A DNA stretch of 64,000 nucleotides from Valencia hispanica (taxonomy: Eukaryota > Chordata > Actinopteri > Cyprinodontiformes > Valenciidae), in contig OY747713.1 in assembly GCA_963556495.2 (NCBI GenBank), forward strand, positions 43,975,461 through 44,039,460, read 5' to 3'. Shown one piece after another: positions 1 to 64,000 of this stretch. The notes under the pieces are model-generated. The model was not told where the DNA came from. It did no database searches and saw only the letters and a program-made list of their open reading frames with translations. The translations under genes and the position numbers were made by a program. Every line of letters starts with the position of its first letter. Within the stretch, counting starts at the first letter, position 1.

Positions 1-1500
1 CTTCCTGGGCATGGGAACCCCGAGCCTCCCCCCCAGGCTGGGGCTGACACTTAGTCGTTTTTCCGCATCTGGTGCCTCTGGTAAGGAAAGGGGCTGACAC
101 TTAGTCATTTTTCCGCATCTGGTGCCTCTGGTAAGGCGAGTGGCTGACACTTAGTCATTTTTCCGCTTCTGGTGCCTCTGGTAAGGCGAGGGGCTGACAC
201 TTAGGATTTTTTTCGCATCTGGTGCCTCTGGTAAGGCGAGTGGCTGACACTTAGTCATTTTTCCGCATCTGGTGCCTCTGGTAAGGCGAGTGGCTGACAC
301 TTAGTCATTTTTTCGCATCTGGTGCCTCTGGTAAGGCGAGGGGCTGTGGCTGACTCTTTTTACCCAGGGACGGGGCCTCTTCCTGGGCATGGGAACCCCG
401 AGCCTCCCCCCCAGGCTGGGGCTGACACTTAGTCGTTTTTCCTCATCTGGTGCCTCTGGTAAGGCGAGGGGCTGTGGCTGACTCTTTTTACCCAGGGACG
501 GGGCCTCTTCCTGGGCATGGGAACCCCGAGCCTCCCCCCCAGGCTGGGGCTGACACTTAGTCTTTTTTCCGCATCCGGTGCCTCTGGTAAGGCGAGGGGC
601 TGAGTCTCGCTCTTTTTGCCCAGGGACGGGGCCTCTTCCTGGGCATGGGACCCCCCAGTGCCTTCCCCTCCAGGCAGGGTCTCGGTCCCGGCACACGCTC
701 CTACCAACCTGCCGGAGGTGTTTTTCTCGACTGGGCTCCTGGCGACTACCATGAGAGACCATGTCCAATGGGCAACCCATGCTACGCAGTATAGAACCAT
801 ACGCTCGAAGCGTGCCTCTGGTAAGGCGAGTGGCTGACACTTAGTCATTTTTCCGCTTCTGGTGCCTCTGGTAAGGCGAGGGGCTGTGGCTGACTCTTTT
901 TACCCAGGGACGGGGCCTCTTCCTGGGCATGGGAACCCCGAGCCTCCCCCCCAGGCTGGGGCTGACACTTAGTCGTTTTTCCGCATCTGGTGCCTCTGGT
1001 AAGGCGAGGGGCTGTGGCTGACTCTTTTTACCCAGGGACGGGGCCTCTTCCTGGGCATGGGAACCCCGAGCCTCCCCCCCAGGCTGGGGCTGACACTTAG
1101 TCGTTTTTCCGCATCTGGTGCCTCTGGTTAGGCGAGGGGCTGTGGCTGACTCTTTTTACCCAGGGAAGGGGCCTCTTCCTGGGCATGGGAACCCCGAGCC
1201 TCCCCCCCAGGCTGGGGCTGACACTTAGTCGTTTTTCCGCATCTGGTGCCTCTGGTAAGGCGAGGGGCTGTGGCTGACTCTTTTTACCCAGGGACGGGGC
1301 CTCTTCCTGGGCATGGGAAACCCGAGCCTCCCCCCCAGGCTGGGGCTGACACTTAGTCGTTTTTCCGCATCTGGTGCCTCTGGTGAGGCGAGGGGCTGTG
1401 GCTGACTCTTTTTACCCAGGGAAGGGGCCTCTGCCTGGGCATGGGAACCCCGAGCCTCCCCCCCAGGCTGGGGCCGACACTTAGTCGTTTTTACGCATCT
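1..1500. repeat. GC-rich minisatellite, 50 bp and 128 bp periods
   Basis: The core is a 50 bp unit (GCTGACACTTAGTC, then TTTTTCCGCATCTGGTGCC, then TCTGGTAAGGCGAG) that repeats in register at about 43, 92, 142, 192, 242 and 292. Elsewhere the same unit is joined to a 78 bp CCTCTTCCTGGGCATGGGAA-type module, giving a 128 bp higher-order unit that begins at 421 and 549, then at 961, 1089, 1217, 1345 and 1473. A unique 93 bp segment at 714-806 interrupts the array. Open frames on both strands here are by-products of low stop-codon content and shift frame with every unit; I do not call them genes. Confidence 0.9.
714..806. repeat. 93 bp interspersed duplicate, copy 1
   Basis: This segment (begins GGAGGTGTTTTTCTCGACTG, ends CCATACGCTC) recurs without visible change at 2219-2311. 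It lies between minisatellite units in both places, so it is probably part of a larger higher-order repeat unit that spans the 80 bp array. Confidence 0.85.
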
Positions 1501-1570
1501 GGGTTCCTCTGCCTTGCTCCGTGCCTCCAGCCAGCCTGCTCCTTCGTCAGACACGGCCTGCCCTGGCTCC

Positions 1571-2125
1571 AGGACCCAGAACCCGACCCCAAGACTCACC
1601 CAGGGCATGCTGCTCACAGGCCGGAGGGAGAGGAGCTCGAGGCTGGATCCAGGACCCAGGACCCGACCCCGAGACTCACCCAGGGCATGCTGCTCACAGG
1701 CCGGAGGGAGAGGAGCTCGAGGCTGGATCCAGGACCCAGGACCCGACCCCGAGACTCACCCAGGGCATGCTGCTCACAGGCCGGAGGGAGAGGAGCTCGA
1801 GGCTGGATCCAGGACCCAGGACCCGACCCCAAGACTCACCCAGGGCATGCTGCTCACAGGCCGGAGGGAGAGGAGCTCGAGGCTGGATACAGGATCCAGG
1901 ACCCGACCCCAAGACTCACCCAGGGCATGCTGCTCACAGGCCGGAGGGAGAGGAGCTCGAGGCTGGATCCAGGACCCAGGACCCAGGACCCGACCCCAAG
2001 ACTCACCCAGGGCATGCGGCTCACAGGCCGGAGGGAGAGGAGCTCGAGGCTGGATCCAGGACCCAGGACCCGACCCCAAGACTCACCCAGGGCATGCTGC
2101 TCACAGGCCGGAGGGAGAGGACTTG
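1571..2125. repeat. 80 bp tandem repeat, about 7 copies
   Basis: The anchor CCGGAGGGAGAGGA occurs at 1621, 1701, 1781, 1861, 1941, 2028 and 2108. Spacing is exactly 80 bp except for one 87 bp step caused by an extra GGACCCA. Each unit carries GAGCTC and usually GGATCC. Because 80 is not divisible by 3, three consecutive units read through all three frames, so open frames of over 200 codons appear in all plus-strand frames at once and also on the minus strand. I read this as repeat structure, not as a protein. Confidence 0.9.
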
Positions 2126-2218
2126 GGGATCCGGCTCCAGGGCAACGGGCCTTACTCCCAAGACTTAGACTTTTTTTCCTTGCCACGCTCCTAAAAGACT
2201 CGCTCTTACTATCCTGCG

Positions 2219-2311
2219 GGAGGTGTTTTTCTCGACTGGGCTCCTGGCGACTACCATGAGAGACCATGTCCAATGGGCAACCCATGCTACGCAGTATAGA
2301 ACCATACGCTC
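2219..2311. repeat. 93 bp interspersed duplicate, copy 2
   Basis: Second copy of the segment at 714-806, directly followed by more 50 bp minisatellite units. Confidence 0.85.
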
Positions 2312-2316
2312 AGTTC

Positions 2317-2449
2317 GTGCCTCTGGTAAGGCAGCGGGCCGACACTTAGTCGTTTTTACGCATCTGGTGCCTCTGGTAAGGCAGCGGGCCGACACTTAGT
2401 CATTTTTACGCATCTGGTGCCTCTGGTAAGGCAGATAACGACACTTAGA
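2317..2449. repeat. minisatellite, 50 bp units (right edge)
   Basis: Two to three further 50 bp units (GCCTCTGGTAAGGCAGCGGG and GACACTTAGTC, step 50) in a slightly diverged version. The array stops abruptly at about 2449, next to the 3' end of the tyrosine-recombinase gene. Confidence 0.8.
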
Positions 2450-2495
2450 ATATTTTTTTCATTACACAAGACACATTTAGTTGGAAGTTTTTGAT

Positions 2496-2501
2496 TTTAT
2501 T
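2496..2501 (-). terminator. polyadenylation signal of the recombinase gene
   Basis: AATAAA on the minus strand, about 30 nt after the stop codon of the gene at 2530-4445. It is followed by a T-rich stretch. Confidence 0.55.
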
Positions 2502-2529
2502 TCAACAAGTCAGTCCATAGTCTACTTTA

Positions 2530-4445
2530 CTACCCCTCCAACACCAAGAGTCGGTCAAAGTGTTGTCTGATTTCCCTTGCTTGATCTACGTCCAGGTGGA
2601 AAACATAGAACCGGTCAGCTGTGCCAGGGCTGTGACACATGAATTCAGACATTCGCTCGCGCTGTCTCACAGAGTTATGGTTCTTCACATGGGTTGCCAC
2701 TGCGCTCCTGATGTCCGTGAAAGTAGGTCTCCCTGGCAAACCCATCTCTCCCCATGCCACCCGTAAGTACTGATCAATGCTGTGGCCGACAGACCTCCAA
2801 AGGTGGCAAAGGACCTGGTTTGTTGGGGGACGGAGACCGGCCCGGATCTTCAACCATCGATCCAGCCAGTCGAACTCTTCCGGCTTCAGGAAGATCTGGG
2901 CAGTTCCGTATGATCCTTTTGTCTTGTGCTCATGCACGTTAATCAGGTAACCTTGCTCGGGGGACTTGCAGTTCTCCCTGGCCGCCGCAACCTCTTCCAC
3001 AGTCATGTTTACAAGGACCCCCTTTCTGTGGCCATAAATGCACGAGAGATACGCAGCAAAGTAACCAAAGAAAAGATAAGTTAAGCGGCGCGAGGGCTGT
3101 TTGGCGATTTCCTCCAGAAGCTCAGGGATCTTTCTGCTGGCACGCTCCCAACATCTGGTGAGGGTCTGCAGGGAAATTGCCCGCTCTGATTTCTTGGCCT
3201 TCAGCTCGATCTGGTAGGTGAGAAGGCCTCCACGGATCTCCTTAAGACAGTTCTGGATGGTACGACGCACTGAAAAGATCTGTCTCTTGGAGAGCCTGCA
3301 CTGGAACGGCGGTGTGTCAGTCAGGTACCGAAGGAACTTTTGGAGTTGACCCAGATAGTTGTGGACTGTGGACAGCTTCCTTCCATTCCCGAGCAGGTGC
3401 GAAGCCCATCTGCAAACATGCATAAAAAGAACCTGACATCCAAGCATTTTCACAGCAGACCTGCACATCAGGCGAGCGAGGATTACCCATGGATCCGGTG
3501 AACATCGTCTAGGAAGAGCCAGTCGTGTGTTTGCTGGGCTCCCTCTGCCATGTAGGAGAGGAACTCCTTCACCCTCGAAAGCTGTGAGCATGAGTTTTTC
3601 AACTTCATTCGTGACGGGTTGAAACCTTTGATGTAAGCCTGGTAAGCTCCCAAGTACTTTGCTGTGAAAACAACCAGACAAGAAAAGCATGGTCACCTGA
3701 AGCACCATACCAAACCATACCATACCGTACGACACATCAAATCTCCAAGTCACCTACTGATGGATTTAGGGAAAACGTTGCCCCTGGTCCCCGGGTCTGT
3801 GGGTCTGTCCTCGGACAGGTCCACTCCGGCTGCTGCTGCTGCTGTTGTTCTTGCTGCTCCTGCTGGAACCAACGCATAGGGGTCCAGTCTCTCCAGCACC
3901 ACCACTGGGGAGAGGCCAACCCCGGCCGCTGCTCGCCCTGCACCCCGCGGTGGTGCCGGAGCTGAAGGGAGGGTCACTCCGACTGCTGCCTCCCCTGAAA
4001 GAGACACCGGACATGGAGAGAGGACAACCGCGGGCCCTGGATCCGACAGTGGTGCTAGAGCTGAGGAGAGCTCTTGTTCAAGACAGGGTTCAACCCCAAT
4101 ATCAAGCTGTGAGACAAGGGGAGGATTGGGGTTGCTTTCCCTGAGGCTCCGGAGCAGGGAGATGGTTCTTGATTTTTTCGCAGCAGTGATGTTGCGCTCC
4201 CTCTGCTCAATGGAAAGCTCCTGATGGCTGCGTCGCATGTGGTAGTCAAAGCGGGAATTCTTGTACAAACACCCATTCACATTACACGGGTAGTCTCTTA
4301 CATTGACCCGGCCTGAGGAGAGGTTGAGCAAAAGTCTTCTTTCCTCCAGATTGTTAACAAAGTGTGATCTTTTCAGGTGGCTTGGCAATGAGGCGAAGCT
4401 GTTGTTGCAAAGGGGACAGCACCGAGCCTTGCTTCCTGGGTTCAT
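2530..4445 (-). CDS. Crypton-like tyrosine recombinase with N-terminal C2H2 zinc fingers (2 exons)
   Basis: Two minus-strand frames join through a predicted 92 nt intron: exon 1 4445-3754, intron 3753-3662 (donor GTGACT; acceptor TTGTCTGGTTGTTTTCACAG), exon 2 3661-2530. The phase-2 join restores one frame of about 607 residues. Exon 1 carries two zinc fingers, CPLC followed by HLKRSH and CNVNGC followed by HMRRSH, then a Ser/Pro/Ala-rich linker with an Ala run from a CTG-repeat-like tract. Exon 2 has the tyrosine-recombinase layout: GHRKGVLVNMT (box I arginine), a lysine in HKTKGSYGTA, FTDIRSAVATH (box II arginine), MCHSPGTADRFY (histidine and nucleophilic tyrosine). I chose the ATG at 4445; the frame extends upstream only from GTG. 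A pyrimidine tract ending CCTCCTCCAAG just upstream may be a 5'UTR splice acceptor. It could be a mobile Crypton or a domesticated derivative; terminal direct repeats were not found. Confidence 0.68.
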
Positions 4446-4850
4446 GGTTTCCTTGGAGGAGGGGGAAAAAGACAACATTTGTTCCACTTTACCAACCACC
4501 TGTCAACCGGGTGGGCTTTGGCCCAGACCCCCTCTACCCCACCACCAGAACCGAACAGAAAGTCCACCAACCTGCCACGGACAAGGAAAGCCTGCCACCG
4601 ACAAAAGACGTTCACCGGCAGGCACCGCTCTGCCTCAATTAGGGGAAAGGAACAGGTGGGCTTCGACCCGAACCCCCTCGTTCCGAACCGCAGAACCGAA
4701 GACAAAAGAGACCGAGCTGACACCGACAAGTTGCTGCAGCCATCTGACAAGGACAGCCAACGATAAACTCCCTTGATTGAGGCTTGATGTGGAGCAGCTG
4801 TGTGCCATTGTCAGCTGCTGCCACTGTCACAGCCGAGAAGACGGGATAAT
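4446..4850. other. upstream flank of recombinase gene, no gene seen
   Basis: GC-rich sequence with a loose internal duplication (GTGGGCTTTGGCCC near 4513 and GTGGGCTTCGACCC near 4655, each followed by CCCCCTC and AGAACCGAA). It may hold the promoter and 5'UTR of the minus-strand gene. No convincing coding sequence. Confidence 0.4.
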
Positions 4851-4951
4851 ACAGCTAAACAGTAAACAAAGTACATATCACATTCACACGTGCTCGTCAC
4901 GCTTCCGTGGGTACAGTTTGCAGAAGTGCCTGCATCACATATCCGTGAGAC

Positions 4952-5034
4952 GTCAGGATGGCCGAGCGGTCGAAGGTGCTGCGTTAAGGTCGCAGTCTCC
5001 CCTGGAGGCGTGGGTTCAAATCCCACTTCAGACA
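4952..5034 (+). tRNA. tRNA-Leu (AAG), copy 1
   Basis: Starts GTCAGGATGGCCGAGCGGTC with a good A box (TGGCCGAGCGG). The anticodon stem GCTGCG/CGCAG encloses loop TTAAGGT, anticodon AAG. The long variable arm TCTCCCCTGGAGGCG is typical of leucine tRNAs. The T arm is GTGGGTTCAAATCCCAC, with an A where the usual B box has G. The acceptor 3' strand TTCAGAC leaves one mismatch. Confidence 0.85.
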
Positions 5035-5269
5035 ACAACACCTCCCCTTTTCCAAGCAGACTGTACTAAAAGAGTTCATGTTTAAGGAGGAAGATTTTTT
5101 GACTCCTGACTACAGTGATTCCGGTGTCTCAATTTGAACAGGTAACATGTGAAATTTTGCCAGTAGTCACTGTGAAAGTAGAACTTTGCTGAACTCTAAA
5201 TCAAACGCCAAGGGCTCTAAGCCGTTGGTGGATATTCAATCCAAAGGTACCAGCAAAGCTAAGTATGAG

Positions 5270-5352
5270 GTCAGGATGGCGGAGCGGTCAAAGGCGCTGC
5301 GTTCAGGTCGCAGTCTCCCCTGGAGGCGTGGGTTCAAATCCCACTTCTGACA
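5270..5352 (+). tRNA. tRNA-Leu (CAG), copy 2
   Basis: Same architecture, with loop TTCAGGT giving anticodon CAG. Acceptor GTCAGGA pairs throughout with TTCTGAC, counting one G-T wobble. The A box has GGCGGAGCGG instead of GGCCGAGCGG. Best-preserved uninterrupted copy of the array. Confidence 0.87.
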
Positions 5353-5941
5353 TCTTTGTATGATTTCAATGAGGTGATACACAAACACACTGTGCTTGAT
5401 GGGATCATATTTTGGCAAGAAGATGTTTGCAAAGTTTCAACTTGCTTGGTTAAAGCCAGAACAAGAGTCTCTGGTCAGATAAGCCAACATCCGTCAGAGA
5501 TGTCAGAGACCTCGCTAGGTGTAATGGCAGTGGTTTAATCTAGAATTTGCTTAAGTAAGCACTATAGTACCTTAACACACCATAAAGAGGATGTGTTTTG
5601 TTAAAAGACATTCCATGCTTCTCTTTATCTTGGAAGAATGTCCCTTTTCAAAGTCCTCAAATGTTGGCCATTGAACTTTGTAGATTATTGCCGATATGTC
5701 ATGTTTTACACAAAGCTTATATCACGGCTATATGTAAGTAGGGACCACAGGAATGCACAGAATACCTATTGGTGGAATAAAAGAAATACAAACTGTAGGT
5801 ATAAACTGGAGCAAAATGTGGTCAATTTTCCAGGTTGTTACAAGCTAAACAGTCAACAAAGTACATATCACATTCACACGTGCTCGTCACGCTTCCGTGG
5901 GTACAGTTTGCAGAAGTGCCTGCATCGTATATCCGTGAGAC

Positions 5942-5971
5942 GTCAGGATGGCCGAGCGGTCAAAGGCGCTG
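5942..5971 (+). pseudogene. tRNA-Leu copy 3, 5' part, split by LINE
   Basis: The first 30 nt of a tRNA-Leu gene (acceptor 5' strand, D arm, start of anticodon stem) ending AAGGCGCTG. It then stops, and LINE sequence begins at 5972. The remainder lies 6.2 kb away at 12187-12248 and repeats the last 9 nt. Confidence 0.9.
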
Positions 5972-6113
5972 GCAAGCTCGTTAGTGGCAGCTGTGCAGCT
6001 GGAAGATAAGTTTTTGTGGAGACTGTGCTGAAGTTTTCTGCGTTTTTCTTGGTTTTCTCTGCGTATTTGAGTTTGTTTCATTGACTTTCAGTTATTAAAG
6101 TAGTTTTTGAAAC

Positions 6114-6143
6114 CCTCCCCTGCAGTTTTTCTGTAAGGGGAGG
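6114..6143 (+). other. hairpin in LINE 5'UTR
   Basis: CCTCCCCTGCAG and CTGTAAGGGGAGG form a stem of about 12 bp with one mismatch around a short T-rich loop, roughly 100 nt before the ORF1 start. Possible RNA element of the retrotransposon transcript. Confidence 0.5.
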
Positions 6144-6240
6144 CGCTTTCTTTTTCAAATTATGATAGATCAATCGGTAAACGGACAAGGAATGGACAAG
6201 GACAAAGAGCAAGGTGTGGTGGACAAAAAGTGAAAGTCAG

Positions 6241-7644
6241 ATGGATCAAGAATCAAGACAGAATAAGAATGGATCACCAATGATTAACAACCGAGATACA
6301 CAGGAGCAGCGGAATTCAGATAAGATGAGTATCAAATTCAGTAAAGAATTAACAGTTAAGATAGATCTGGAAGGGGAGGAGAGAGTGTCAGTTATGCAAT
6401 TGATCAGGACAATCAGGTTGCTATGTGGTGGGATTATCGGCTGCAGACAGACTGCCCCTCGATCTTATGAAATAGCAATGTCAAATGAACATGCCAGAGA
6501 CAAATTGATGGACGGTTTCAAAATTGGGAGTACTAGAGTGGTTTCCTCACCAATGATCTCAGATGAGATGATTGTTTCTTTCCTCAATCTTCCTTTCCAC
6601 GTAGAGGATGAGGAAATAATTGAAAAATTGAGGGGATGGGGTGTCCAGCCAGTTTCTTCAATAAGGAGGAGGAACTGGCCCGGCTCCAATATTGCAGACG
6701 GAACTAGATTCCTCAAAGTTCGATTTACAGATGAGATTAGGTCATTGCCATATTCTACTAAATTTCAGACAGTCAATGGAGCCCAATTTTTCAGAGTCAT
6801 ACATGACCGACAGGTGAGGGTCTGCAGAATCTGTCTGCAGCCAGGCCATATTTTGAGGGAGTGCCCTGATTTTCTCTGTCAGAAGTGTGGGAAGCAGGGC
6901 CATTATGCCCGAGAGTGCAGTGGAAATGCGGAGCGGTGTGCAGTATGCTTCAATATAACTAATAATTGTATTTGTAATCATAGCAGCCAGGAGCCTTCTA
7001 TGGATGAGCAGTCCTTTGAGTCTGCTCCAGAATTGGAAAAGGACAATGAGGAGGCTGAAAATGTGCCCGAAAGTGACTCTGCGCCTTTGGAGATACTGAT
7101 GTCACCCTCCAATTCAGTTGGGGGGGATGCTGAGGAGCTAGCGCCCACCCCTCGGATGGAGTGGATTTTTGGAAATCCTCGGGGTCTGGCAAAGGGGGGC
7201 GAATCTGAAAGGGATGCCACTCCGGAGCCAGCAGGGAGGACCTCGGTGTTGGGTCCTACTTTGTATGAGTCTGGCCAGGTAGCTCCACCTAATGAAGGAG
7301 AGCTTGTCACAAGTGGACAGAAGCTCGTAACGGCAAAACAGGGTAAGGAGGTCGAAAGAGACAGAAGTCTTTTGAGGAGAGAGAGAGACCGTAGTCGGAG
7401 TCCTGTTAAGGCTGAGGTAGCCCGGAAAACAAGCAACTCTGAATGGGGAAACTCGTTGCAGGATGTTTGCTTTGCTGTACCTTCCGTGCCAGACTCGTGC
7501 CCCGAGAGCACCGGCGCAGTAGATAAGCAATCATCAGAGGGGGATTCTGAGAGGGAGTCAGAATTGGGGGCTGGAAAACACAGGCAAACCTCGAGCAGGA
7601 AATCGACGAAAGAGAGGAAAAAACTAAATGGTAAGAGAAAATGA
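6241..7644 (+). CDS. LINE ORF1: RNA-binding protein with CCHC zinc knuckles
   Basis: 467 residues from the first in-frame ATG; the open frame extends upstream only from GTG. The N-terminal half (about residues 25-180) looks like an RRM-like fold, with conserved stretches such as VSVMQLIRTIRLLCGG and VVSSPMISDEMIVSFLNLPF. Residues about 195-235 hold two perfect CCHC knuckles, CRICLQPGHILREC and CQKCGKQGHYAREC, plus a partial third, CAVCFNITNNC. The C-terminal part is acidic, then Arg/Ser-rich (RDRSRSPVKAE). By family, ORF1 coats the element's RNA and acts as a nucleic-acid chaperone. Its stop overlaps the first ATG of ORF2 as ATGA at 7641-7644. A short upstream ORF (6192-6233) precedes it. Confidence 0.85.
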   Translation: MDQESRQNKNGSPMINNRDTQEQRNSDKMSIKFSKELTVKIDLEGEERVSVMQLIRTIRLLCGGIIGCRQTAPRSYEIAMSNEHARDKLMDGFKIGSTRVVSSPMISDEMIVSFLNLPFHVEDEEIIEKLRGWGVQPVSSIRRRNWPGSNIADGTRFLKVRFTDEIRSLPYSTKFQTVNGAQFFRVIHDRQVRVCRICLQPGHILRECPDFLCQKCGKQGHYARECSGNAERCAVCFNITNNCICNHSSQEPSMDEQSFESAPELEKDNEEAENVPESDSAPLEILMSPSNSVGGDAEELAPTPRMEWIFGNPRGLAKGGESERDATPEPAGRTSVLGPTLYESGQVAPPNEGELVTSGQKLVTAKQGKEVERDRSLLRRERDRSRSPVKAEVARKTSNSEWGNSLQDVCFAVPSVPDSCPESTGAVDKQSSEGDSERESELGAGKHRQTSSRKSTKERKKLNGKRK

Positions 7645-10600
7645 TGGCTGAGGTGTGTGACTGTGCCTCTTATTATTCCCGGTGCACTCTTGTGGGGGAA
7701 GTACAGTGGAGGGGGGTCGGGGCATACTCACCGAAATGTGTATGGCTGAGGAGGGAGCTCCTGATCGGCCTGATACTTTTGTCATGGCATGAGACTGTTC
7801 TCCTCTCAATTTGGTTCTCTTTGTGTGTTATGTTTATAGAAATTGATCAGAGGAATGAGCTCATTTTGTTTTTCTCCCTATCGAATAGGAAAGCGCGGAG
7901 GAGCAGTGTTGGAATTGTGAAGAAGTGGGGAACGCACACTTTTCCAGCCGTGTGGGAAGACGGAAGGACACGAACAGGAAACTTCACTGAAAGTCTTGGA
8001 AATTGCCCTGACCTCTGGAGAAAAGAAGACAACATAAGAAACGATGGAACAAATGAGAAAGAGTGGACAGTTCTAAGGAAGGGAAAGAGTGAGGTATGGA
8101 GAAGACAACAATTCTCCTCCACTATTTACTGTAACATGACCTGGCCATTATCACTTGTGTCACTGAACTGTAATGGACTAAGAAACTATGAAAGAGCCCA
8201 AATGATATGTAGATTACTCAGAGGAGACATAATATGTCTGCAAGAAACTCACTGGACTTCAGAAATGGAAAAGAAAGTAACTGCATCATTGAAGGGAAGT
8301 TTTTATATAAACAATGGCTCTGAAAATGCATGTGGTGTGGCAATATGGTTCAAGGAATGTGATGTTTCCTCTCTAGTAGAGGTATATAAGGACAACGAAG
8401 GAAGACTACTAATAGTTGATTTTGTGTATGCAGGAGAATCTTATAGACTGATTAATGTATATGTTCCAAATTTAGAGACAGAAAAAAGGAAGTTTTTGGC
8501 AAATATAAAAGTTTGGTTGAATGATAGAACTATAGTTTTAGGCGACTTTAATTTGAAATTATGTAGATTAGATTATGGAAATAATGTAGCAATAAAACAT
8601 CGCTCCTCGAAAACAATACTAACTAAAATAATGGAAGAGAAAAATCTAATAGATGCCTGGAGAGCTCTGAATCCAAACAAACAAGTCTTTTCAAGGAGGC
8701 AGCTTGTACAAGGGGTCCTAAAACAGAGTAGGATAGATTTATGTTTGGTAACTAATGATCTTTTTCTATTAGTAAATAAAATTGGTTATAAGTTTATTGG
8801 AGGGGGAGATCATGCAATGCTATATTGCTCAATAGGAAGTAGAATTACAAACAGATCCGGGGGCATATGGTGCCTCAATAATTCGCTTTTGGAATGTGAA
8901 GTATACAAAAGAATGATAAAAAACTTATTAATAGATGAGAGAGAAGATGACATATTTGAACAGGATATTTGCAGGTGGTGGGAGAAGATGAAGAATCTGA
9001 TCAAATTAAAAACAATTAGGTTTGCCAAAGTTAGAAGTTTTAGACACTCAGAAAGAGAGAAAAGTCTTAGACGAGAGTTGGAAAAGGAGGCAGAGAAAAT
9101 AGAAAAGGATCCTGATAGAGAAATAACACACTTTGTGCAGCTAAAAACCGAACTAGGGGATCTTGAACGGCTGAGGTGGAGGGGACAGCTCATTAGAAGC
9201 AGGGCAGATTATGCTGTAAAAGGAGAAAAATGCAATGACTTTTTCTTTAACTTGGAGAAAACAAGACAAAAACGTCAATACATAACTAAATTGAGGAACG
9301 AGGAAGGAAAGGAATTAAATGAATTGGCAGATATAGTCATAGAGGCTGAAGATTTTTACAGGAATTTATTCAGGAGTTCTAAAACAAGAGAAGAAGACAT
9401 TAATATAGCATTGAATGCAGTCGACAGACGATTAAGTAAGGATGATAGTGAATTATGTGATTTGGATATCATAGAAAAAGAAATAGGGCTTGCCATTTCA
9501 CAATTGAAGTCCAATAAAAGTCCAGGTTTGGATGGGTTACCGGGAGAATTTTATAAAACATTCTCGGAAGAGCTCCTACCAATATTGGGGAAAGTATATT
9601 CAGAAATGGAGAGATGAAATAAAATAAGTGAACAAATGGCAACAGGTGTAATCATATTGATATATAAAAAGAAAGGCAGTGCATTGAATCTTGAAAATTA
9701 CAGACCAATCACTCTTTTAAATACAGATTACAAAATATTGTCCAAAATATTAGCGAACCGGATTAAAGATATAGTAGAAACCATTGTGCAACCCCCACAG
9801 GCTTATGCAGTACCAGGACGAGAATTAACAGACATGTTAAACTCTGTGAGAGATGTTGTGGACAAGATGAACCAGGAAAAAGCTGGTGGAATTTTAATAA
9901 GTATTGATCTTAAGAAAGCTTTTGACCGTGTAGATCATTCATATTTAGGGAAATTACTGCAAAAATATGGCTTTGGTGAGAGACTTAGAAACTGGGTCAG
10001 ACTACTAACAAGAAATGCAAAAAGTAGATTGAAAATTAATGGTATATTAACAGACTCATTTAATTTGGAAAGATCTGTGAGACAAGGCTGTCCTTTGTCA
10101 GCAATACTTTACACACTGACAGCCGAGCCCCTCGCAGCGCTGATCAGATCAAATATGGATGTTAAAGGGATTGTGGTACCTGGTGGGACACAAAGTAAAA
10201 TCTTCCAATATGCTGATGATATAACGGTAACAGTACAGGATCTAAATAGTGTCAAAAATGTTTTACAAATTCTCAAGATATATGAAGGTGCATCAAGGGC
10301 CCAAGTTAATCTAACAAAGTCGGAAATAATGTTTTTTGGAGATCAGAGACATGAACAGTATGACCTACCCCTAAAGATATGTGAGGAAAATGTAAAAATA
10401 TTAGGTATACATTTTGGCAGGGATCAAACACAGGCTAGAGACACCACATGGGCAGGAGTAATAAACAAAATTAAAACAACTCTGTTTTTGTGGAAGCAAA
10501 GATCTTTAAAGCTGAAAGGAAAGATCTTGATAGCAAATAATTTGCTAATCTCAAAGTTAGGATATGTTATAAATGTTCTGGACATGCCAAGTTGGGTCAT

Positions 10601-11963
10601 CAACCAGCTTGGACAATTACTGAACAGGTTTATTTGGAAAGGAAACAAAACGGAAATAGCCCATACAACATTAATTGCGGATTACAACAAAGGAGGTTTA
10701 AAATTAACAGACGTGGCTACTAAATTAAAAGCATGCAGAATAAAAATGATGATTAAATATCTAAACAATAAGAATGATAGTATATGGAAACATTTCCTAA
10801 GATCCTTCTTAGTACATGTGACTGGGTGTGGAGACGAGGGTATATTCATGGATATGAGACAGAAGAGAAACTTGTTAGAGGATATACCAAAATTTTATGG
10901 GGAAGTGATATGTGCATGGTCAGAATTGAGAGATTTTATCAAGTACACCTGTAGAACTTGGAATCAAATCACAAACCAACCAATATTTTTGAATCCGGAA
11001 ATACACTGTCAAGGCAAAGCATTATTCAATGAGACATTTTGGCGAGCAGGAATTAGACAGATAAAGGATCTGCTTTATGAATATGTGCCAGGCTTTCTGC
11101 CCAATGATGCCATAAAAGAACAAACTTTATTAGTAAATCAGGATATGCAAATATCTCTCCTGGAGAACTGGATAAGAAAAATAAAGGAAAGCATACCCCA
11201 AAACTGGCAAAAGGTCATACTAAATAGCAGTAGAGAAAACAGTAAAGCAGAATTGCCAGAACTGTATATAGAACTGAATGGTATTAGAATTGGATTGAAA
11301 GAACTAAAGACAAAAGACTTATATAAGATATTGTTGAGAAAAAGGTTAAAACAACCTGCTGCTGTAAAGTTTTGGAAGAGAGAATTAGGAGAGCATATTG
11401 CAGGAAAATTATGGAACAACCTTCATCTTAAATACAATAGCTTAGAAAGTGAAAACTTGGACTTCAAAATAAGACACAATAGAATATATACAAATAAGAT
11501 TCTACACTGCATAGACAGTTCAGTAAATAAACTGTGTGACATTTGTAAGGAGAAGGAGGAGGACTTAATGCATCTGTTTTTCAATTGTAAATATTTGAAG
11601 GGGTTTCTTGACATGCTGTGGAATTTATTGCACAGGAAGTGGGGCATTAAGTTGGACAGAAAGGATTGGAAGTGGGTGTATTTTGTTGGGGTGAGCGGGA
11701 GTGAGTGTGGAACAAGTGAAAGAGTGAATATAAATTTGCTGAATGTGGTGATAAGTTTGGGTAAATATGCAGTATGGCTGAGAAGGAATGAGGCACATTT
11801 TGGAGGTAGAGTGGTGGAGGTTTCCCCTATTTTTAAAACACTGGTTAAGACACATGTTAAGTTGATATCTGAGATTTTGGAGGATGACATGTTTGGGAGG
11901 GAATTTGTAAGTAGGAACACTCTTGTTAAGAGAGAGGGGAAGGAAGTGATTTTGTGCTTTTGA
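7641..11963 (+). CDS. LINE ORF2: APE endonuclease and reverse transcriptase, one in-frame stop
   Basis: One frame of 1440 codons broken only by TGA at 9615-9617, between the endonuclease and the first RT motif. The endonuclease carries LSLVSLNCNGL, catalytic DIICLQETHW near residue 200, VLGDFN, and GGGDHAML. The RT has YRPITLLNTDYKILSKILANRI, ISIDLKKAFDRVDH (motif A), RQGCPLSAILYTL and FQYADDITV (catalytic YADD near residue 856). A C-terminal CDICKEKEEDLMHLFFNC resembles the CCHC motif of LINE ORF2s. Homology to endonucleases begins near 8145, so the functional start may be ATG 8136 (about 1275 codons, the usual size). The 165 codons before it are basic and hydrophobic and resemble no domain I know. 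ORF2 nicks the target and primes cDNA synthesis. Confidence 0.88.
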
Positions 11964-12171
11964 AAAAGGTATGTTTCTGAGATGTTTCTATTAGAAATAA
12001 TTGACTTGGTTGTATTTTGTTTGTATTATTTTGTCACAGTCCCCTGTACTAAAATAGATTGGGACAAGTACTGACCCTGTGCAAATAGATGTATAACTCT
12101 GTGTAGTTCTTATTGTAATTGTTGCAATTTTATTGTATGTGACATTTTGTTTTATATTTAGAAATTTTTCT

Positions 12172-12177
12172 AATAAA
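12172..12177 (+). terminator. LINE polyadenylation signal
   Basis: AATAAA 9 nt before the end of the element (12186). The element ends in AAATTAAAGAG rather than a homopolymer tail. Confidence 0.55.
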
Positions 12178-12186
12178 ATTAAAGAG

Positions 12187-12248
12187 AAGGCGCTGCATTA
12201 AGGTCGCAGTCTCCCTTGGAGGCGTGGGTTCGAATTCCACTTCTGACA
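12187..12248 (+). pseudogene. tRNA-Leu copy 3, 3' part
   Basis: Begins with the 9 bp target duplication AAGGCGCTG, then CATTAAGG (anticodon AAG), the variable arm, the canonical B box GGTTCGAATTC and acceptor strand TTCTGAC. Joined to 5942-5971 minus one copy of the duplication, it would be a full tRNA-Leu of about 83 nt. It is inactive as interrupted unless the fragment's internal promoter is used. Confidence 0.88.
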
Positions 12249-12483
12249 ACAACACCTCCCCTTTTCCAAGCAGACTGTACTAAAAGAGTTGATGTTTAAG
12301 GAGGAAGATCTTCTGACTCCTGGCTACAGTGAGTCCAGTGTTTCAATTTGAACAGGTAACAAGTTAATTTTGCCAGTAGTCACTGTGAAAGTAGAACATT
12401 GCTGAACTCTAAATCAATCTCCAAGTGCTCTAAGCCATTGTTGGATATTCAATCCAAAGGTACCTGTAAAGCTACAGTACAAC

Positions 12484-12566
12484 ATGAGGATGGCTGAGCG
12501 GTCAAAGGTGCTGTGTTCAGGTCGCAGTCTCTTCCAGAGGCGTGGGTTCAAATCCAACTTCTAACA
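12484..12566 (+). pseudogene. degenerate tRNA-Leu (CAG), copy 4
   Basis: Same layout but eroded: acceptor ATGAGGA against TTCTAAC with mismatches, anticodon stem CTGTG against CGCAG, variable arm CTTCCAGAGG, and T stem GTGGG against CCAAC. Probably a pseudogene. Confidence 0.7.
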
Positions 12567-12802
12567 ACAAGCCCTTGCCTTTTACAAGCAGACTGTACTA
12601 AAAGAGTTGCTGTTTAAGGAGGAAGATTTTTTGACTCCTCTCTACAGTTATTCCGGTGTTTCAATTTGAACAGGTAACATGTGAAATTTTGCGAGTATTC
12701 ACTGTGAAAGTAGAACTTTGCTGAACACTAAATCAAACTCCAAGTGCTCTAAGCCATTGGTGGATATTCAATCCAAAGGTACCTGCAAAGGTACATTAAG
12801 AC

Positions 12803-12885
12803 GTCACAATGGCCGAGCGGTCAGAAGCGCTGCGTTCAGGTTGTAGTCTCACATGGAGGCGTGGGTGCAAATCCCATTTATGACA
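12803..12885 (+). pseudogene. degenerate tRNA-Leu (CAG), copy 5
   Basis: GTCACAATGGCCGAGCGGTC start, anticodon loop TTCAGGT, but the T loop is GGTGCAAATC instead of GGTTC, which damages the B box, and the acceptor and anticodon stems have mismatches. Likely inactive. Confidence 0.65.
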
Positions 12886-13236
12886 GCCTTGTATGAATTT
12901 TTGGAGTTAATACACAAACACATCGTGCTTAATGGGATCATATTTTGGCAAGATGTTTGCAAAGTTTCCGCTTGCTTGCTTAAAGGCAGAACAAGAGTCT
13001 CTGGTCAGATAAGCCAACATTCGTCAGAGATGTCAGAGACCCCGCTAGGTGTAATGGCAGTGGTTTACTCTAGAATTTGCCTAAGTAAGCACTATAGTAA
13101 CTGGAGCACAATGTGGTCAATTTTCCAGGTTGTTAAAAGCTAAACAGTCGACAAAGTCCGTGTCACATTCACATGTGCGCTTCACGCATCCGAGGGTACA
13201 GTTTGCAGAAGTGCCTGCATCGCATGTCTGTGAGAC

Positions 13237-13271
13237 GTCAGGATGGCCGAGTGGTCGAAGGTGCTGCGTTA
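13237..13271 (+). pseudogene. truncated tRNA-Leu, copy 6
   Basis: Only the first 35 nt (through GCTGCGTTAA) match tRNA-Leu. The sequence then changes to AGGAGTCATAACC and, about 65 nt later, an A-rich tract at 13336-13370. The upstream flank is the standard array flank. Confidence 0.7.
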
Positions 13272-13548
13272 AAGGAGTCATAACCTAGTATCACCTTGGA
13301 TACCCACGCTTTATCATGTTCCTTTAGGCCCTTCTAAAAAAAAAAAAAAAAAGTAAAAAAAAAATAAACAGAGTTACTCTGACCCTTATTTCTGAAGGCA
13401 TTCTTGTCTCGCGAGATCTGATGCGATATTTTGGCTGTCGTGCACGGTCATTGTAATAATGCAAATGAGGGCCGCGTTGATTTGTGGCAGGAAACAGGGG
13501 GTTTGACACCGCAGGTAACGCTTCAGCATATCATTCCAAAATAACATA

Positions 13549-13682
13549 ATGGCGCAAGTTGTTAATGAACCCAGCCTGGCTGGAATTCAACCGTATTTGC
13601 ATGAGCCAGAGTCTGAACCTGAGCTGGAACGCGAAGATGTAGAGTCGATGGAAGGACGTTTACAGCAAGATGCCTTTGAATG
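13549..13682 (+). pseudogene. P2X7-like first-exon fragment
   Basis: An ATG-initiated frame of 44 codons ends TTTGAATG followed by GTAAAG, a usable donor. The peptide contains IQPYLHEPESEPELE and ends QQDAFEW. This resembles the start of fish proteins that carry only the cysteine-rich P2X7 C-terminal-type domain, where an (I)QPYxFEPE motif precedes a Trp-Cys-rich exon. The predicted phase (TG followed by G to make Trp) fits. I found no second exon downstream, so it may be a remnant. Based on my recollection of the family, not on a search. Confidence 0.4.
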
Positions 13683-14907
13683 GTAAAGACAATCATTTTG
13701 AATGAGTCATACCTTAACATTAGTAACGAGCTAAAACATTTGTTGCTAGTTTCTCCCACATAGGTTTACCTTTATTTACTGTAGATTACATTAACATAGA
13801 TGTAGTCTACTTTTTTTAGCAGTTTACAGTGGAGTTATATAGATCAACGTTGGTTATCATGTGGTGTTTTTTCCTTGTTTCACGTTGTGATTATTTAGAT
13901 ATTCAATATTTTTCTTCTACAGACATGTAACGCGATGCTTTTATTTATTTTTATTATTATTGGACTGTATTTATCTATCCCTATCTATTCCATCAAAATA
14001 TGAATAAAATTATATGTTGTCATAGTTATATAATATACAATTCTATTAAAATACAGCTATCATTGTCAATGTCATTAGCTTTCAATGACCATAGAACTTG
14101 CATTTCTTCCTGTGTAGTAATGATTTTCTTCTAGAATTATGGTCATGGGATGGATACGTCCCTTTCAGGACTTTATTTATGTACTGCATTATACAAGAAT
14201 CTGTTCATATGTTGCACTCAGTCAGCTTTAGAAGTTTCAACCTATAAAAAAGGGATCAGAAGTAGCATTTAGGTTTACCCACGCTATAACACGCATAACG
14301 TTCTTTTGTAGGATCTGCAGGTTTTCAAGGTAACTACGATACGTATTACATCATAGAACATAGCAATAATCAGATGTGGTTCAAATAAAGATGAATAGTT
14401 AGAAGAGCTTTAAGTACAACAAAGTATCTTAATTTTAGAAATAAGCTTACATATTCTAAAAATTTATTTGTTACATACTCAATGTTTTTTACAGTTAAAA
14501 AAATCATCTATATCTATTCAGAAGATTTTTATGTTTTCTACTCAATAGCTCTTCCATTTATTTGTATCTGTATCTCATTATATTTCCGGCTTTTAATTGA
14601 AGAATTTAGTTATTTTAGATTTAAAGGTAGTCTATTGCATCTGAACCAGGTAACTGTTTTATCTAATTTATAAATTACAATACTTTGTAAGCTATTTGGA
14701 TTTTTGTGTGACAAGAATAAAATTAACTGCTTTCAACCATTTCTCCTTGTCCGTCGACACACGTAGAGCATGACAACAGACTGGGTACCGCATGATGACT
14801 AAAATAAAGAGTTAAACAATGTGTTAGTAATATGCAGGGCATTTTACATTTGTTTTACATTATAATAAAATACTAAACAACATGACTCTGGATCATGCTT
14901 AACTTAC

Positions 14908-15093
14908 TTCTCTTGCCAAACTCTGCTTTTCTTTTCTTTCTGGTCCTTTCCTTCTTTGCTTTCTTCTTCCAATTCCTACCACTGGATGAAGAGGATTATG
15001 TAGATTCGGAGTCCAAGGATTCAGAGGTGCAGGAACTGGAGGGTGAATGATGCCATTTTCCTGACAATATTCAAAGAAAGAACAATATGCCAT
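14908..15093 (-). other. possible internal exon, unidentified
   Basis: A 62-codon open stretch on the minus strand begins right after a TTATCTTTTAG acceptor and ends at GAGAA followed by GTAAGTT, a strong donor. The peptide contains NGIIHPPVPAPLNPW and a basic stretch RRKQRRKGPERKEK. I do not recognise it. It may belong to a transposon gene; another donor-like site (AACAAG, then GTAAGTACC) lies on the same strand near 16195. Confidence 0.3.
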
Positions 15094-15329
15094 CTAAAAG
15101 ATAACATGTCTGTCAAGTAGTGAAAAAACCATGTTCCGATGCTCTTAGAGCTCCTGGGGTCTGTAGAGATAGCAGGGGGTCAGCACAATTGTGTCTGTGC
15201 TGAGGATGTGATGTTACCATAATTTTATTTGCAAATATAACTTTTTAAAATTCAAAATACATATATATATGGCCTACAGTGTAAATCTTTTTTATATATA
15301 TAACATTTTTATTAGCTTAAGATCCAAAA

Positions 15330-15645
15330 GGGTCAATGCAAGGCTTAGGGGTCCCCAGTGGTCAACAGGCGAGGTACACCCTGGACGGGTCCCCAGTCCA
15401 TCGCAGGGCAACATAGAGACAGACAGGACCAACACCCATGCACACACCTAAGGGCAATTTAGAGAGACCAAATAACCTAACAGTCATGTTTTTGGACTGC
15501 GGGAGGAAGCCGGAGTACCTGGAGGGAACCCACTCATGCACAGGGAGAACATGCAAACTCCATGCAGAAGGACCCCAGGATGGGATTTGAACCCAGGACC
15601 TTCTTGCTGAAAGGCAGCAGTGCTACCCACTGCGCCTGTGCAACC
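15330..15645. repeat. dispersed fish interspersed repeat
   Basis: Contains the familiar run CACACCTAAGGGCAATTTAG, TTTTTGGACTGCGGGAGGAA, GGGAGAACATGCAAACTCCA and GGACCTTCTTGCTGAAAGGC, which recurs throughout fish genomes. Shorter, degraded relatives are at 48685-48730, 54765-54815 and 56535-56665. Confidence 0.7.
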
Positions 15646-16781
15646 AAATCAAAATAAGTTATACATTTATAGTATAACTCAAAAAGAGACAAACTGCCTA
15701 TAGATAATGGGAAATTATGTTTCATCAACGTAAGTAGCTGTTAAATGCAGCTTTATATACTGCTAAACATATATCTACGAAGGTATAGTCATAGGTTAAA
15801 AAAATTAAGAGACACTTAAAACGAAGCTCTGAATGTTGAACCAATGGATCAACAAATAAATAATAAATTAATCTGGTTGTCAGGTAAAGAGGTGGCGGAC
15901 TAAACGTTTCCTGATTATTAAAAACCGGTACAAAGTGGTGCATGTATCCAGAAATTAGCCCATGATTTTCTTAATTGATTTCTGTTACAAAAAAAAAGTC
16001 GTTTCACAAAAGCATAGACCAAGTAACATACAAAAGTTAAATAATCCGATTAACGTGTACTTTTCGGCTGCACGACCATCTCACACTTTTACACACTCCA
16101 TTTTCTTTTTTATTACACAATTACAGATATTATTTTCGGTATTTTAAGAAGCTTCACTGGGACATCACTTAATGTAGATTTTAAAAACGTGGTACTTACC
16201 TTGTTGACAACTGCTGATAAAAGAGAAGCAGCTGACCCAGTGGTAACAGCTGACAGTCCGCTTACATGCTAGCTCTGGCACTCTATGCTTTGCTGACCGC
16301 GTTGTGAAGGAACCCCCACTGTTGGAACGTTATGTTAAGGGGGAACACACAAAGTGCTGCACACAAACCGTTTTATGGAATGCAAGTCTGTTACCTTGAA
16401 TCCTATTATCTTCGTTTGTCTCCTATGTATATATAAAATACGTAAAACAAGAAAATGCTGCGGAGATGAACAAATAAAAAAGATACAGTTTATTCGTGGT
16501 TGGATGCTATCTGCTGCTATATGCTTAGTGCATTGGTGGGAGGGGCCTGTGATTGAGTGAGCGCTTCCTGGCGCTCCTTTTCCTGGCGCTTCCTGGCGCT
16601 TCTTTCATATTTTTTTGGTGTACATTGCCGCGCTATTATATAGTCTCAGATTCATAAAAAGTGTTTAGCATGAGAATCACACCGATATTGTTGGAAAAAA
16701 CTGACAGGGGCAAACACAATAAAAATGTGCTTAAACGATGGCTTCAAAAAATGAAATTGCTGTGCAAGAAAATGAGATGTC

Positions 16782-17326
16782 GGGTGTTTCTCAATGTCAA
16801 GGCGCCTCGCCTACCAAGGCAATGCCTCGGTAGACAAGGCGCCTTGCTTACGAGGATACTGTCCTTCCTTGTTTGAAGAAAACTGTTAAATGGACAGACT
16901 TACATGACGTGACCACGGCTGCCTAGGGCCCGCCTTTTGCTTACGCGCTCTGTTAACGTCCCGCCAATCGTTATATTTTATACGTATAAGTTTCAATATA
17001 GATGTATAACAAGAGTTTTACTTTTTTAATTGTGTATATATTGGTTAAATCAAATGTGAAAGCGAGTTAGTACCTGCTAGCAACCGAGGCTGCAACTTCG
17101 AAAATACCGCGATGTATTCTGGGAAATTTTTGACCGAGGGAAGGTATCGAGGAACCTCCCATGTATTCTCGGTCAGTTAGCTAAACGGCAGACAAACGGA
17201 GGACAGACGCCTCGGTAGCACATGAACATTGGAACACGCCTTGGCGGTCCCTGATGACGTGTCTCCTAGGCAACCGGGGCGGGACCAAGGTATCAAGGCG
17301 AGGTTCCTTGGCATTGAGAAACACCC
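16782..17326. mobile_element. MITE, copy 1 (TIR GGGTGTTTCTCAATG)
   Basis: 545 bp bounded by GGGTGTTTCTCAATGTCAAG and its inverse (CTTGGCATTGAGAAACACCC), with a 3 bp target duplication GTC (16779-16781 and 17327-17329). Deleting one copy of the duplication plus the MITE restores the reading frame of the Merlin zinc-binding motif, which fixes the boundaries. No coding capacity. A second copy is at 50015-51003. The 3 bp non-TWA duplication argues against a Harbinger MITE; superfamily unassigned. Confidence 0.85.
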
Positions 17327-18369
17327 GTCCTCTTTGTGGAAAAACGATGCAAATGAGAAAAGGTGGTGCATCTAAAGATGGATATCGTTGGTAAGTTCTT
17401 TCGCTACTCCTTTTACTCTTCTGTTAAAATCTGTATCAGATAGATATATTTACTTTTCAGACTGGTCTCTTGTTATGAAGAGTTGGAACTCCATTGTTTG
17501 TCATAATATGGATGATCTTTCACCAAACTTAATTAAGATGGGCTACTGCTTGGAACCATTTTAAGTTGTATTTAAAATACACATTTTCTACAGCTTTCCA
17601 TTGTCAGTTCTGCTATTTTCTTGATAAAGTCACTGTATTTAAAGAAGCAGTGTTAGATGATAATCAAAAATAATTTCTTCTTATTGCCTATTTAGGGTAT
17701 GCCGAAAACATCGCAGATTTGTGTCAAAATCCATAAAGGATGGGTCCATTTTCTCTGGTTCCCGCTCCTCTTTGGCATCTTGGATGATGTTCATTTACAG
17801 GTAGGCTAAGTTGTTTTTATTTAAAAAAAAAAAAATACAACAACATTATTGCACCTTTTAATGTATGGGGGAAAACTTTTGAGTGTTATATTTCTGGAAA
17901 TAATAAAAGTTATAAGGATGACCAAAACTGATAGACCACATAAACTGCATGAGGAATAATCTCAGATTAGACAGCTAATTTAATTGCAATCTTATATCAC
18001 CAATATATAATTCTAAACATTCCGGGAAGGGAAACCTCCAAAATCCATAAAATAAGTTTTTTTGCAACAACAGTGAACAACAACCGTGAAAAGAAATGGA
18101 ACATAGTCGGAATGGATAAGATGGCTAACTGTGGATTTCCCTGTGATGCTGCATGTTGCAGGTTTGCCCAAGGTTTGAGATTGAGACACTTGGATTTAAT
18201 TTAAGATGGAGTTTTTGGAAGCAGCCGGACTTTATCCAAGATTACCAAAAAGCTGAGGATGGTATGTGTACAAGCAATTCAACAATTCAAGAACAGGAGA
18301 AAAATGAGATTAGGTGGAGGACGATTGTTTGTTGTAATTGATGAGAGATAATTCTGTCACAATAGAAAG

Positions 18370-19297
18370 GTAAGGCAAGGCATTTTATTTGTATAGCACA
18401 CTTTCAACAACAGTGTAATTCAGTGTGCTTTACTTGAAAGTAGAAACAGCAATAAAGAATGAAACAAATGCAGAACATATGACATGTAAAAACATTACTT
18501 AAAAGCACACATGTATAGAGGATAAGGTTAAAACATCAATAAAGCATGAAAAATAAATTGATAAATAAACACATTACTCAAAGGCAGCTCTAAACGGATG
18601 GGTTTTTAGCCTTGATTTAACCAAACTCAGTGTTTTAGCTGCTTTGCAGTCTTCTGGAAGATTGTTCCAGATAAGTGGAACATAGAAACTGAAAGCTGCT
18701 TCTCCATGTTTGGTTCAGATTCTAGGGCTGATTAGTAGACTAGAGTTGGAGGACCTGAGGGGTCTGGGGGGTTGCTATAGTGACATTAGGTCTTCAATGT
18801 ATTGTGGCCCTAAGTGCTTTATAAACTAGTAAAAGTATTTTGAAGTCTATTATCTGAGCTACAGGAAGCCAGTATAAGGACTTTAGAACTGGGGTGATGT
18901 GCTCTACTTTCCTGGTTCTAGTGAGGACGCAAGTAGCAGTGTTCTGGATCAGCTGTAGCTGTCTAATTGACTTTTTAGGCAGACCCGTGAGAATGGAATT
19001 TCGGCTTGATTACTGTTGCAGTAATAAAGGCAACTAAAGATAATTGCATGGATGAGTTTTTCGAGGTCCTGTTGTAATTCTAGAAATAATCTTCAGGTGA
19101 TAGAAGGCTGACCTTGTGATTGCCTTTATGTGACCCTGGAGGTTCAGGTCTGAGTCCATTATTACACCCAGTAAGGATTCAGATGTTTTTACAGAGTAGC
19201 TATGCAATTTATAAAAAATTAGTAACGTCAGTGTATTTTGACAGTGCATAAAAATTATGATTAACTGGTAATAATGATTCACAGCTAATAATGATTA
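18370..19297 (-). mobile_element. L2-type LINE, 3' fragment
   Basis: Minus-strand copy of the element at 33758-34662: it begins with the tail complement TAAGGCAAGGCATTTTATTT and TGTATAGCACACTTTCAACA and reaches back to the peptide MDSDLNLQGHIKAI and RSAFYHLK. Frameshifted and 5' truncated. It sits inside the Merlin gene, between the first and second catalytic Asp regions. Confidence 0.8.
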
Positions 19298-19508
19298 ATG
19301 CCCATCATTCAGCGATACGTCAGATCTGCAAGTAGTGTTCTGAGTGATTCCTGGCGCGCCTACCATCGCCTGAGACAACATGGTTATATACATTATCAAG
19401 TAAATCATCAGAAGTTCTTTGTTCATCCAGCCACAGGAGCACATACTCAGCACATAGAAAGATCCTGGAGAAATTTAAACAAGAGGTTTATCGTTTCAGA
19501 GGAAACAT

Positions 19509-20307
19509 GACGAAACAAACATTGAAACTCAGATGACTCTGCAATTGTTGGGTGTATCAGAGATGGACAAGAAGCTGAATACAGAGAGCTGGTGGACCGC
19601 TTTGTGACATGGTGTGGAAACAATCGTCTCACCTTGAATGTGAACAAAACAAAGGAGATGATTGTAGATTTCAGAAGAAACAGGGATAAGTCAAAAACTG
19701 TTTCCATCATGGGAGAAGAAGTGAAGGTGGTTGAGGAGTATAAATACCTCGGAGTTCACCTTGACAACAGACTGGACTGGAGACTGAACAGTGAAGCCGT
19801 CTACAAGAAGGGACAGAGCAGACTGTACTTCTTGAGGAAGCTTAGGTCCATCAAGTTTTGCAGCAAGATGCTGCAGATCTTCTACAAGTCTGTTGTGGAG
19901 AGTGTATTCTCTTCAGCCGTCATCTGTTGGGGTAGCAGCATCAGAGCCAGGGATTTAAAAAGAGTCAGGAACCTGGTAAGGAAGGCTGGTTCTGTTCTTG
20001 GGACAACTGTGGAACATCTGGAAATGATAATGCAAAGAAGGATTCTTCATAAAATCAAAAAAATTATGGACAACCCTGAGCATCCTCCTCATGAGACTGT
20101 CACACAACAACAGAGCGTCTTCAGTCGGAGGCTTCTTCAGTTTCGCTGCAATACAGACCGCTACAGGAAATCCTTCCTGCCCACAGCCATCATCATCTAA
20201 AACAACTCCTTAAAGAATTAATTATATGAGCTATACCAACACTTAATTTCCCTCTGGGATCAATAAAGTATTTTTGAATTTGAATTGAATTTGAATTTGA
20301 ATTGAAA
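19509..20307 (+). mobile_element. Rex1-like LINE, 3' fragment
   Basis: 5'-truncated non-LTR element flanked by GAAACAT duplications (19502-19508 and 20308-20314). It contains the last part of a reverse transcriptase ORF (19592-20200) with RLTLNVNKTKEMIVDFRR, VEEYKYLGVHLDNRLDW and FYKSVVESVFSSAVICWGSS. It ends AATAAAGTATTTTTGAATTT, then a TTGAATTTGAA-type short repeat. The tail and RT style fit Rex1-type fish LINEs. Confidence 0.8.
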
Positions 20308-20412
20308 GAAACATTACGGTTTATTGAATGGAACTACTGACTCGGCAGAAAACATAGAAATGGGGCTCTTGGTCGTCTTTTTAAGGACATAAGAGAGATG
20401 CATCCGTTTTAA

Positions 20413-22015
20413 AGTTGAGGTTTGGCTAACATTTGAACATAGCTACAAAAACAGCATGGCACACTAGTGATTAATGTACTAAAAATAGATTGTGCTGATA
20501 TTTTATTACTTTTTCTTTTGTTCATGGTTAATACAGTGAAAAAGGCTGTCCGTTGTTTACTTTCTAGAATTCTTTATAAAAGGCAGAGGAAATGGCATTG
20601 TAAACTAAAGATTTAGCAAGACTTACTGAAGTTTATCACATTGCCTTCTTATGTTAATGTGTTATTAACATAGTTCACTTTGCAATCATTATTAATGGTT
20701 ATCCAATGTGTATCCTGGTAGTTTGTATGCCCTTTTGTGTTCACAATAATAAGATATTACAGAGAAATAAAATGAAAACTAGTTATTGGTCACTTTTCAG
20801 CCCTGATACATGGTTAAACCAGTAAAATTACCATAATTGTCTCCTGGTAATTTCTATGGCTTTTTGTGTTCACAATAACAAGATATTACCGCGAAATAAA
20901 AGGAAAACTATTTATTGGTTACTTTGCAGCCCTGATTCATGGTTATTACAATGAAATTAACATAAAAATAGTGGTACTACAAGCACTTAAAATGTTATAG
21001 TTTGGTAATTACTGTAATAATACTAAAGAAAGAAACAGTGCAAATACCATGAAATTATATGCTCATAAGTGGTAGTTCTTAGAGATTGCCAAGCAAAAGA
21101 CAGGAATTATTGCTGTGTTATTTCATTGTAACAGGCTTTTAAAATTACTCAGTTATAACCTAGTTGTTATATTGCTATTAACACACTATTACCATGCCAT
21201 TACTGGTCTGGAAGCTGACTTTATTAATGTTTTATTTCTTTGTCACAGGATAGAGAAATTACACAGTATTATGCAGTTATAACCTATTTGTTACATTGGT
21301 GTTACCACACTACTACCATGTTATTACCGAGCTGTAATGTAAAGTGCTACCAAAAATTGTGGTGAGTCTAAATCATATACCAAGCAGTGTTGCTGTTTGG
21401 GTTTACATGAAAAAACAACAATCCAGAAATGTTGGTGTATCCCTTTAAAGGAACAGGATTTGTAAATAAAATAAACATCCATGTCCAGTTTTTTAATGTT
21501 GTTGGGTGATGAAGCGTTTTAAACCAAAAAGAATGAGCCCACCCACGTATCGCTCCATTTTCTTAAACTGGCTGTGTGCTGCAAAATGTGCTGCAGTTCG
21601 GGGCCCGAATTTCCCGCGCTGTCCTACAGATGTGACGTCAGTTGACACGGCTTGCGTGTTCTTGACAGCTTTAAAGAAAAATGGTTGCAGACCTCCATTG
21701 ATTTAATTGTGAGAACGTATTCTTCTCTTCTGCAACTGGGAAACGACCAAGGACGACTCACAGCCCACTAAAAAGTGGCACTAAGAAAAAGAAGTATGTC
21801 ACTGTGAAGAGGTATGTTCTTTTGTGAAGCGTTTGTGCGCGTTCCTGTGCGGCTGTATGCAGTTACTTGCAGCGCCGGCCGCGTCGCTTGTGAGTTTCGT
21901 TTCTTCATTCTGCCCCCTGCTCCTTTAAGCAAACTTCCTTTCAACAGAGCTGACTCTCAACTTTAGTCCACCAGGCAGAAAATCCCACAGACTGTTGAAG
22001 TGTTGCTGCTATATA
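20413..22015. other. AT-rich region with diverged duplications
   Basis: Two loosely tandem pairs: around 20710 and 20840 (TCCTGGTAGTTTGTATGCCC versus TCCTGGTAATTTCTATGGCT, step about 129), and around 21150 and 21275 (GCAGTTATAACCTATTTGTT-type text, step about 125). A possible exon ends at 21811: ATGKRPRTTHSPLKSGTKKK, then GTATGT donor; it could be the start of the gene whose later exons are at 25074-26831, but the phases do not match directly. Confidence 0.4.
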
Positions 22016-23616
22016 CAGTGGCTTGCAAAAGTATTCGGCCCCCTTGAATTCTTCCGCATTTTGTCACATTACAGCCACAAACATGAATCAATTTTATTGG
22101 AATTCCACGTGAAAGACCAATACAAAGTGGTGTACACGTGAGAAGTGGAACGAAAATCATACATGATTCCAAACATTTTTTACAAATAAATAACTGAAAA
22201 GTGGGGTGTGCGTAATTATTCAGCCCCCTTTGGTCTGAGTGCAGTCAGTTGCCCATAGACATTGTCTGATGAGTGCTAATGACTAAATAGAGTGTACCTG
22301 TGTGTAATCTAATGTCAGTACAAATACAGCTGCCCTGTGACGGCCTCAGAGGTTGTCTAAGAGAATGTTGGGAGCAACAACACCATGAAGTCCAAAGAAC
22401 ACACCAGACAGGTCAGGGATAAAGTTACTGAGAAATTTAAAGCAGGCTTATGCTACAAAAAGATTTCCCAAGTCTTGAACATCCCACGGAGCGCTGTTCA
22501 AGTGATCATTCAGAAATGGAAGGAGTATGGCACAACTGTAAACCTACCAAGACAAGGCCGTCCACCTAAACTCACAGGCCGAACAAGGAGAGCGCTGATC
22601 AGAAATGCAGCCAAGAGGCCCATGGTGACTCTGGACGAGCTGCAGAGATCTACAGCTCAGGTGGGGGAATCTGTCCATAGGACAACTATTAGTCCTGCAC
22701 TGCACAAAGTTGGCCTTTATGGAAGAGTGGCAAGAAGAAAGTCATTGTTAAAAGAAAACCATGAGAAGTCCCGTTTGCTGTTTGCCACAAGCCATGTGGG
22801 GGACACAGCAAACATGTGGAAGAAGGTGCTCTGGTCAGATGAGACCAAAATGGAACTTTTTGGCCAAAATGCAAAACGCTATGTGTGGCGGAAAACTAAC
22901 ATTGCACATCACTCTGAACACAACATCCCCACTGTCAAATATGGTGGTGGCAGCATCATGCTCTGGGGGTGCTTCTCTTCAGCAGGGACAGGGAAGCTGG
23001 TCAGAGTTGATGGGAAGATGGATGGAGCCAAATACAGGGCAATCTTGGAAGAAAACCTCTTTGAGTTGACATGAGACTGGGGCGGAGGTTCACCTTCCAG
23101 CAGGACAACGACCCTAAACATAAAGCCAGGGCAACAATGGAATGGTTTAAAACAAAACATATCCATGTGTTAGAATAGCCCAGTCAAAGTCCAGATTTCT
23201 AAATCCCATCAAGAATCTGTGGCAAGATCTGAAAGCTACTGTTCACAAACGCTGTCCATCTAATCTGACTGAGCTGGAGCTGTTTTGCAAAGAAGAATGG
23301 GCAAGAATTTCAATCTCTAGATGTGCAAAGCTGGTAGAGACATACCCTAAAAGACTGGCAGCTGGAATTTCAGCAGACGGTGGTTCTACAAAGTATTGAC
23401 TCAGGGGGCTGAATCATTACACACACCCCACTTTTCAGTTATTTATTTCTAAAACATTTTTGGAATCATGTATGATTTTTGTGCCACTTCTCACGTGTAC
23501 ACCACTTTGTATTGGTCTTTCACGCGGAAGTCCAATAAAATTGATTCATGTTTGTGGCTGTAATGTGACAAAATGCGGAAAAATTCAAGGGGGCCGAATA
23601 ATTTTGCAAGCCACTG
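22016..23616 (+). mobile_element. Tc1-like DNA transposon, inactive
   Basis: 1.6 kb with terminal inverted repeats CAGTGGCTTGCAAAAGTATT and its inverse at 23597-23616, flanked by TA. Between the TIRs lies one transposase gene. Near-TIR sequences (TTGAATTCTTCCGCATTTTG) are also mirrored at the far end. Confidence 0.92.
22385..23395 (+). pseudogene. Tc1 transposase, broken
   Basis: The open part (22385-23074, 229 residues) has the paired-like helix-turn-helix (YKKISQVLNIPRSAVQVIIQ), the GRPPKLT linker and the first catalytic Asp in VLWSDETKMELFG, then GGGSIMLWGCFSS. The frame is lost near 23070. The second Asp region [13 protein letters not shown] reads in another frame, and the third (around 23200) carries stops where PDLNPIENLW is expected. 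Inactive. Confidence 0.9.
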
Positions 23617-23618
23617 TA

Positions 23619-24339
23619 ACAGTAAACTGAAATGATTTGGTCATGAGGAGACTATTGGAGAGTGTCAGAAAGACCAATTGAAACCAAATAAGGTGTGTTG
23701 CTGCTGGTAATAATCAAATATATAAAGAATAGAGTGTGTTGAGGACTCCGGGAAGATTAATAACTGCACCATGCAACATCAAGTGGATGAATCCCCAACC
23801 TCAGACATTGAATGGAGAGCTTTCCATCGCCAAAATTAATCGTTTTTGAAGCTATAATAACAATATTAGACAAATTCCTTGGACATACCTTCTGTATACT
23901 GATATGGTTAGAAGGGACATACAGATGGTTGGTGTGAGGATAGTAGATGTAGAGGAAAGGTGGAGGAGATCTACTTGCGACCCATGGGCTAAAAGAAGGG
24001 CTGATCTTCTAATATTATTTTATAGAATGTCTCTTTATTTATCTGGTTTGCTCATCTGAAGTGTACCATCTCTGCTCTAATCCTCTTTTTGAAGAAACTG
24101 GGTGAGCTGGGCATCTTTCCACTCATCACTGGAGCCTTGTTTTTGAGCTAAATTCAGCTTCATATCTTTTTTTACTATCAGCTGTAATAGCACTGGGCAT
24201 AGCACACAGCCATATTTGTCCAGATTGCGACTCTGGATTTCATCTTAAAAAATTAATTTCAGATATAAAGGGTCAATGAGTTGTTTGACCACATAAAGGA
24301 ACATTTTGGAAATCACAATATCAGAAACCCACATCCAAC
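23619..24339. other. no recognisable feature
   Basis: AT-rich sequence between the Tc1 element and a LINE tail. I see no coding motif or repeat signature. Confidence 0.4.
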
Positions 24340-25043
24340 AAAAAAATGTTCCTAGGATCCACCATCACACGGGACCTGAAGTGGACCTCCCACATTAATT
24401 ATATAAGAAAGAAGGCCCAGCAAAGGCTGTACTTTCTGCGTCAGCTCAGAAAGTTCAACCTGCCTCAGGAACTGCTGACCATCTTCTACACAACAATAGT
24501 CCAGTCTGTCTTGACCTAATCCATCTCTGTCTGGTTCGGATCCGCCACCAGAAAAGACAAGGACAGACTGCAGAGAACAGTCAGGTCCTCAGAGAGGATC
24601 ATAGGTACTGATCTTCCCTCCATTCAGGACCTGTACCAGTCCAGGGTCAAGAAGCGGGCCAGAAAAATCACCACAGACCCCTCACACCCTGGCCACAATC
24701 TGTTTAGGCTCCTCCCGTCAGGCCGGCGTTACAGAGCGTTGTACGCCAAAACCACCCGACACAAGAACAGTTTTTTTCCCCCAGGCTGTCGCTCTGATGA
24801 ACTCTGTGTAGTCACAGAGTGTGAGTCCATTCGCATAACAATAAACTATAACTCTGCACTGCTGTACATACTCACTGTAAAATAACCCCGGTTTGGTGTA
24901 TATATTATCCTTTATTATTTATTTGTATTTATTTCTTTATTTCACTTATTTAAGTTCTGTACTGGAGAGAAAAGTTGCTGGAGTCAAATTCCTTGTATGT
25001 GTCATACTTGGCCATTAAAGCTGATTCTGATTCTGATTCTGAT
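24340..25043 (+). mobile_element. Rex1/L2-group LINE, 3' fragment
   Basis: Reads FLGSTITRDLKWTSHI, RKKAQQRLYFLRQLRKFNL, LYQSRVKKRARKITTDPSHP and LFRLLPSGRRYRALYA, the C-terminal part of a fish LINE ORF2, with an internal stop. The 3' end is CTTGGCCATTAAAGCTGATT followed by a TTCTGA-type short tail repeat. Confidence 0.8.
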
Positions 25044-25073
25044 GCTTACTGGGACGTTCTTTCTTCTTTTTAG

Positions 25074-26831
25074 CACAAAGTAAAAATGGAGATGGTAAGG
25101 ACAAACAGCCCAACAGAAAACTAAAAATTAAGGAGACAGAGCCCAGCAAAAAGAAGAAAATGAATAAACAATCTGGTAAATGCTTGCCACACATACACAA
25201 GTTAATTAAGCACAAAAGTTAAACTGTAGCATGATCTAAAGCAATTATCCACACCCCACAAGGCAATATAGTGACCATTCTCATCTTTCTGCAGGAGACT
25301 ATAATCCTATAAATTGGTTAACATATTATATCAACATACTTAGTTAGAATACCACTTGAATACCATGTAGAACTGTACCTTGTATTAAAATGAAGGTTTT
25401 TATGCTACCAAAGTTCAGATACTAGTATGTAGTTGTACTTTACTGGTAAGTAATGGTATAAAAACTACTTTATTTCTATTTAAATCTGTAAAGTATTCAA
25501 ATTGTTACCATTTTCAAAACAGAAAAACAATTTAAATAAACAAAGCAATGAGAATTTTTTTTTTGATTTGGTTATTACGTTTGAGGGTTCTCAACTATTT
25601 GGACTTCAACATTTTCTCCACGCTCTAACTACCATCTTACCGCTATAGGCAGAATCTAGACTATATTGGCCCATTTGGGTTGGTTTGGCTAATCATGGGC
25701 TGGAACCCGGAATTGTTAAGGAGCATTATTCTCACCGACAAAAGCCAAAGCCCCACCTCATGTTCGGGCTGGTTCCTGCCTTGTATTTAATGAAATATGT
25801 TGAACTTACGTTATGTCAGTTATTTCTAATATGTTTTAGAGTAGATTTTGTATATTTTAAATGATTGCTATTAGACATTTTTCTTTCTAACATTGTTACA
25901 CATGGCTTTTGTTGCAAAACTATGTGAGGAAAACATGCTCACCATCTATAATGATTTGCCATAGTTATTAATTTATTGGGAATTCTAATTTTGAATACAT
26001 TTATTCATTCATTTTATTTTTTCATTCTAGTTTTTTTTTTTGTGTGCTTTTTTAGGGGCAGTGGTTGTGTAATGGTTGCGTAAAAAACACCCCATTGTGT
26101 TTCTGTGTTCTGCAACTCCCTTGGGAAATTTATTCGAAGGCTGGTTTTGTCAGTTTGATATTTGACACTTTATTGGAACGGCATTATCTTATGTTCATAC
26201 ATGAGTCATGCAAAATTTAATACACTCGAAGCAGTTGAACATGTGATACTATGTTTTTGCAAATCCAAAATAAAACAATTTTTTTCAGGTACTGTTTTCC
26301 AGTTTTAATTGCAAGGGTGGGTCGGATGCACTTTTCATTGGGTTTTGAATCGGGTCGGTCTTAAGTTTTTGCAATGCATCCAGGTTTAGAGTCGGGTCAG
26401 GCATCTGTCATGAACAGCAGACAACTAGTATCAATGGCAAAATAAATTGTTTGGCATTACTCAATTCTGCTGCTTGTTCCACTAATGCATGTTCTTTATG
26501 GAAACACTGCTACAACAAATTCCCTTAACTTTTAAAAGATCTTTAAAACGTTGCTTGTTTACATTGATGATTTGTTTTTGTTTTTCTAGTTCTAGATCCT
26601 CTGGAAAGTGCTAGGAGAGCAAAAAAGCATCCATGGTCTCCCACAGAGGTTGCTGTGGTCATGAAACATTTTGGTGAACACATCAAAAAAGGAAAACTGG
26701 CCACTATGATTGAATGTCAGCATTGCAAGAAGGCAGAAGATCCTGCTCTGGCAGGTTGTTCTATTCAAAACATCAGAGATTTTGTAAGGAATAGGGGCTT
26801 GTCTTTGAAGAAAAAAGAAAATCCTGGATGA
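25074..26831 (+). CDS. terminal two exons of an unidentified gene
   Basis: Exon A 25074-25175 follows TTCTTTCTTCTTTTTAG and ends TCTG before GTAAAT. It encodes a Lys-rich stretch (KDKQPNRKLKIKETEPSKKK). Exon B 26590-26831 follows a TTTTTGTTTTTCTAG acceptor. The G|TT junction keeps the frame. Exon B encodes LDPLESARRAKKHPWSPTEV, AVVMKHFGEHIKKGKLATM, IECQHCKKAEDPAL and NIRDFVRNRGLSLKKK, then TGA. The pattern PW(S/T)xxE plus a CxxC pair resembles the C-terminal domain shared by many uncharacterised fish proteins that may be transposon-derived. No stop interrupts either exon. A polyadenylation signal candidate is near 27080 (AAAATAAAAACC). The 5' end is not found and may be displaced by the Tc1 and LINE insertions. 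Confidence 0.5.
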
Positions 26832-28680
26832 AATGTGGAAATGTGATTACATCTCCTCCAGTACTGTCAGCATACCAACAACAGTGATGTAGTGAAGAGA
26901 TATACATTCTGTTAATGTTGTATGAGGGTTTAATTTTGTAGTGCATGGGGAAACACTTAGAAACCGTGAATAATCAAGAGGAATGTGGCACATCCTGTGT
27001 GTCTTTTGTGAAGAAGCTGTGACCATTCTGTGAAGGAAGATCTATGTGGGAGGAGTTTCCTTTTTAACTCTTGTTTAAAATAAAAACCTTATGCTGAGAT
27101 AAAGCTGTGCTCAGTTACTAGAACTGAGTCCAGTGAACGACGTCTCACTGTTAAAATATATAATTGTTGTTTGTTGTTCTTATTGCTACTTTTTACAGAA
27201 ATGAACGAGCACACGGGAAGGTGAAATGAGAGCTCAGAGAGAGCCCAGGGTCATAAATTAAATGTGTGTCTGTTCCTTTAAAATAGGCTTTAAATTAGAG
27301 TTTAAACACCTTCTCAACAGTAGCCACTTTGAACATTTGGAAAAAGAGTAATTTGTGTGTTCTGTGTTCTGTTGGTTGCACTTGGGGACAATTTAAATAT
27401 TTTGGGTTGTTGAGGTGGGAGATATGAGCAGTTCCAACTAAAACAGTAAACTGGTTGTTTGAGTTTTAAAGAATATATACTTTGTATGGATCGGTTACTC
27501 ATTCATTTATTCTGTTTTTGTACTATGATAAGATGGGTACATTCATTAAGGACAAACAGTTTACTGGTTATCTTTTGTTTTAAGTGGACTTATGCATATT
27601 CTTGTGTGTTCTATTACCTCTGTCTGATGGCGTTAATGATGGTGTTTATTTTGCCATTCATTTTAATTTCTGTTCAAAAATATGATTCAGTTTCTGTAAA
27701 ATGCAGTCAACTTGACTGTCATGTTCCTTTTATTCATGTTTGGCCCTTTTAATACACACAAGATCCATATTTGTGTATGTGTATGGCCTTTGTCCTGATA
27801 AATAAATTTGGCCCTGACAATTACTGTTTGTACCAGGGGTGGAGTTAAGTTACCTAATTATCTTTGTCCTCTTAATACTGCATTGTGTCAGGTACTTGTA
27901 TTTTGAGTTCTGAGGTGTTTATTATATTTTATATATTATAATTTTGAAGTAAGATTTGTGTTGGATAGCTCAAATAGATTTTTTTAAGATTTACTACATC
28001 TTTCTAGCATAAGTGGAAAGGGGTGTCTGTTAAGTGTTGCAAAAAACATGTTTGAAAAAATTGTCCTTCTAAACCACCAAAACCAGTATGTGTGTTCCCA
28101 TTACAGGTTAAATGCTCAATTCTGATTTCTTGTTAAAATCCATTTTCCTATTCAAGTTTTTTTTTTCTTTTATGGCGGGTGAAAAAATCCAGTGATAAAG
28201 ACTGAGAATTAAGACTGAGAATAATGAGCCCGTTTCTGAGAGGAAAAAAATGAAAACTTTCGATGTTTTCCGAACATTTTATAATCCCCTTTTTGTTAAA
28301 GAAAATTCTATCAAAACACAACAGACTTTCTAAATAAATCAAGCACATTTCGCAGCACACGAACTTGCAACTGTCAGCAACACTGTGCATAGACAAAAGC
28401 GCTCCGCTCAAAACAGGAGGATCTGAGTTTGTGTCGGGATTAATTTTTTTTTTTTAATTAATTATTTTTTTTTTATTTACCTTAGTCTTATTTGCATACT
28501 TGTGTCTATCTTCAACCCGTGTTGTGTCAGTGTGCGGGTCACTGCGGCATTGAAATGGCAATAACAATGGATAATGGGTTCGGGCGAGTGTATTCTAATT
28601 GGAACGGTGCAGGGGCACCGCTGGAACTGTAAATCGGTGCATGTGCTCTTTGATTCATACTGCAAAATTGCACTGAATTA
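26832..28680. other. 3' flank and AT-rich sequence
   Basis: Probably includes the 3'UTR of the gene ending at 26831. The rest is AT-rich with no recognised coding sequence. Confidence 0.4.
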
Positions 28681-28829
28681 ATTATTTGTTTGTTTGTTTT
28701 TTTGTTAGTTTTTTCCCAATCAAGATTAGATTTTTTTTTCTACGCAGAGCAGATTTTCTGTGCGCGAAGACTTTGTCAGCAGTGCGCAATTGCGCACGCG
28801 CGCAGCTTAGAGGGAACGTTGGTGTCATG

Positions 28830-29828
28830 CATTGTGCTGCCACAGCTCGGAAGTCGCCTAGAGCTAAAGTCTGTCCCTGAGTCACCTGATCAAACTTCCT
28901 CAGCCACAAATTGGCTCCTTCAGATTGGGATGGGAGGGACTTGACTATTCTCTGCACATCTGGTAATTTAAGAGGTTTGTATAATCTTTCACCTTCACGA
29001 GTACTAATTAATGGTGCCATTGTAGCCCCCTTTAAAGTCTTCTCGAGGAGGCGCTTCTAAGTTATCTGGATCATCTGCATCGTCTCCCCCACCCTCCTTC
29101 TTAGGAGTTCCCTCATCGTGATGTTGTCCTATTTGTCTCCATACATCTAATTCTTCTTTTGTGTAGCGCAATTCCCCTCCTTTAACGTGAAGGGCTAGAT
29201 TTAATGTTCCAGTTAAGCTCTTCCTCTCCTTTTCTCCCTCATCATCTTTCTTTGGTGCTCTGTCACATGACGGTGCTGTTTCTCCTGAAATTGATCGCTG
29301 TCCCTCTCTTTCTCTCTGCTCTTGATTCCCAAAGGGAACCTCACGGTCCTTTGCTGGCTGAGGCTTGGGTGTGGTGTTCCTACCAGAGCATGTTTGAATC
29401 ATGTTTGAAGGTGTAAATTCCCACTCTACCTCTAGTGTCTCTCCATCATTGTGCTCTTGCTTTATTACTGGATAAATACCTTGATATGATGGTGGAGGAG
29501 CTGTTGAAGACAGCAGGTCCTCTTTGCAAAGATGATCGATGCCTTGTCCACAAACCCCATGGAAATACCACTTAGCTGCTTTTGTAGTTAACTTACCCTT
29601 TCTCCCCATCAATCTACTTGCTTTTTCTGCCTCTTCTTTAAAATGCTTTTCCTCTTGAAAAAACATCTGACTTAAACAATATCTATCACTTTCTACATAC
29701 CCATACTTTTCCCACATCTTTTTAAATGATTCTGCTGCTTTTTTCTTAGCTTTTTCTCCCTCACTCTTAGATCCTGCCATGTTAAATATAACCTGGAGGT
29801 ATTTCAGTAATTGTTCATCTAAGGTCAA
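28830..29828 (-). pseudogene. endogenous retrovirus gag fragment
   Basis: A minus-strand retroviral-type Gag reading frame in two parts. The upstream part (29781-29004, starting at ATG 29781) is Lys/Glu-rich, then has a hydrophilic Pro/Gln/Glu linker with a PPPSYQG late-domain-like PPPSY motif (matrix-type region). The downstream part (29020-28830) looks like the start of a capsid. The frame change coincides with a run of five C at 29026-29030 on the plus strand, consistent with a one-base indel. The gene is truncated at about 28830 by unrelated sequence; no pol or env follows. The class of retrovirus is not determined. A PPxY motif normally recruits host ubiquitin ligases during budding. Confidence 0.6.
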
Positions 29829-30346
29829 CCACCTTTTGCCTTTTTTCTTCTGACATTATAACAATATATCACGTTCACCTTTTATAAAAAAACAGGTCGT
29901 TTCTAGGGAAAATGCCTAGTGACGTTCATCCAGCCCCTAAGATCCAAGCTTCTACTTGAATACTATTTATTCAAGGGGGATCCTACTGGGTGTTCTAATC
30001 ACAGGTCTGGATGGATTTTAGATCCCATCCATTTAGAACCTCTACTATGGAGACCTTTAATATTGCAACGAGTCCAAACCTAATGCTTGAAACGGCTGCA
30101 ATGTCTCCCATTCGCTGTTCTCACATTAAATTTTTAAAAACATTCACACACTGTAGTCCTGTATTTTTCTCCCTTATTTAATCATATAATGTTAATATTT
30201 GCTAAATTCTACACTTCCCCTAACTGTTTTGCTTCACTAACCTAGAGTCCCAGACTCCGGTGCGATGTTTTCTGTCACAAGATCAGGTGTGAAAGTCCTC
30301 AATTCTCGGGTCTGATCTGTGTCCCAATCTACGGTCCAACCGTTGT

Positions 30347-30372
30347 ACGTTAAGTCCCGTCGGACTTAACGT
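30347..30372. other. perfect 11 bp hairpin in retroviral leader
   Basis: ACGTTAAGTCC, loop CGTC, GGACTTAACGT: a perfect inverted repeat about 520 nt upstream of the gag start (minus strand). Position fits a leader RNA element such as a dimerisation or packaging stem. Confidence 0.6.
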
Positions 30373-30419
30373 TGGAGCGATCACCTCCAGAGGAAAGCAA
30401 AGGTTAGTCTTAAATTCTC

Positions 30420-31111
30420 TATTTTCCTATTAATACTTTTCAATTTTGGCACTTCAGGCTAGATATGAGACAGGAATGTTTTGGAAATGTTCAATATAGC
30501 AGTTTTATATAAAGGGTACTGCTTACCGTGCTTATTTCACTGGCCAGCTACTCCTGTCCCACTGCCAACCGTCAGGTGTATTTTAAATACTTACTTTCTG
30601 CCACCGAAAGCGGGCGAAAAGACCAGATTGATGAGAGGAGATTTTTAAGTGAAAGCCTGCGCCTCGCGCTGCTATGCTACCAGTCCCTAACCAGCCTGCT
30701 GTCTGCTAACTCCTCTCTCTCAGATCCTGTGGCAGAGTATAAAAAAGAATTACACATTCACACAATATATATGTTTGGGCATGCCTGGGGAGAGATTCTC
30801 ACCAGATCATCTCCAAAGAACTCTTCCTCATAAATGCCTTTTATTACTTTACAAAGTTAATACAAAACATTCTGAGAGACAGCCTCTCTTACAAGATCCA
30901 ATCAGCTCAATAATACATATTCATATAGATGCAAAGTGTGCCTGTAGTCCGTCCCTAATAGGTTAAGCCCCTTTTAATATATTCCTTTTGGTTGCTAAGC
31001 AGACAACCTTCCTTCTCCCAACAGACCATTTGCACGATTAAACAACCAGATGTTTCCTGTTTTTTTCAGAGAATCGTGACCCATTGTCTAACTCATATCC
31101 TGCTCTTAACA
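30420..31111 (-). mobile_element. probable LTR of the gag element
   Basis: Upstream of gag on the minus strand, sequence beginning TGTTAAGAGCAGG at 31111 contains AATAAA in GTAATAAAAGGC (near 30845) followed by a GT/T-rich region, as in an LTR R-U5 region. The 3' border and primer-binding site could not be fixed, so the lower limit is approximate. No second LTR was found. Confidence 0.45.
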
Positions 31112-31290
31112 GTTTTGTCCATTTAATTGTGGCCGTTCCTTTCTGACCCGTGGGTCACATCCTGTGCTAACACTTTTCTGCATTTAGATAATTATTTTAG
31201 CACACAACCCCTTCACCTTTTGGCCTGTGTATTCATTCAATGCTTGTTTAAAAGTTTTTATTTACATTAATATATATATATTTTCTGCAG

Positions 31291-32461
<1,171 letters not shown>

Positions 32462-32529
32462 CCCACGTCAACATGGAGTGCTGTGTGGCGTACCAGCTCC
32501 ATCCACCTAGGAGCTATTGCAGACACAAG

Positions 32530-33231
32530 TTAGCAGGGACAGGGGTAAGAATGACAGCGGTGGAGTCAGAATAACCTCTATGGCAAATGTAGTGGTTAAA
32601 AAATTGTTAGTTTGACTGACAGAGTTTTCTGTACTTATAAGTAACAGAAGGAATGTAGTTATGTTAAAACACAGAGCACTGCATTCTAAAAGGTTTTTAA
32701 GTAAAGTAAACACACGCTGTAAACAGCCCACCCCAAAAACCAAGGGGCACAATACTACTCTTAAACCTGTTAAGATGGCCTTATTAAATGTCAGGTCTAT
32801 AGTAGGGAAGACATTTTTAATCAATGATCTTATCACTGAGCATTGCCTTGATTTTATGTTTTTAACCTAGACTTGGTTAGACAAGAATAGCAGTGTTTCT
32901 CTTATCGAATCAACCCCTCCGAACTTTTGTTTTGTCAAACAGGCCAGACAGAACAGGAGAGGTGGAAGAGTTGCTGTTTTATTTAATGAATCATTCCAGT
33001 GTAAGCAGTTATCTCTTGGGAGTTTTCCTTCTTTTGAATATGTTGCTGTACAGCTGAAGGCCTCCTCTAGAGCCATATTTCTTAACATTTATCGGCCTCC
33101 AAATTACTGTGCTAACTTAAATGATGATTTTAATGAACTGCTGTCTATAATCTGTGTTGATTTTGAAGCACTTTGAATTGTCTTGTAACATGAATTGTGC
33201 TATATAAATAAATTTGCCTTTCCTTGCCTTG
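32530..33231 (+). mobile_element. internally deleted L2-group LINE
   Basis: Starts with the N-terminal endonuclease region of an L2-type ORF2: MALLNVRSIVGKTFLINDLI, LDFMFLT followed by a stop and TWLDKN, and RAIFLNIYRPPNYCANLNDD. At about 33168 it jumps straight to a LINE 3' end, GAATTGTGCTATATAAATAA followed by a TTGCCTTTCCTTGCCTTG tail. The reverse transcriptase is absent. Either a deletion derivative or a fusion of two insertions. Confidence 0.7.
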
Positions 33232-33757
33232 ACAGAAGATATACCTGGTCTGGTATCCTGCTTGGCTGCAATGCCCTGTTGGACGGGGGGCATCGACTGG
33301 GATGATCCCCCCAGTAACTGAACATCCACTGTGCCCTGTTATTAACTTTTTACTTTCTGTAACATAGAAAGTTCTCTTATATCAGATCTTCTGTTCCTTC
33401 TGTGTTTCTGCTCTGTCTTCTCAAACCCCCAGACGGTCGTGGCAGATGGCCGCTCCTACTGAGCCTGGTTCTGTTGGAGGTTTCTTACTGTTAAAGGGGA
33501 GTTTTTCCTCTCCACCGTCGCTACATGCTTGCTCAGTATGAGGGATTGCTGAAGGATTGCTGTGGTTGGAAAGTCTGCATCAACGGGGCCAAACCTCACA
33601 CCAATGACTGACGCAATCTGTTGGGATTCCTTAAATAGGAAACTTTTTAACTGATTGGAATGTTTGTATAAATGTATTGAAATGACTTCTTGTTAAGTGC
33701 CTTGAGATGACATCTGTTGTGAATTGGCGCTATATAAATAAACTGAATTGAATTGAA
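33232..33757 (+). mobile_element. L2-group LINE 3'UTR
   Basis: Contains GGTCGTGGCAGATGGCCGCT, CCTGGTTCTGTTGGAGGTTT, GTTTTTCCTCTCCACCGTCG and a tail GGCGCTATATAAATAAACTG followed by AATTGAATTGAATT: a very common fish LINE 3' end. A minus-strand piece of the same family is at 48303-48487. Confidence 0.75.
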
Positions 33758-34662
33758 TTACTTTTGGACCTAAAGAGGAACGATCAAGAGTCAGCACACA
33801 ACTTCAGTTAATACAGCTAGAAACTACTGATCAGGCACGGAATTTAGGTGTAATAATGGACTCAGACCTGAACCTCCAGGGTCACATAAAGGCAATAATA
33901 AGGTCAGCCTTCTATCACCTGAAGAACATCTCTAGGATTAAAGGTATGATGTCGCAACAGGACCTCGAAAAACTCATCCATGCGTTTATCTTTAGTCGGA
34001 TTGATTACTGCAACAGCGTCTTCGCAGGTCTGCCTAAAAAGTCAATAAGACAGCTGCAGCTGATCCAGAATGCTGCTGCTCGTGTCCTCACTAGAACCAG
34101 GAAAGTAGAGCACATCCCCCCAGTTCTAAAGTCCTTTTACTGGCTCCCTGTAGCTCAGAGAATAGACTTCAAAATACTTTTACTAGTTTATAAATCATTG
34201 AATGGCTTAGCACCAAAGTATATTAAAGATATGCTGTTACTATACCAACCCACCAGACCACTCAGGTGCTCTAATTCCAGTCTACTCAACATCCCTACAA
34301 TTAGAACCAAACATGGAGAAGCAGCTTTCAGTTTCTATGCTCCTCTAATCTGGAACAAACTTCCAGAAAACTGCAAAGCTGCTGAAACACTGAGTTCTTT
34401 TAAATCACAACTAAAACCGTATCTGTTTAGAGCTGCATTTGAGTAATGTTTTCATATATCATGTTTTGTTTATGCTTCTTGCTATTTAATGCCTTGAAGT
34501 ATCTGTGTGTGCTTCTTCCTTTATTGCTATTTTGACTTTATATGCTTTGTGTTTTAATGCTGTTTTTATTTTACCCCTAATCATGTAAAGCACCTTGAAT
34601 CACCTTGTTGCTGAAAGTGTGCTATACAAATAAAATTGCCTTGCCTTACCTTACCTTGATAG
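33758..34662 (+). mobile_element. L2-type LINE, 3' fragment with RT C-terminus
   Basis: An uninterrupted 196-codon frame (33856-34446) encodes the C-terminal region of an L2-type ORF2: MDSDLNLQGHIKAIIRSAFY, FSRIDYCNSVFAGLPKKSIR, AARVLTRTRKVEHIPPVLKS and WNKLPENCKAAETLSSFKSQ. Tail: TGTGCTATACAAATAAAATT, GCCTTGCCTTACC repeats. Better preserved than the copy at 18370-19297. Confidence 0.85.
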
Positions 34663-34665
34663 GAC

Positions 34666-35330
34666 CAATTACTTTGAAACAGCTGTTTTTTTTCTCTCAA
34701 GATGTAATGATTCAAAAATCAAACTCTGATGACATTCCAATTATTTATGCTTTTTCCACAGGTCAGACATTGCCACAGATGTGAGGGTGACTATTTCCAT
34801 GATAAATAAATAATATATATGGGTGTGTGATATAACCCAATAGCATTATATAAATAAAGCTTCATAATTTTTCTAAACATTTGAGTATTTGCTTTCAATA
34901 AGCTTATGCTTTTGTGACATGTCATGCCTAGTACTGATCCAGTAAATTCAGTAAATTTTCTAGTAACTTTGCTGCTATATTCAAGCTGCTGCTACATTTT
35001 TTTTATCACCTTACACCATCTGCCACTTTATACATTCATTCTTATTGCGTACTTTTATTTCAGGTTTTACGCTGCTTATTGTTGGTTTACATTTGTGTAC
35101 TTAGTATCTTGTTCATGTATTACTTTTATTTTACTTTCTCCCTGTGTTTTGCTACTGTTGCACAGCAATTTCCTTTGGGATAAATAGTTTTTTTTGAATC
35201 TGGATTCTGATTTATTCTACTGAAGGTTATCATTTTCTTTTTGAAGTAATCCAGAGATATTTCAATAAATACTGTAAGGTTCTATATTTACACATTTATG
35301 CAATAAAAAAACAAATTACATTAGAAAACA
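34666..35330. other. no recognisable gene
   Basis: AT-rich. A splice-acceptor-like TTTTTCCACAG near 34762 precedes a short open stretch. 34920-35210 ends TAAATAGTTTTTTTTGAATC and TGGATTCTGATT, like a LINE or SINE tail, but I cannot name it. Confidence 0.35.
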
Positions 35331-35332
35331 AA

Positions 35333-35645
35333 CTTTATTGAATCAAAAATACAAATAAGTTACACAGCACTCAAGACTATTTACAAATATCAAGTGTAAA
35401 ATCTGCTACACCCTGTGAGAAATAAACCCCTTATACTTTCCATGAGGATCTGGAAAGCGGTCACGGATTGTCCACACACAGCAGCTGGGGATGATAACCC
35501 TGTGACCAGCACCCAGAGCCCCGAACTGCCAACCAACAAACTGTCGATATGCTGCATGGCGAAACTGTCTGTTGTCTTCTCCAGGATTATATTTTGGTTT
35601 TACCAGTTCGCACTCCATGTTGCTTACGCTACTTTGCTGCTTCAA
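35333..35645 (-). CDS. P2X7-like C-terminal domain exon
   Basis: The minus-strand frame (stop at 35406) reads [51 protein letters not shown] and YKGF. The motif series YRQFVxWQ..LG.G.RxxIPSCCVWxIRDxFPDP is, as I recall, the end of the cysteine-rich P2X7 C-terminal-type domain found in many fish proteins. An AATAAA at 35333-35338 (minus) fits a 3' end. I found neither the N-terminal cysteine-rich half nor a clear splice acceptor; an in-frame ATG follows GC-rich sequence. It may be an isolated terminal exon or a retrocopy. The first-exon fragment at 13549 is on the other strand and cannot belong to the same gene. Confidence 0.55.
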
Positions 35646-38373
35646 ATCGCGTCAGCTGATTATCGTTGGCAGTTGTTACGCCAGTAGCGCAGCCGAAGGA
35701 GGGAGGAGGGCATTGGAGGCGGGGCTTGAGTGCATCGGAGAGGGAGGGGGAGTGATGTGAAGCTTGTTTGGATAAAAATTTTCAAGCTAAATCGGCTCTC
35801 CTCTCAGACTTACCTACTGCAGCTTTAATACACCCTGTACTCACTAACCAGGTGCTGACAGCACATTGAAGAGGCTTCGGAGCCTGACTGTGACCCGGTG
35901 TCATGTCAACCACCTGTGCAGAAGTGCCGCATGCTGCAAGATTTCCTCCCGCTAAAGAGACAGCTTGCGGGTCAGAAAACATCTCGTTCAGAGAGTCTTT
36001 CCGACCTCTGATCACTTCAATTTGAGAAATGTTTCCTGATTTCAAAACTTTGGGAGCAGTGGTGCTTGCATATCCAGTCTCCAGTTGGACAGCTAAAGGT
36101 GAATTCAGCCTGTAGAACTTTTGTGTTCTATATCCACTAGGAATCAGTATAAGGTCTTGTGTATAGACACAGAAGGAAGCTGACATATGACTGTCTTCTG
36201 CTGAGAAAATAGAGTTTATGCTGCCTACTTATCCAAGTTCAACACCAAATTCAACCTTCTGTAACTATTTATGTGGCCCTCTAGACTCTATAAGGCCACA
36301 TAAATAGCACCTTCAAGATAACAGTTGTGTGCTAAAAAATTATTTAATCAAATTGCAGTTTGAATTTGTATAGTGCCAAATTACATCAATGTGAAAACAT
36401 GTTGAATATTATTTAATTTTAAGAAGTGCTCACTGAATGTAGAGACAACTATTTATTAATATCTTTGTTAATAGGTAGTTTTATCAATACAATCTGCCAC
36501 AGCCAGTCCAATGAGGACATTGGTGTGCTTGATGTAGCCCGAAATGAAAATGAGTTTGACACCCCTGCTCTAGAGTAACATTTAAACCCCCATGATAAGT
36601 CATCTGTCTGTGGCAAAAGTCTGAAACTTAATGACAATAACCTCTGCAAAGATCCCACTAAAACATTTGATTATAGAACAAGTGGGTGCGCATCAAGCAA
36701 ATGCACCATTACAATACTTATACAGTTGGCAACTAGTGATTACATCCTTCACTCTGTTGAGGCTATGGCCTTTACTGAATGAACTGGATCTCCCAGCATC
36801 CTTTCACTGAACGAACTGCATCTCCCAGCATCCTTTCACTGAACGAACTGCATCTCCCAGCATCCGTTGCGCTGCCCTCAACCCATTCTCATTGGTCAGT
36901 GGCCAGTGATGACATCACAGAGTTGATAAAAGCAGCGCGAATATTGAAATCTTGGTCTTTAGGTTCCCCAGCGGTGCCTGCAAGGAGATGCTTTAATCCA
37001 CTGCTAGCATTTTCCATTTTTTTCGTTCAAACCTGCTGGACCAGGAAGAACTTCCCTTTTAAACTTCGAAGTGAATCGACCGAGCAAACAGACTCCCCAT
37101 TGGCGTAACCAGGGAGTCAGCTGGCCATCTGAGCTCTATTGAAACAGGCCTCAGAGGCTAAAGGTGGACGTCTGCTTTTTCTGACCTCGGTTTTGCGCAA
37201 ACCGCTCCTTTAAACTGGACACTTTCTACGTTCTTCGTCGTGGACTGTGGAGACCTGTCCCACCAAGTAGGATTAAACTGATTTATTTCTCTCGGTCTGG
37301 GTAGAGGAGAAGGTCTTGACGGTTAATATCCGTTTTCTGTTGGTTAAAATAAGTCTGTCAACTTGTTAACCACTGTTATTCTTGGTCGTCTGTCGCTGTA
37401 CACCGACCCTGAATGTGCATGCTTTTTGTGTTTTATTATTTGACTTTGGTTGCAACCAGAAGCAGTATATTATATTGTATTATTTCCTTGTTGTTTATTG
37501 TCCGCTGCGGTCGGCGCGTGTCTGTTTAGACAGGTTGCGTGGCATCAATTGATCCCCTCTCTCCGTCGCCCCCGTTTCCTTTGTCCAAGCCACCATTGCT
37601 AATGAAACTAGCCTTTGTTGAATCGCCACGCGGTCTTCCTTTGTCTTTCTTTGTGAACCGATTGCGCCAATTGATAAGGCTTGAGTTATTTATCGCATTG
37701 AGGGGGTGAGCTGAACCCCCCCCCCTCTCATTCGCTCGCTGTCTCCCACACACACACAGCCGCACACACACGCCCCCTTCCCTCGACGTTATCTTTGTTC
37801 TTTATTTTTGCATGCGTTAGAATAGATGGAAATTATGAATGAAATGTAATCTGTAAGGTTGACCTATTCCATTAATAAATTCCCTTAAGTAATGAGAAGT
37901 TTCCTGTGCTATTTCAGTGTGTGCTGTGAAGTTTGTTTTAACCCCACGGACGAACTCTACGCCTTTTCAGAGAGACTGACAGTCTGGTTTAATTAAAATT
38001 ATCTCATTTATGAGATTGGTGCCCCTATATCTTTAATAAACAGGTTAAACTCGAACGTCATCAATAATTATATTAATATTAAATTATTGATTATAATTAT
38101 TGATGCTCAGAAAACCATACAACTTTTTATTATTAGTAGTTACAACAACTCCAAGAAAGGAATGAATAGTCAGTATGTCACAAATGTTTTATAATTGTAT
38201 TTCCATTGCAATTATATTAATTAATTTTCAATGGACATATATGCAGCTGAAACAGGGCAGACGTCAGCAAGCAGTGGATAACAGTACTTTTGGACCTTAT
38301 TAGGATGATGTCCGGTTCGCTATCGGGCTATCAGAGGCAACAGGCTCCGAACACTCTGAAACTGAACTCATGC
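35646..38373. other. intergenic, repeat-like, unassigned
   Basis: 36528-36575 carries AAAATGAGTTTGACACCCCT, a terminal sequence typical of hAT-type elements, but no partner end was found. 36880-37800 contains a TATA-like TTGATAAAAGCAGCG and GC-rich text that looks like LTR or leader sequence, ending in (CA)n and C-rich tracts near 37720-37775. No coding sequence recognised. Confidence 0.35.
36775..36866. repeat. 32 bp tandem repeat, 3 copies
   Basis: ACTGAACGAACTGCATCTCC followed by CAGCATCCTTTC repeats three times (first copy with ACTGAATGAACTGG). Confidence 0.9.
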
Positions 38374-38870
38374 TGTTAGAATAGAAACATTGATTGCTAA
38401 ACACTAATAACTGGTGCAGTAGAAAGGTTGTGTGGTGGAAAATTGTTATGCAATCAGGAATTAAGTGTATATTCTCTGTTAAGTGAATGCATCTAAGGAA
38501 ATTACAAACTTATTGTTCCAGCTTAATGTTATGAGAAAGATATATGTGTCAGGTCACCAGAGAGACAGACGCTGGGGCAGTAAGATAACAGTCTGGCCTT
38601 CGGATGAGCTGCTTTATGCGTTGATATAAGACTCGCATGAAGCAGTGCTCTGGAGGTGGGGCGTGAACGTTGGAGAAGACATCTACAGAGATAAACGATT
38701 GCTGAATACTATTTAAGCGGTTAGTTAGAACGGTTGGTTAGGATGATGCACGAGTAACTCTGTCCCCTCCGTGTCTGGTCAGACATGTTTGAATTAAATA
38801 CTTAAACGCCTTCTTGGACTCAAGTCTTCTTTATAATGGACACCCTGAGATACTATTTTTTGCCATTACA
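38374..38870 (+). mobile_element. retroviral-type LTR
   Basis: About 497 bp, starting TGTTAGAATAG and ending GCCATTACA. Two nt after the end lies a tRNA-Lys-type primer-binding site. It shares internal text (GTGTCAGGTCACCAGAGAGA; CTGGTCAGACATGTTTGAAT) with the solo LTR at 50395-50824, so the two belong to one family or related families. TATTTAAGCGG near 38711 may be the TATA region. Confidence 0.7.
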
Positions 38871-38872
38871 CT

Positions 38873-38890
38873 TGGCGCCCAACGCAGCCT
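38873..38890 (+). other. tRNA-Lys-type primer-binding site
   Basis: TGGCGCCCAACG directly downstream of the LTR matches the first 12 nt of the primer-binding site complementary to tRNA-Lys used by several retroviruses; the remainder (CAGCCT) diverges. It marks the LTR as a 5' LTR; internal genes are absent, lost within about 80 nt. Confidence 0.7.
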
Positions 38891-41345
38891 CAGCGAGGGA
38901 TGTGGGTATGAAGTGGTTTTTGGTTCACTGTGTCCCTCCATGTTGGCCAACATGCTATATTAAATTCTAACGAACACCTGAAGTGCTCGATTTCATTTTT
39001 GCTTAAGAAGCTATGTTTAGCTATAATATTAATTTTTTTTACTTTTATATTTTGAGTAGTTTTGAAACCAGTACTTTTTTACTTTTACTCAAGTAAAAAA
39101 TTTTATCGATGCTTTGCTTTCTACAGAAGTAAACCCTGTTATCAATACTTCTACTTCAGTAATAAATACCAATAATTTTGACACGTCTGAGCATATGTGT
39201 GAGTTATATATTGTATCCCAGAATTGTGACAGTGCCCTGGAATTTCTCCACATCTTAGGAAACTATAACAGCCTGGCTTAGCTGAAGCTCATTTTTTTTT
39301 GTTTGCTACAAGGTCAAATGTCGAAGGTTAGGCTGGAAAAAATTTTTTTTCAAAAAGACTCAATATCTCTATGGCGTTGAAAACTAGGGCAATTAAGCAA
39401 AAGTGGGATGGCGTATGATAGTAATTTTAAATATTGGAAAAATGCTACTTTTTTTATTTCCTATCAAAGAAGAGTTGGTGCTTGCTCTTTAACATTTACT
39501 ATCTGTTTGTGCCTCCCATTGTGTTTATTTGTTCATTTGGATTTGAGAGCCTAACTGGATTTATGATGCTCTGTGGAGTGTATCTGCTCCATCATAATGA
39601 CTGATTTCCACCCTCAATGCTGGTTGGACCCAGTTTTCTCCCACAGTCCATCTGCCCCCGTTAGCCTCTCCAGAAGCCAATATAATCTCACCAATCCCAC
39701 AGCCTCTCCCTATGATTACTGCTTCTGTGGCAGCTCTGCTCTCACATTTAGAGCTGCACAGGGGTTTTTGACAAAGCTGATTCCTGTCACATCTTTTTGC
39801 CCTACCACTGCTTGTTGAGGTAATTAAGTCACTAGTTAGCTAAGGTCAAGGGGCTCTGCAGCTTCTGGCATGCTGGAATAAATTCATCCGAAGGCCCTGC
39901 AGTTTATAGCATTATAGCTTTGTTGGCATTTTATGTAAGTAGCATATGTTTTTTTACTTAACAGGCAGTAAGTAACAGTTGTAGTTCATGAAACATGATT
40001 TAAAAATTCTTAAAGTTGGAACAAACTTTTTGGGCTCTTTGACGGTCAATAAAAAAATGTTGAGGGTAGTCCTCATCATAGTCATTGGACATTGGTGACA
40101 TAACTTCAGTAAACCACAGCTTCTACAAGAAGTTACAGACATGAGGCACAGAGCTTCTTCATACTGTCTGAAAAACTTTTTACTTTCTGCATTTTGCTTA
40201 TTTACTCTTGCCTTATGATTATTAGTCTGTTTATATATTATTGTACTAGATGTTTCCATCCATTTTAATTTATTTAATGTTTTGGCACTTGAGGCCTTTT
40301 TTTGCTAGGGGCTTGAAAGGAAATGGGGAGTGAGAGTGAGTGAGCATATGGGGCGACCACTCTTGCGCTATGCCACGTGACGCCCATATCCATTCATTAA
40401 TTAAATGTTGATGCTCCTGAATGAAAATAGCCTGGGCTAATTTAAAAGCAAGTCCAAATCTCTGCCTCCCCTTCCTTCTCCTCCATAGGGACAGGTCTCC
40501 CAGCCAGAGAGCCTTCCTGCTGATGGCTGCTACCACATTTTTATTTAAACATTTCATTTATATTATTTACCAAGGCAATCTTTAGTTGACAGTGTAGCTC
40601 TACACCTCCCAGAACTCTAAACTCTCCCTTACAAAGAAGCTCTTTCTAGATAACCTCTGACTGTTACCCACAACAAGTTGACACACTGCTTGTTTAGCTG
40701 ATTTTTGACTTTGTGTGGAAGAAGAAAATAGGTTTGGGAGGAGAAAGGGCTTTTTTATATTGCTTCTAATTTTATACATATTTTATATCTTATTCTAGAA
40801 CTGCTCAAGGTGGCAGCATGTTGGAGTAGATCTGTTACTTTCATTGTAATTATTATTTTTTTATTACTTCTTGTTTAGCTGAAACATTGCATTTGTTGGA
40901 ACATTTTATCTGACTTTGAATGCTGTGCAACTGGAAGGATTATTGCTGGTACTTTTGTACTCTTAGATATTTGTTATGATGCATCACCAGGGCAACACCT
41001 TTGTTTGTTTGTTTTTACCACCAGGAGCATGTGATTAACATCTCAAACAACACCTCAACTACAGTCCCAAATCCCAGAGAGACAAAAGTCACAGTTTTTT
41101 CTGTATTAGAATACTGATGGGTAAAACAGAGCGCACACAGAATTTAACACAGAGACACCAGACTGTCTGAATGTAGCCCTGAGAGAAGCCATGAGCTCCT
41201 GTTACCACCCAGAAAATTTCTGAATCAGTTCAAATAAATTAAATTCCTTTGACTCATTAGGTTTGGACCAAGTTTATTTGAATGTATAGAGTATCTGCAT
41301 AACTCTCCCTCTTAATGCACGTTTCTTCTTTCTCTATAATTTCAA
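38891..41345. other. intergenic, possible conserved noncoding blocks
   Basis: No coding sequence recognised. 39600-39930 and 40290-40560 have balanced composition and homeodomain-like TAAT sites (CATTCATTAATTAAATG near 40392) unlike the surrounding AT-rich repeats, as regulatory DNA often does. Inference from composition only. Confidence 0.3.
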
Positions 41346-41353
41346 CTAAGATA

Positions 41354-41713
41354 CACTGAGGCAAAAAAGTATTTGGCAGCCACCGATTATGCAACTTGTC
41401 TCACTTAAAAAGATAAGATAGGTCTGTAATTTTCATCATAGGTACGCTTCCTTTAACTGTAAGAGATAGAATTTTGAAAGAAAAAACTCCAGGAAATCAC
41501 ATTATGATTTTTAAAGAATTTATTTGTATAATGGTGCAGAAAATAAGTAACAAAAGTTCCCCTCATTGCTTTGTAATGCAACTTTGGTTGGCAATGACAG
41601 AGGCCAAATGTTTCCCAGAAGTCCTCACCAGGTTTGGACACACTGTTGCTGGTATTTTGGCCAGTTCTTCCATGCAAGTCTTCTCTAGAGCTGTGATGTT
41701 TTGGGGCTGTCGC
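41354..41713 (-). mobile_element. Tc1-like fragment, part 1
   Basis: Begins TA then CACTGAGGCAAAAAAGTATT (TIR-like) and runs into transposase sequence read on the minus strand (CACCAGGTTTGGACACACTG, TTTTGGCCAGTTCTTCCATG). It is interrupted at the GGGCAAC site by the element at 41722-42810 and resumes at 42819. Confidence 0.75.
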
Positions 41714-41721
41714 TGGGCAAC

Positions 41722-42810
41722 GAGATCCGGGGCTAAAGCTTATTTTGGGGGGGGGGGGGGGGGATTGGCAGCTTTTATTTAACCCCTTAGCATTTTTACC
41801 TCCCATTGGCAGTGTGTTAAATATTTCGGGGTCAAAACGGCCCTTTTTGACACTATGTACATATTCATATTGTACATAATTTAAAAAGGGACTGGCTGAG
41901 GTAGGTTCTGGAGTTTTTCCAAACGATCGCTCTGTTCTAGATTGTTGGTCAGAACGTTTATTTTTGTTGACCCACTGTCATGATCCTGCTGTGTATCTGC
42001 TTGTGTATGTGAGTGAGCCATCTTCATTTATAGAAGATCATTGTCGCTCAGCGGGAACTGTGGTTAAGTTGCGCTGATTCAGAGGAAAATGAGCAGACGT
42101 TGCCAAGCAACCGGCTTTGTAAAAATAAGAAGTTACTCACAAACCAGTTATTAACAACAGCAAACAAAAAACACAGCACCAAGCCCTGCTTCTTCTATGT
42201 CGATTCTCTTATTTTTCTGCTGCTTTGATCAGTGATGCTACTCGCTGCTGAAACTGTCCTGACACACTCAGAAAGAAAAATAATGTAATGTCCAACTCAC
42301 CGTTCTTAGCTGCGCCTGCACATCCACAGAGCAATTATCTCAAACAATAACAATCCTTTTAAGTTCAGTTAATGTACTCCAAAAACGTACTTAGTCCGCA
42401 AGTCTTCCTCAATCCAACTCTGCTGGTAAAAACCTTTGTAAATCCCTTTCTTGCATGTATTTCTCCAAATGTTTACATCATGACTACCAGTTAGCATGCT
42501 CTTAATAGCACGCTTCTTCTTCTTCTTGATAATTATTATCGGCTGGCAAACAACGAATTGGTGCTTTACTGCCACCAACTGGTAAGAAGTGTGGACCAGA
42601 ATGTCATTTCAGGGTCATATTCTAGTATTCAACTATGTGTGATAATTATTCCTTTCGGCAACACTTCCTAAACAAAATACAACATAGAGGAAGCTGTGAA
42701 GCTTTGCACCCTCTGTTGGTTGTCTTGGGGCAATACATTTGCATGAGGCATTGTAATCTGTCATCGCCTGTTCACGGATCGGGCCCGGCCAGCCCATGGC
42801 CCCGGGCCTG
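41722..42810. mobile_element. hAT-like non-autonomous element
   Basis: 1089 bp bounded by an 8 bp direct repeat TGGGCAAC (41714-41721 and 42811-42818) inside a Tc1 sequence. The ends GAGATCCGGGGC and CAGGCCCGGGGC (inverse of the right end) are an imperfect inverted repeat. An 8 bp duplication is characteristic of hAT transposition. Contains a run of 17 G at 41747-41763 and no coding sequence I recognise. Confidence 0.65.
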
Positions 42811-42818
42811 TGGGCAAC

Positions 42819-43345
42819 ACTGACTCCCTCCACAGATTCTCTGTTGGATTGAAGTCTGGAGATTGGCTAGGCCACTCCAGAACCTTGAAATGCCTTTTCC
42901 TAGCCACTTCTTCATTGCCCAGGCAGTGTATTTGTGATTATTGTCACGCTGGAAGATCTAGCTTTGTCAGCAGAAAAGTCATTTAAATGTGTCCCATAAT
43001 AAATTACTGTCAAATTATATGAAAAAGATTCTGTCAATACAGGTTTTAAATTTAAGCACATTTTGTTCCCTACATCTACCCGCAAATGCTCTTTCGGACT
43101 AAGATCAGGGCTTTATGATGGTCACTCCACAATATAACTAACATGACAGCGTCCTTAGGTCCATTCAAAGAGCTATTTGTGGTTAAGCTTCAACTTCCTT
43201 GCTGATTCCTTGAGACATTCAATATTTCTTTCATTTTTCGACATAATTGCCTTTTCCAGACGATGCCATCTATTCTGTGATTGTTCTTTTGGACGTAGTT
43301 TCTTCAGCAAAACACCTACAAAATATCAGTGGTGGCCATTGGGGC
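42819..43345 (-). mobile_element. Tc1-like fragments, part 2
   Basis: CTCCCTCCACAGATTCTCTG and TTGGATTGAAGTCTGGAGAT continue the Tc1 transposase on the minus strand. After about 42975 another Tc1-type sequence appears (GACGATGCCATCTATTCTGT, CAGCAAAACACCTACAAAAT), so two relatives seem to be joined. Both degenerate. Confidence 0.6.
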
Positions 43346-43821
43346 CAGCAAGGCCTTCTCTTGTGGCCTAAACATACTCATAGAGGTAAATTTATTTTTT
43401 TTGTAAATATTTTTAAATAAAATTATTCTCCCTGGTCTGTTCTCTTTATTTCATATTATATCCACTTGGTTGTGCTGCTTCCACTGTTATATATTATGGT
43501 AGCGTTTTTTTTCCAGTCATATTTCAGCTAGATTGTGTTGTCAGGTTGAATGAATTCTGCCTGAGGCCTTCAGAATCAAAAGAGCAGGCTCCTATGCGCT
43601 CTAAGTGAATGGACACAATTAGTTGCGATAGCCAATCAGCTCTCAAGTCTGCGACACCAAGGCCATATAGCAGGTCTTAAGCTGAAGTTGACATGTACTT
43701 GTCCTGTGATTGGATAACCACTTGTGAGAGCCTGAAAGGCAGCATTTTAGAAAATATCTGAACGAAACCCAAATATTTGTTAGCTACCAACAGCACATCG
43801 GTGTAATTTTTTTAACCCACG

Positions 43822-44070
43822 ATGGCTGAAGGAGGTGACGAGATAGATTTGGTTGCAGATATACTTGCCATGCCATTTTCAAGACGGACCTTTTGAGAAA
43901 CACGACTGGAAAGACATGGCTTTCAGCATTAGCCTCCATGACCATAGAAAATGACTTACTCGTACATCTAAAGCGCACAGATAAACTCTACAACAAAGCT
44001 ATTGAGGTCTTATTGAGAAAAGAAAGAAGGATAAAGAGGCAATATGGAAAAGATCGATGTTGGTGAGTGC
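43822..44070 (+). pseudogene. possible ZMYM1-like hAT transposase N-terminal exon, broken
   Basis: MAEGGDEIDLVADILAMPFS followed by RRTF and a stop. This resembles, from memory, the start of fish hAT transposases annotated as zinc finger MYM-type 1-like. A second frame further on (TIENDLLVHLKRTDKLYNKA, LLRKERRIKRQYGKD) ends at GATGTTG before GTGAGT, a donor. The two frames do not join cleanly; treat as a fragment. Confidence 0.35.
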
Positions 44071-44906
44071 AAGCATTTTATTTGTATTTTTAACGTTATT
44101 GTTGTTTTATTTCGTTAGTAATTAATCAATGGTGACAAAATAAAATGGCAAAAATGCTACAAAATAATTCTGATCCACTGCAATTTATAATGTAAATCTT
44201 TTTTTTACACTTTCTCCAAAACAAATGCAAATACTCTGCTTTACCTTTTTTTATTTTCATTGAATTGTTTGTTTTGTTATCACCTTGTTGGTGTCTTATA
44301 TGAAATGGTGACAATGTGTATTTTATTAAACAAACTCGTTTAAGCTCATATATACTTTGGTGGAGTAAACTCGTGATCTTAATTTCCTACACTTAATTGT
44401 GAATGCGAGCTTATTGATTTTAAATGCTCTGAAGATTAAGTGTCGCTTGACCAGCCTGTGATGTAAGGCTGGGCGATAAACTGAAAATTTACATTTTGCC
44501 CATGTCGGAGATCTTACACTGGCATAGACTACTGCCTTGATTGTAAGGTCGCTCTTTATTGCCATAATTGCTGATATTAAAGCACATGACAACTCAAAAA
44601 CATTCTTAAACAGCACATCCTTATAACAGTTCCACCCCAAACACACTACCATCAATGGTTTGAAATTTTTTTTTTTTGCAAAAATATAGTTAAAAAAAAT
44701 ATTCCCCTCTCCTACAGCATCCATTACAATTACATGCACATTATGCAATTGAGGCGATTATGTTATTTATGGACTTCTAATGACTTTTGGGACAGCCAAT
44801 AGCTACTTTCCATGCTGAGGAGATGGCAACACTGGAAGAGAAAGAAGAGGTAGGGGTACAGCTGGTCAAGGAGGAGAAGCCACTGCCCCACCTAGGGAAA
44901 AACTTA

Positions 44907-45895
44907 AAGACCCACTCCAATCATCTTTTGAACTATTTTAAAGTGTTCTCAGTGGTCTTTAAATTATTATTATGCCGTTTTTAGCCAAAATCCCAAAACC
45001 TGTGCCATTTTCTAGGACATAGCTTCAGAAGAGCGGCAGTAGCTCATTAGCAATTCGCCTCTGTGTTGTAGGCGGAACCGTTGGTGCGGAGGACCCCTCC
45101 ACTCCCCGTTGCTAAGAGTGACATGCAATGGCTTCTGTATGTGCATCCGACCTTGCTTTTGTATAAAATTAAACAAAAATAAAAAGCTTTAAAATAAAGA
45201 CCCTGTAAAACGCATTACTTTATATTATAATCTACATCACTTTAACAAAGTAGCATGCAGCACTGGCTGTTGACCCATAAATAGCTGACGTAATGCTAGC
45301 AAACAAGCGGATGGTTGAATTAGCTCCCGACAGAAAAAAATTAACTTGCCGGTAAAGATCCAGGCTGTCCACTTGATGGTGTCTTGATGGAAGGCACTGC
45401 ACCCGGCTTCAAAAGTAGTTTACTAGCAAAGCCCATTTTTTTCCCCTGCCAGCTGGTGACACAGTCTTCTCTGAAATGTTTACTGCAAACCAAAGTGCAG
45501 TTTTTAATCTTGCTGAGACCAAGAAAGTTAATCCATTTCTCTCTCACTGCAGATGGTTTTGGTAAAGTATGAAAGCTAATAATATCATTCTTCTTAGCAT
45601 TGGAGCCCACTAGGTGTTGATCCGCCATCGTCTTCTCTACTCCTCAGAACCTGAGCAGGTGGGGCCGAGCGGAGCAGGAGGAGGAGCTTGTAACCCGCTC
45701 AGTGCGGTTGCTACGTCACAAAACAGTCTGTTTTAGATGGCCTTTTAGCGTCTACTACTGATTCAGAGCGATTGCAAAGCAGGAATACTCAAAAATGCAA
45801 TTTTGAGCTTAAATCTCCTAAGATCTGGCATCAGAAAAATGCTACAAGAACATGTTAACAACACAAAAAACACGATTTTCATTGGAGTGGGTCTT
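44907..45895 (-). mobile_element. Kolobok-like element (TTAA target, THAP ORF)
   Basis: Inverted ends AGACCCACTCCAAT at left and ATTGGAGTGGGTCT at right, each bordered by TTAA (44903-44906 and 45896-45899). A TTAA duplication plus a THAP-domain gene inside is the hallmark of Kolobok transposons. About 1 kb, so probably non-autonomous. Confidence 0.65.
45341..45628 (-). CDS. THAP-domain protein fragment
   Basis: 95 codons, no stop. ISFHTLPKPSAVREKWINFL, then LVCSKHFREDCVTSWQG and LLLKPGAVPSI follow the THAP consensus (FHxFP, W, CxxHF, L.P.AVPSI). The two N-terminal Cys of the C2CH zinc site are missing (MADQHLVGSNAKKND), so DNA binding is probably lost or the true first exon lies elsewhere. 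In Kolobok elements the THAP domain binds the transposon ends. Located inside the TTAA element at 44907-45895. Confidence 0.65.
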   Translation of the reverse strand: MADQHLVGSNAKKNDIISFHTLPKPSAVREKWINFLGLSKIKNCTLVCSKHFREDCVTSWQGKKMGFASKLLLKPGAVPSIKTPSSGQPGSLPAS

Positions 45896-46372
45896 TAAGA
45901 TTTTTGGCATTGGGTAGTTATCATCCATTTATCGTTATGAAGGTGAACTGCTCAATATATCGTGATATTGATTTTAAGGCCATAATGCCCACCCCTACCA
46001 TGATGTAATGTGTATGTGTGATTCTGTATGGATTCTCGAGCCGTGGTGTGGTGTTGATGGTATTATGAGATGTATTCATTTAGGTTTGACTAAATAGGAT
46101 ATCACTGAAGTTGAAGGGGTGAAATGTACAGTCTGCCACTGAAAAACATAAGACTGCCACCCTTGTACTTCAGAGTTTGGATGGTGTTCTCAGCCTTGTC
46201 AAATTTGTAATTTTTCTTACAAATGTAACAATGGTATATTATTGCCAAAAACCTCAGTTTTAATCACATAAGGATTTGAATACATGCCTAATGTAGAGAC
46301 AAAGGAGCTAAGTTTGAAACTTGCCCCTGTTTTGCATAATCTGTGTATACTGTATTATAGGAAAAAAGTTAA

Positions 46373-46954
46373 AGGGGGGGTATTATGCAAAATTGACTTT
46401 CTGAAGCTTAATTTCCTGAGAATCTGTCTTTCCCTCATTACAAACATACCCGAAGTGTTGCTTTGACCCATTCACTCATGTTAGAGTAATCTTTGAGTCT
46501 CTGCTGGTAGTTCACGGGATTGCTGAAACGCCTGCTCCCACCTATCCCCGCCTTTTCCAACCATCTTCTCCTCCGACCTTACGTACTCAGCCGAGAGCCT
46601 CGCCCCTGCAGAGCTCCCCTACCCCTCCCCACCCCTCACAACTCTGGCTGAGTCCCAGGTGCAGTAATTATAACACACCAGCTGCAGCTGCGCGTCTTTT
46701 GTGGGATTTTTTTTTCCGACTCCGTGCATGCTGCGATAATCCACAGTATGTGAAGAACTGAAGGGGGAGTGTCAGAAAGAGTAGGAGGGTCTTAGAGAGG
46801 CAAAGGCGAAAATCAATGCGTCCAAAACGGAAGTAAATTTCTTTAAGGTGGATTTGGATATATGACGGACTTTTAAAAGACTTAAGGTGACAATTTTATT
46901 GGAGTGTGCTATAGAAGGGTAATATGTGCCTGGAAGAGGCGTAATACCCCCGCT
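46373..46954. mobile_element. TTAA-type MITE
   Basis: 582 bp with inverted ends AGGGGGGGTATTATGC and (inverted right end) AGCGGGGGTATTACGC, flanked by TTAA (46369-46372 and 46955-46958). No coding sequence. TTAA targets are used by piggyBac and Kolobok elements. Confidence 0.7.
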
Positions 46955-47087
46955 TTAATATATAGAAGAATATAGCGTTCAGCGTGTTCTACTGCATTAG
47001 GGAGCTGTACATCCCTTCTGCCATTACAAACAACTGACCATATGAATATCTAAAACTCAAGGCAACCCAATCAGGGTTCTGAAGTGG

Positions 47088-48302
<1,215 letters not shown>

Positions 48303-48487
48303 ATTTCAATTCAATTCAATTCAATTCAGTTTATTTATATAGCGCCAATTCACAACAGATGTCATCTCAAGGCACTTAACAAGAAGTCATTTCAATACAT
48401 TTATACAAACATTCCAATCAGTTAAAAAGTTTCCTATTTAAGGAATCCCAGCAGATTGCGTCAGTCATTGGCGTGAGGTTGGGCCCC
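48303..48487 (-). mobile_element. L2-group LINE 3' end, short insertion
   Basis: Inverse of the 3'UTR at 33232-33757: AATTCAATTC tail, TTTATTTATATAGCGCCAAT, ACAGATGTCATCTCAAGGCA, then GATTGCGTCAGTCATTGGCG. Flanked by a GAATA duplication (48298-48302 and 48488-48492). Confidence 0.8.
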
Positions 48488-49336
48488 GAATACAAACCAG
48501 TTAACTCTGGTGCCCACCAAACAAGCGAACCGAAACCCAAATGAATAAGTGATCTCGGAGCGGTTCCAAATGAACCCTGGTGAGGAGCAAATAAGGTGTG
48601 AAAGCATATGAACTTTATCCCATCCAGTAACAAAGACCTTGCTTTTTGGTGGGCAACTGTCATTGTGGGGCTTGATAGGAAAGAATTGTTTGTGTGGAGT
48701 TTGCATGTTCTCTCCGTGTTCCCTTGAGCAGCTAATGTGAGCTTCTCCCACAAAAACATGCACTAGTCCTGGGGCTATATACTGCCTCCTCCTGGCCGGT
48801 CGGGGCGCCTGAAGGGTTGGGGAGGATCTGGCTGGAATAACGTGATCCTTTACGTCCAGCCGGGAAAACCCCAACCCAGGTGTAAAGAAGGGCCTGCTCA
48901 CTCCCCAACCATGAAGGAGGCTTGGTTTTCAGTGCGGGGCCCTCCCTGGGCTGTTAGAAGGAGAGCGGAACCCCAGGACTAGAACTAAGGTAGGAGCACT
49001 GGGTGATAAATAATAGGAAAAAAACGTGGGATCAAAAAAAAAAATAAATAAAAGGAAAGAATTGTTTGGGTAGCTTATCACTTGCAACACATGGTGATAA
49101 AAATGAGCCATGGATTAACGTGAAGCTCTAAGGAGACATGTTGCTTTTTTTATATTTGGGCAGAAGTAGATATAGCGCAGCAGCTTGAGAAAAATCCTAA
49201 AAAGGCTCATGTATAAAACATCTTCAGCAAACGAACGAGGTAGAGAAGATTCAAGTGATCTTCTGCGCAATAGGCGCGTTTCCACTATCCGAACTTCAAG
49301 GTAATTTGACTAGATCTTTTTCTGACGAGGTATATA

Positions 49337-49371
<35 letters not shown>

Positions 49372-49762
49372 TCCGAGCACAGCAGCTCTGCCTGCCTGTC
49401 CAAGTCCAGCTGGACTCACTCAAAATGTACTCCACTGAGTCCAGAATGCTCAAAGCCGAAGTTGCAGTCAGCACCAGGACTACTGTCAAGAGTAGAATAA
49501 CAGTGTAAATGCCTGGGACTGCATGTGTTCAAGTCTGTTAAAAACAGTAAATGACTTCAGAAAGATTTTTTTTGTTTCTGCCACATTAATGTAATGAATT
49601 TTAAATGAAAATACCTCAAGATGAGGACTTTCTCAGCAATTATTAGGTGCGATAAAAAAAAGATTAGATTAATTAATTACAGATTTTTAATTAAGCTAAG
49701 AACAAATTATCTCTTGACAGTACTTATATATATGTCTGTTTGTGTGTGTGTGTATGTACAAA
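48488..49762. other. SINE-like and unassigned sequence
   Basis: 48680-49000 contains GTGTGGAGTTTGCATGTTCT and CTGCCTCCTCCTGGCCGGTC, parts of common fish short interspersed repeats. (AT)n at 49338-49369 and a TG run near 49738-49753. No gene. Confidence 0.45.
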
Positions 49763-50014
49763 CAGACCCTTTCCAAAAAATTTGAATACCATGGAAAAGT
49801 TCATTTATTTCCATAATTCCATTCAAAACGTTAAACTTCCATAGATTATAGATTCAGGGCCCACAACTTGAACGATTTCAAGTATTTAGTTGTTTAATTG
49901 TACATAATTTGGGCTTCCAGCTCATAAAACCCACGAAAACAGGAATCCAAAAAATTTTAATACTATGAAGAAATAAGCCCAAATTTTACAGGGCATTAAT
50001 GTTTTAAACTGAGT

Positions 50015-51003
50015 GGGACTTTCTCAATGTCAAGGAACCCCTTAACCCCTTGCTTATGAGGACACTGTCCTTCCTTGGTCAAAGAAAATGGTTAAATGGA
50101 ACAGACTTACCCCACGTGACCGTGGCTGCCCAGAGCCCGCCTTTTGCTTACGCTCTCTGTTTACATCCCACCCATTGTAGTAGTATAGAAGCTGCAACTA
50201 CTAAGCAACTAACCAACCTTAGATAACTGCTTCGGATCTAAAAAAGCATTTTAGATATAAGCACGATAGCTACAATTAGTTGACTTACATTTAAACTGGA
50301 AATTTGCCCCCGAAGTAGCTGCTGCCTGCTCCTGATCCGCCATCTTTTTGAAAATACCATGCTGTATTATGGGAAATTTTTGACAGAAGGAAGGTGTAAT
50401 AGAAGGAAATACTTCAGGGTTCCCAAAATAAAAGAAGACTGAGTCACAGAAGGCGTTTAAATATTTTAATTCAAACAAGTCTGGCCAGAACATGGAGGGG
50501 ACAGAGATTACTAAAAGTTTAAATTGTATTCAGCAATCACTATTGATCTCTGCAGCACATCTCCTCCAATCTTCATGTCCAGCTTCTGGAGAACTGGTTC
50601 ATGCCAGTCTGATAGCAAAGCATGAACCAGCACATCCCAGATCAGACTGTTTCGTAGTTATCTTGCTGCCTTGGCGTCTCTCTGGTGATCTGACACATCT
50701 TTATCAGGAACATTAAGCTGGAACAGTAACCTGGCTTCCCCAACTTTGTCATCTTGCCCTAGATAGATTCACTAGAGAGTGCATATGTACTTAATCCTAG
50801 TTACATAGGAATATTCCCACAACAGAAGGCAACAAGGCACCTCCCATGTATCTTTGGTCAGTTAGCTAAACAGTAGACAAACGGAGGACAGACACCTCCA
50901 TTGCACATGAACATTGGAAAATGCCTTGGCGGTCCCCGATGATGTATCTCCTAGGCAACCGGTGCGGGATCAAGGCGAGGTTCCTTGACATTGAGAAACA
51001 CCC
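50015..51003. mobile_element. MITE, copy 2 (TIR GGG..TTTCTCAATG)
   Basis: Same family as 16782-17326: starts GGGACTTTCTCAATGTCAAG, ends CCTTGACATTGAGAAACACCC. The 3 bp duplication is AGT (50012-50014 and 51004-51006). It is longer only because a solo LTR sits in it; the shared interior includes GGTCAGTTAGCTAAAC and GGAAATTTTTGAC. Confidence 0.85.
50395..50824 (-). mobile_element. solo LTR
   Basis: 430 bp, TG...CA on the minus strand (TGTTGTGGGAATA to CTATTACA), flanked by a 5 bp duplication GAAGG (50390-50394 and 50825-50829). Shares GTGTCAGATCACCAGAGAGA and CTGGCCAGACTTGTTTGAAT with the LTR at 38374-38870, allowing substitutions. Formed by recombination between the two LTRs of a provirus. 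Confidence 0.88.
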
Positions 51004-51175
51004 AGTGTCACACAATACTCATCTACTAAACTCAAAGCACCTGCACAGGTTTTCCAAGGTGTCATTAAATTGCTTCACTTTAGTTCAATTGTCTCAGTTG
51101 GGTTCAATATGGGACTGGATAATTGACAACTGGCCAGAAAACCATCATTGATACCCTCCATAGGATGGGTAAGCT

Positions 51176-52110
51176 ATAGTGGTGGGCAAGTGAAGCCTCA
51201 TGAAGCACTGAGGCGTTCCTAACAGTTGTGCCATAAAACATTCAAAGCTTCAAGACTTCAGTAACGGTGACATCTGGTGGACAACTGAAGCCATAGCAAC
51301 CTCTAAAGAGAACGACTGAAGCACTGGCACTGTTTCAATACCATGGGATTGAAACAGTGCCAGTGCTTCATGCATGACATCAATAAAACTTTAGAAAAGT
51401 CTGTGTTTTGTTCATTCATAACAAATAATGATTTATATCATCATTAAAATAAAATATGCAAATGCTCTCCCCCATACTCTAAAACACCTTTCAGATTAAC
51501 CCAAAGAATAAATATAAATTATATTAAGGGTTAAATGTTGGTTAAGGGCTTAGCTAAAGCTTTTAGCTTTATTTAAAAACTGTACTAACAGGATTAGAGA
51601 TCATTCCTACTTTGCAAATGATCATGGTGTTTGAATTCAGAAACATTGTTTTTTTGTTTGTGAAGTATTTTTAAGGAAAACCTTTAAAGATAATGCTTTG
51701 TCATTTGGGGAAGTGTATGGTTGATTTAGAATGATTATTCACAGAAGCAGACAAGTTATTTGTCTTCACAGGTTTTTATTGAGATATTTTTTTCTACTGT
51801 CGCAGGCTTCAGTCAGCTCCACTTCTGGCAATGAAACTTGCCAAAATACTCTCACTCACAATCTCTGTCCCTTCACAACCCCATTTTGAAGCATAATGAT
51901 GCATCTTATATAGCTGGTATGGCACCAAATCAGTCAAAATTGTCAAGCTGTCATTGGCTTAGAATGCATTGAAACGCCATGAGCCAATGACATGCACTGA
52001 AAGACTATGAGGTCATGAAAAGCTTCAAAACATTTTGAAGCAATGAAGCGCGAAGCGAAACAGCAAGGACGTCGGTCACGTGACACTGGTGTTTTATTTT
52101 ATGAGGTGAA
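51176..52110. mobile_element. insertion in Tc1, hAT-like (borders uncertain)
   Basis: Interrupts the Tc1 transposase remnant after GGATGGGTAAGC. Begins near ATAGTGGTGGGCAAGTGAAG, a hAT-like start, and contains repeated AAGCTTCAA and TTTTGAAGCAATGAAGCG text as in some fish hAT elements. Contains the 22 bp palindrome at 51318-51369. Confidence 0.45.
51318..51369. other. 22 bp perfect hairpin
   Basis: Stem GAAGCACTGGCACTGTTTCA plus AT, 8 nt loop ACCATGGG, perfect complementary arm. Too perfect for chance. Confidence 0.85.
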
Positions 52111-52505
52111 GCCCAAATTATGTAGAAACAAACTAAATACTTGAAATTGTTTAAGTTGTGGGACCTGAATCTACAATGTATGGAAGTTTAATGTTTTGAA
52201 TGAAATTATGAAAATAAATAAACTTTTTCGAAAATATTCCAATATTTTGGAAAGGGTCTGTATGTGTGTGTTTGGTAGCATTTATGCCTTGGCGGACAGT
52301 GTTTATAAACCAATTTTCAACGGACTTATATTTTTAATAACCCATTAAATGTCATAGTGGACTTGAAGTGTCATTCACAGCAAATCAGTTGGAATTCTTA
52401 ATTTTGTCTTCATTTTTTTCAAACTCTCATGCTACAGCTGATTTATTTTTAAAGGGACAATTTTGGTTGTTAATCATCCATTAAGATGGCACCAAAGATT
52501 GTTCA

Positions 52506-52976
52506 ATGGCATCGTTGGACACAGACGACCGAGAGTGTGGCACATCACCAGGGAGTGAGAAGAGGAGTCACTCGGGAAAGCAGGCCAAAACTGTGCTAAA
52601 AAAGCCTGGGGCTGCAGCTAGAAGGCACCTATGCAGAAAGCGCAAGACAGAAAGGTATTTTTCTGAACTAGGGCTCCAGGTCTACATGAAGCAACAACAG
52701 CAGCTTCAAGAATTTATTGTTGCTGAATAAAATCGGCAAAATAAAGATAATGGCTACAAGAAGAGTATGTTGAGGGCGCAAAGAGAAGCAGAAGGGAGGC
52801 GCTTTCAAATTATGCAAGCAATGGAAAAGGAAAATGCACAGATGTTTTGCCAATTACTGACTGCTTTTTGTAATATGTCATCTGCACAAACACTGCACCC
52901 ATCTCCGAATCACTGGATTCCTAATCCCACAGCTCCAATGATACCAAGCACTACAAATAACTGGTCCATCACTTAG
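52506..52976 (+). pseudogene. Harbinger Myb/MADF-like accessory protein, C-terminal part
   Basis: One frame with a single TAA at 52728-52730. The region ends with MLRAQREAEGRRFQIMQAME, KENAQMFCQLLTAFCNM, the coiled-coil-like C-terminus seen in the DNA-binding partner encoded by PIF/Harbinger transposons. The N-terminal Myb-like domain is missing. It faces the nuclease remnant at 53232-54136, the usual two-gene arrangement; in the family the partner brings the nuclease to the transposon ends. Confidence 0.55.
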
Positions 52977-53231
52977 GCATCCATGGCTCAATGGCAGTTG
53001 CAGCAGACCATGCAGCAACCTATTTTTTTTTTACATTTTGTTATAGGCTTCTTGTATTTAAGTAAAGCATGCGAACCATTTTTTTAATTATGTTTATTTT
53101 ATTATTTTTTTTCTTTAGCAATAAGTGTCTTAAGCTGAAAAACGAATTTCCTACATTTATTTAACTTCAATAAAAACTACTTCCTGAACAAATATCACCC
53201 AAAATGGTTATTCAATTTTTCAACAATTTAA

Positions 53232-54136
53232 CACATTCTAACATCTAAATCCTTGAGAAGTAAGTGCACAGTGCATTTCTAATGTCCTGGGACCTTTGGT
53301 CTCTGATGTGCATGAAATTTGGTTCATTCTCACCATCCCCCTCACATTCATCCTATTCATAATCATCGTCCTCATTACATTCTTCATTGTGCTCTTTACA
53401 AAAGTTGTGTAGCACACAACAAGCAAGTACAACTTGATTGACCAGAGAAATGTGTCATTTGTTGAAAGTTGATCTGGTCAGCGGTCACTCATCTGCCTTG
53501 TCGAAATGGTTTCATCAGTCGGGGGAGTAAAGGGTAAACTGCATTTCCTAAAGTCACTAGAGGCAAATTTACCCCCTCATTTTCTACCACTGTGGCAACA
53601 ATTCGCTCCTGTGGCCGCAATCAAAAACTGAAGACAAGGCAACAACTCGAACACCAGAAACACGTTCTGGCTGTCCAATATTTACGTCCCAGAATTTCAG
53701 CAAGACAGCCTGTAGGATCACAATATCCACTTGTCTCTGAATCCTTGAGTTATTGATCTGAAATCAGCAGCATTGGGCATTTTCAGGAACAGTGGCATAA
53801 GGATGGTGTTGATTGCTGTAATGACTTTCTGACTTCTGAGGCGCACATAGAAATACCTACTCCAAAGAGGTGGGTGATGGACCTGCACTCAAGGTTAGTT
53901 GATAGCATCCACAGACAGACTGCAACCAGTATCTCAACAGAGAGATCACTGGGGTATCTGGTGTGCTGGCAGGTCAAATGGGGTCGGAAGATGCCACAGA
54001 GGTAATCAAATGTGCCTCTTCTCATTCTGAAGTTCAACAACGCTCTCTCTGTCTGTCCAGTTATTATTGATAAGTTGCCACCAGTTCTGTGAGCGTCGCT
54101 TGACCCAGATTCTCCTGAGGAAAAGAGAGAAACCAA
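53232..54136 (-). pseudogene. PIF/Harbinger nuclease (HARBI1-like), degenerate
   Basis: N-terminal part open (54136-53783): LLNFRMRRGTFDYLCGIFRP, HTRYPSDLSVEILVAVCLWM, LSTNLECRSITHLFGVGISM, the HARBI1-type helix-rich start. Downstream, in shifted frames with several stops: KFWDVNIGQPERV (first Asp region), QVVLACCVLHNFCKEHNEEC and DIRNALCTYFS, typical of the C-terminus. Inactive. HARBI1-type nucleases excise Harbinger elements. Confidence 0.75.
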
Positions 54137-57100
54137 TAATTTTATTTTAATTGATGATACTCTATGACCTACAATTTGTGTCGTTCACTTGCAATTCGCT
54201 GATTGCGGCATTCATTTCAAATATGACATTTACTGGAGAAGATAAATTCAGTGTGTGTGACATTAGATATGCCAATCTAATGGGCATACAATGACTCAAC
54301 TGTGTTAACTATATTGCAGTACGCAGCAGTAAAGTTTTTTTTACCAACAAAAACTTGTTAGATAAAATTATTCTTGGTAAAAACATCTATAAATACCTGT
54401 TCCGTCTTCTACACAGTAGGCCTGTTGTTAGCCCCCAATGTTGGGCACATATGAGCTTTTTTCCTCTCTTGTCGGGTAAAGAGGGTTGCATACAGTATGT
54501 TTCTTTATGGATGTACTCACCATTTTAGCAGAGTTTACTACAGTTACTAGGACTTTGCAGCAATATATCAAAAATGTAAAGTTAAAAATAGAAAATAATA
54601 AAAAAAAAGTCATAGCCTCAGGCATCATGACATCTTGTTAGAGGTGTGATGTTCATGCCACAGCATTTTCTACATGTCCGAAGATATCCCTGGTTTAGCT
54701 GGAAATCGAAGTATCTACAGCTAAACCAGCTACAGGGTCAAAGCTATACAGAAAGGCTGCTCGCAAGGATTTAAACTCAGAACCTTCTTGTGCTAACAAC
54801 CGCCAAGCAGTCCTGGTTTGTTGCCCCATTGTGAAATGGGGCAACAAAGTTGGACAAATATATATGTACATATACTCCCCATATCCAAAAAAAAACCCAT
54901 TTCAAAAGTGTATGTTTTATTTTTGTGTTTGACTGTTATTTATTAATATAGTCCTGCCTCACGTTTATGAGCTCTGCTTAGATTATTTGGACAGAACACT
55001 GTACATTTATATGGAAGACCTTGAATGAAATACAGGTATAAACCTTTTTAAATAAAATTTGTTTACAGACAAATTTGGCTGTGTTGGCTACATGCTGAAT
55101 TAATACACTTATTTTGAGTGTTTCATAGCTAGGTTTAGTTATAAAACAGTCATAGAGATGCTGTCTCTATGAATGGTGGGCAGCTTTATGTCAGCAATCA
55201 CAAGCTCCATGACACTTGCTTATGTTTGTATTTCAATACTGTCTGCAGCACAGCAGTAACAATAAAACCCTGTTTGGGATTCAGATTCATTTTCCTCTCC
55301 TCCCAATGGCTGAACACTGACCGGACGGATCATGTTGAGATGAAACATATTTTCTCTCCAAATGAGAATGTTTTCTAGGCTACTCAAGGTATACTTTAGC
55401 ACACCTCTCCTGCTTTACATCCATCCAAGGAATGCAAAAAAAATTACCTGTTGGGTTTTGTACATACAAAGCAGCAGGAGTGATGTTTCAAAGTGATGTA
55501 GATGTATAAATAGCTTTTTTGAGCTACATTATACTATTTTATATCTGCAGATACTGAATCTGTCCATTTCCTTACTTTTAGTCTGGAACTGCAGGAGCTG
55601 CCTACTGTGGTGGGCTGATCACCAGCATCATCTAGGTGTAGACCATCACAAATGTCCCTGTCAGTCAGTCAACCCAGCAGGGGGAGAACACCGATTTGAA
55701 ATGTTTACCTGCTAAAGCTTCGAGACCAGCATAGTAAGGAACATGACAAGTGGAAGTGGTTGTAAAGGGGGTGCTAACTGGTATGTCTCAGCAGTGAAGC
55801 TGAAGATGATCAGAAGAGACCAAATAGAGGTGACAACAGATGTTTGATATTCTCCCGATGGTCTGAAATAAGCAGACTGATCTCCACCACTTATTCATCA
55901 TTATACCTGACCATTGATCCTTATCCGACTTTCATTTTGGTTTTATCCTTTGACATTCATGGTGAGATTTTCTAATGGAAATCAGTGTGATAATTCTCGA
56001 GCCTGGAATTATCCCTCAGATATTGCTTCTCCCAACACCCGCTGTGCACAGTAATGATCTGAGCCAAATAAAGCTTTACATTCACATAAACTGCTCACTG
56101 GAAAGGGTAAAGATCTATTATTGTGCACCAAAAGCCACATTTTTACATGAGTTAAATGTAGAGTGGCAATGCAAATCCACCCCGTTGATTATAACAGTTA
56201 ATTCCTCTCTGTATGGGCATTAACCTCTAATCTGGATGGTAACAATATGCCTTTAAGCAGATATCATTTGAAAACAGACAGTTAAGAGTAGCAGAAAATC
56301 ATTGTTCAGTTTTAACTGCATCCGGCTTTGGCAACATGAGCTTATTTTCCAAAAACTTTTGAAAGTTTCTAAGTTTGCTATAGCAGACACTTTGCTCTGC
56401 AAGTTTAGCTTAGCTATTAAATTAGTCACTAAAGTCGGACATGATGCATCAACTGGACTGGACACGGTCACCTTGTTTTGACAGCTTTTTTATTATTTTT
56501 ATTTATATTTTTTTATTATGAAACAGTCATTTTTCGGAATGTTGGAGAAAGCTGGTGTACCCACACATGCACAAGGGGATAACATGCAATCCCCATGCAG
56601 AAAGACCCCAATTAGGAATTCAACCCCAGAACATGCAAGGCAAGAGTGCTACCAAATGCTTCACCGTACAGCCGACTGTGCTAAGCAAATCTTACTGAAC
56701 AAGCTAGAATGGTCCTTAGCACAATACAAGAGTACAAAACAAAGTTTGGTAGATCTTTAACGATGTTAAAGTGTTAACATGTGTTAACGATGTTAACATT
56801 CACACTTCCGAGTGAACTGTGACATCATTGCATCATTTTATTGGTTATATTCATATTTGTTCTTTTTGACTGTTTTACTTTTTAGTAGTTTTTTAGTTTG
56901 TATTATTCTTTCGTTTTTCCTTTGTAGTTTAGTTGAGTGTTACTAGCTTTGTGAGTTTGTTGATTAAAGTATTTTAACTGGAAGCTTGAAATATTTTGTA
57001 AATAAACTTTACCATGTTGTTACCATTTAAAATAAACCCAAAGCAATTTCTAATAAAGATTTTCCTACATATATCTATATCAAGCATTACAGCTTTTTCC

Positions 57101-57680
57101 ATAATGCTCCACTTGTGAAAGTAGATTTGTAGTCAATCTGAATTTTGTAGATAAGTTGTCTGTGTTTATTCTCTATGTATGTGCAAAGCCATGCTGTTCA
57201 AGAATGTCAATTCTGAAATTTATCCTTCATCTATTGTTATTTAATGCTAAGCATTATCAGGCAGTCATTTATAAACAATAACTGAGACTAAAAACCATTT
57301 GGCTGTTAATTACTGATAATCAGGTGATGCCCCAATTTTGGCATTTGGATCCAAATGACTAATCTAGCTAACAATTGCCTTTGGCAATTATTAAGTTATT
57401 CATAGCCAAATCAAACCTATCATTGCACAGTTATTACCATTATCTACATAATTTTGTGCTTCAAATTCATCATTGCTTCCTGGTCAAGAAAAACATCCTC
57501 ATACTATGATACTACCATGATAATGTTTTACAGTCAGGACGGTGTTTTGGTGTGATGGGCAGTATTAGTTTTACACAACACATAAGATTTTGCATGTTAT
57601 ACTTCTGTCCACATGTCTGAAATGTTGCTGGGCAAAACTGTCAAGTTTGGTGTTGGACCAAAGTACAGACAGGAGCTTGG
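54137..57680. other. intergenic sequence, mostly unassigned
   Basis: Contains the 12 bp hairpin CTGGTTTAGCTG / CAGCTAAACCAG at 54690-54729, repeat relics at 54765-54815 and 56535-56665, and a stretch at 55950-56240 of regulatory-looking composition with an octamer ATGCAAAT at 56169-56176. No coding sequence recognised. Confidence 0.4.
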
Positions 57681-59090
57681 TATGATTAGCGGACAACATG
57701 TTTAATGGTGAAATAATGATGGGTACTTACAGAAAATACACTGTGATAACAGGTAGGCAGCGTCATGGAGAATGATACAGAACACACATAGAAACATAGG
57801 AAACATAGACGAGGGAACCAGTGGGGAACAATCCAAACAGGAGACTTTAAATACAGCAGAAGAGATGGAAGTGACAAAAGAACCAGGTGAGCTAATCAGG
57901 AGGGAATACAGCTGAGGGAGAATGCAGGCAGAGAAAATTGAGGGGATGAGTAAAAGCTGTGAAAGGAAGGGAGACTGAGGCAATGTGAAAGATAGAGCAG
58001 TGGGAAGGAAGGAAAATAAAAATAAAAGGCCTGAAACTAACTTAGAAATAAACAGAAAAAGCACTAATCTAAGGAGATAACTTCCAAGCCCAATGATGAG
58101 AATAAATAACAAGGAAGGAAATAAAATGGCAAGACCTAAGCAAATATAAAATAAATGATCAAAACAGAAACAGAAATCTAAACCAAAAGTCAAAGCCCAA
58201 CAGGTCAAGAAAAAAAAAACTCAGCCATAAGTTGGTGAAATATCTAAAATTTTTAATATTTAATTTTTTTTAAATAAAAATCTTCATGAGCCTAGTTTTA
58301 TTTTTTTAACCAACTAGTTTATTTTTTACATCTTATATAGAGGATATTGGTTTCCATTTGTTTTGCAGCTAATATTTTGAAGTAGAAATATATTTTTTTT
58401 AGTCTTTACCTTCCCCACCTGGAACACAGTTATAAAAACAATATCGGACTCTGTCCTCCCTGACACTCATTTATTTTTGAAGATGCTGAATATCAAGTCA
58501 TGTCAGTCATTCACAAGTGTCACCTCTGCACACAAAGCCCTCAGGCATGCTATAAAAGATTTCTTTGCAATGCAATTTCCAATGAGTTTATCCAGTGGGT
58601 TTGAGGAGATGGTAAAATAAAATCCTCTCCTATTGTGAAATATGCTTTTCATGAAAATTACTGTCTTTGTTGGGTTTGAGGTGTCTTTAAAATAACTGAT
58701 ATTTGTCTTTACTTCCTGTTGCACTCTTAGAAAAGTGTGCAGCGCTTACCTTTAACTGCCCTTTCAATGCATTGTCATCCGATAGCAGTTGCATGAAAAA
58801 AGAAGGCCAAAACTTTTTCCACATCATAAAATGCCTAGAGGGCTTGGAGCAATGTTACTCTCCCCTATAGTTTATGTAAAGTATGCTAAGACTGCATAAT
58901 TGTCTAACTCCTTCATTTATAATTATTTCCTCATGAGCAGGCCACCTGTCTCCTTCTTCATACTAATGAGAAAAATTATACATGTGACTTGTACAAAAAA
59001 ATATATAATCACAGGGCTAGAAGAAAGGTAGAGGTCTTGCATGTCATGACAACTTTCCACTTCCAACAGGTATTATGTGTGTGTAAATAT
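57680..59090. other. intergenic; repeat-like block then unique-looking block
   Basis: 57690-58210 is purine-rich (GAAACATAGACGAGGGAACC; GAGCTAATCAGGAGGGAATA) and reads like a dispersed repeat; its open minus-strand frame is a composition effect. 58470-58980 is unique-looking, with balanced composition. No gene. Confidence 0.35.
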
Positions 59091-59091
59091 A

Positions 59092-59540
59092 TACCCTATA
59101 AAAGTAATCACCACCTTGGATGTTTTACCTTTAACTGGGTTCACAAATCATCATGACCAACAAAATGTGGCTTTTTTGACAAAAAAACAGCTTAATGTCA
59201 GAGTGGAAACTGATTTCTACAAAATAATAACAATTAAATAAAAATATTTTACATAAAAAAGATGATTTCATAAATATTCGTCCTCTTCAAGTCAGTATTT
59301 AGTAGATGCACATTTAGCTGCAATCACAGCCCAGAGTCTGTATGGGCATGACTCAATCAGGCTGGACATCTGGACACTGCAGTTTTACTCCATTTTTGGG
59401 GGGGGATCGACTGTGAACAGCCCTATTCAAGTTCAATTGAGGTCTGGACTTTGACTGGGCCATTCCAGAACATCCACCATGTTGTCTTCAAACAATTTCT
59501 GTGTAGCTTTAGCTTGATGCTTCGGGTTGTTGTCTTGCTA
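59092..59540 (-). mobile_element. Tc1-like 5' fragment
   Basis: TIR-like TACCCTATAAAAGTAATCAC followed by minus-strand transposase text: TCAGTATTTAGTAGATGCAC, TTTAGCTGCAATCACAGCCC, GGTCTGGACTTTGACTGGGC, CATTCCAGAAC. Cut off at an A-rich junction at 59540. Confidence 0.75.
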
Positions 59541-59544
59541 GAAA

Positions 59545-60300
59545 AAAAAAGTTATCTGAAGCTGTAGTTAGACTACTTCCAGATGACCCTCTGAGCGCCC
59601 TCCTACCTGTCTCCCTAATCACAATACCTGTAGCTGTCCAGTTATCTGGGAGAACCTCCTGACTGCCAAAAGCCTGCCTCAACTCCTCCCAAAAAACCAC
59701 ACAACACTCTTATTTTTTCAGTCTCTGCCTCTTCTGGAGGAAAGTGTTTACAACAGCCATTTCCTTTCCTTTTCACACAATCTACCAACATTTGTCATTC
59801 CTTGTTTCTATCCTGGATACCACATCAATTCCTCCTCACCTCTGTTCTTTTTACCAACATATCAAATTAAGTCTGCACCAATCACCACTTTCTTATTTTT
59901 GCGGATAGTCTCCATTACATTATCTCTCACTCTAGAAATTTTGCTTCTAACTCGTGTCCTACCTGTTGGGCATAACTACTAACAGCAGTGATCATCATAC
60001 CTTTAATTTTGACTTTTTTAGACTTAATTTGACTCATCCGCCTTTCTGACACTCTTTTCACTCCCAGATCATTCCTAAGAAATTCTTCTTTGGTAGAACA
60101 AGTTGAACCCTGCTCTTAAGCTGCTAGCTTTGCTACCTCTCTACCTGATCTTCATTTCCTGCATCATGTCCACCAACTCTCTAGCTTTACCTGTCATTGT
60201 TCCAACATTCAATGTCCCTACTCTTAGTTCTGCACTCTTGCCTTTCCTCTTCTCTCTCTACTTACGAACATACCTTCCGCCTCTCCTCCGTCGATCATCA
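59545..60300 (-). mobile_element. RTE-like LINE endonuclease fragment
   Basis: On the minus strand, AGAGTAGGGACATTGAATGT encodes RVGTLNVGTMTGKARELVDM near 60230, a typical start of an RTE-type endonuclease. Further related text with stops and frameshifts follows towards 59550. Degenerate. Confidence 0.6.
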
Positions 60301-60446
60301 GTAGTCCAGTTTTCACCAGTACCCTGTAGGTCAACAGCACCAGTTGCAGTTGAGCGTTGGCTACGTTATGATGAAGACAAAAAAGCACTCTTGTTTAAAT
60401 CGTTCAAAAATTCAACACTTAACAGGTGCTGGCCTGTTTGGTCCAT

Positions 60447-60715
60447 TTGGGGCGACGGTGGCTCAGGAGGTAGGAGTTTGTCATCTAACCGGTGGGTTGC
60501 CAATTGTATCCTTCATCTGCCTTGCCTGCTGGTGGTGAACAGAGGGCCCAGTGGTGCCAATTGTATGGTAGCCTCGCTTTTGTCAGTCTGCAGCTGTGGC
60601 TACCACGTAGCTTATTACCATGTGAGCATGAATAGGTGAATGACTGAATGTAAAGCACTTTGGGGGTCCTCTGGACTTAAAAAATTGCTATGCAAGTACA
60701 GACCATTTGTATATA
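60447..60715 (+). repeat. tRNA-derived SINE-like repeat
   Basis: Head GGGGCGACGGTGGCTCAGGA, GGTAGGAGTTTGTCATCTAA, CCGGTGGGTTGCC resembles a tRNA-type promoter; the end GTAAAGCACTTTGGGGGTCC and AAATTGCTATGCAAGTACAG matches the common AAAGCGCTATATAAGT end of fish SINEs, with mutations. Confidence 0.6.
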
Positions 60716-61740
60716 TGTATTTTTAACATAATCCATATTTATATATTTAATACAGTAGATACACTTTATGATTTCACAAAAAGCATTTAAAGCACCTCAT
60801 ATCTTATGTTAAATTAAATGATTCAATCTCATAATGTTATTCAAAGAGACTGTTGCAGGCAACAATTATGTTTCCCTTACTAAATTACTGATTAATTTGA
60901 AAAGGTTTACTGAACAAAAGAGTGAAAAGAGGTAGAGCAAAGCTGGAGCAAGAGTTGGTCTGGATCCACACTGGAAGAGAGCTAAGTTTTAAATATGGGT
61001 TTTATGATTTAGCAGGACATGAAGATGGAATTTTGGAGATGGACCTTTATTACTGTTTCAGAGACGATGATGATGATTTGAGGAGGGGTAAGTATGTCCA
61101 CAGATGTTGAAATTGTCAGAAGTAGGTGATCGGTTCTGATGGTAATCGTGTCTTTTTCTTTGAGTCCAGGAGTACCAGTTCTGAGCAAGCATTGGAGGGT
61201 GAACAGTGATTGGCATGAGGTCCAGTAAGGGTGTCCAAGAGGGTATTGGAGGATTGAGGTGGGAGCACACAGCTAGGAACCAGAAGAGGAACCACAGGAC
61301 TGATGGAGATGTCAAAGGAGGTCTTTTAAGATGGTCCAGGAAAGTGAAAACCCTAAGTGAACTGTGAGGAGGGAAGCAGACCTCAGGTAAGGAATACGTG
61401 TTTAGAAAACTACAGTACAGATCCAGGAAGTCATTGCCGAATAGGTGAGAAAACCATCTGGCGTCTGCTTCAAGGAATCTGCTCCTTTAAATACTACTCC
61501 TTATTAGGACTGATGTACTCCAGGTGTAAACCACACCTATTAGTTCCACCCTGCAAGGGAAAAGGTCAGAGAGACAAAAAATGGTTCCATTCCTACTGTA
61601 TATGTTCCATCTTCTTAATGAGTTAAAGAAGAGTGCCTGTTGCCCATCAGCACCGCCCCCATTAGTGTGACAAGGTACTTTCTGCCTCACTGCACATTTA
61701 TGATTGAAAGACTAAATATGTTCCACACATTCATCAAATA
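60716..61740. other. no recognisable gene
   Basis: AT-rich then purine-rich sequence (TGTGAGGAGGGAAGCAGACC). No coding motif found. Confidence 0.4.
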
Positions 61741-63347
61741 CAGGTCCTTCTCAAAAAATTAGCATATTGTGATAAAGTTAATTCTTTTCCATAATGTAAT
61801 GATAAAAATTAAACTTTCATATATGTTAGATTCATTGCACACCAACTGAAATATTTCAGGTCTTTTATTGTTTTAAAACTGATTTGGCATACGGTTAATG
61901 AAAACCCAAAATTCTTATCTCAAAAAATTAGCATATCATGAAAAGGTTCTCTAAATGAGCTATTAACCTAATCATCTGAATCAACTAATTAACTCTAAAC
62001 ACCTGCAAAAGATTCCTGAGGCTTTTAAAAACTCCCAGCCTGGTTCATTACTCAAAACCGCAATCATGGGTAAGACTGCCGACCTGACTGCTGCCCAGAA
62101 GGCCATCATTGACACCCTCAAGCAAGAGGGTAAGACACAGAAAGAAATTTCTGAACGAATTGGCTGTTCCCAGAGTGCTGTATCAAGGCACCTCAGTGGG
62201 AAGTCTGTGGGAAGGAAAAAGTGTGGCAGAAAATGTTGCACAATGAGAAGAGGTGACCAGACCCTGAGGAAGATTGTGGAGAAGGACCGATTCCAGACCT
62301 TGAGGGACCTGCGGAAGCAGTGGACTGAGTCGGGAGTAGAAACATCCAGAGCCACCGTGCACAGGCGTGTGCAGGAAATGGGCTACAGGTGCCGCATTCC
62401 CCAGGTCAAGCCACTTTTGAACCTGAAACAGCGGCAGAAGCGCCTGACCTGGGCTACAGAGAAGCAGCACTGGACAGTTGCTCAGTGGTCCAAAGTACTT
62501 TTTTCGGATGAAAGCAAATTTTGCATGTCATTCGGAAATCAAGGTGCCAGAGTCTGGAGGAAGACTGGGGAGAAGGAAATGCCAAAATGCCTGAAGTCCA
62601 GTGTCAAGTACCCACAGTCAGTGATGGTCTGGGGTGCCATGTCAGCTGCTGGTGTTGGTCCACTGTGTTTTATCAAGGGCAGGGTCAATGCAGCTAGCTA
62701 TCAGGAGATTTTGGAGCACGTCATGCTTCCATCTGCTGAAAAGCTTTATGGAGATGAAGATTTCATTTTTCAGCACGACCTGGCACCTGCTCACAGTGCC
62801 AAAACCACTAGTAAATGGTTTACTGACCATGGTATTACTGTGCTCAATTGGCCTGCCAACTCTCCTGACCTGAACCCCATAGAGAATCTGTGGGATATTG
62901 TGAAGAGGAAGTTGAGAGACGCAAGACCCAACACTTTGGATGAGCTTAAGGCCGCTATCGAAGCATCCTGGGCCTCCATAACACCTCAGCAGTGCCACAG
63001 GCTGATTGCCTCCATTCCACCCCGCATTGAAGCAGTCATTTCTGCAAAAGAATTCCCGACCAAGTATTGAATGCATAACCGAACATAATTATTTGAAGGT
63101 TGACTTTTTTTGTATTAAAAACACTTTTCTTTTATTGGTCGGATGCAATATGCTAATTTTTTGAGATAGGAATTTTGGGTTTTAATGAGCTGTATGCAAA
63201 AATCATCAGTTTTAAAACAATAAAAGACCTGAAATATTTCACTTGGTGTGCAATGAATCTAAAATATATGAAAGTTAAATTTTTATCATTACATTATGGA
63301 AAAGAATGAACTTTATCACAATATGCTAATTTTTTTAGAAGGACCTG
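61741..63347 (+). mobile_element. Tc1-like transposon, structurally intact
   Basis: 1607 bp between TA dinucleotides (61739-61740 and 63348-63349). Outer ends CAGGTCCTTCTCAAAAAATT and GAAGGACCTG. Each end also has an inner repeat of the motif (TCTCAAAAAATTAGCATATC at 61918; ATATGCTAATTTTTTGAGAT at 63149), giving the IR/DR layout with about 200 bp inverted repeats. One uninterrupted transposase gene lies between. Confidence 0.93.
62066..63070 (+). CDS. Tc1-like transposase, full length
   Basis: 334 residues from ATG to TGA without a break, the usual Tc1 length. N-terminal helix-turn-helix (TQKEISERIGCSQSAVSRHL), GRKKCGRK linker, second helix region (SRATVHRRVQEMGYRCRIP). Catalytic DD34E: Asp in KVLFSDESKFCMSFG, Asp in FQHDLAPAHSAK, Glu in NSPDLNPIENLW. 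The glycine-rich part reads VMVWGAMSAAGVGPL. It cuts and pastes the element at TA sites in the nucleus. All catalytic residues are present, so it may still be functional. The best-preserved gene in the window. Confidence 0.93.
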   Translation: MGKTADLTAAQKAIIDTLKQEGKTQKEISERIGCSQSAVSRHLSGKSVGRKKCGRKCCTMRRGDQTLRKIVEKDRFQTLRDLRKQWTESGVETSRATVHRRVQEMGYRCRIPQVKPLLNLKQRQKRLTWATEKQHWTVAQWSKVLFSDESKFCMSFGNQGARVWRKTGEKEMPKCLKSSVKYPQSVMVWGAMSAAGVGPLCFIKGRVNAASYQEILEHVMLPSAEKLYGDEDFIFQHDLAPAHSAKTTSKWFTDHGITVLNWPANSPDLNPIENLWDIVKRKLRDARPNTLDELKAAIEASWASITPQQCHRLIASIPPRIEAVISAKEFPTKY

Positions 63348-63603
63348 TACTTGGATTACAGATGTACAAAACATGCTGATGGTTCTAACATATTGTGTAT
63401 AAAGAGAGGCAGCAATGGGTATGTGCCAACTGCCTACCTCAGTCAGTTCATGTGATGGCACCACCAGAGGTGAAGCACAGTTCATCACTGCCTAATCTCA
63501 CCATTCTCACATGTATTTATTTATACAGGCAATGCACAAATTCAGCAATTTTGACCAGAAGAATTTTGAAATTATACAGAAAACAAATTTATGGAACACT
63601 TAA

Positions 63604-63850
63604 GTGGGGCAACTATGGCTTAGTAAGTAAAGCAGTTGTCTCAATCAGAGGGTTTTAGGTTCAATTCCAGCTTCCTCCAGTCACATGTCATTGTGCCCCT
63701 GGGAAAGGTACTTAACCTTGACTGCCACCACTGTAGGTTGAGGTACCTCAGGTGAAACCACTTGTTCAGCTAATCAGCGTTTATGTACACGAGGTGTTAC
63801 CCACTCCCTTCTGCATTGCCATAGTTACCTATAGATTGTTTATAAATCAG
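63604..63850 (+). repeat. SINE-like repeat
   Basis: ACTATGGCTTAGTAAGTAAA and GCAGTTGTCTCAATCAGAGG, TTTTAGGTTCAATTCCAGCT resemble A and B boxes of a tRNA-derived head, followed by CAGTCACATGTCATTGTGCC and CCTGGGAAAGGTACTTAACC, a common fish SINE body. Confidence 0.55.
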
Positions 63851-64000
63851 CGGACTACTACTACTGGGTTATGAAGTTCAGTCTCAAACCAATTCTGATA
63901 TAGGTTTGATACTTACGAATTGTATTCATACAAGTCAAATTGAGTTTCTGGCAGCTTTTAGCGGGCCACAAACAAATTCAACAAGGCCGTATCCGGCTAG

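Follow-up and report, generated by a model that had tools for sequence, protein, structure and literature searches.

Within the window, the 64,000-nucleotide stretch of Valencia hispanica DNA analyzed here, a tRNA-Leu(AAG) gene is interrupted by a 6.2 kb LINE with two ORFs. This raises the question of whether the element landed in the gene by chance or belongs to a lineage that selects this position. The initial annotation had placed the LINE inside the tRNA gene with a 9-bp repeat of AAGGCGCTG at its ends; the coordinates agree with this, as does ARAGORN, which calls a tRNA-Leu(aag) in the window copy once the flanks are joined and one repeat is dropped. The features of the locus are the following:

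4952..5034, + strand: uninterrupted tRNA-Leu(AAG) in the same array as the interrupted gene
5270..5352, + strand: uninterrupted tRNA-Leu(CAG) in the same array, with an empty target site
5942..5971, + strand: 5' part (nt 1-30) of the interrupted tRNA-Leu(AAG) gene
5963..5971, + strand: 5' copy of the target-site duplication, AAGGCGCTG; the same sequence lies at the 5' end in 7/8 copies
5972..12186, + strand: the LINE, ~6215 bp, in the orientation of the tRNA gene
6113..6143, + strand: 5'-UTR hairpin CCCTCCCCT...AGGGGAGG, also in the Gln, Lys and 5S families
6181..7641, + strand: ORF1, a stop-to-stop frame of 487 aa with a CCHC zinc knuckle (PF00098, E 2.6e-9)
7635..9614, + strand: first part of ORF2, with an APE-type endonuclease (PF03372, E 7.3e-12) and the start of the RT region
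9615..9617, + strand: in-frame TGA interrupting ORF2 in the window copy
9618..11960, + strand: second part of ORF2, with reverse transcriptase (PF00078, E 6.8e-36) and zf-RVT (PF13966, E 1.9e-7)
11964..12186, + strand: 3' UTR, ending in AATAAAATTAAAGAG, without a long poly(A) tail
12187..12195, + strand: 3' copy of the target-site duplication, AAGGCGCTG, 9 bp
12187..12248, + strand: 3' part (nt 22-83) of tRNA-Leu(AAG), the remainder of the interrupted gene

The 3' junction of the LINE lies between linear tRNA nucleotides 21 and 22, at the edge of the D-loop and D-stem, which corresponds to A21 in standard tRNA numbering as assigned by hand. In LINE integration, the 3' junction marks the first (priming) nick. 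The earlier placement of the cut in the anticodon stem is correct for the second cut, after nucleotide 30, which is the only one within that stem, and has to be given up for the priming nick at 21/22. At the other end, the G at 5972 can be assigned to either the LINE or the tRNA side in the UAG copies. Elsewhere in the window, another tRNA-Leu copy is cut at 13272 by a different element; when the far terminal repeat of that element was sought, the only exact match was its near end, and the others were at chance level.

The element is the two-ORF LINE that had been proposed, with the qualification that ORF2 of the window copy is broken by the TGA. The first part of ORF2 matches LINE-1 ORF2 (E 1.8e-32). 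The combination of an APE-type endonuclease and an L1-group RT in ORF2 with a separate ORF1 is a feature of the Tx1 clade, as is target-sequence-specific insertion, seen in 8/8 copies found. In the RT grouping, the 5S-inserted families of the host stood in for the named Tx1-clade references (Tx1L, Mutsu and Keno). None of the copies of this family (hereafter the Leu family) that were examined has an open full-length ORF2, so present activity cannot be inferred from them; one copy of the related Gln family and two of the first 5S family do have such a frame. The 5'-UTR hairpin comprises 10 predicted pairs and is conserved in sequence in an alignment of 8 rows, in which 0/10 of these pairs show compensatory changes.

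The decisive evidence on specificity comes from the other copies. Searches of the host genome with queries taken from the LINE alone (787 bp and 223 bp from its 3' end, 428 bp from its 5' end) recovered at least 8 copies of the Leu family, a lower bound because the search passes over very common words. The suggestion of a family specific for tRNA-Leu is upheld by their flanks: the 3' ends adjoin tRNA-Leu at AAGGCGCTG in all 8 copies found (AAGGTCCTT in one decayed copy), the exact 5' end, at the boundary between AAGGCGCTGG and CAAGCTCG, lies at tRNA-Leu in 7/8, and no copy with unrelated 3' flanks, which would speak against such a family, was present among the 8. The copies on contig C16 are in tRNA-Leu(AAG) genes and those on contig C3 in tRNA-Leu(UAG) genes, and both tRNA-Leu(aag) and (tag) were recovered from joined flanks. 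A 23-bp target pattern has 515 matches in the 1.29 Gb host genome, as against 0 for its reversed control; together with the recurrence of one site in 8/8 copies, this excludes chance. Thus, specificity of the Leu family for one tRNA-Leu position is very well supported.

The same pattern could in principle result from a single random insertion multiplied by duplication of the tRNA array, without target specificity. Some copies are indeed mutual duplicates: the window copy and L027 form an inverted pair at 99.97% identity, their 3' flanks agree at 99.9% over 1.25 kb, and the 5' flanks of L028-L030 are identical to one another. The 8 copies accordingly stand for fewer integration events, at least three and perhaps five. 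However, the C3 copies lie on another contig, in a different isoacceptor and among spacers unrelated to those of C16, so that shared array DNA does not account for the site, yet 4/5 of them have 98.7-99.2% identity with the window copy; the fifth, at 84%, predates the split of the others from it. As related families behave alike in other genes, this explanation is already contradicted, and we accord it almost no weight. L028-L030, on C3, had been candidates for 5' truncation; this was rejected, as full 5' ends lie in the right orientation 17-18 kb from each 3' end, and these copies are read as split by a putative nested insert.

Target-site choice of this kind extends to a small clade in the host genome, which uses fixed sites in tRNA-Leu, tRNA-Gln, tRNA-Lys and 5S rRNA genes and has a single member copy at tRNA-Asp. 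The resolved 3' ends are at tRNA-Gln in 4/4 cases for the Gln family, at tRNA-Lys in 5/6 for the Lys family (for one of these copies the flanks yield tRNA-Lys(ctt)), at tRNA-Asp in the single resolved case (1/1), and at 5S genes in 12/12 for the 5S families, which include families on contigs C23 and C19. For the Asp copy (L074), no 5' end was found within the stretch examined around it. Target-site duplications measure ~11-13 bp in the 5S families versus 9-10 bp in the Leu family. RT identity to the Leu family is 64% for the Gln family and 52% for the first 5S family, and the 5S-inserted families are its nearest relatives with a known non-tRNA target; no relatives in viral contigs were confirmed.

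That every certain target is a Pol III gene, that the 3' junctions in tRNA-Leu, tRNA-Gln, tRNA-Lys and 5S lie ~17-22 nt from the gene 5' end, and that the target sites have no significant common motif would also suit an unspecific endonuclease brought to these genes by tethering to Pol III factors (TFIIIC/TFIIIB), in the manner of Dictyostelium TRE5 or yeast Ty. Nevertheless, each family uses one gene type at one base, the 8 Leu copies were found in no other tRNA, the tRNA-Asp copy adjoins the anticodon, further into the gene, and tethered elements are listed as integrating outside the gene, some distance away from it (PMC5911963). Tethering is therefore an unlikely account of these sites. Instead, with a probability of about 0.9, we regard the element as an L1/Tx1-type site-specific non-LTR retrotransposon that inserts at one position inside tRNA-Leu and is kin to 5S-inserted (Mutsu-like) elements, in a lineage that most likely moved from 5S to tRNA genes. 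Its endonuclease would most likely nick the bottom strand just ahead of tRNA nucleotide 22 (5'-CAGCGCCTT/TGACC), the freed 3' end would prime reverse transcription of the element RNA, with its 3' end AATAAAATTAAAGA(A/G), and a top-strand cut 9-10 bp away would produce the AAGGCGCTG(G) duplication. We infer that the nick is enzymatic and that the endonuclease recognizes the DNA directly.

The RT trees bear on the order of these targets. The Leu and Gln families group together (100/97), are joined by Lys (99/96), and then unite with 5Sa and Asp (98/96), so that the Leu-Gln-Lys clade sits amid lineages inserted in 5S genes; the data reject one clade for all 5S families (p-AU 0.0017). A clade of all tRNA families has weak support (79/31) in a tree whose bootstrap had not settled, and a second analysis needs two changes. 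The database relatives in these trees carry no target assignment. Ancestors that targeted 5S most likely gave rise to the tRNA-targeting members, a direction that depends on the root, which counts against a firm reading since the trees are midpoint-rooted. It appears reasonably probable that one LINE lineage in one genome has taken up no fewer than four and probably five kinds of Pol III gene (5S, tRNA-Leu, -Gln, -Lys and -Asp), the tRNA targets deriving from 5S-targeting ancestors, with Leu and Gln starting at A21 and Lys three bases earlier, as a natural series of APE target switches. Likeness of site motifs was considered as the route of switching and rejected: scores at the insertion register are not outstanding among the Leu, Gln and 5S sites, the exception being Leu(UAG) versus Gln, which are homologous tRNA positions. 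A simple model in which new targets are reached through their resemblance to old ones is weakened, since no significant motif is common to the Leu, Gln and 5S sites.

The element bears on the question of how the endonucleases of LINEs acquire their sequence specificity and alter it, and LINEs with fixed targets also attract interest as tools for gene insertion. The close RT identities, the precisely defined but different sites of the Leu, Gln and 5S families, and the open ORF2 in Gln and 5S copies make a direct enzyme-by-site comparison possible, and the presence of relatives in other small-RNA genes of the same genome makes the study of target change feasible. In a limited literature search, the titles and abstracts listed contained no earlier account of an APE-type LINE within a tRNA-Leu, -Gln or -Lys gene.

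Among known systems, Tx1L of Xenopus is an APE-type, site-specific element of the L1/Tx1 group, a character that it shares with the Leu family when likened by description only; its target is another transposon. NeSL-related lineages have a restriction-like endonuclease, and the tRNA-specific NeSL/LIN elements are NeSL-related, whereas an APE-type endonuclease domain was found in the Leu family. These elements, LIN15_SM, LIN25_SM and NeSL-1_TV, described as specific for tRNA-Arg, tRNA-Glu and tRNA-Pro, resemble the Leu family as tRNA-gene-specific LINEs (PMC4640811). Closer in its locus is the zebrafish family Dewa, likewise a LINE tied to tRNA-Leu and grouped with Mutsu, Keno and R2 (PMC3706591). 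That our element is Dewa or its orthologue, already associated with tRNA-Leu, seems rather doubtful: the Dewa target is described as the spacer of tRNA-Leu, whereas the insertion here is within the gene body, a distinction drawn from description only (PMC3706591). Mutsu, the 5S rRNA-specific LINE of zebrafish (PMC3706591, PMC11202950), also inserts at one set position of a Pol III gene present in many copies, but its target is 5S, as opposed to tRNA-Leu in 8/8 copies found of the Leu family. Dada-tL has a target within tRNA-Leu, its TSD GCGTTCA lying directly downstream of AAGGCGCT in tRNA-Leu(CAG), but it is a DNA transposon with a DDE transposase, 6-7 bp duplications and no RT, in contrast to the RT/APE proteins and 9-10 bp duplications of the Leu family (PMC3706591). 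Finally, the TRE5/TRE3 elements of Dictyostelium are likewise L1-type LINEs linked to tRNA genes, but are described as inserting outside these genes, tens of bp to either side (PMC5911963); the Leu family, rather than being tethered at a distance, is a LINE resident within tRNA gene bodies.

The tRNA-Leu array, part of which occupies 4850-13272 of the window, contains the following genes and gene fragments.

tRNA-Leu genes and fragments in the window
4952-5034: uninterrupted tRNA-Leu(AAG); ARAGORN and Rfam at gathering scores
5270-5352: uninterrupted tRNA-Leu(CAG); ARAGORN and Rfam at gathering scores
5942-5971: split tRNA-Leu gene, nt 1-30
12187-12248: split tRNA-Leu gene, nt 22-83
12484-12566: uninterrupted tRNA-Leu(CAG); ARAGORN, absent from the Rfam list at gathering scores
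12803-12885: tRNA-Leu; Rfam at gathering scores

The initial annotation had placed a two-ORF LINE inside a tRNA-Leu gene at 5942-12248, and this holds: nt 1-30 and nt 22-83 of the gene flank the insert, AAGGCGCTG is common to both halves, and the joined flanks yield tRNA-Leu(aag). The LINE lies in the orientation of the split gene. Its ORF1 bears a CCHC knuckle, and its ORF2, for which LINE-1 ORF2 is the top sequence match among solved structures, combines an APE-type endonuclease, RT and zf-RVT, with an in-frame TGA at 9615-9617 in this copy. A different repeat, beginning AGGAGTCATAACC, interrupts another tRNA-Leu(AAG) copy (13236-13285) at the TTAA of the anticodon loop. As this repeat end also adjoins TTTAAAT in one other genomic locus (L074), and a variant adjoins TTAA in a second (L067), it suggests a TTAA-targeting (piggyBac-like) DNA transposon. 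Minisatellite arrays with units of ~50, 80 and 128 bp (40-2434) lie directly upstream of the tRNA-Leu array.

The LINE had further been proposed as a candidate tRNA-Leu-specific family, and its copies across the 29 contigs (1.29 Gb) of the host genome bear this out. Eight LINE copies were recovered with an initial query spanning the tRNA as well, and LINE-only queries recovered the same eight: the 3' 223 bp gave 8/8, the 3' 787 bp gave 17 matches (the eight plus nine from related families; 16/16 candidates scored), and the 5' 428 bp gave 13, eight of them Leu copies, all genome-search counts being lower bounds because very common words are skipped. All eight 3' ends enter tRNA-Leu at AAGGCGCTG, or at its variant AAGGTCCTT in L032, a decayed 84% copy. 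Seven of the eight 5' ends read AAGGCGCTGG up to the junction and CAAGCTCG beyond it; the match of L032 to the element begins only at element position 43. The target pattern has 515 matches at up to one mismatch, including the 5' halves of occupied genes, and the reversed pattern has none.

Arrays on contig C16 hold three copies: the window copy, its inverted duplicate L027 (99.97% identical) and L026. The other five are on C3, where the host gene is tRNA-Leu(UAG) and the match to the window ends at the tRNA end or earlier; L028-L030 appear to be split by a nested insert. On a conservative count of duplicates, these copies represent three or more integration events: one on C16, a recent one on C3 and an old one on C3. 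L026 probably adds a fourth, its element being 97% identical to the window copy and its flanks only 83-92%. No open full ORF2 was found among the Leu copies examined; the recent copies match the window copy at 97-99.97% identity, which suggests that the family amplified and was duplicated recently. A long tandem tRNA array, with tRNA-Leu(UAG) sites every ~1.1-1.2 kb, is seen at C3:8214669-8359173 and from C3:13331960 onward.

A protein search of the genome with the RT part returned at least 70 matches (58 of 32421 candidates scored). The 3' flanks were viewed at 36 places, comprising the eight Leu copies, the eight relatives detected first (L033-L040) and 20 picked from the RT search (L049-L068), and the junction could be placed at 31.

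LINE families at the 31 placed junctions
Leu family: 8
Gln family: 4 (L033-L035, L058)
Lys family, tRNA-Lys: 5 (L051, L053-L056)
Lys-type copy at a GGTAGAG motif in a tRNA-like repeat: 1 (L052, C19:16095500-16096900)
Asp family: 1 (L057)
5S families: 12 (L036-L040, L049, L050, L060, L062, L064-L066)

The joined flanks of L034 and L035 give tRNA-Gln(ttg) and those of L033, whose 5' repeat has one mismatch, an untyped tRNA. The flanks of one Lys copy on C17 give tRNA-Lys(ctt), the remaining tRNA-Lys assignments being by likeness to it. L052, outside a tRNA-Lys gene at the same GGTAGAG motif, is possibly an off-target event. The target of L057 we take to be tRNA-Asp, from a half gene recognised in this one copy. 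Elsewhere, the stretch viewed at L059 lies inside another repeat and that at L063 holds no known site, both ending short of the junction, and half of L061 is N. L067 (C1) and L068 (C7) are distant L1-like copies, at 28% RT identity, whose ends directly abut TTC microsatellites, possibly another site preference. One Gln copy has a full open ORF2 of 1309 aa, the first 5S family has two such copies, of 1299 aa, and the second 5S family has at least four open 1270-aa frames. A 5'-UTR hairpin, CCCTCCCCT...AGGGGAGG followed by NGCTTT (window 6113-6143; L031, L032, L033, L034, L036, L037, L073), is kept, despite RT divergence of up to half, across the Leu, Gln, Lys and 5S families.

Leu insertions duplicate AAGGCGCTG(G) of the target and Gln insertions AGCACTCTGGACT; for Lys the duplicated sequence is GGTAGAGCATGAGAC, whose two copies differ by one mismatch, and for 5S it is roughly ACACGCCCGATC. 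By hand-assigned standard tRNA numbering these duplications start at A21 in Leu and Gln and at G18 in Lys, and no shared sequence motif stands out across the insertion sites. LINEs integrate by target-primed reverse transcription; the 3' junction would set the primer, which in Leu(AAG) is 5'-CAGCGCCTT of the bottom strand. Leu copies and most Lys copies share the element 3' end AATAAAAT(T/C)AAAGAA, of which Gln and 5S carry close variants. Because insertion is confined to one gene type at one base, we infer that the endonuclease recognises naked target DNA. Targeting by tethering to Pol III factors is also possible, as every certain target is a Pol III gene with the junction close to its 5' end.

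RT identity to Leu is 64% for Gln, 63% over 300 residues for Lys and 52% for 5S. Protein-database searches with Leu (7992 candidates scored, 1512 at E<=0.001, best 120 considered) and Gln ORF2 (7991 scored, best 101 considered) listed no near-full-length relative above 47% or 44%, respectively, and one partial match to Leu at 50%. In three trees, Leu and Gln group together, joined next by Lys (in the two trees that show it) and then by one 5S row (5Sa) and Asp; a second 5S row (5Sb) and the database protein P0003 lie outside. A single clade of the three 5S rows is rejected (p-AU 0.0017), and all tRNA rows weakly form one side of a branch (79/31), in a tree whose bootstrap is not settled; in the other tree with Lys they required two changes, with one change in 52% of bootstrap trees. 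A 5S-to-tRNA target switch would be the simplest reading of these sequences, not a proven one, because the trees are midpoint-rooted, that bootstrap is unsettled, Asp and the third 5S row (5Sc) are long branches in the other tree with Lys, and the database proteins come without known targets.

Among the titles and abstracts listed, none shows a LINE of the APE type within a tRNA-Leu, -Gln or -Lys gene; novelty is claimed only relative to that set, which does not take in Repbase or Kojima & Fujiwara 2004. Among known elements, zebrafish Dewa targets the tRNA-Leu spacer, Mutsu 5S, Keno U2 and Dada-tL tRNA-Leu (PMC3706591), Mutsu being ~5.5 kb with two ORFs (PMC11202950). NeSL-related elements are specific for tRNA-Pro, -Arg and -Glu (PMC4640811), and elements of amoebae and yeast target tRNA genes by tethering (PMC5911963).
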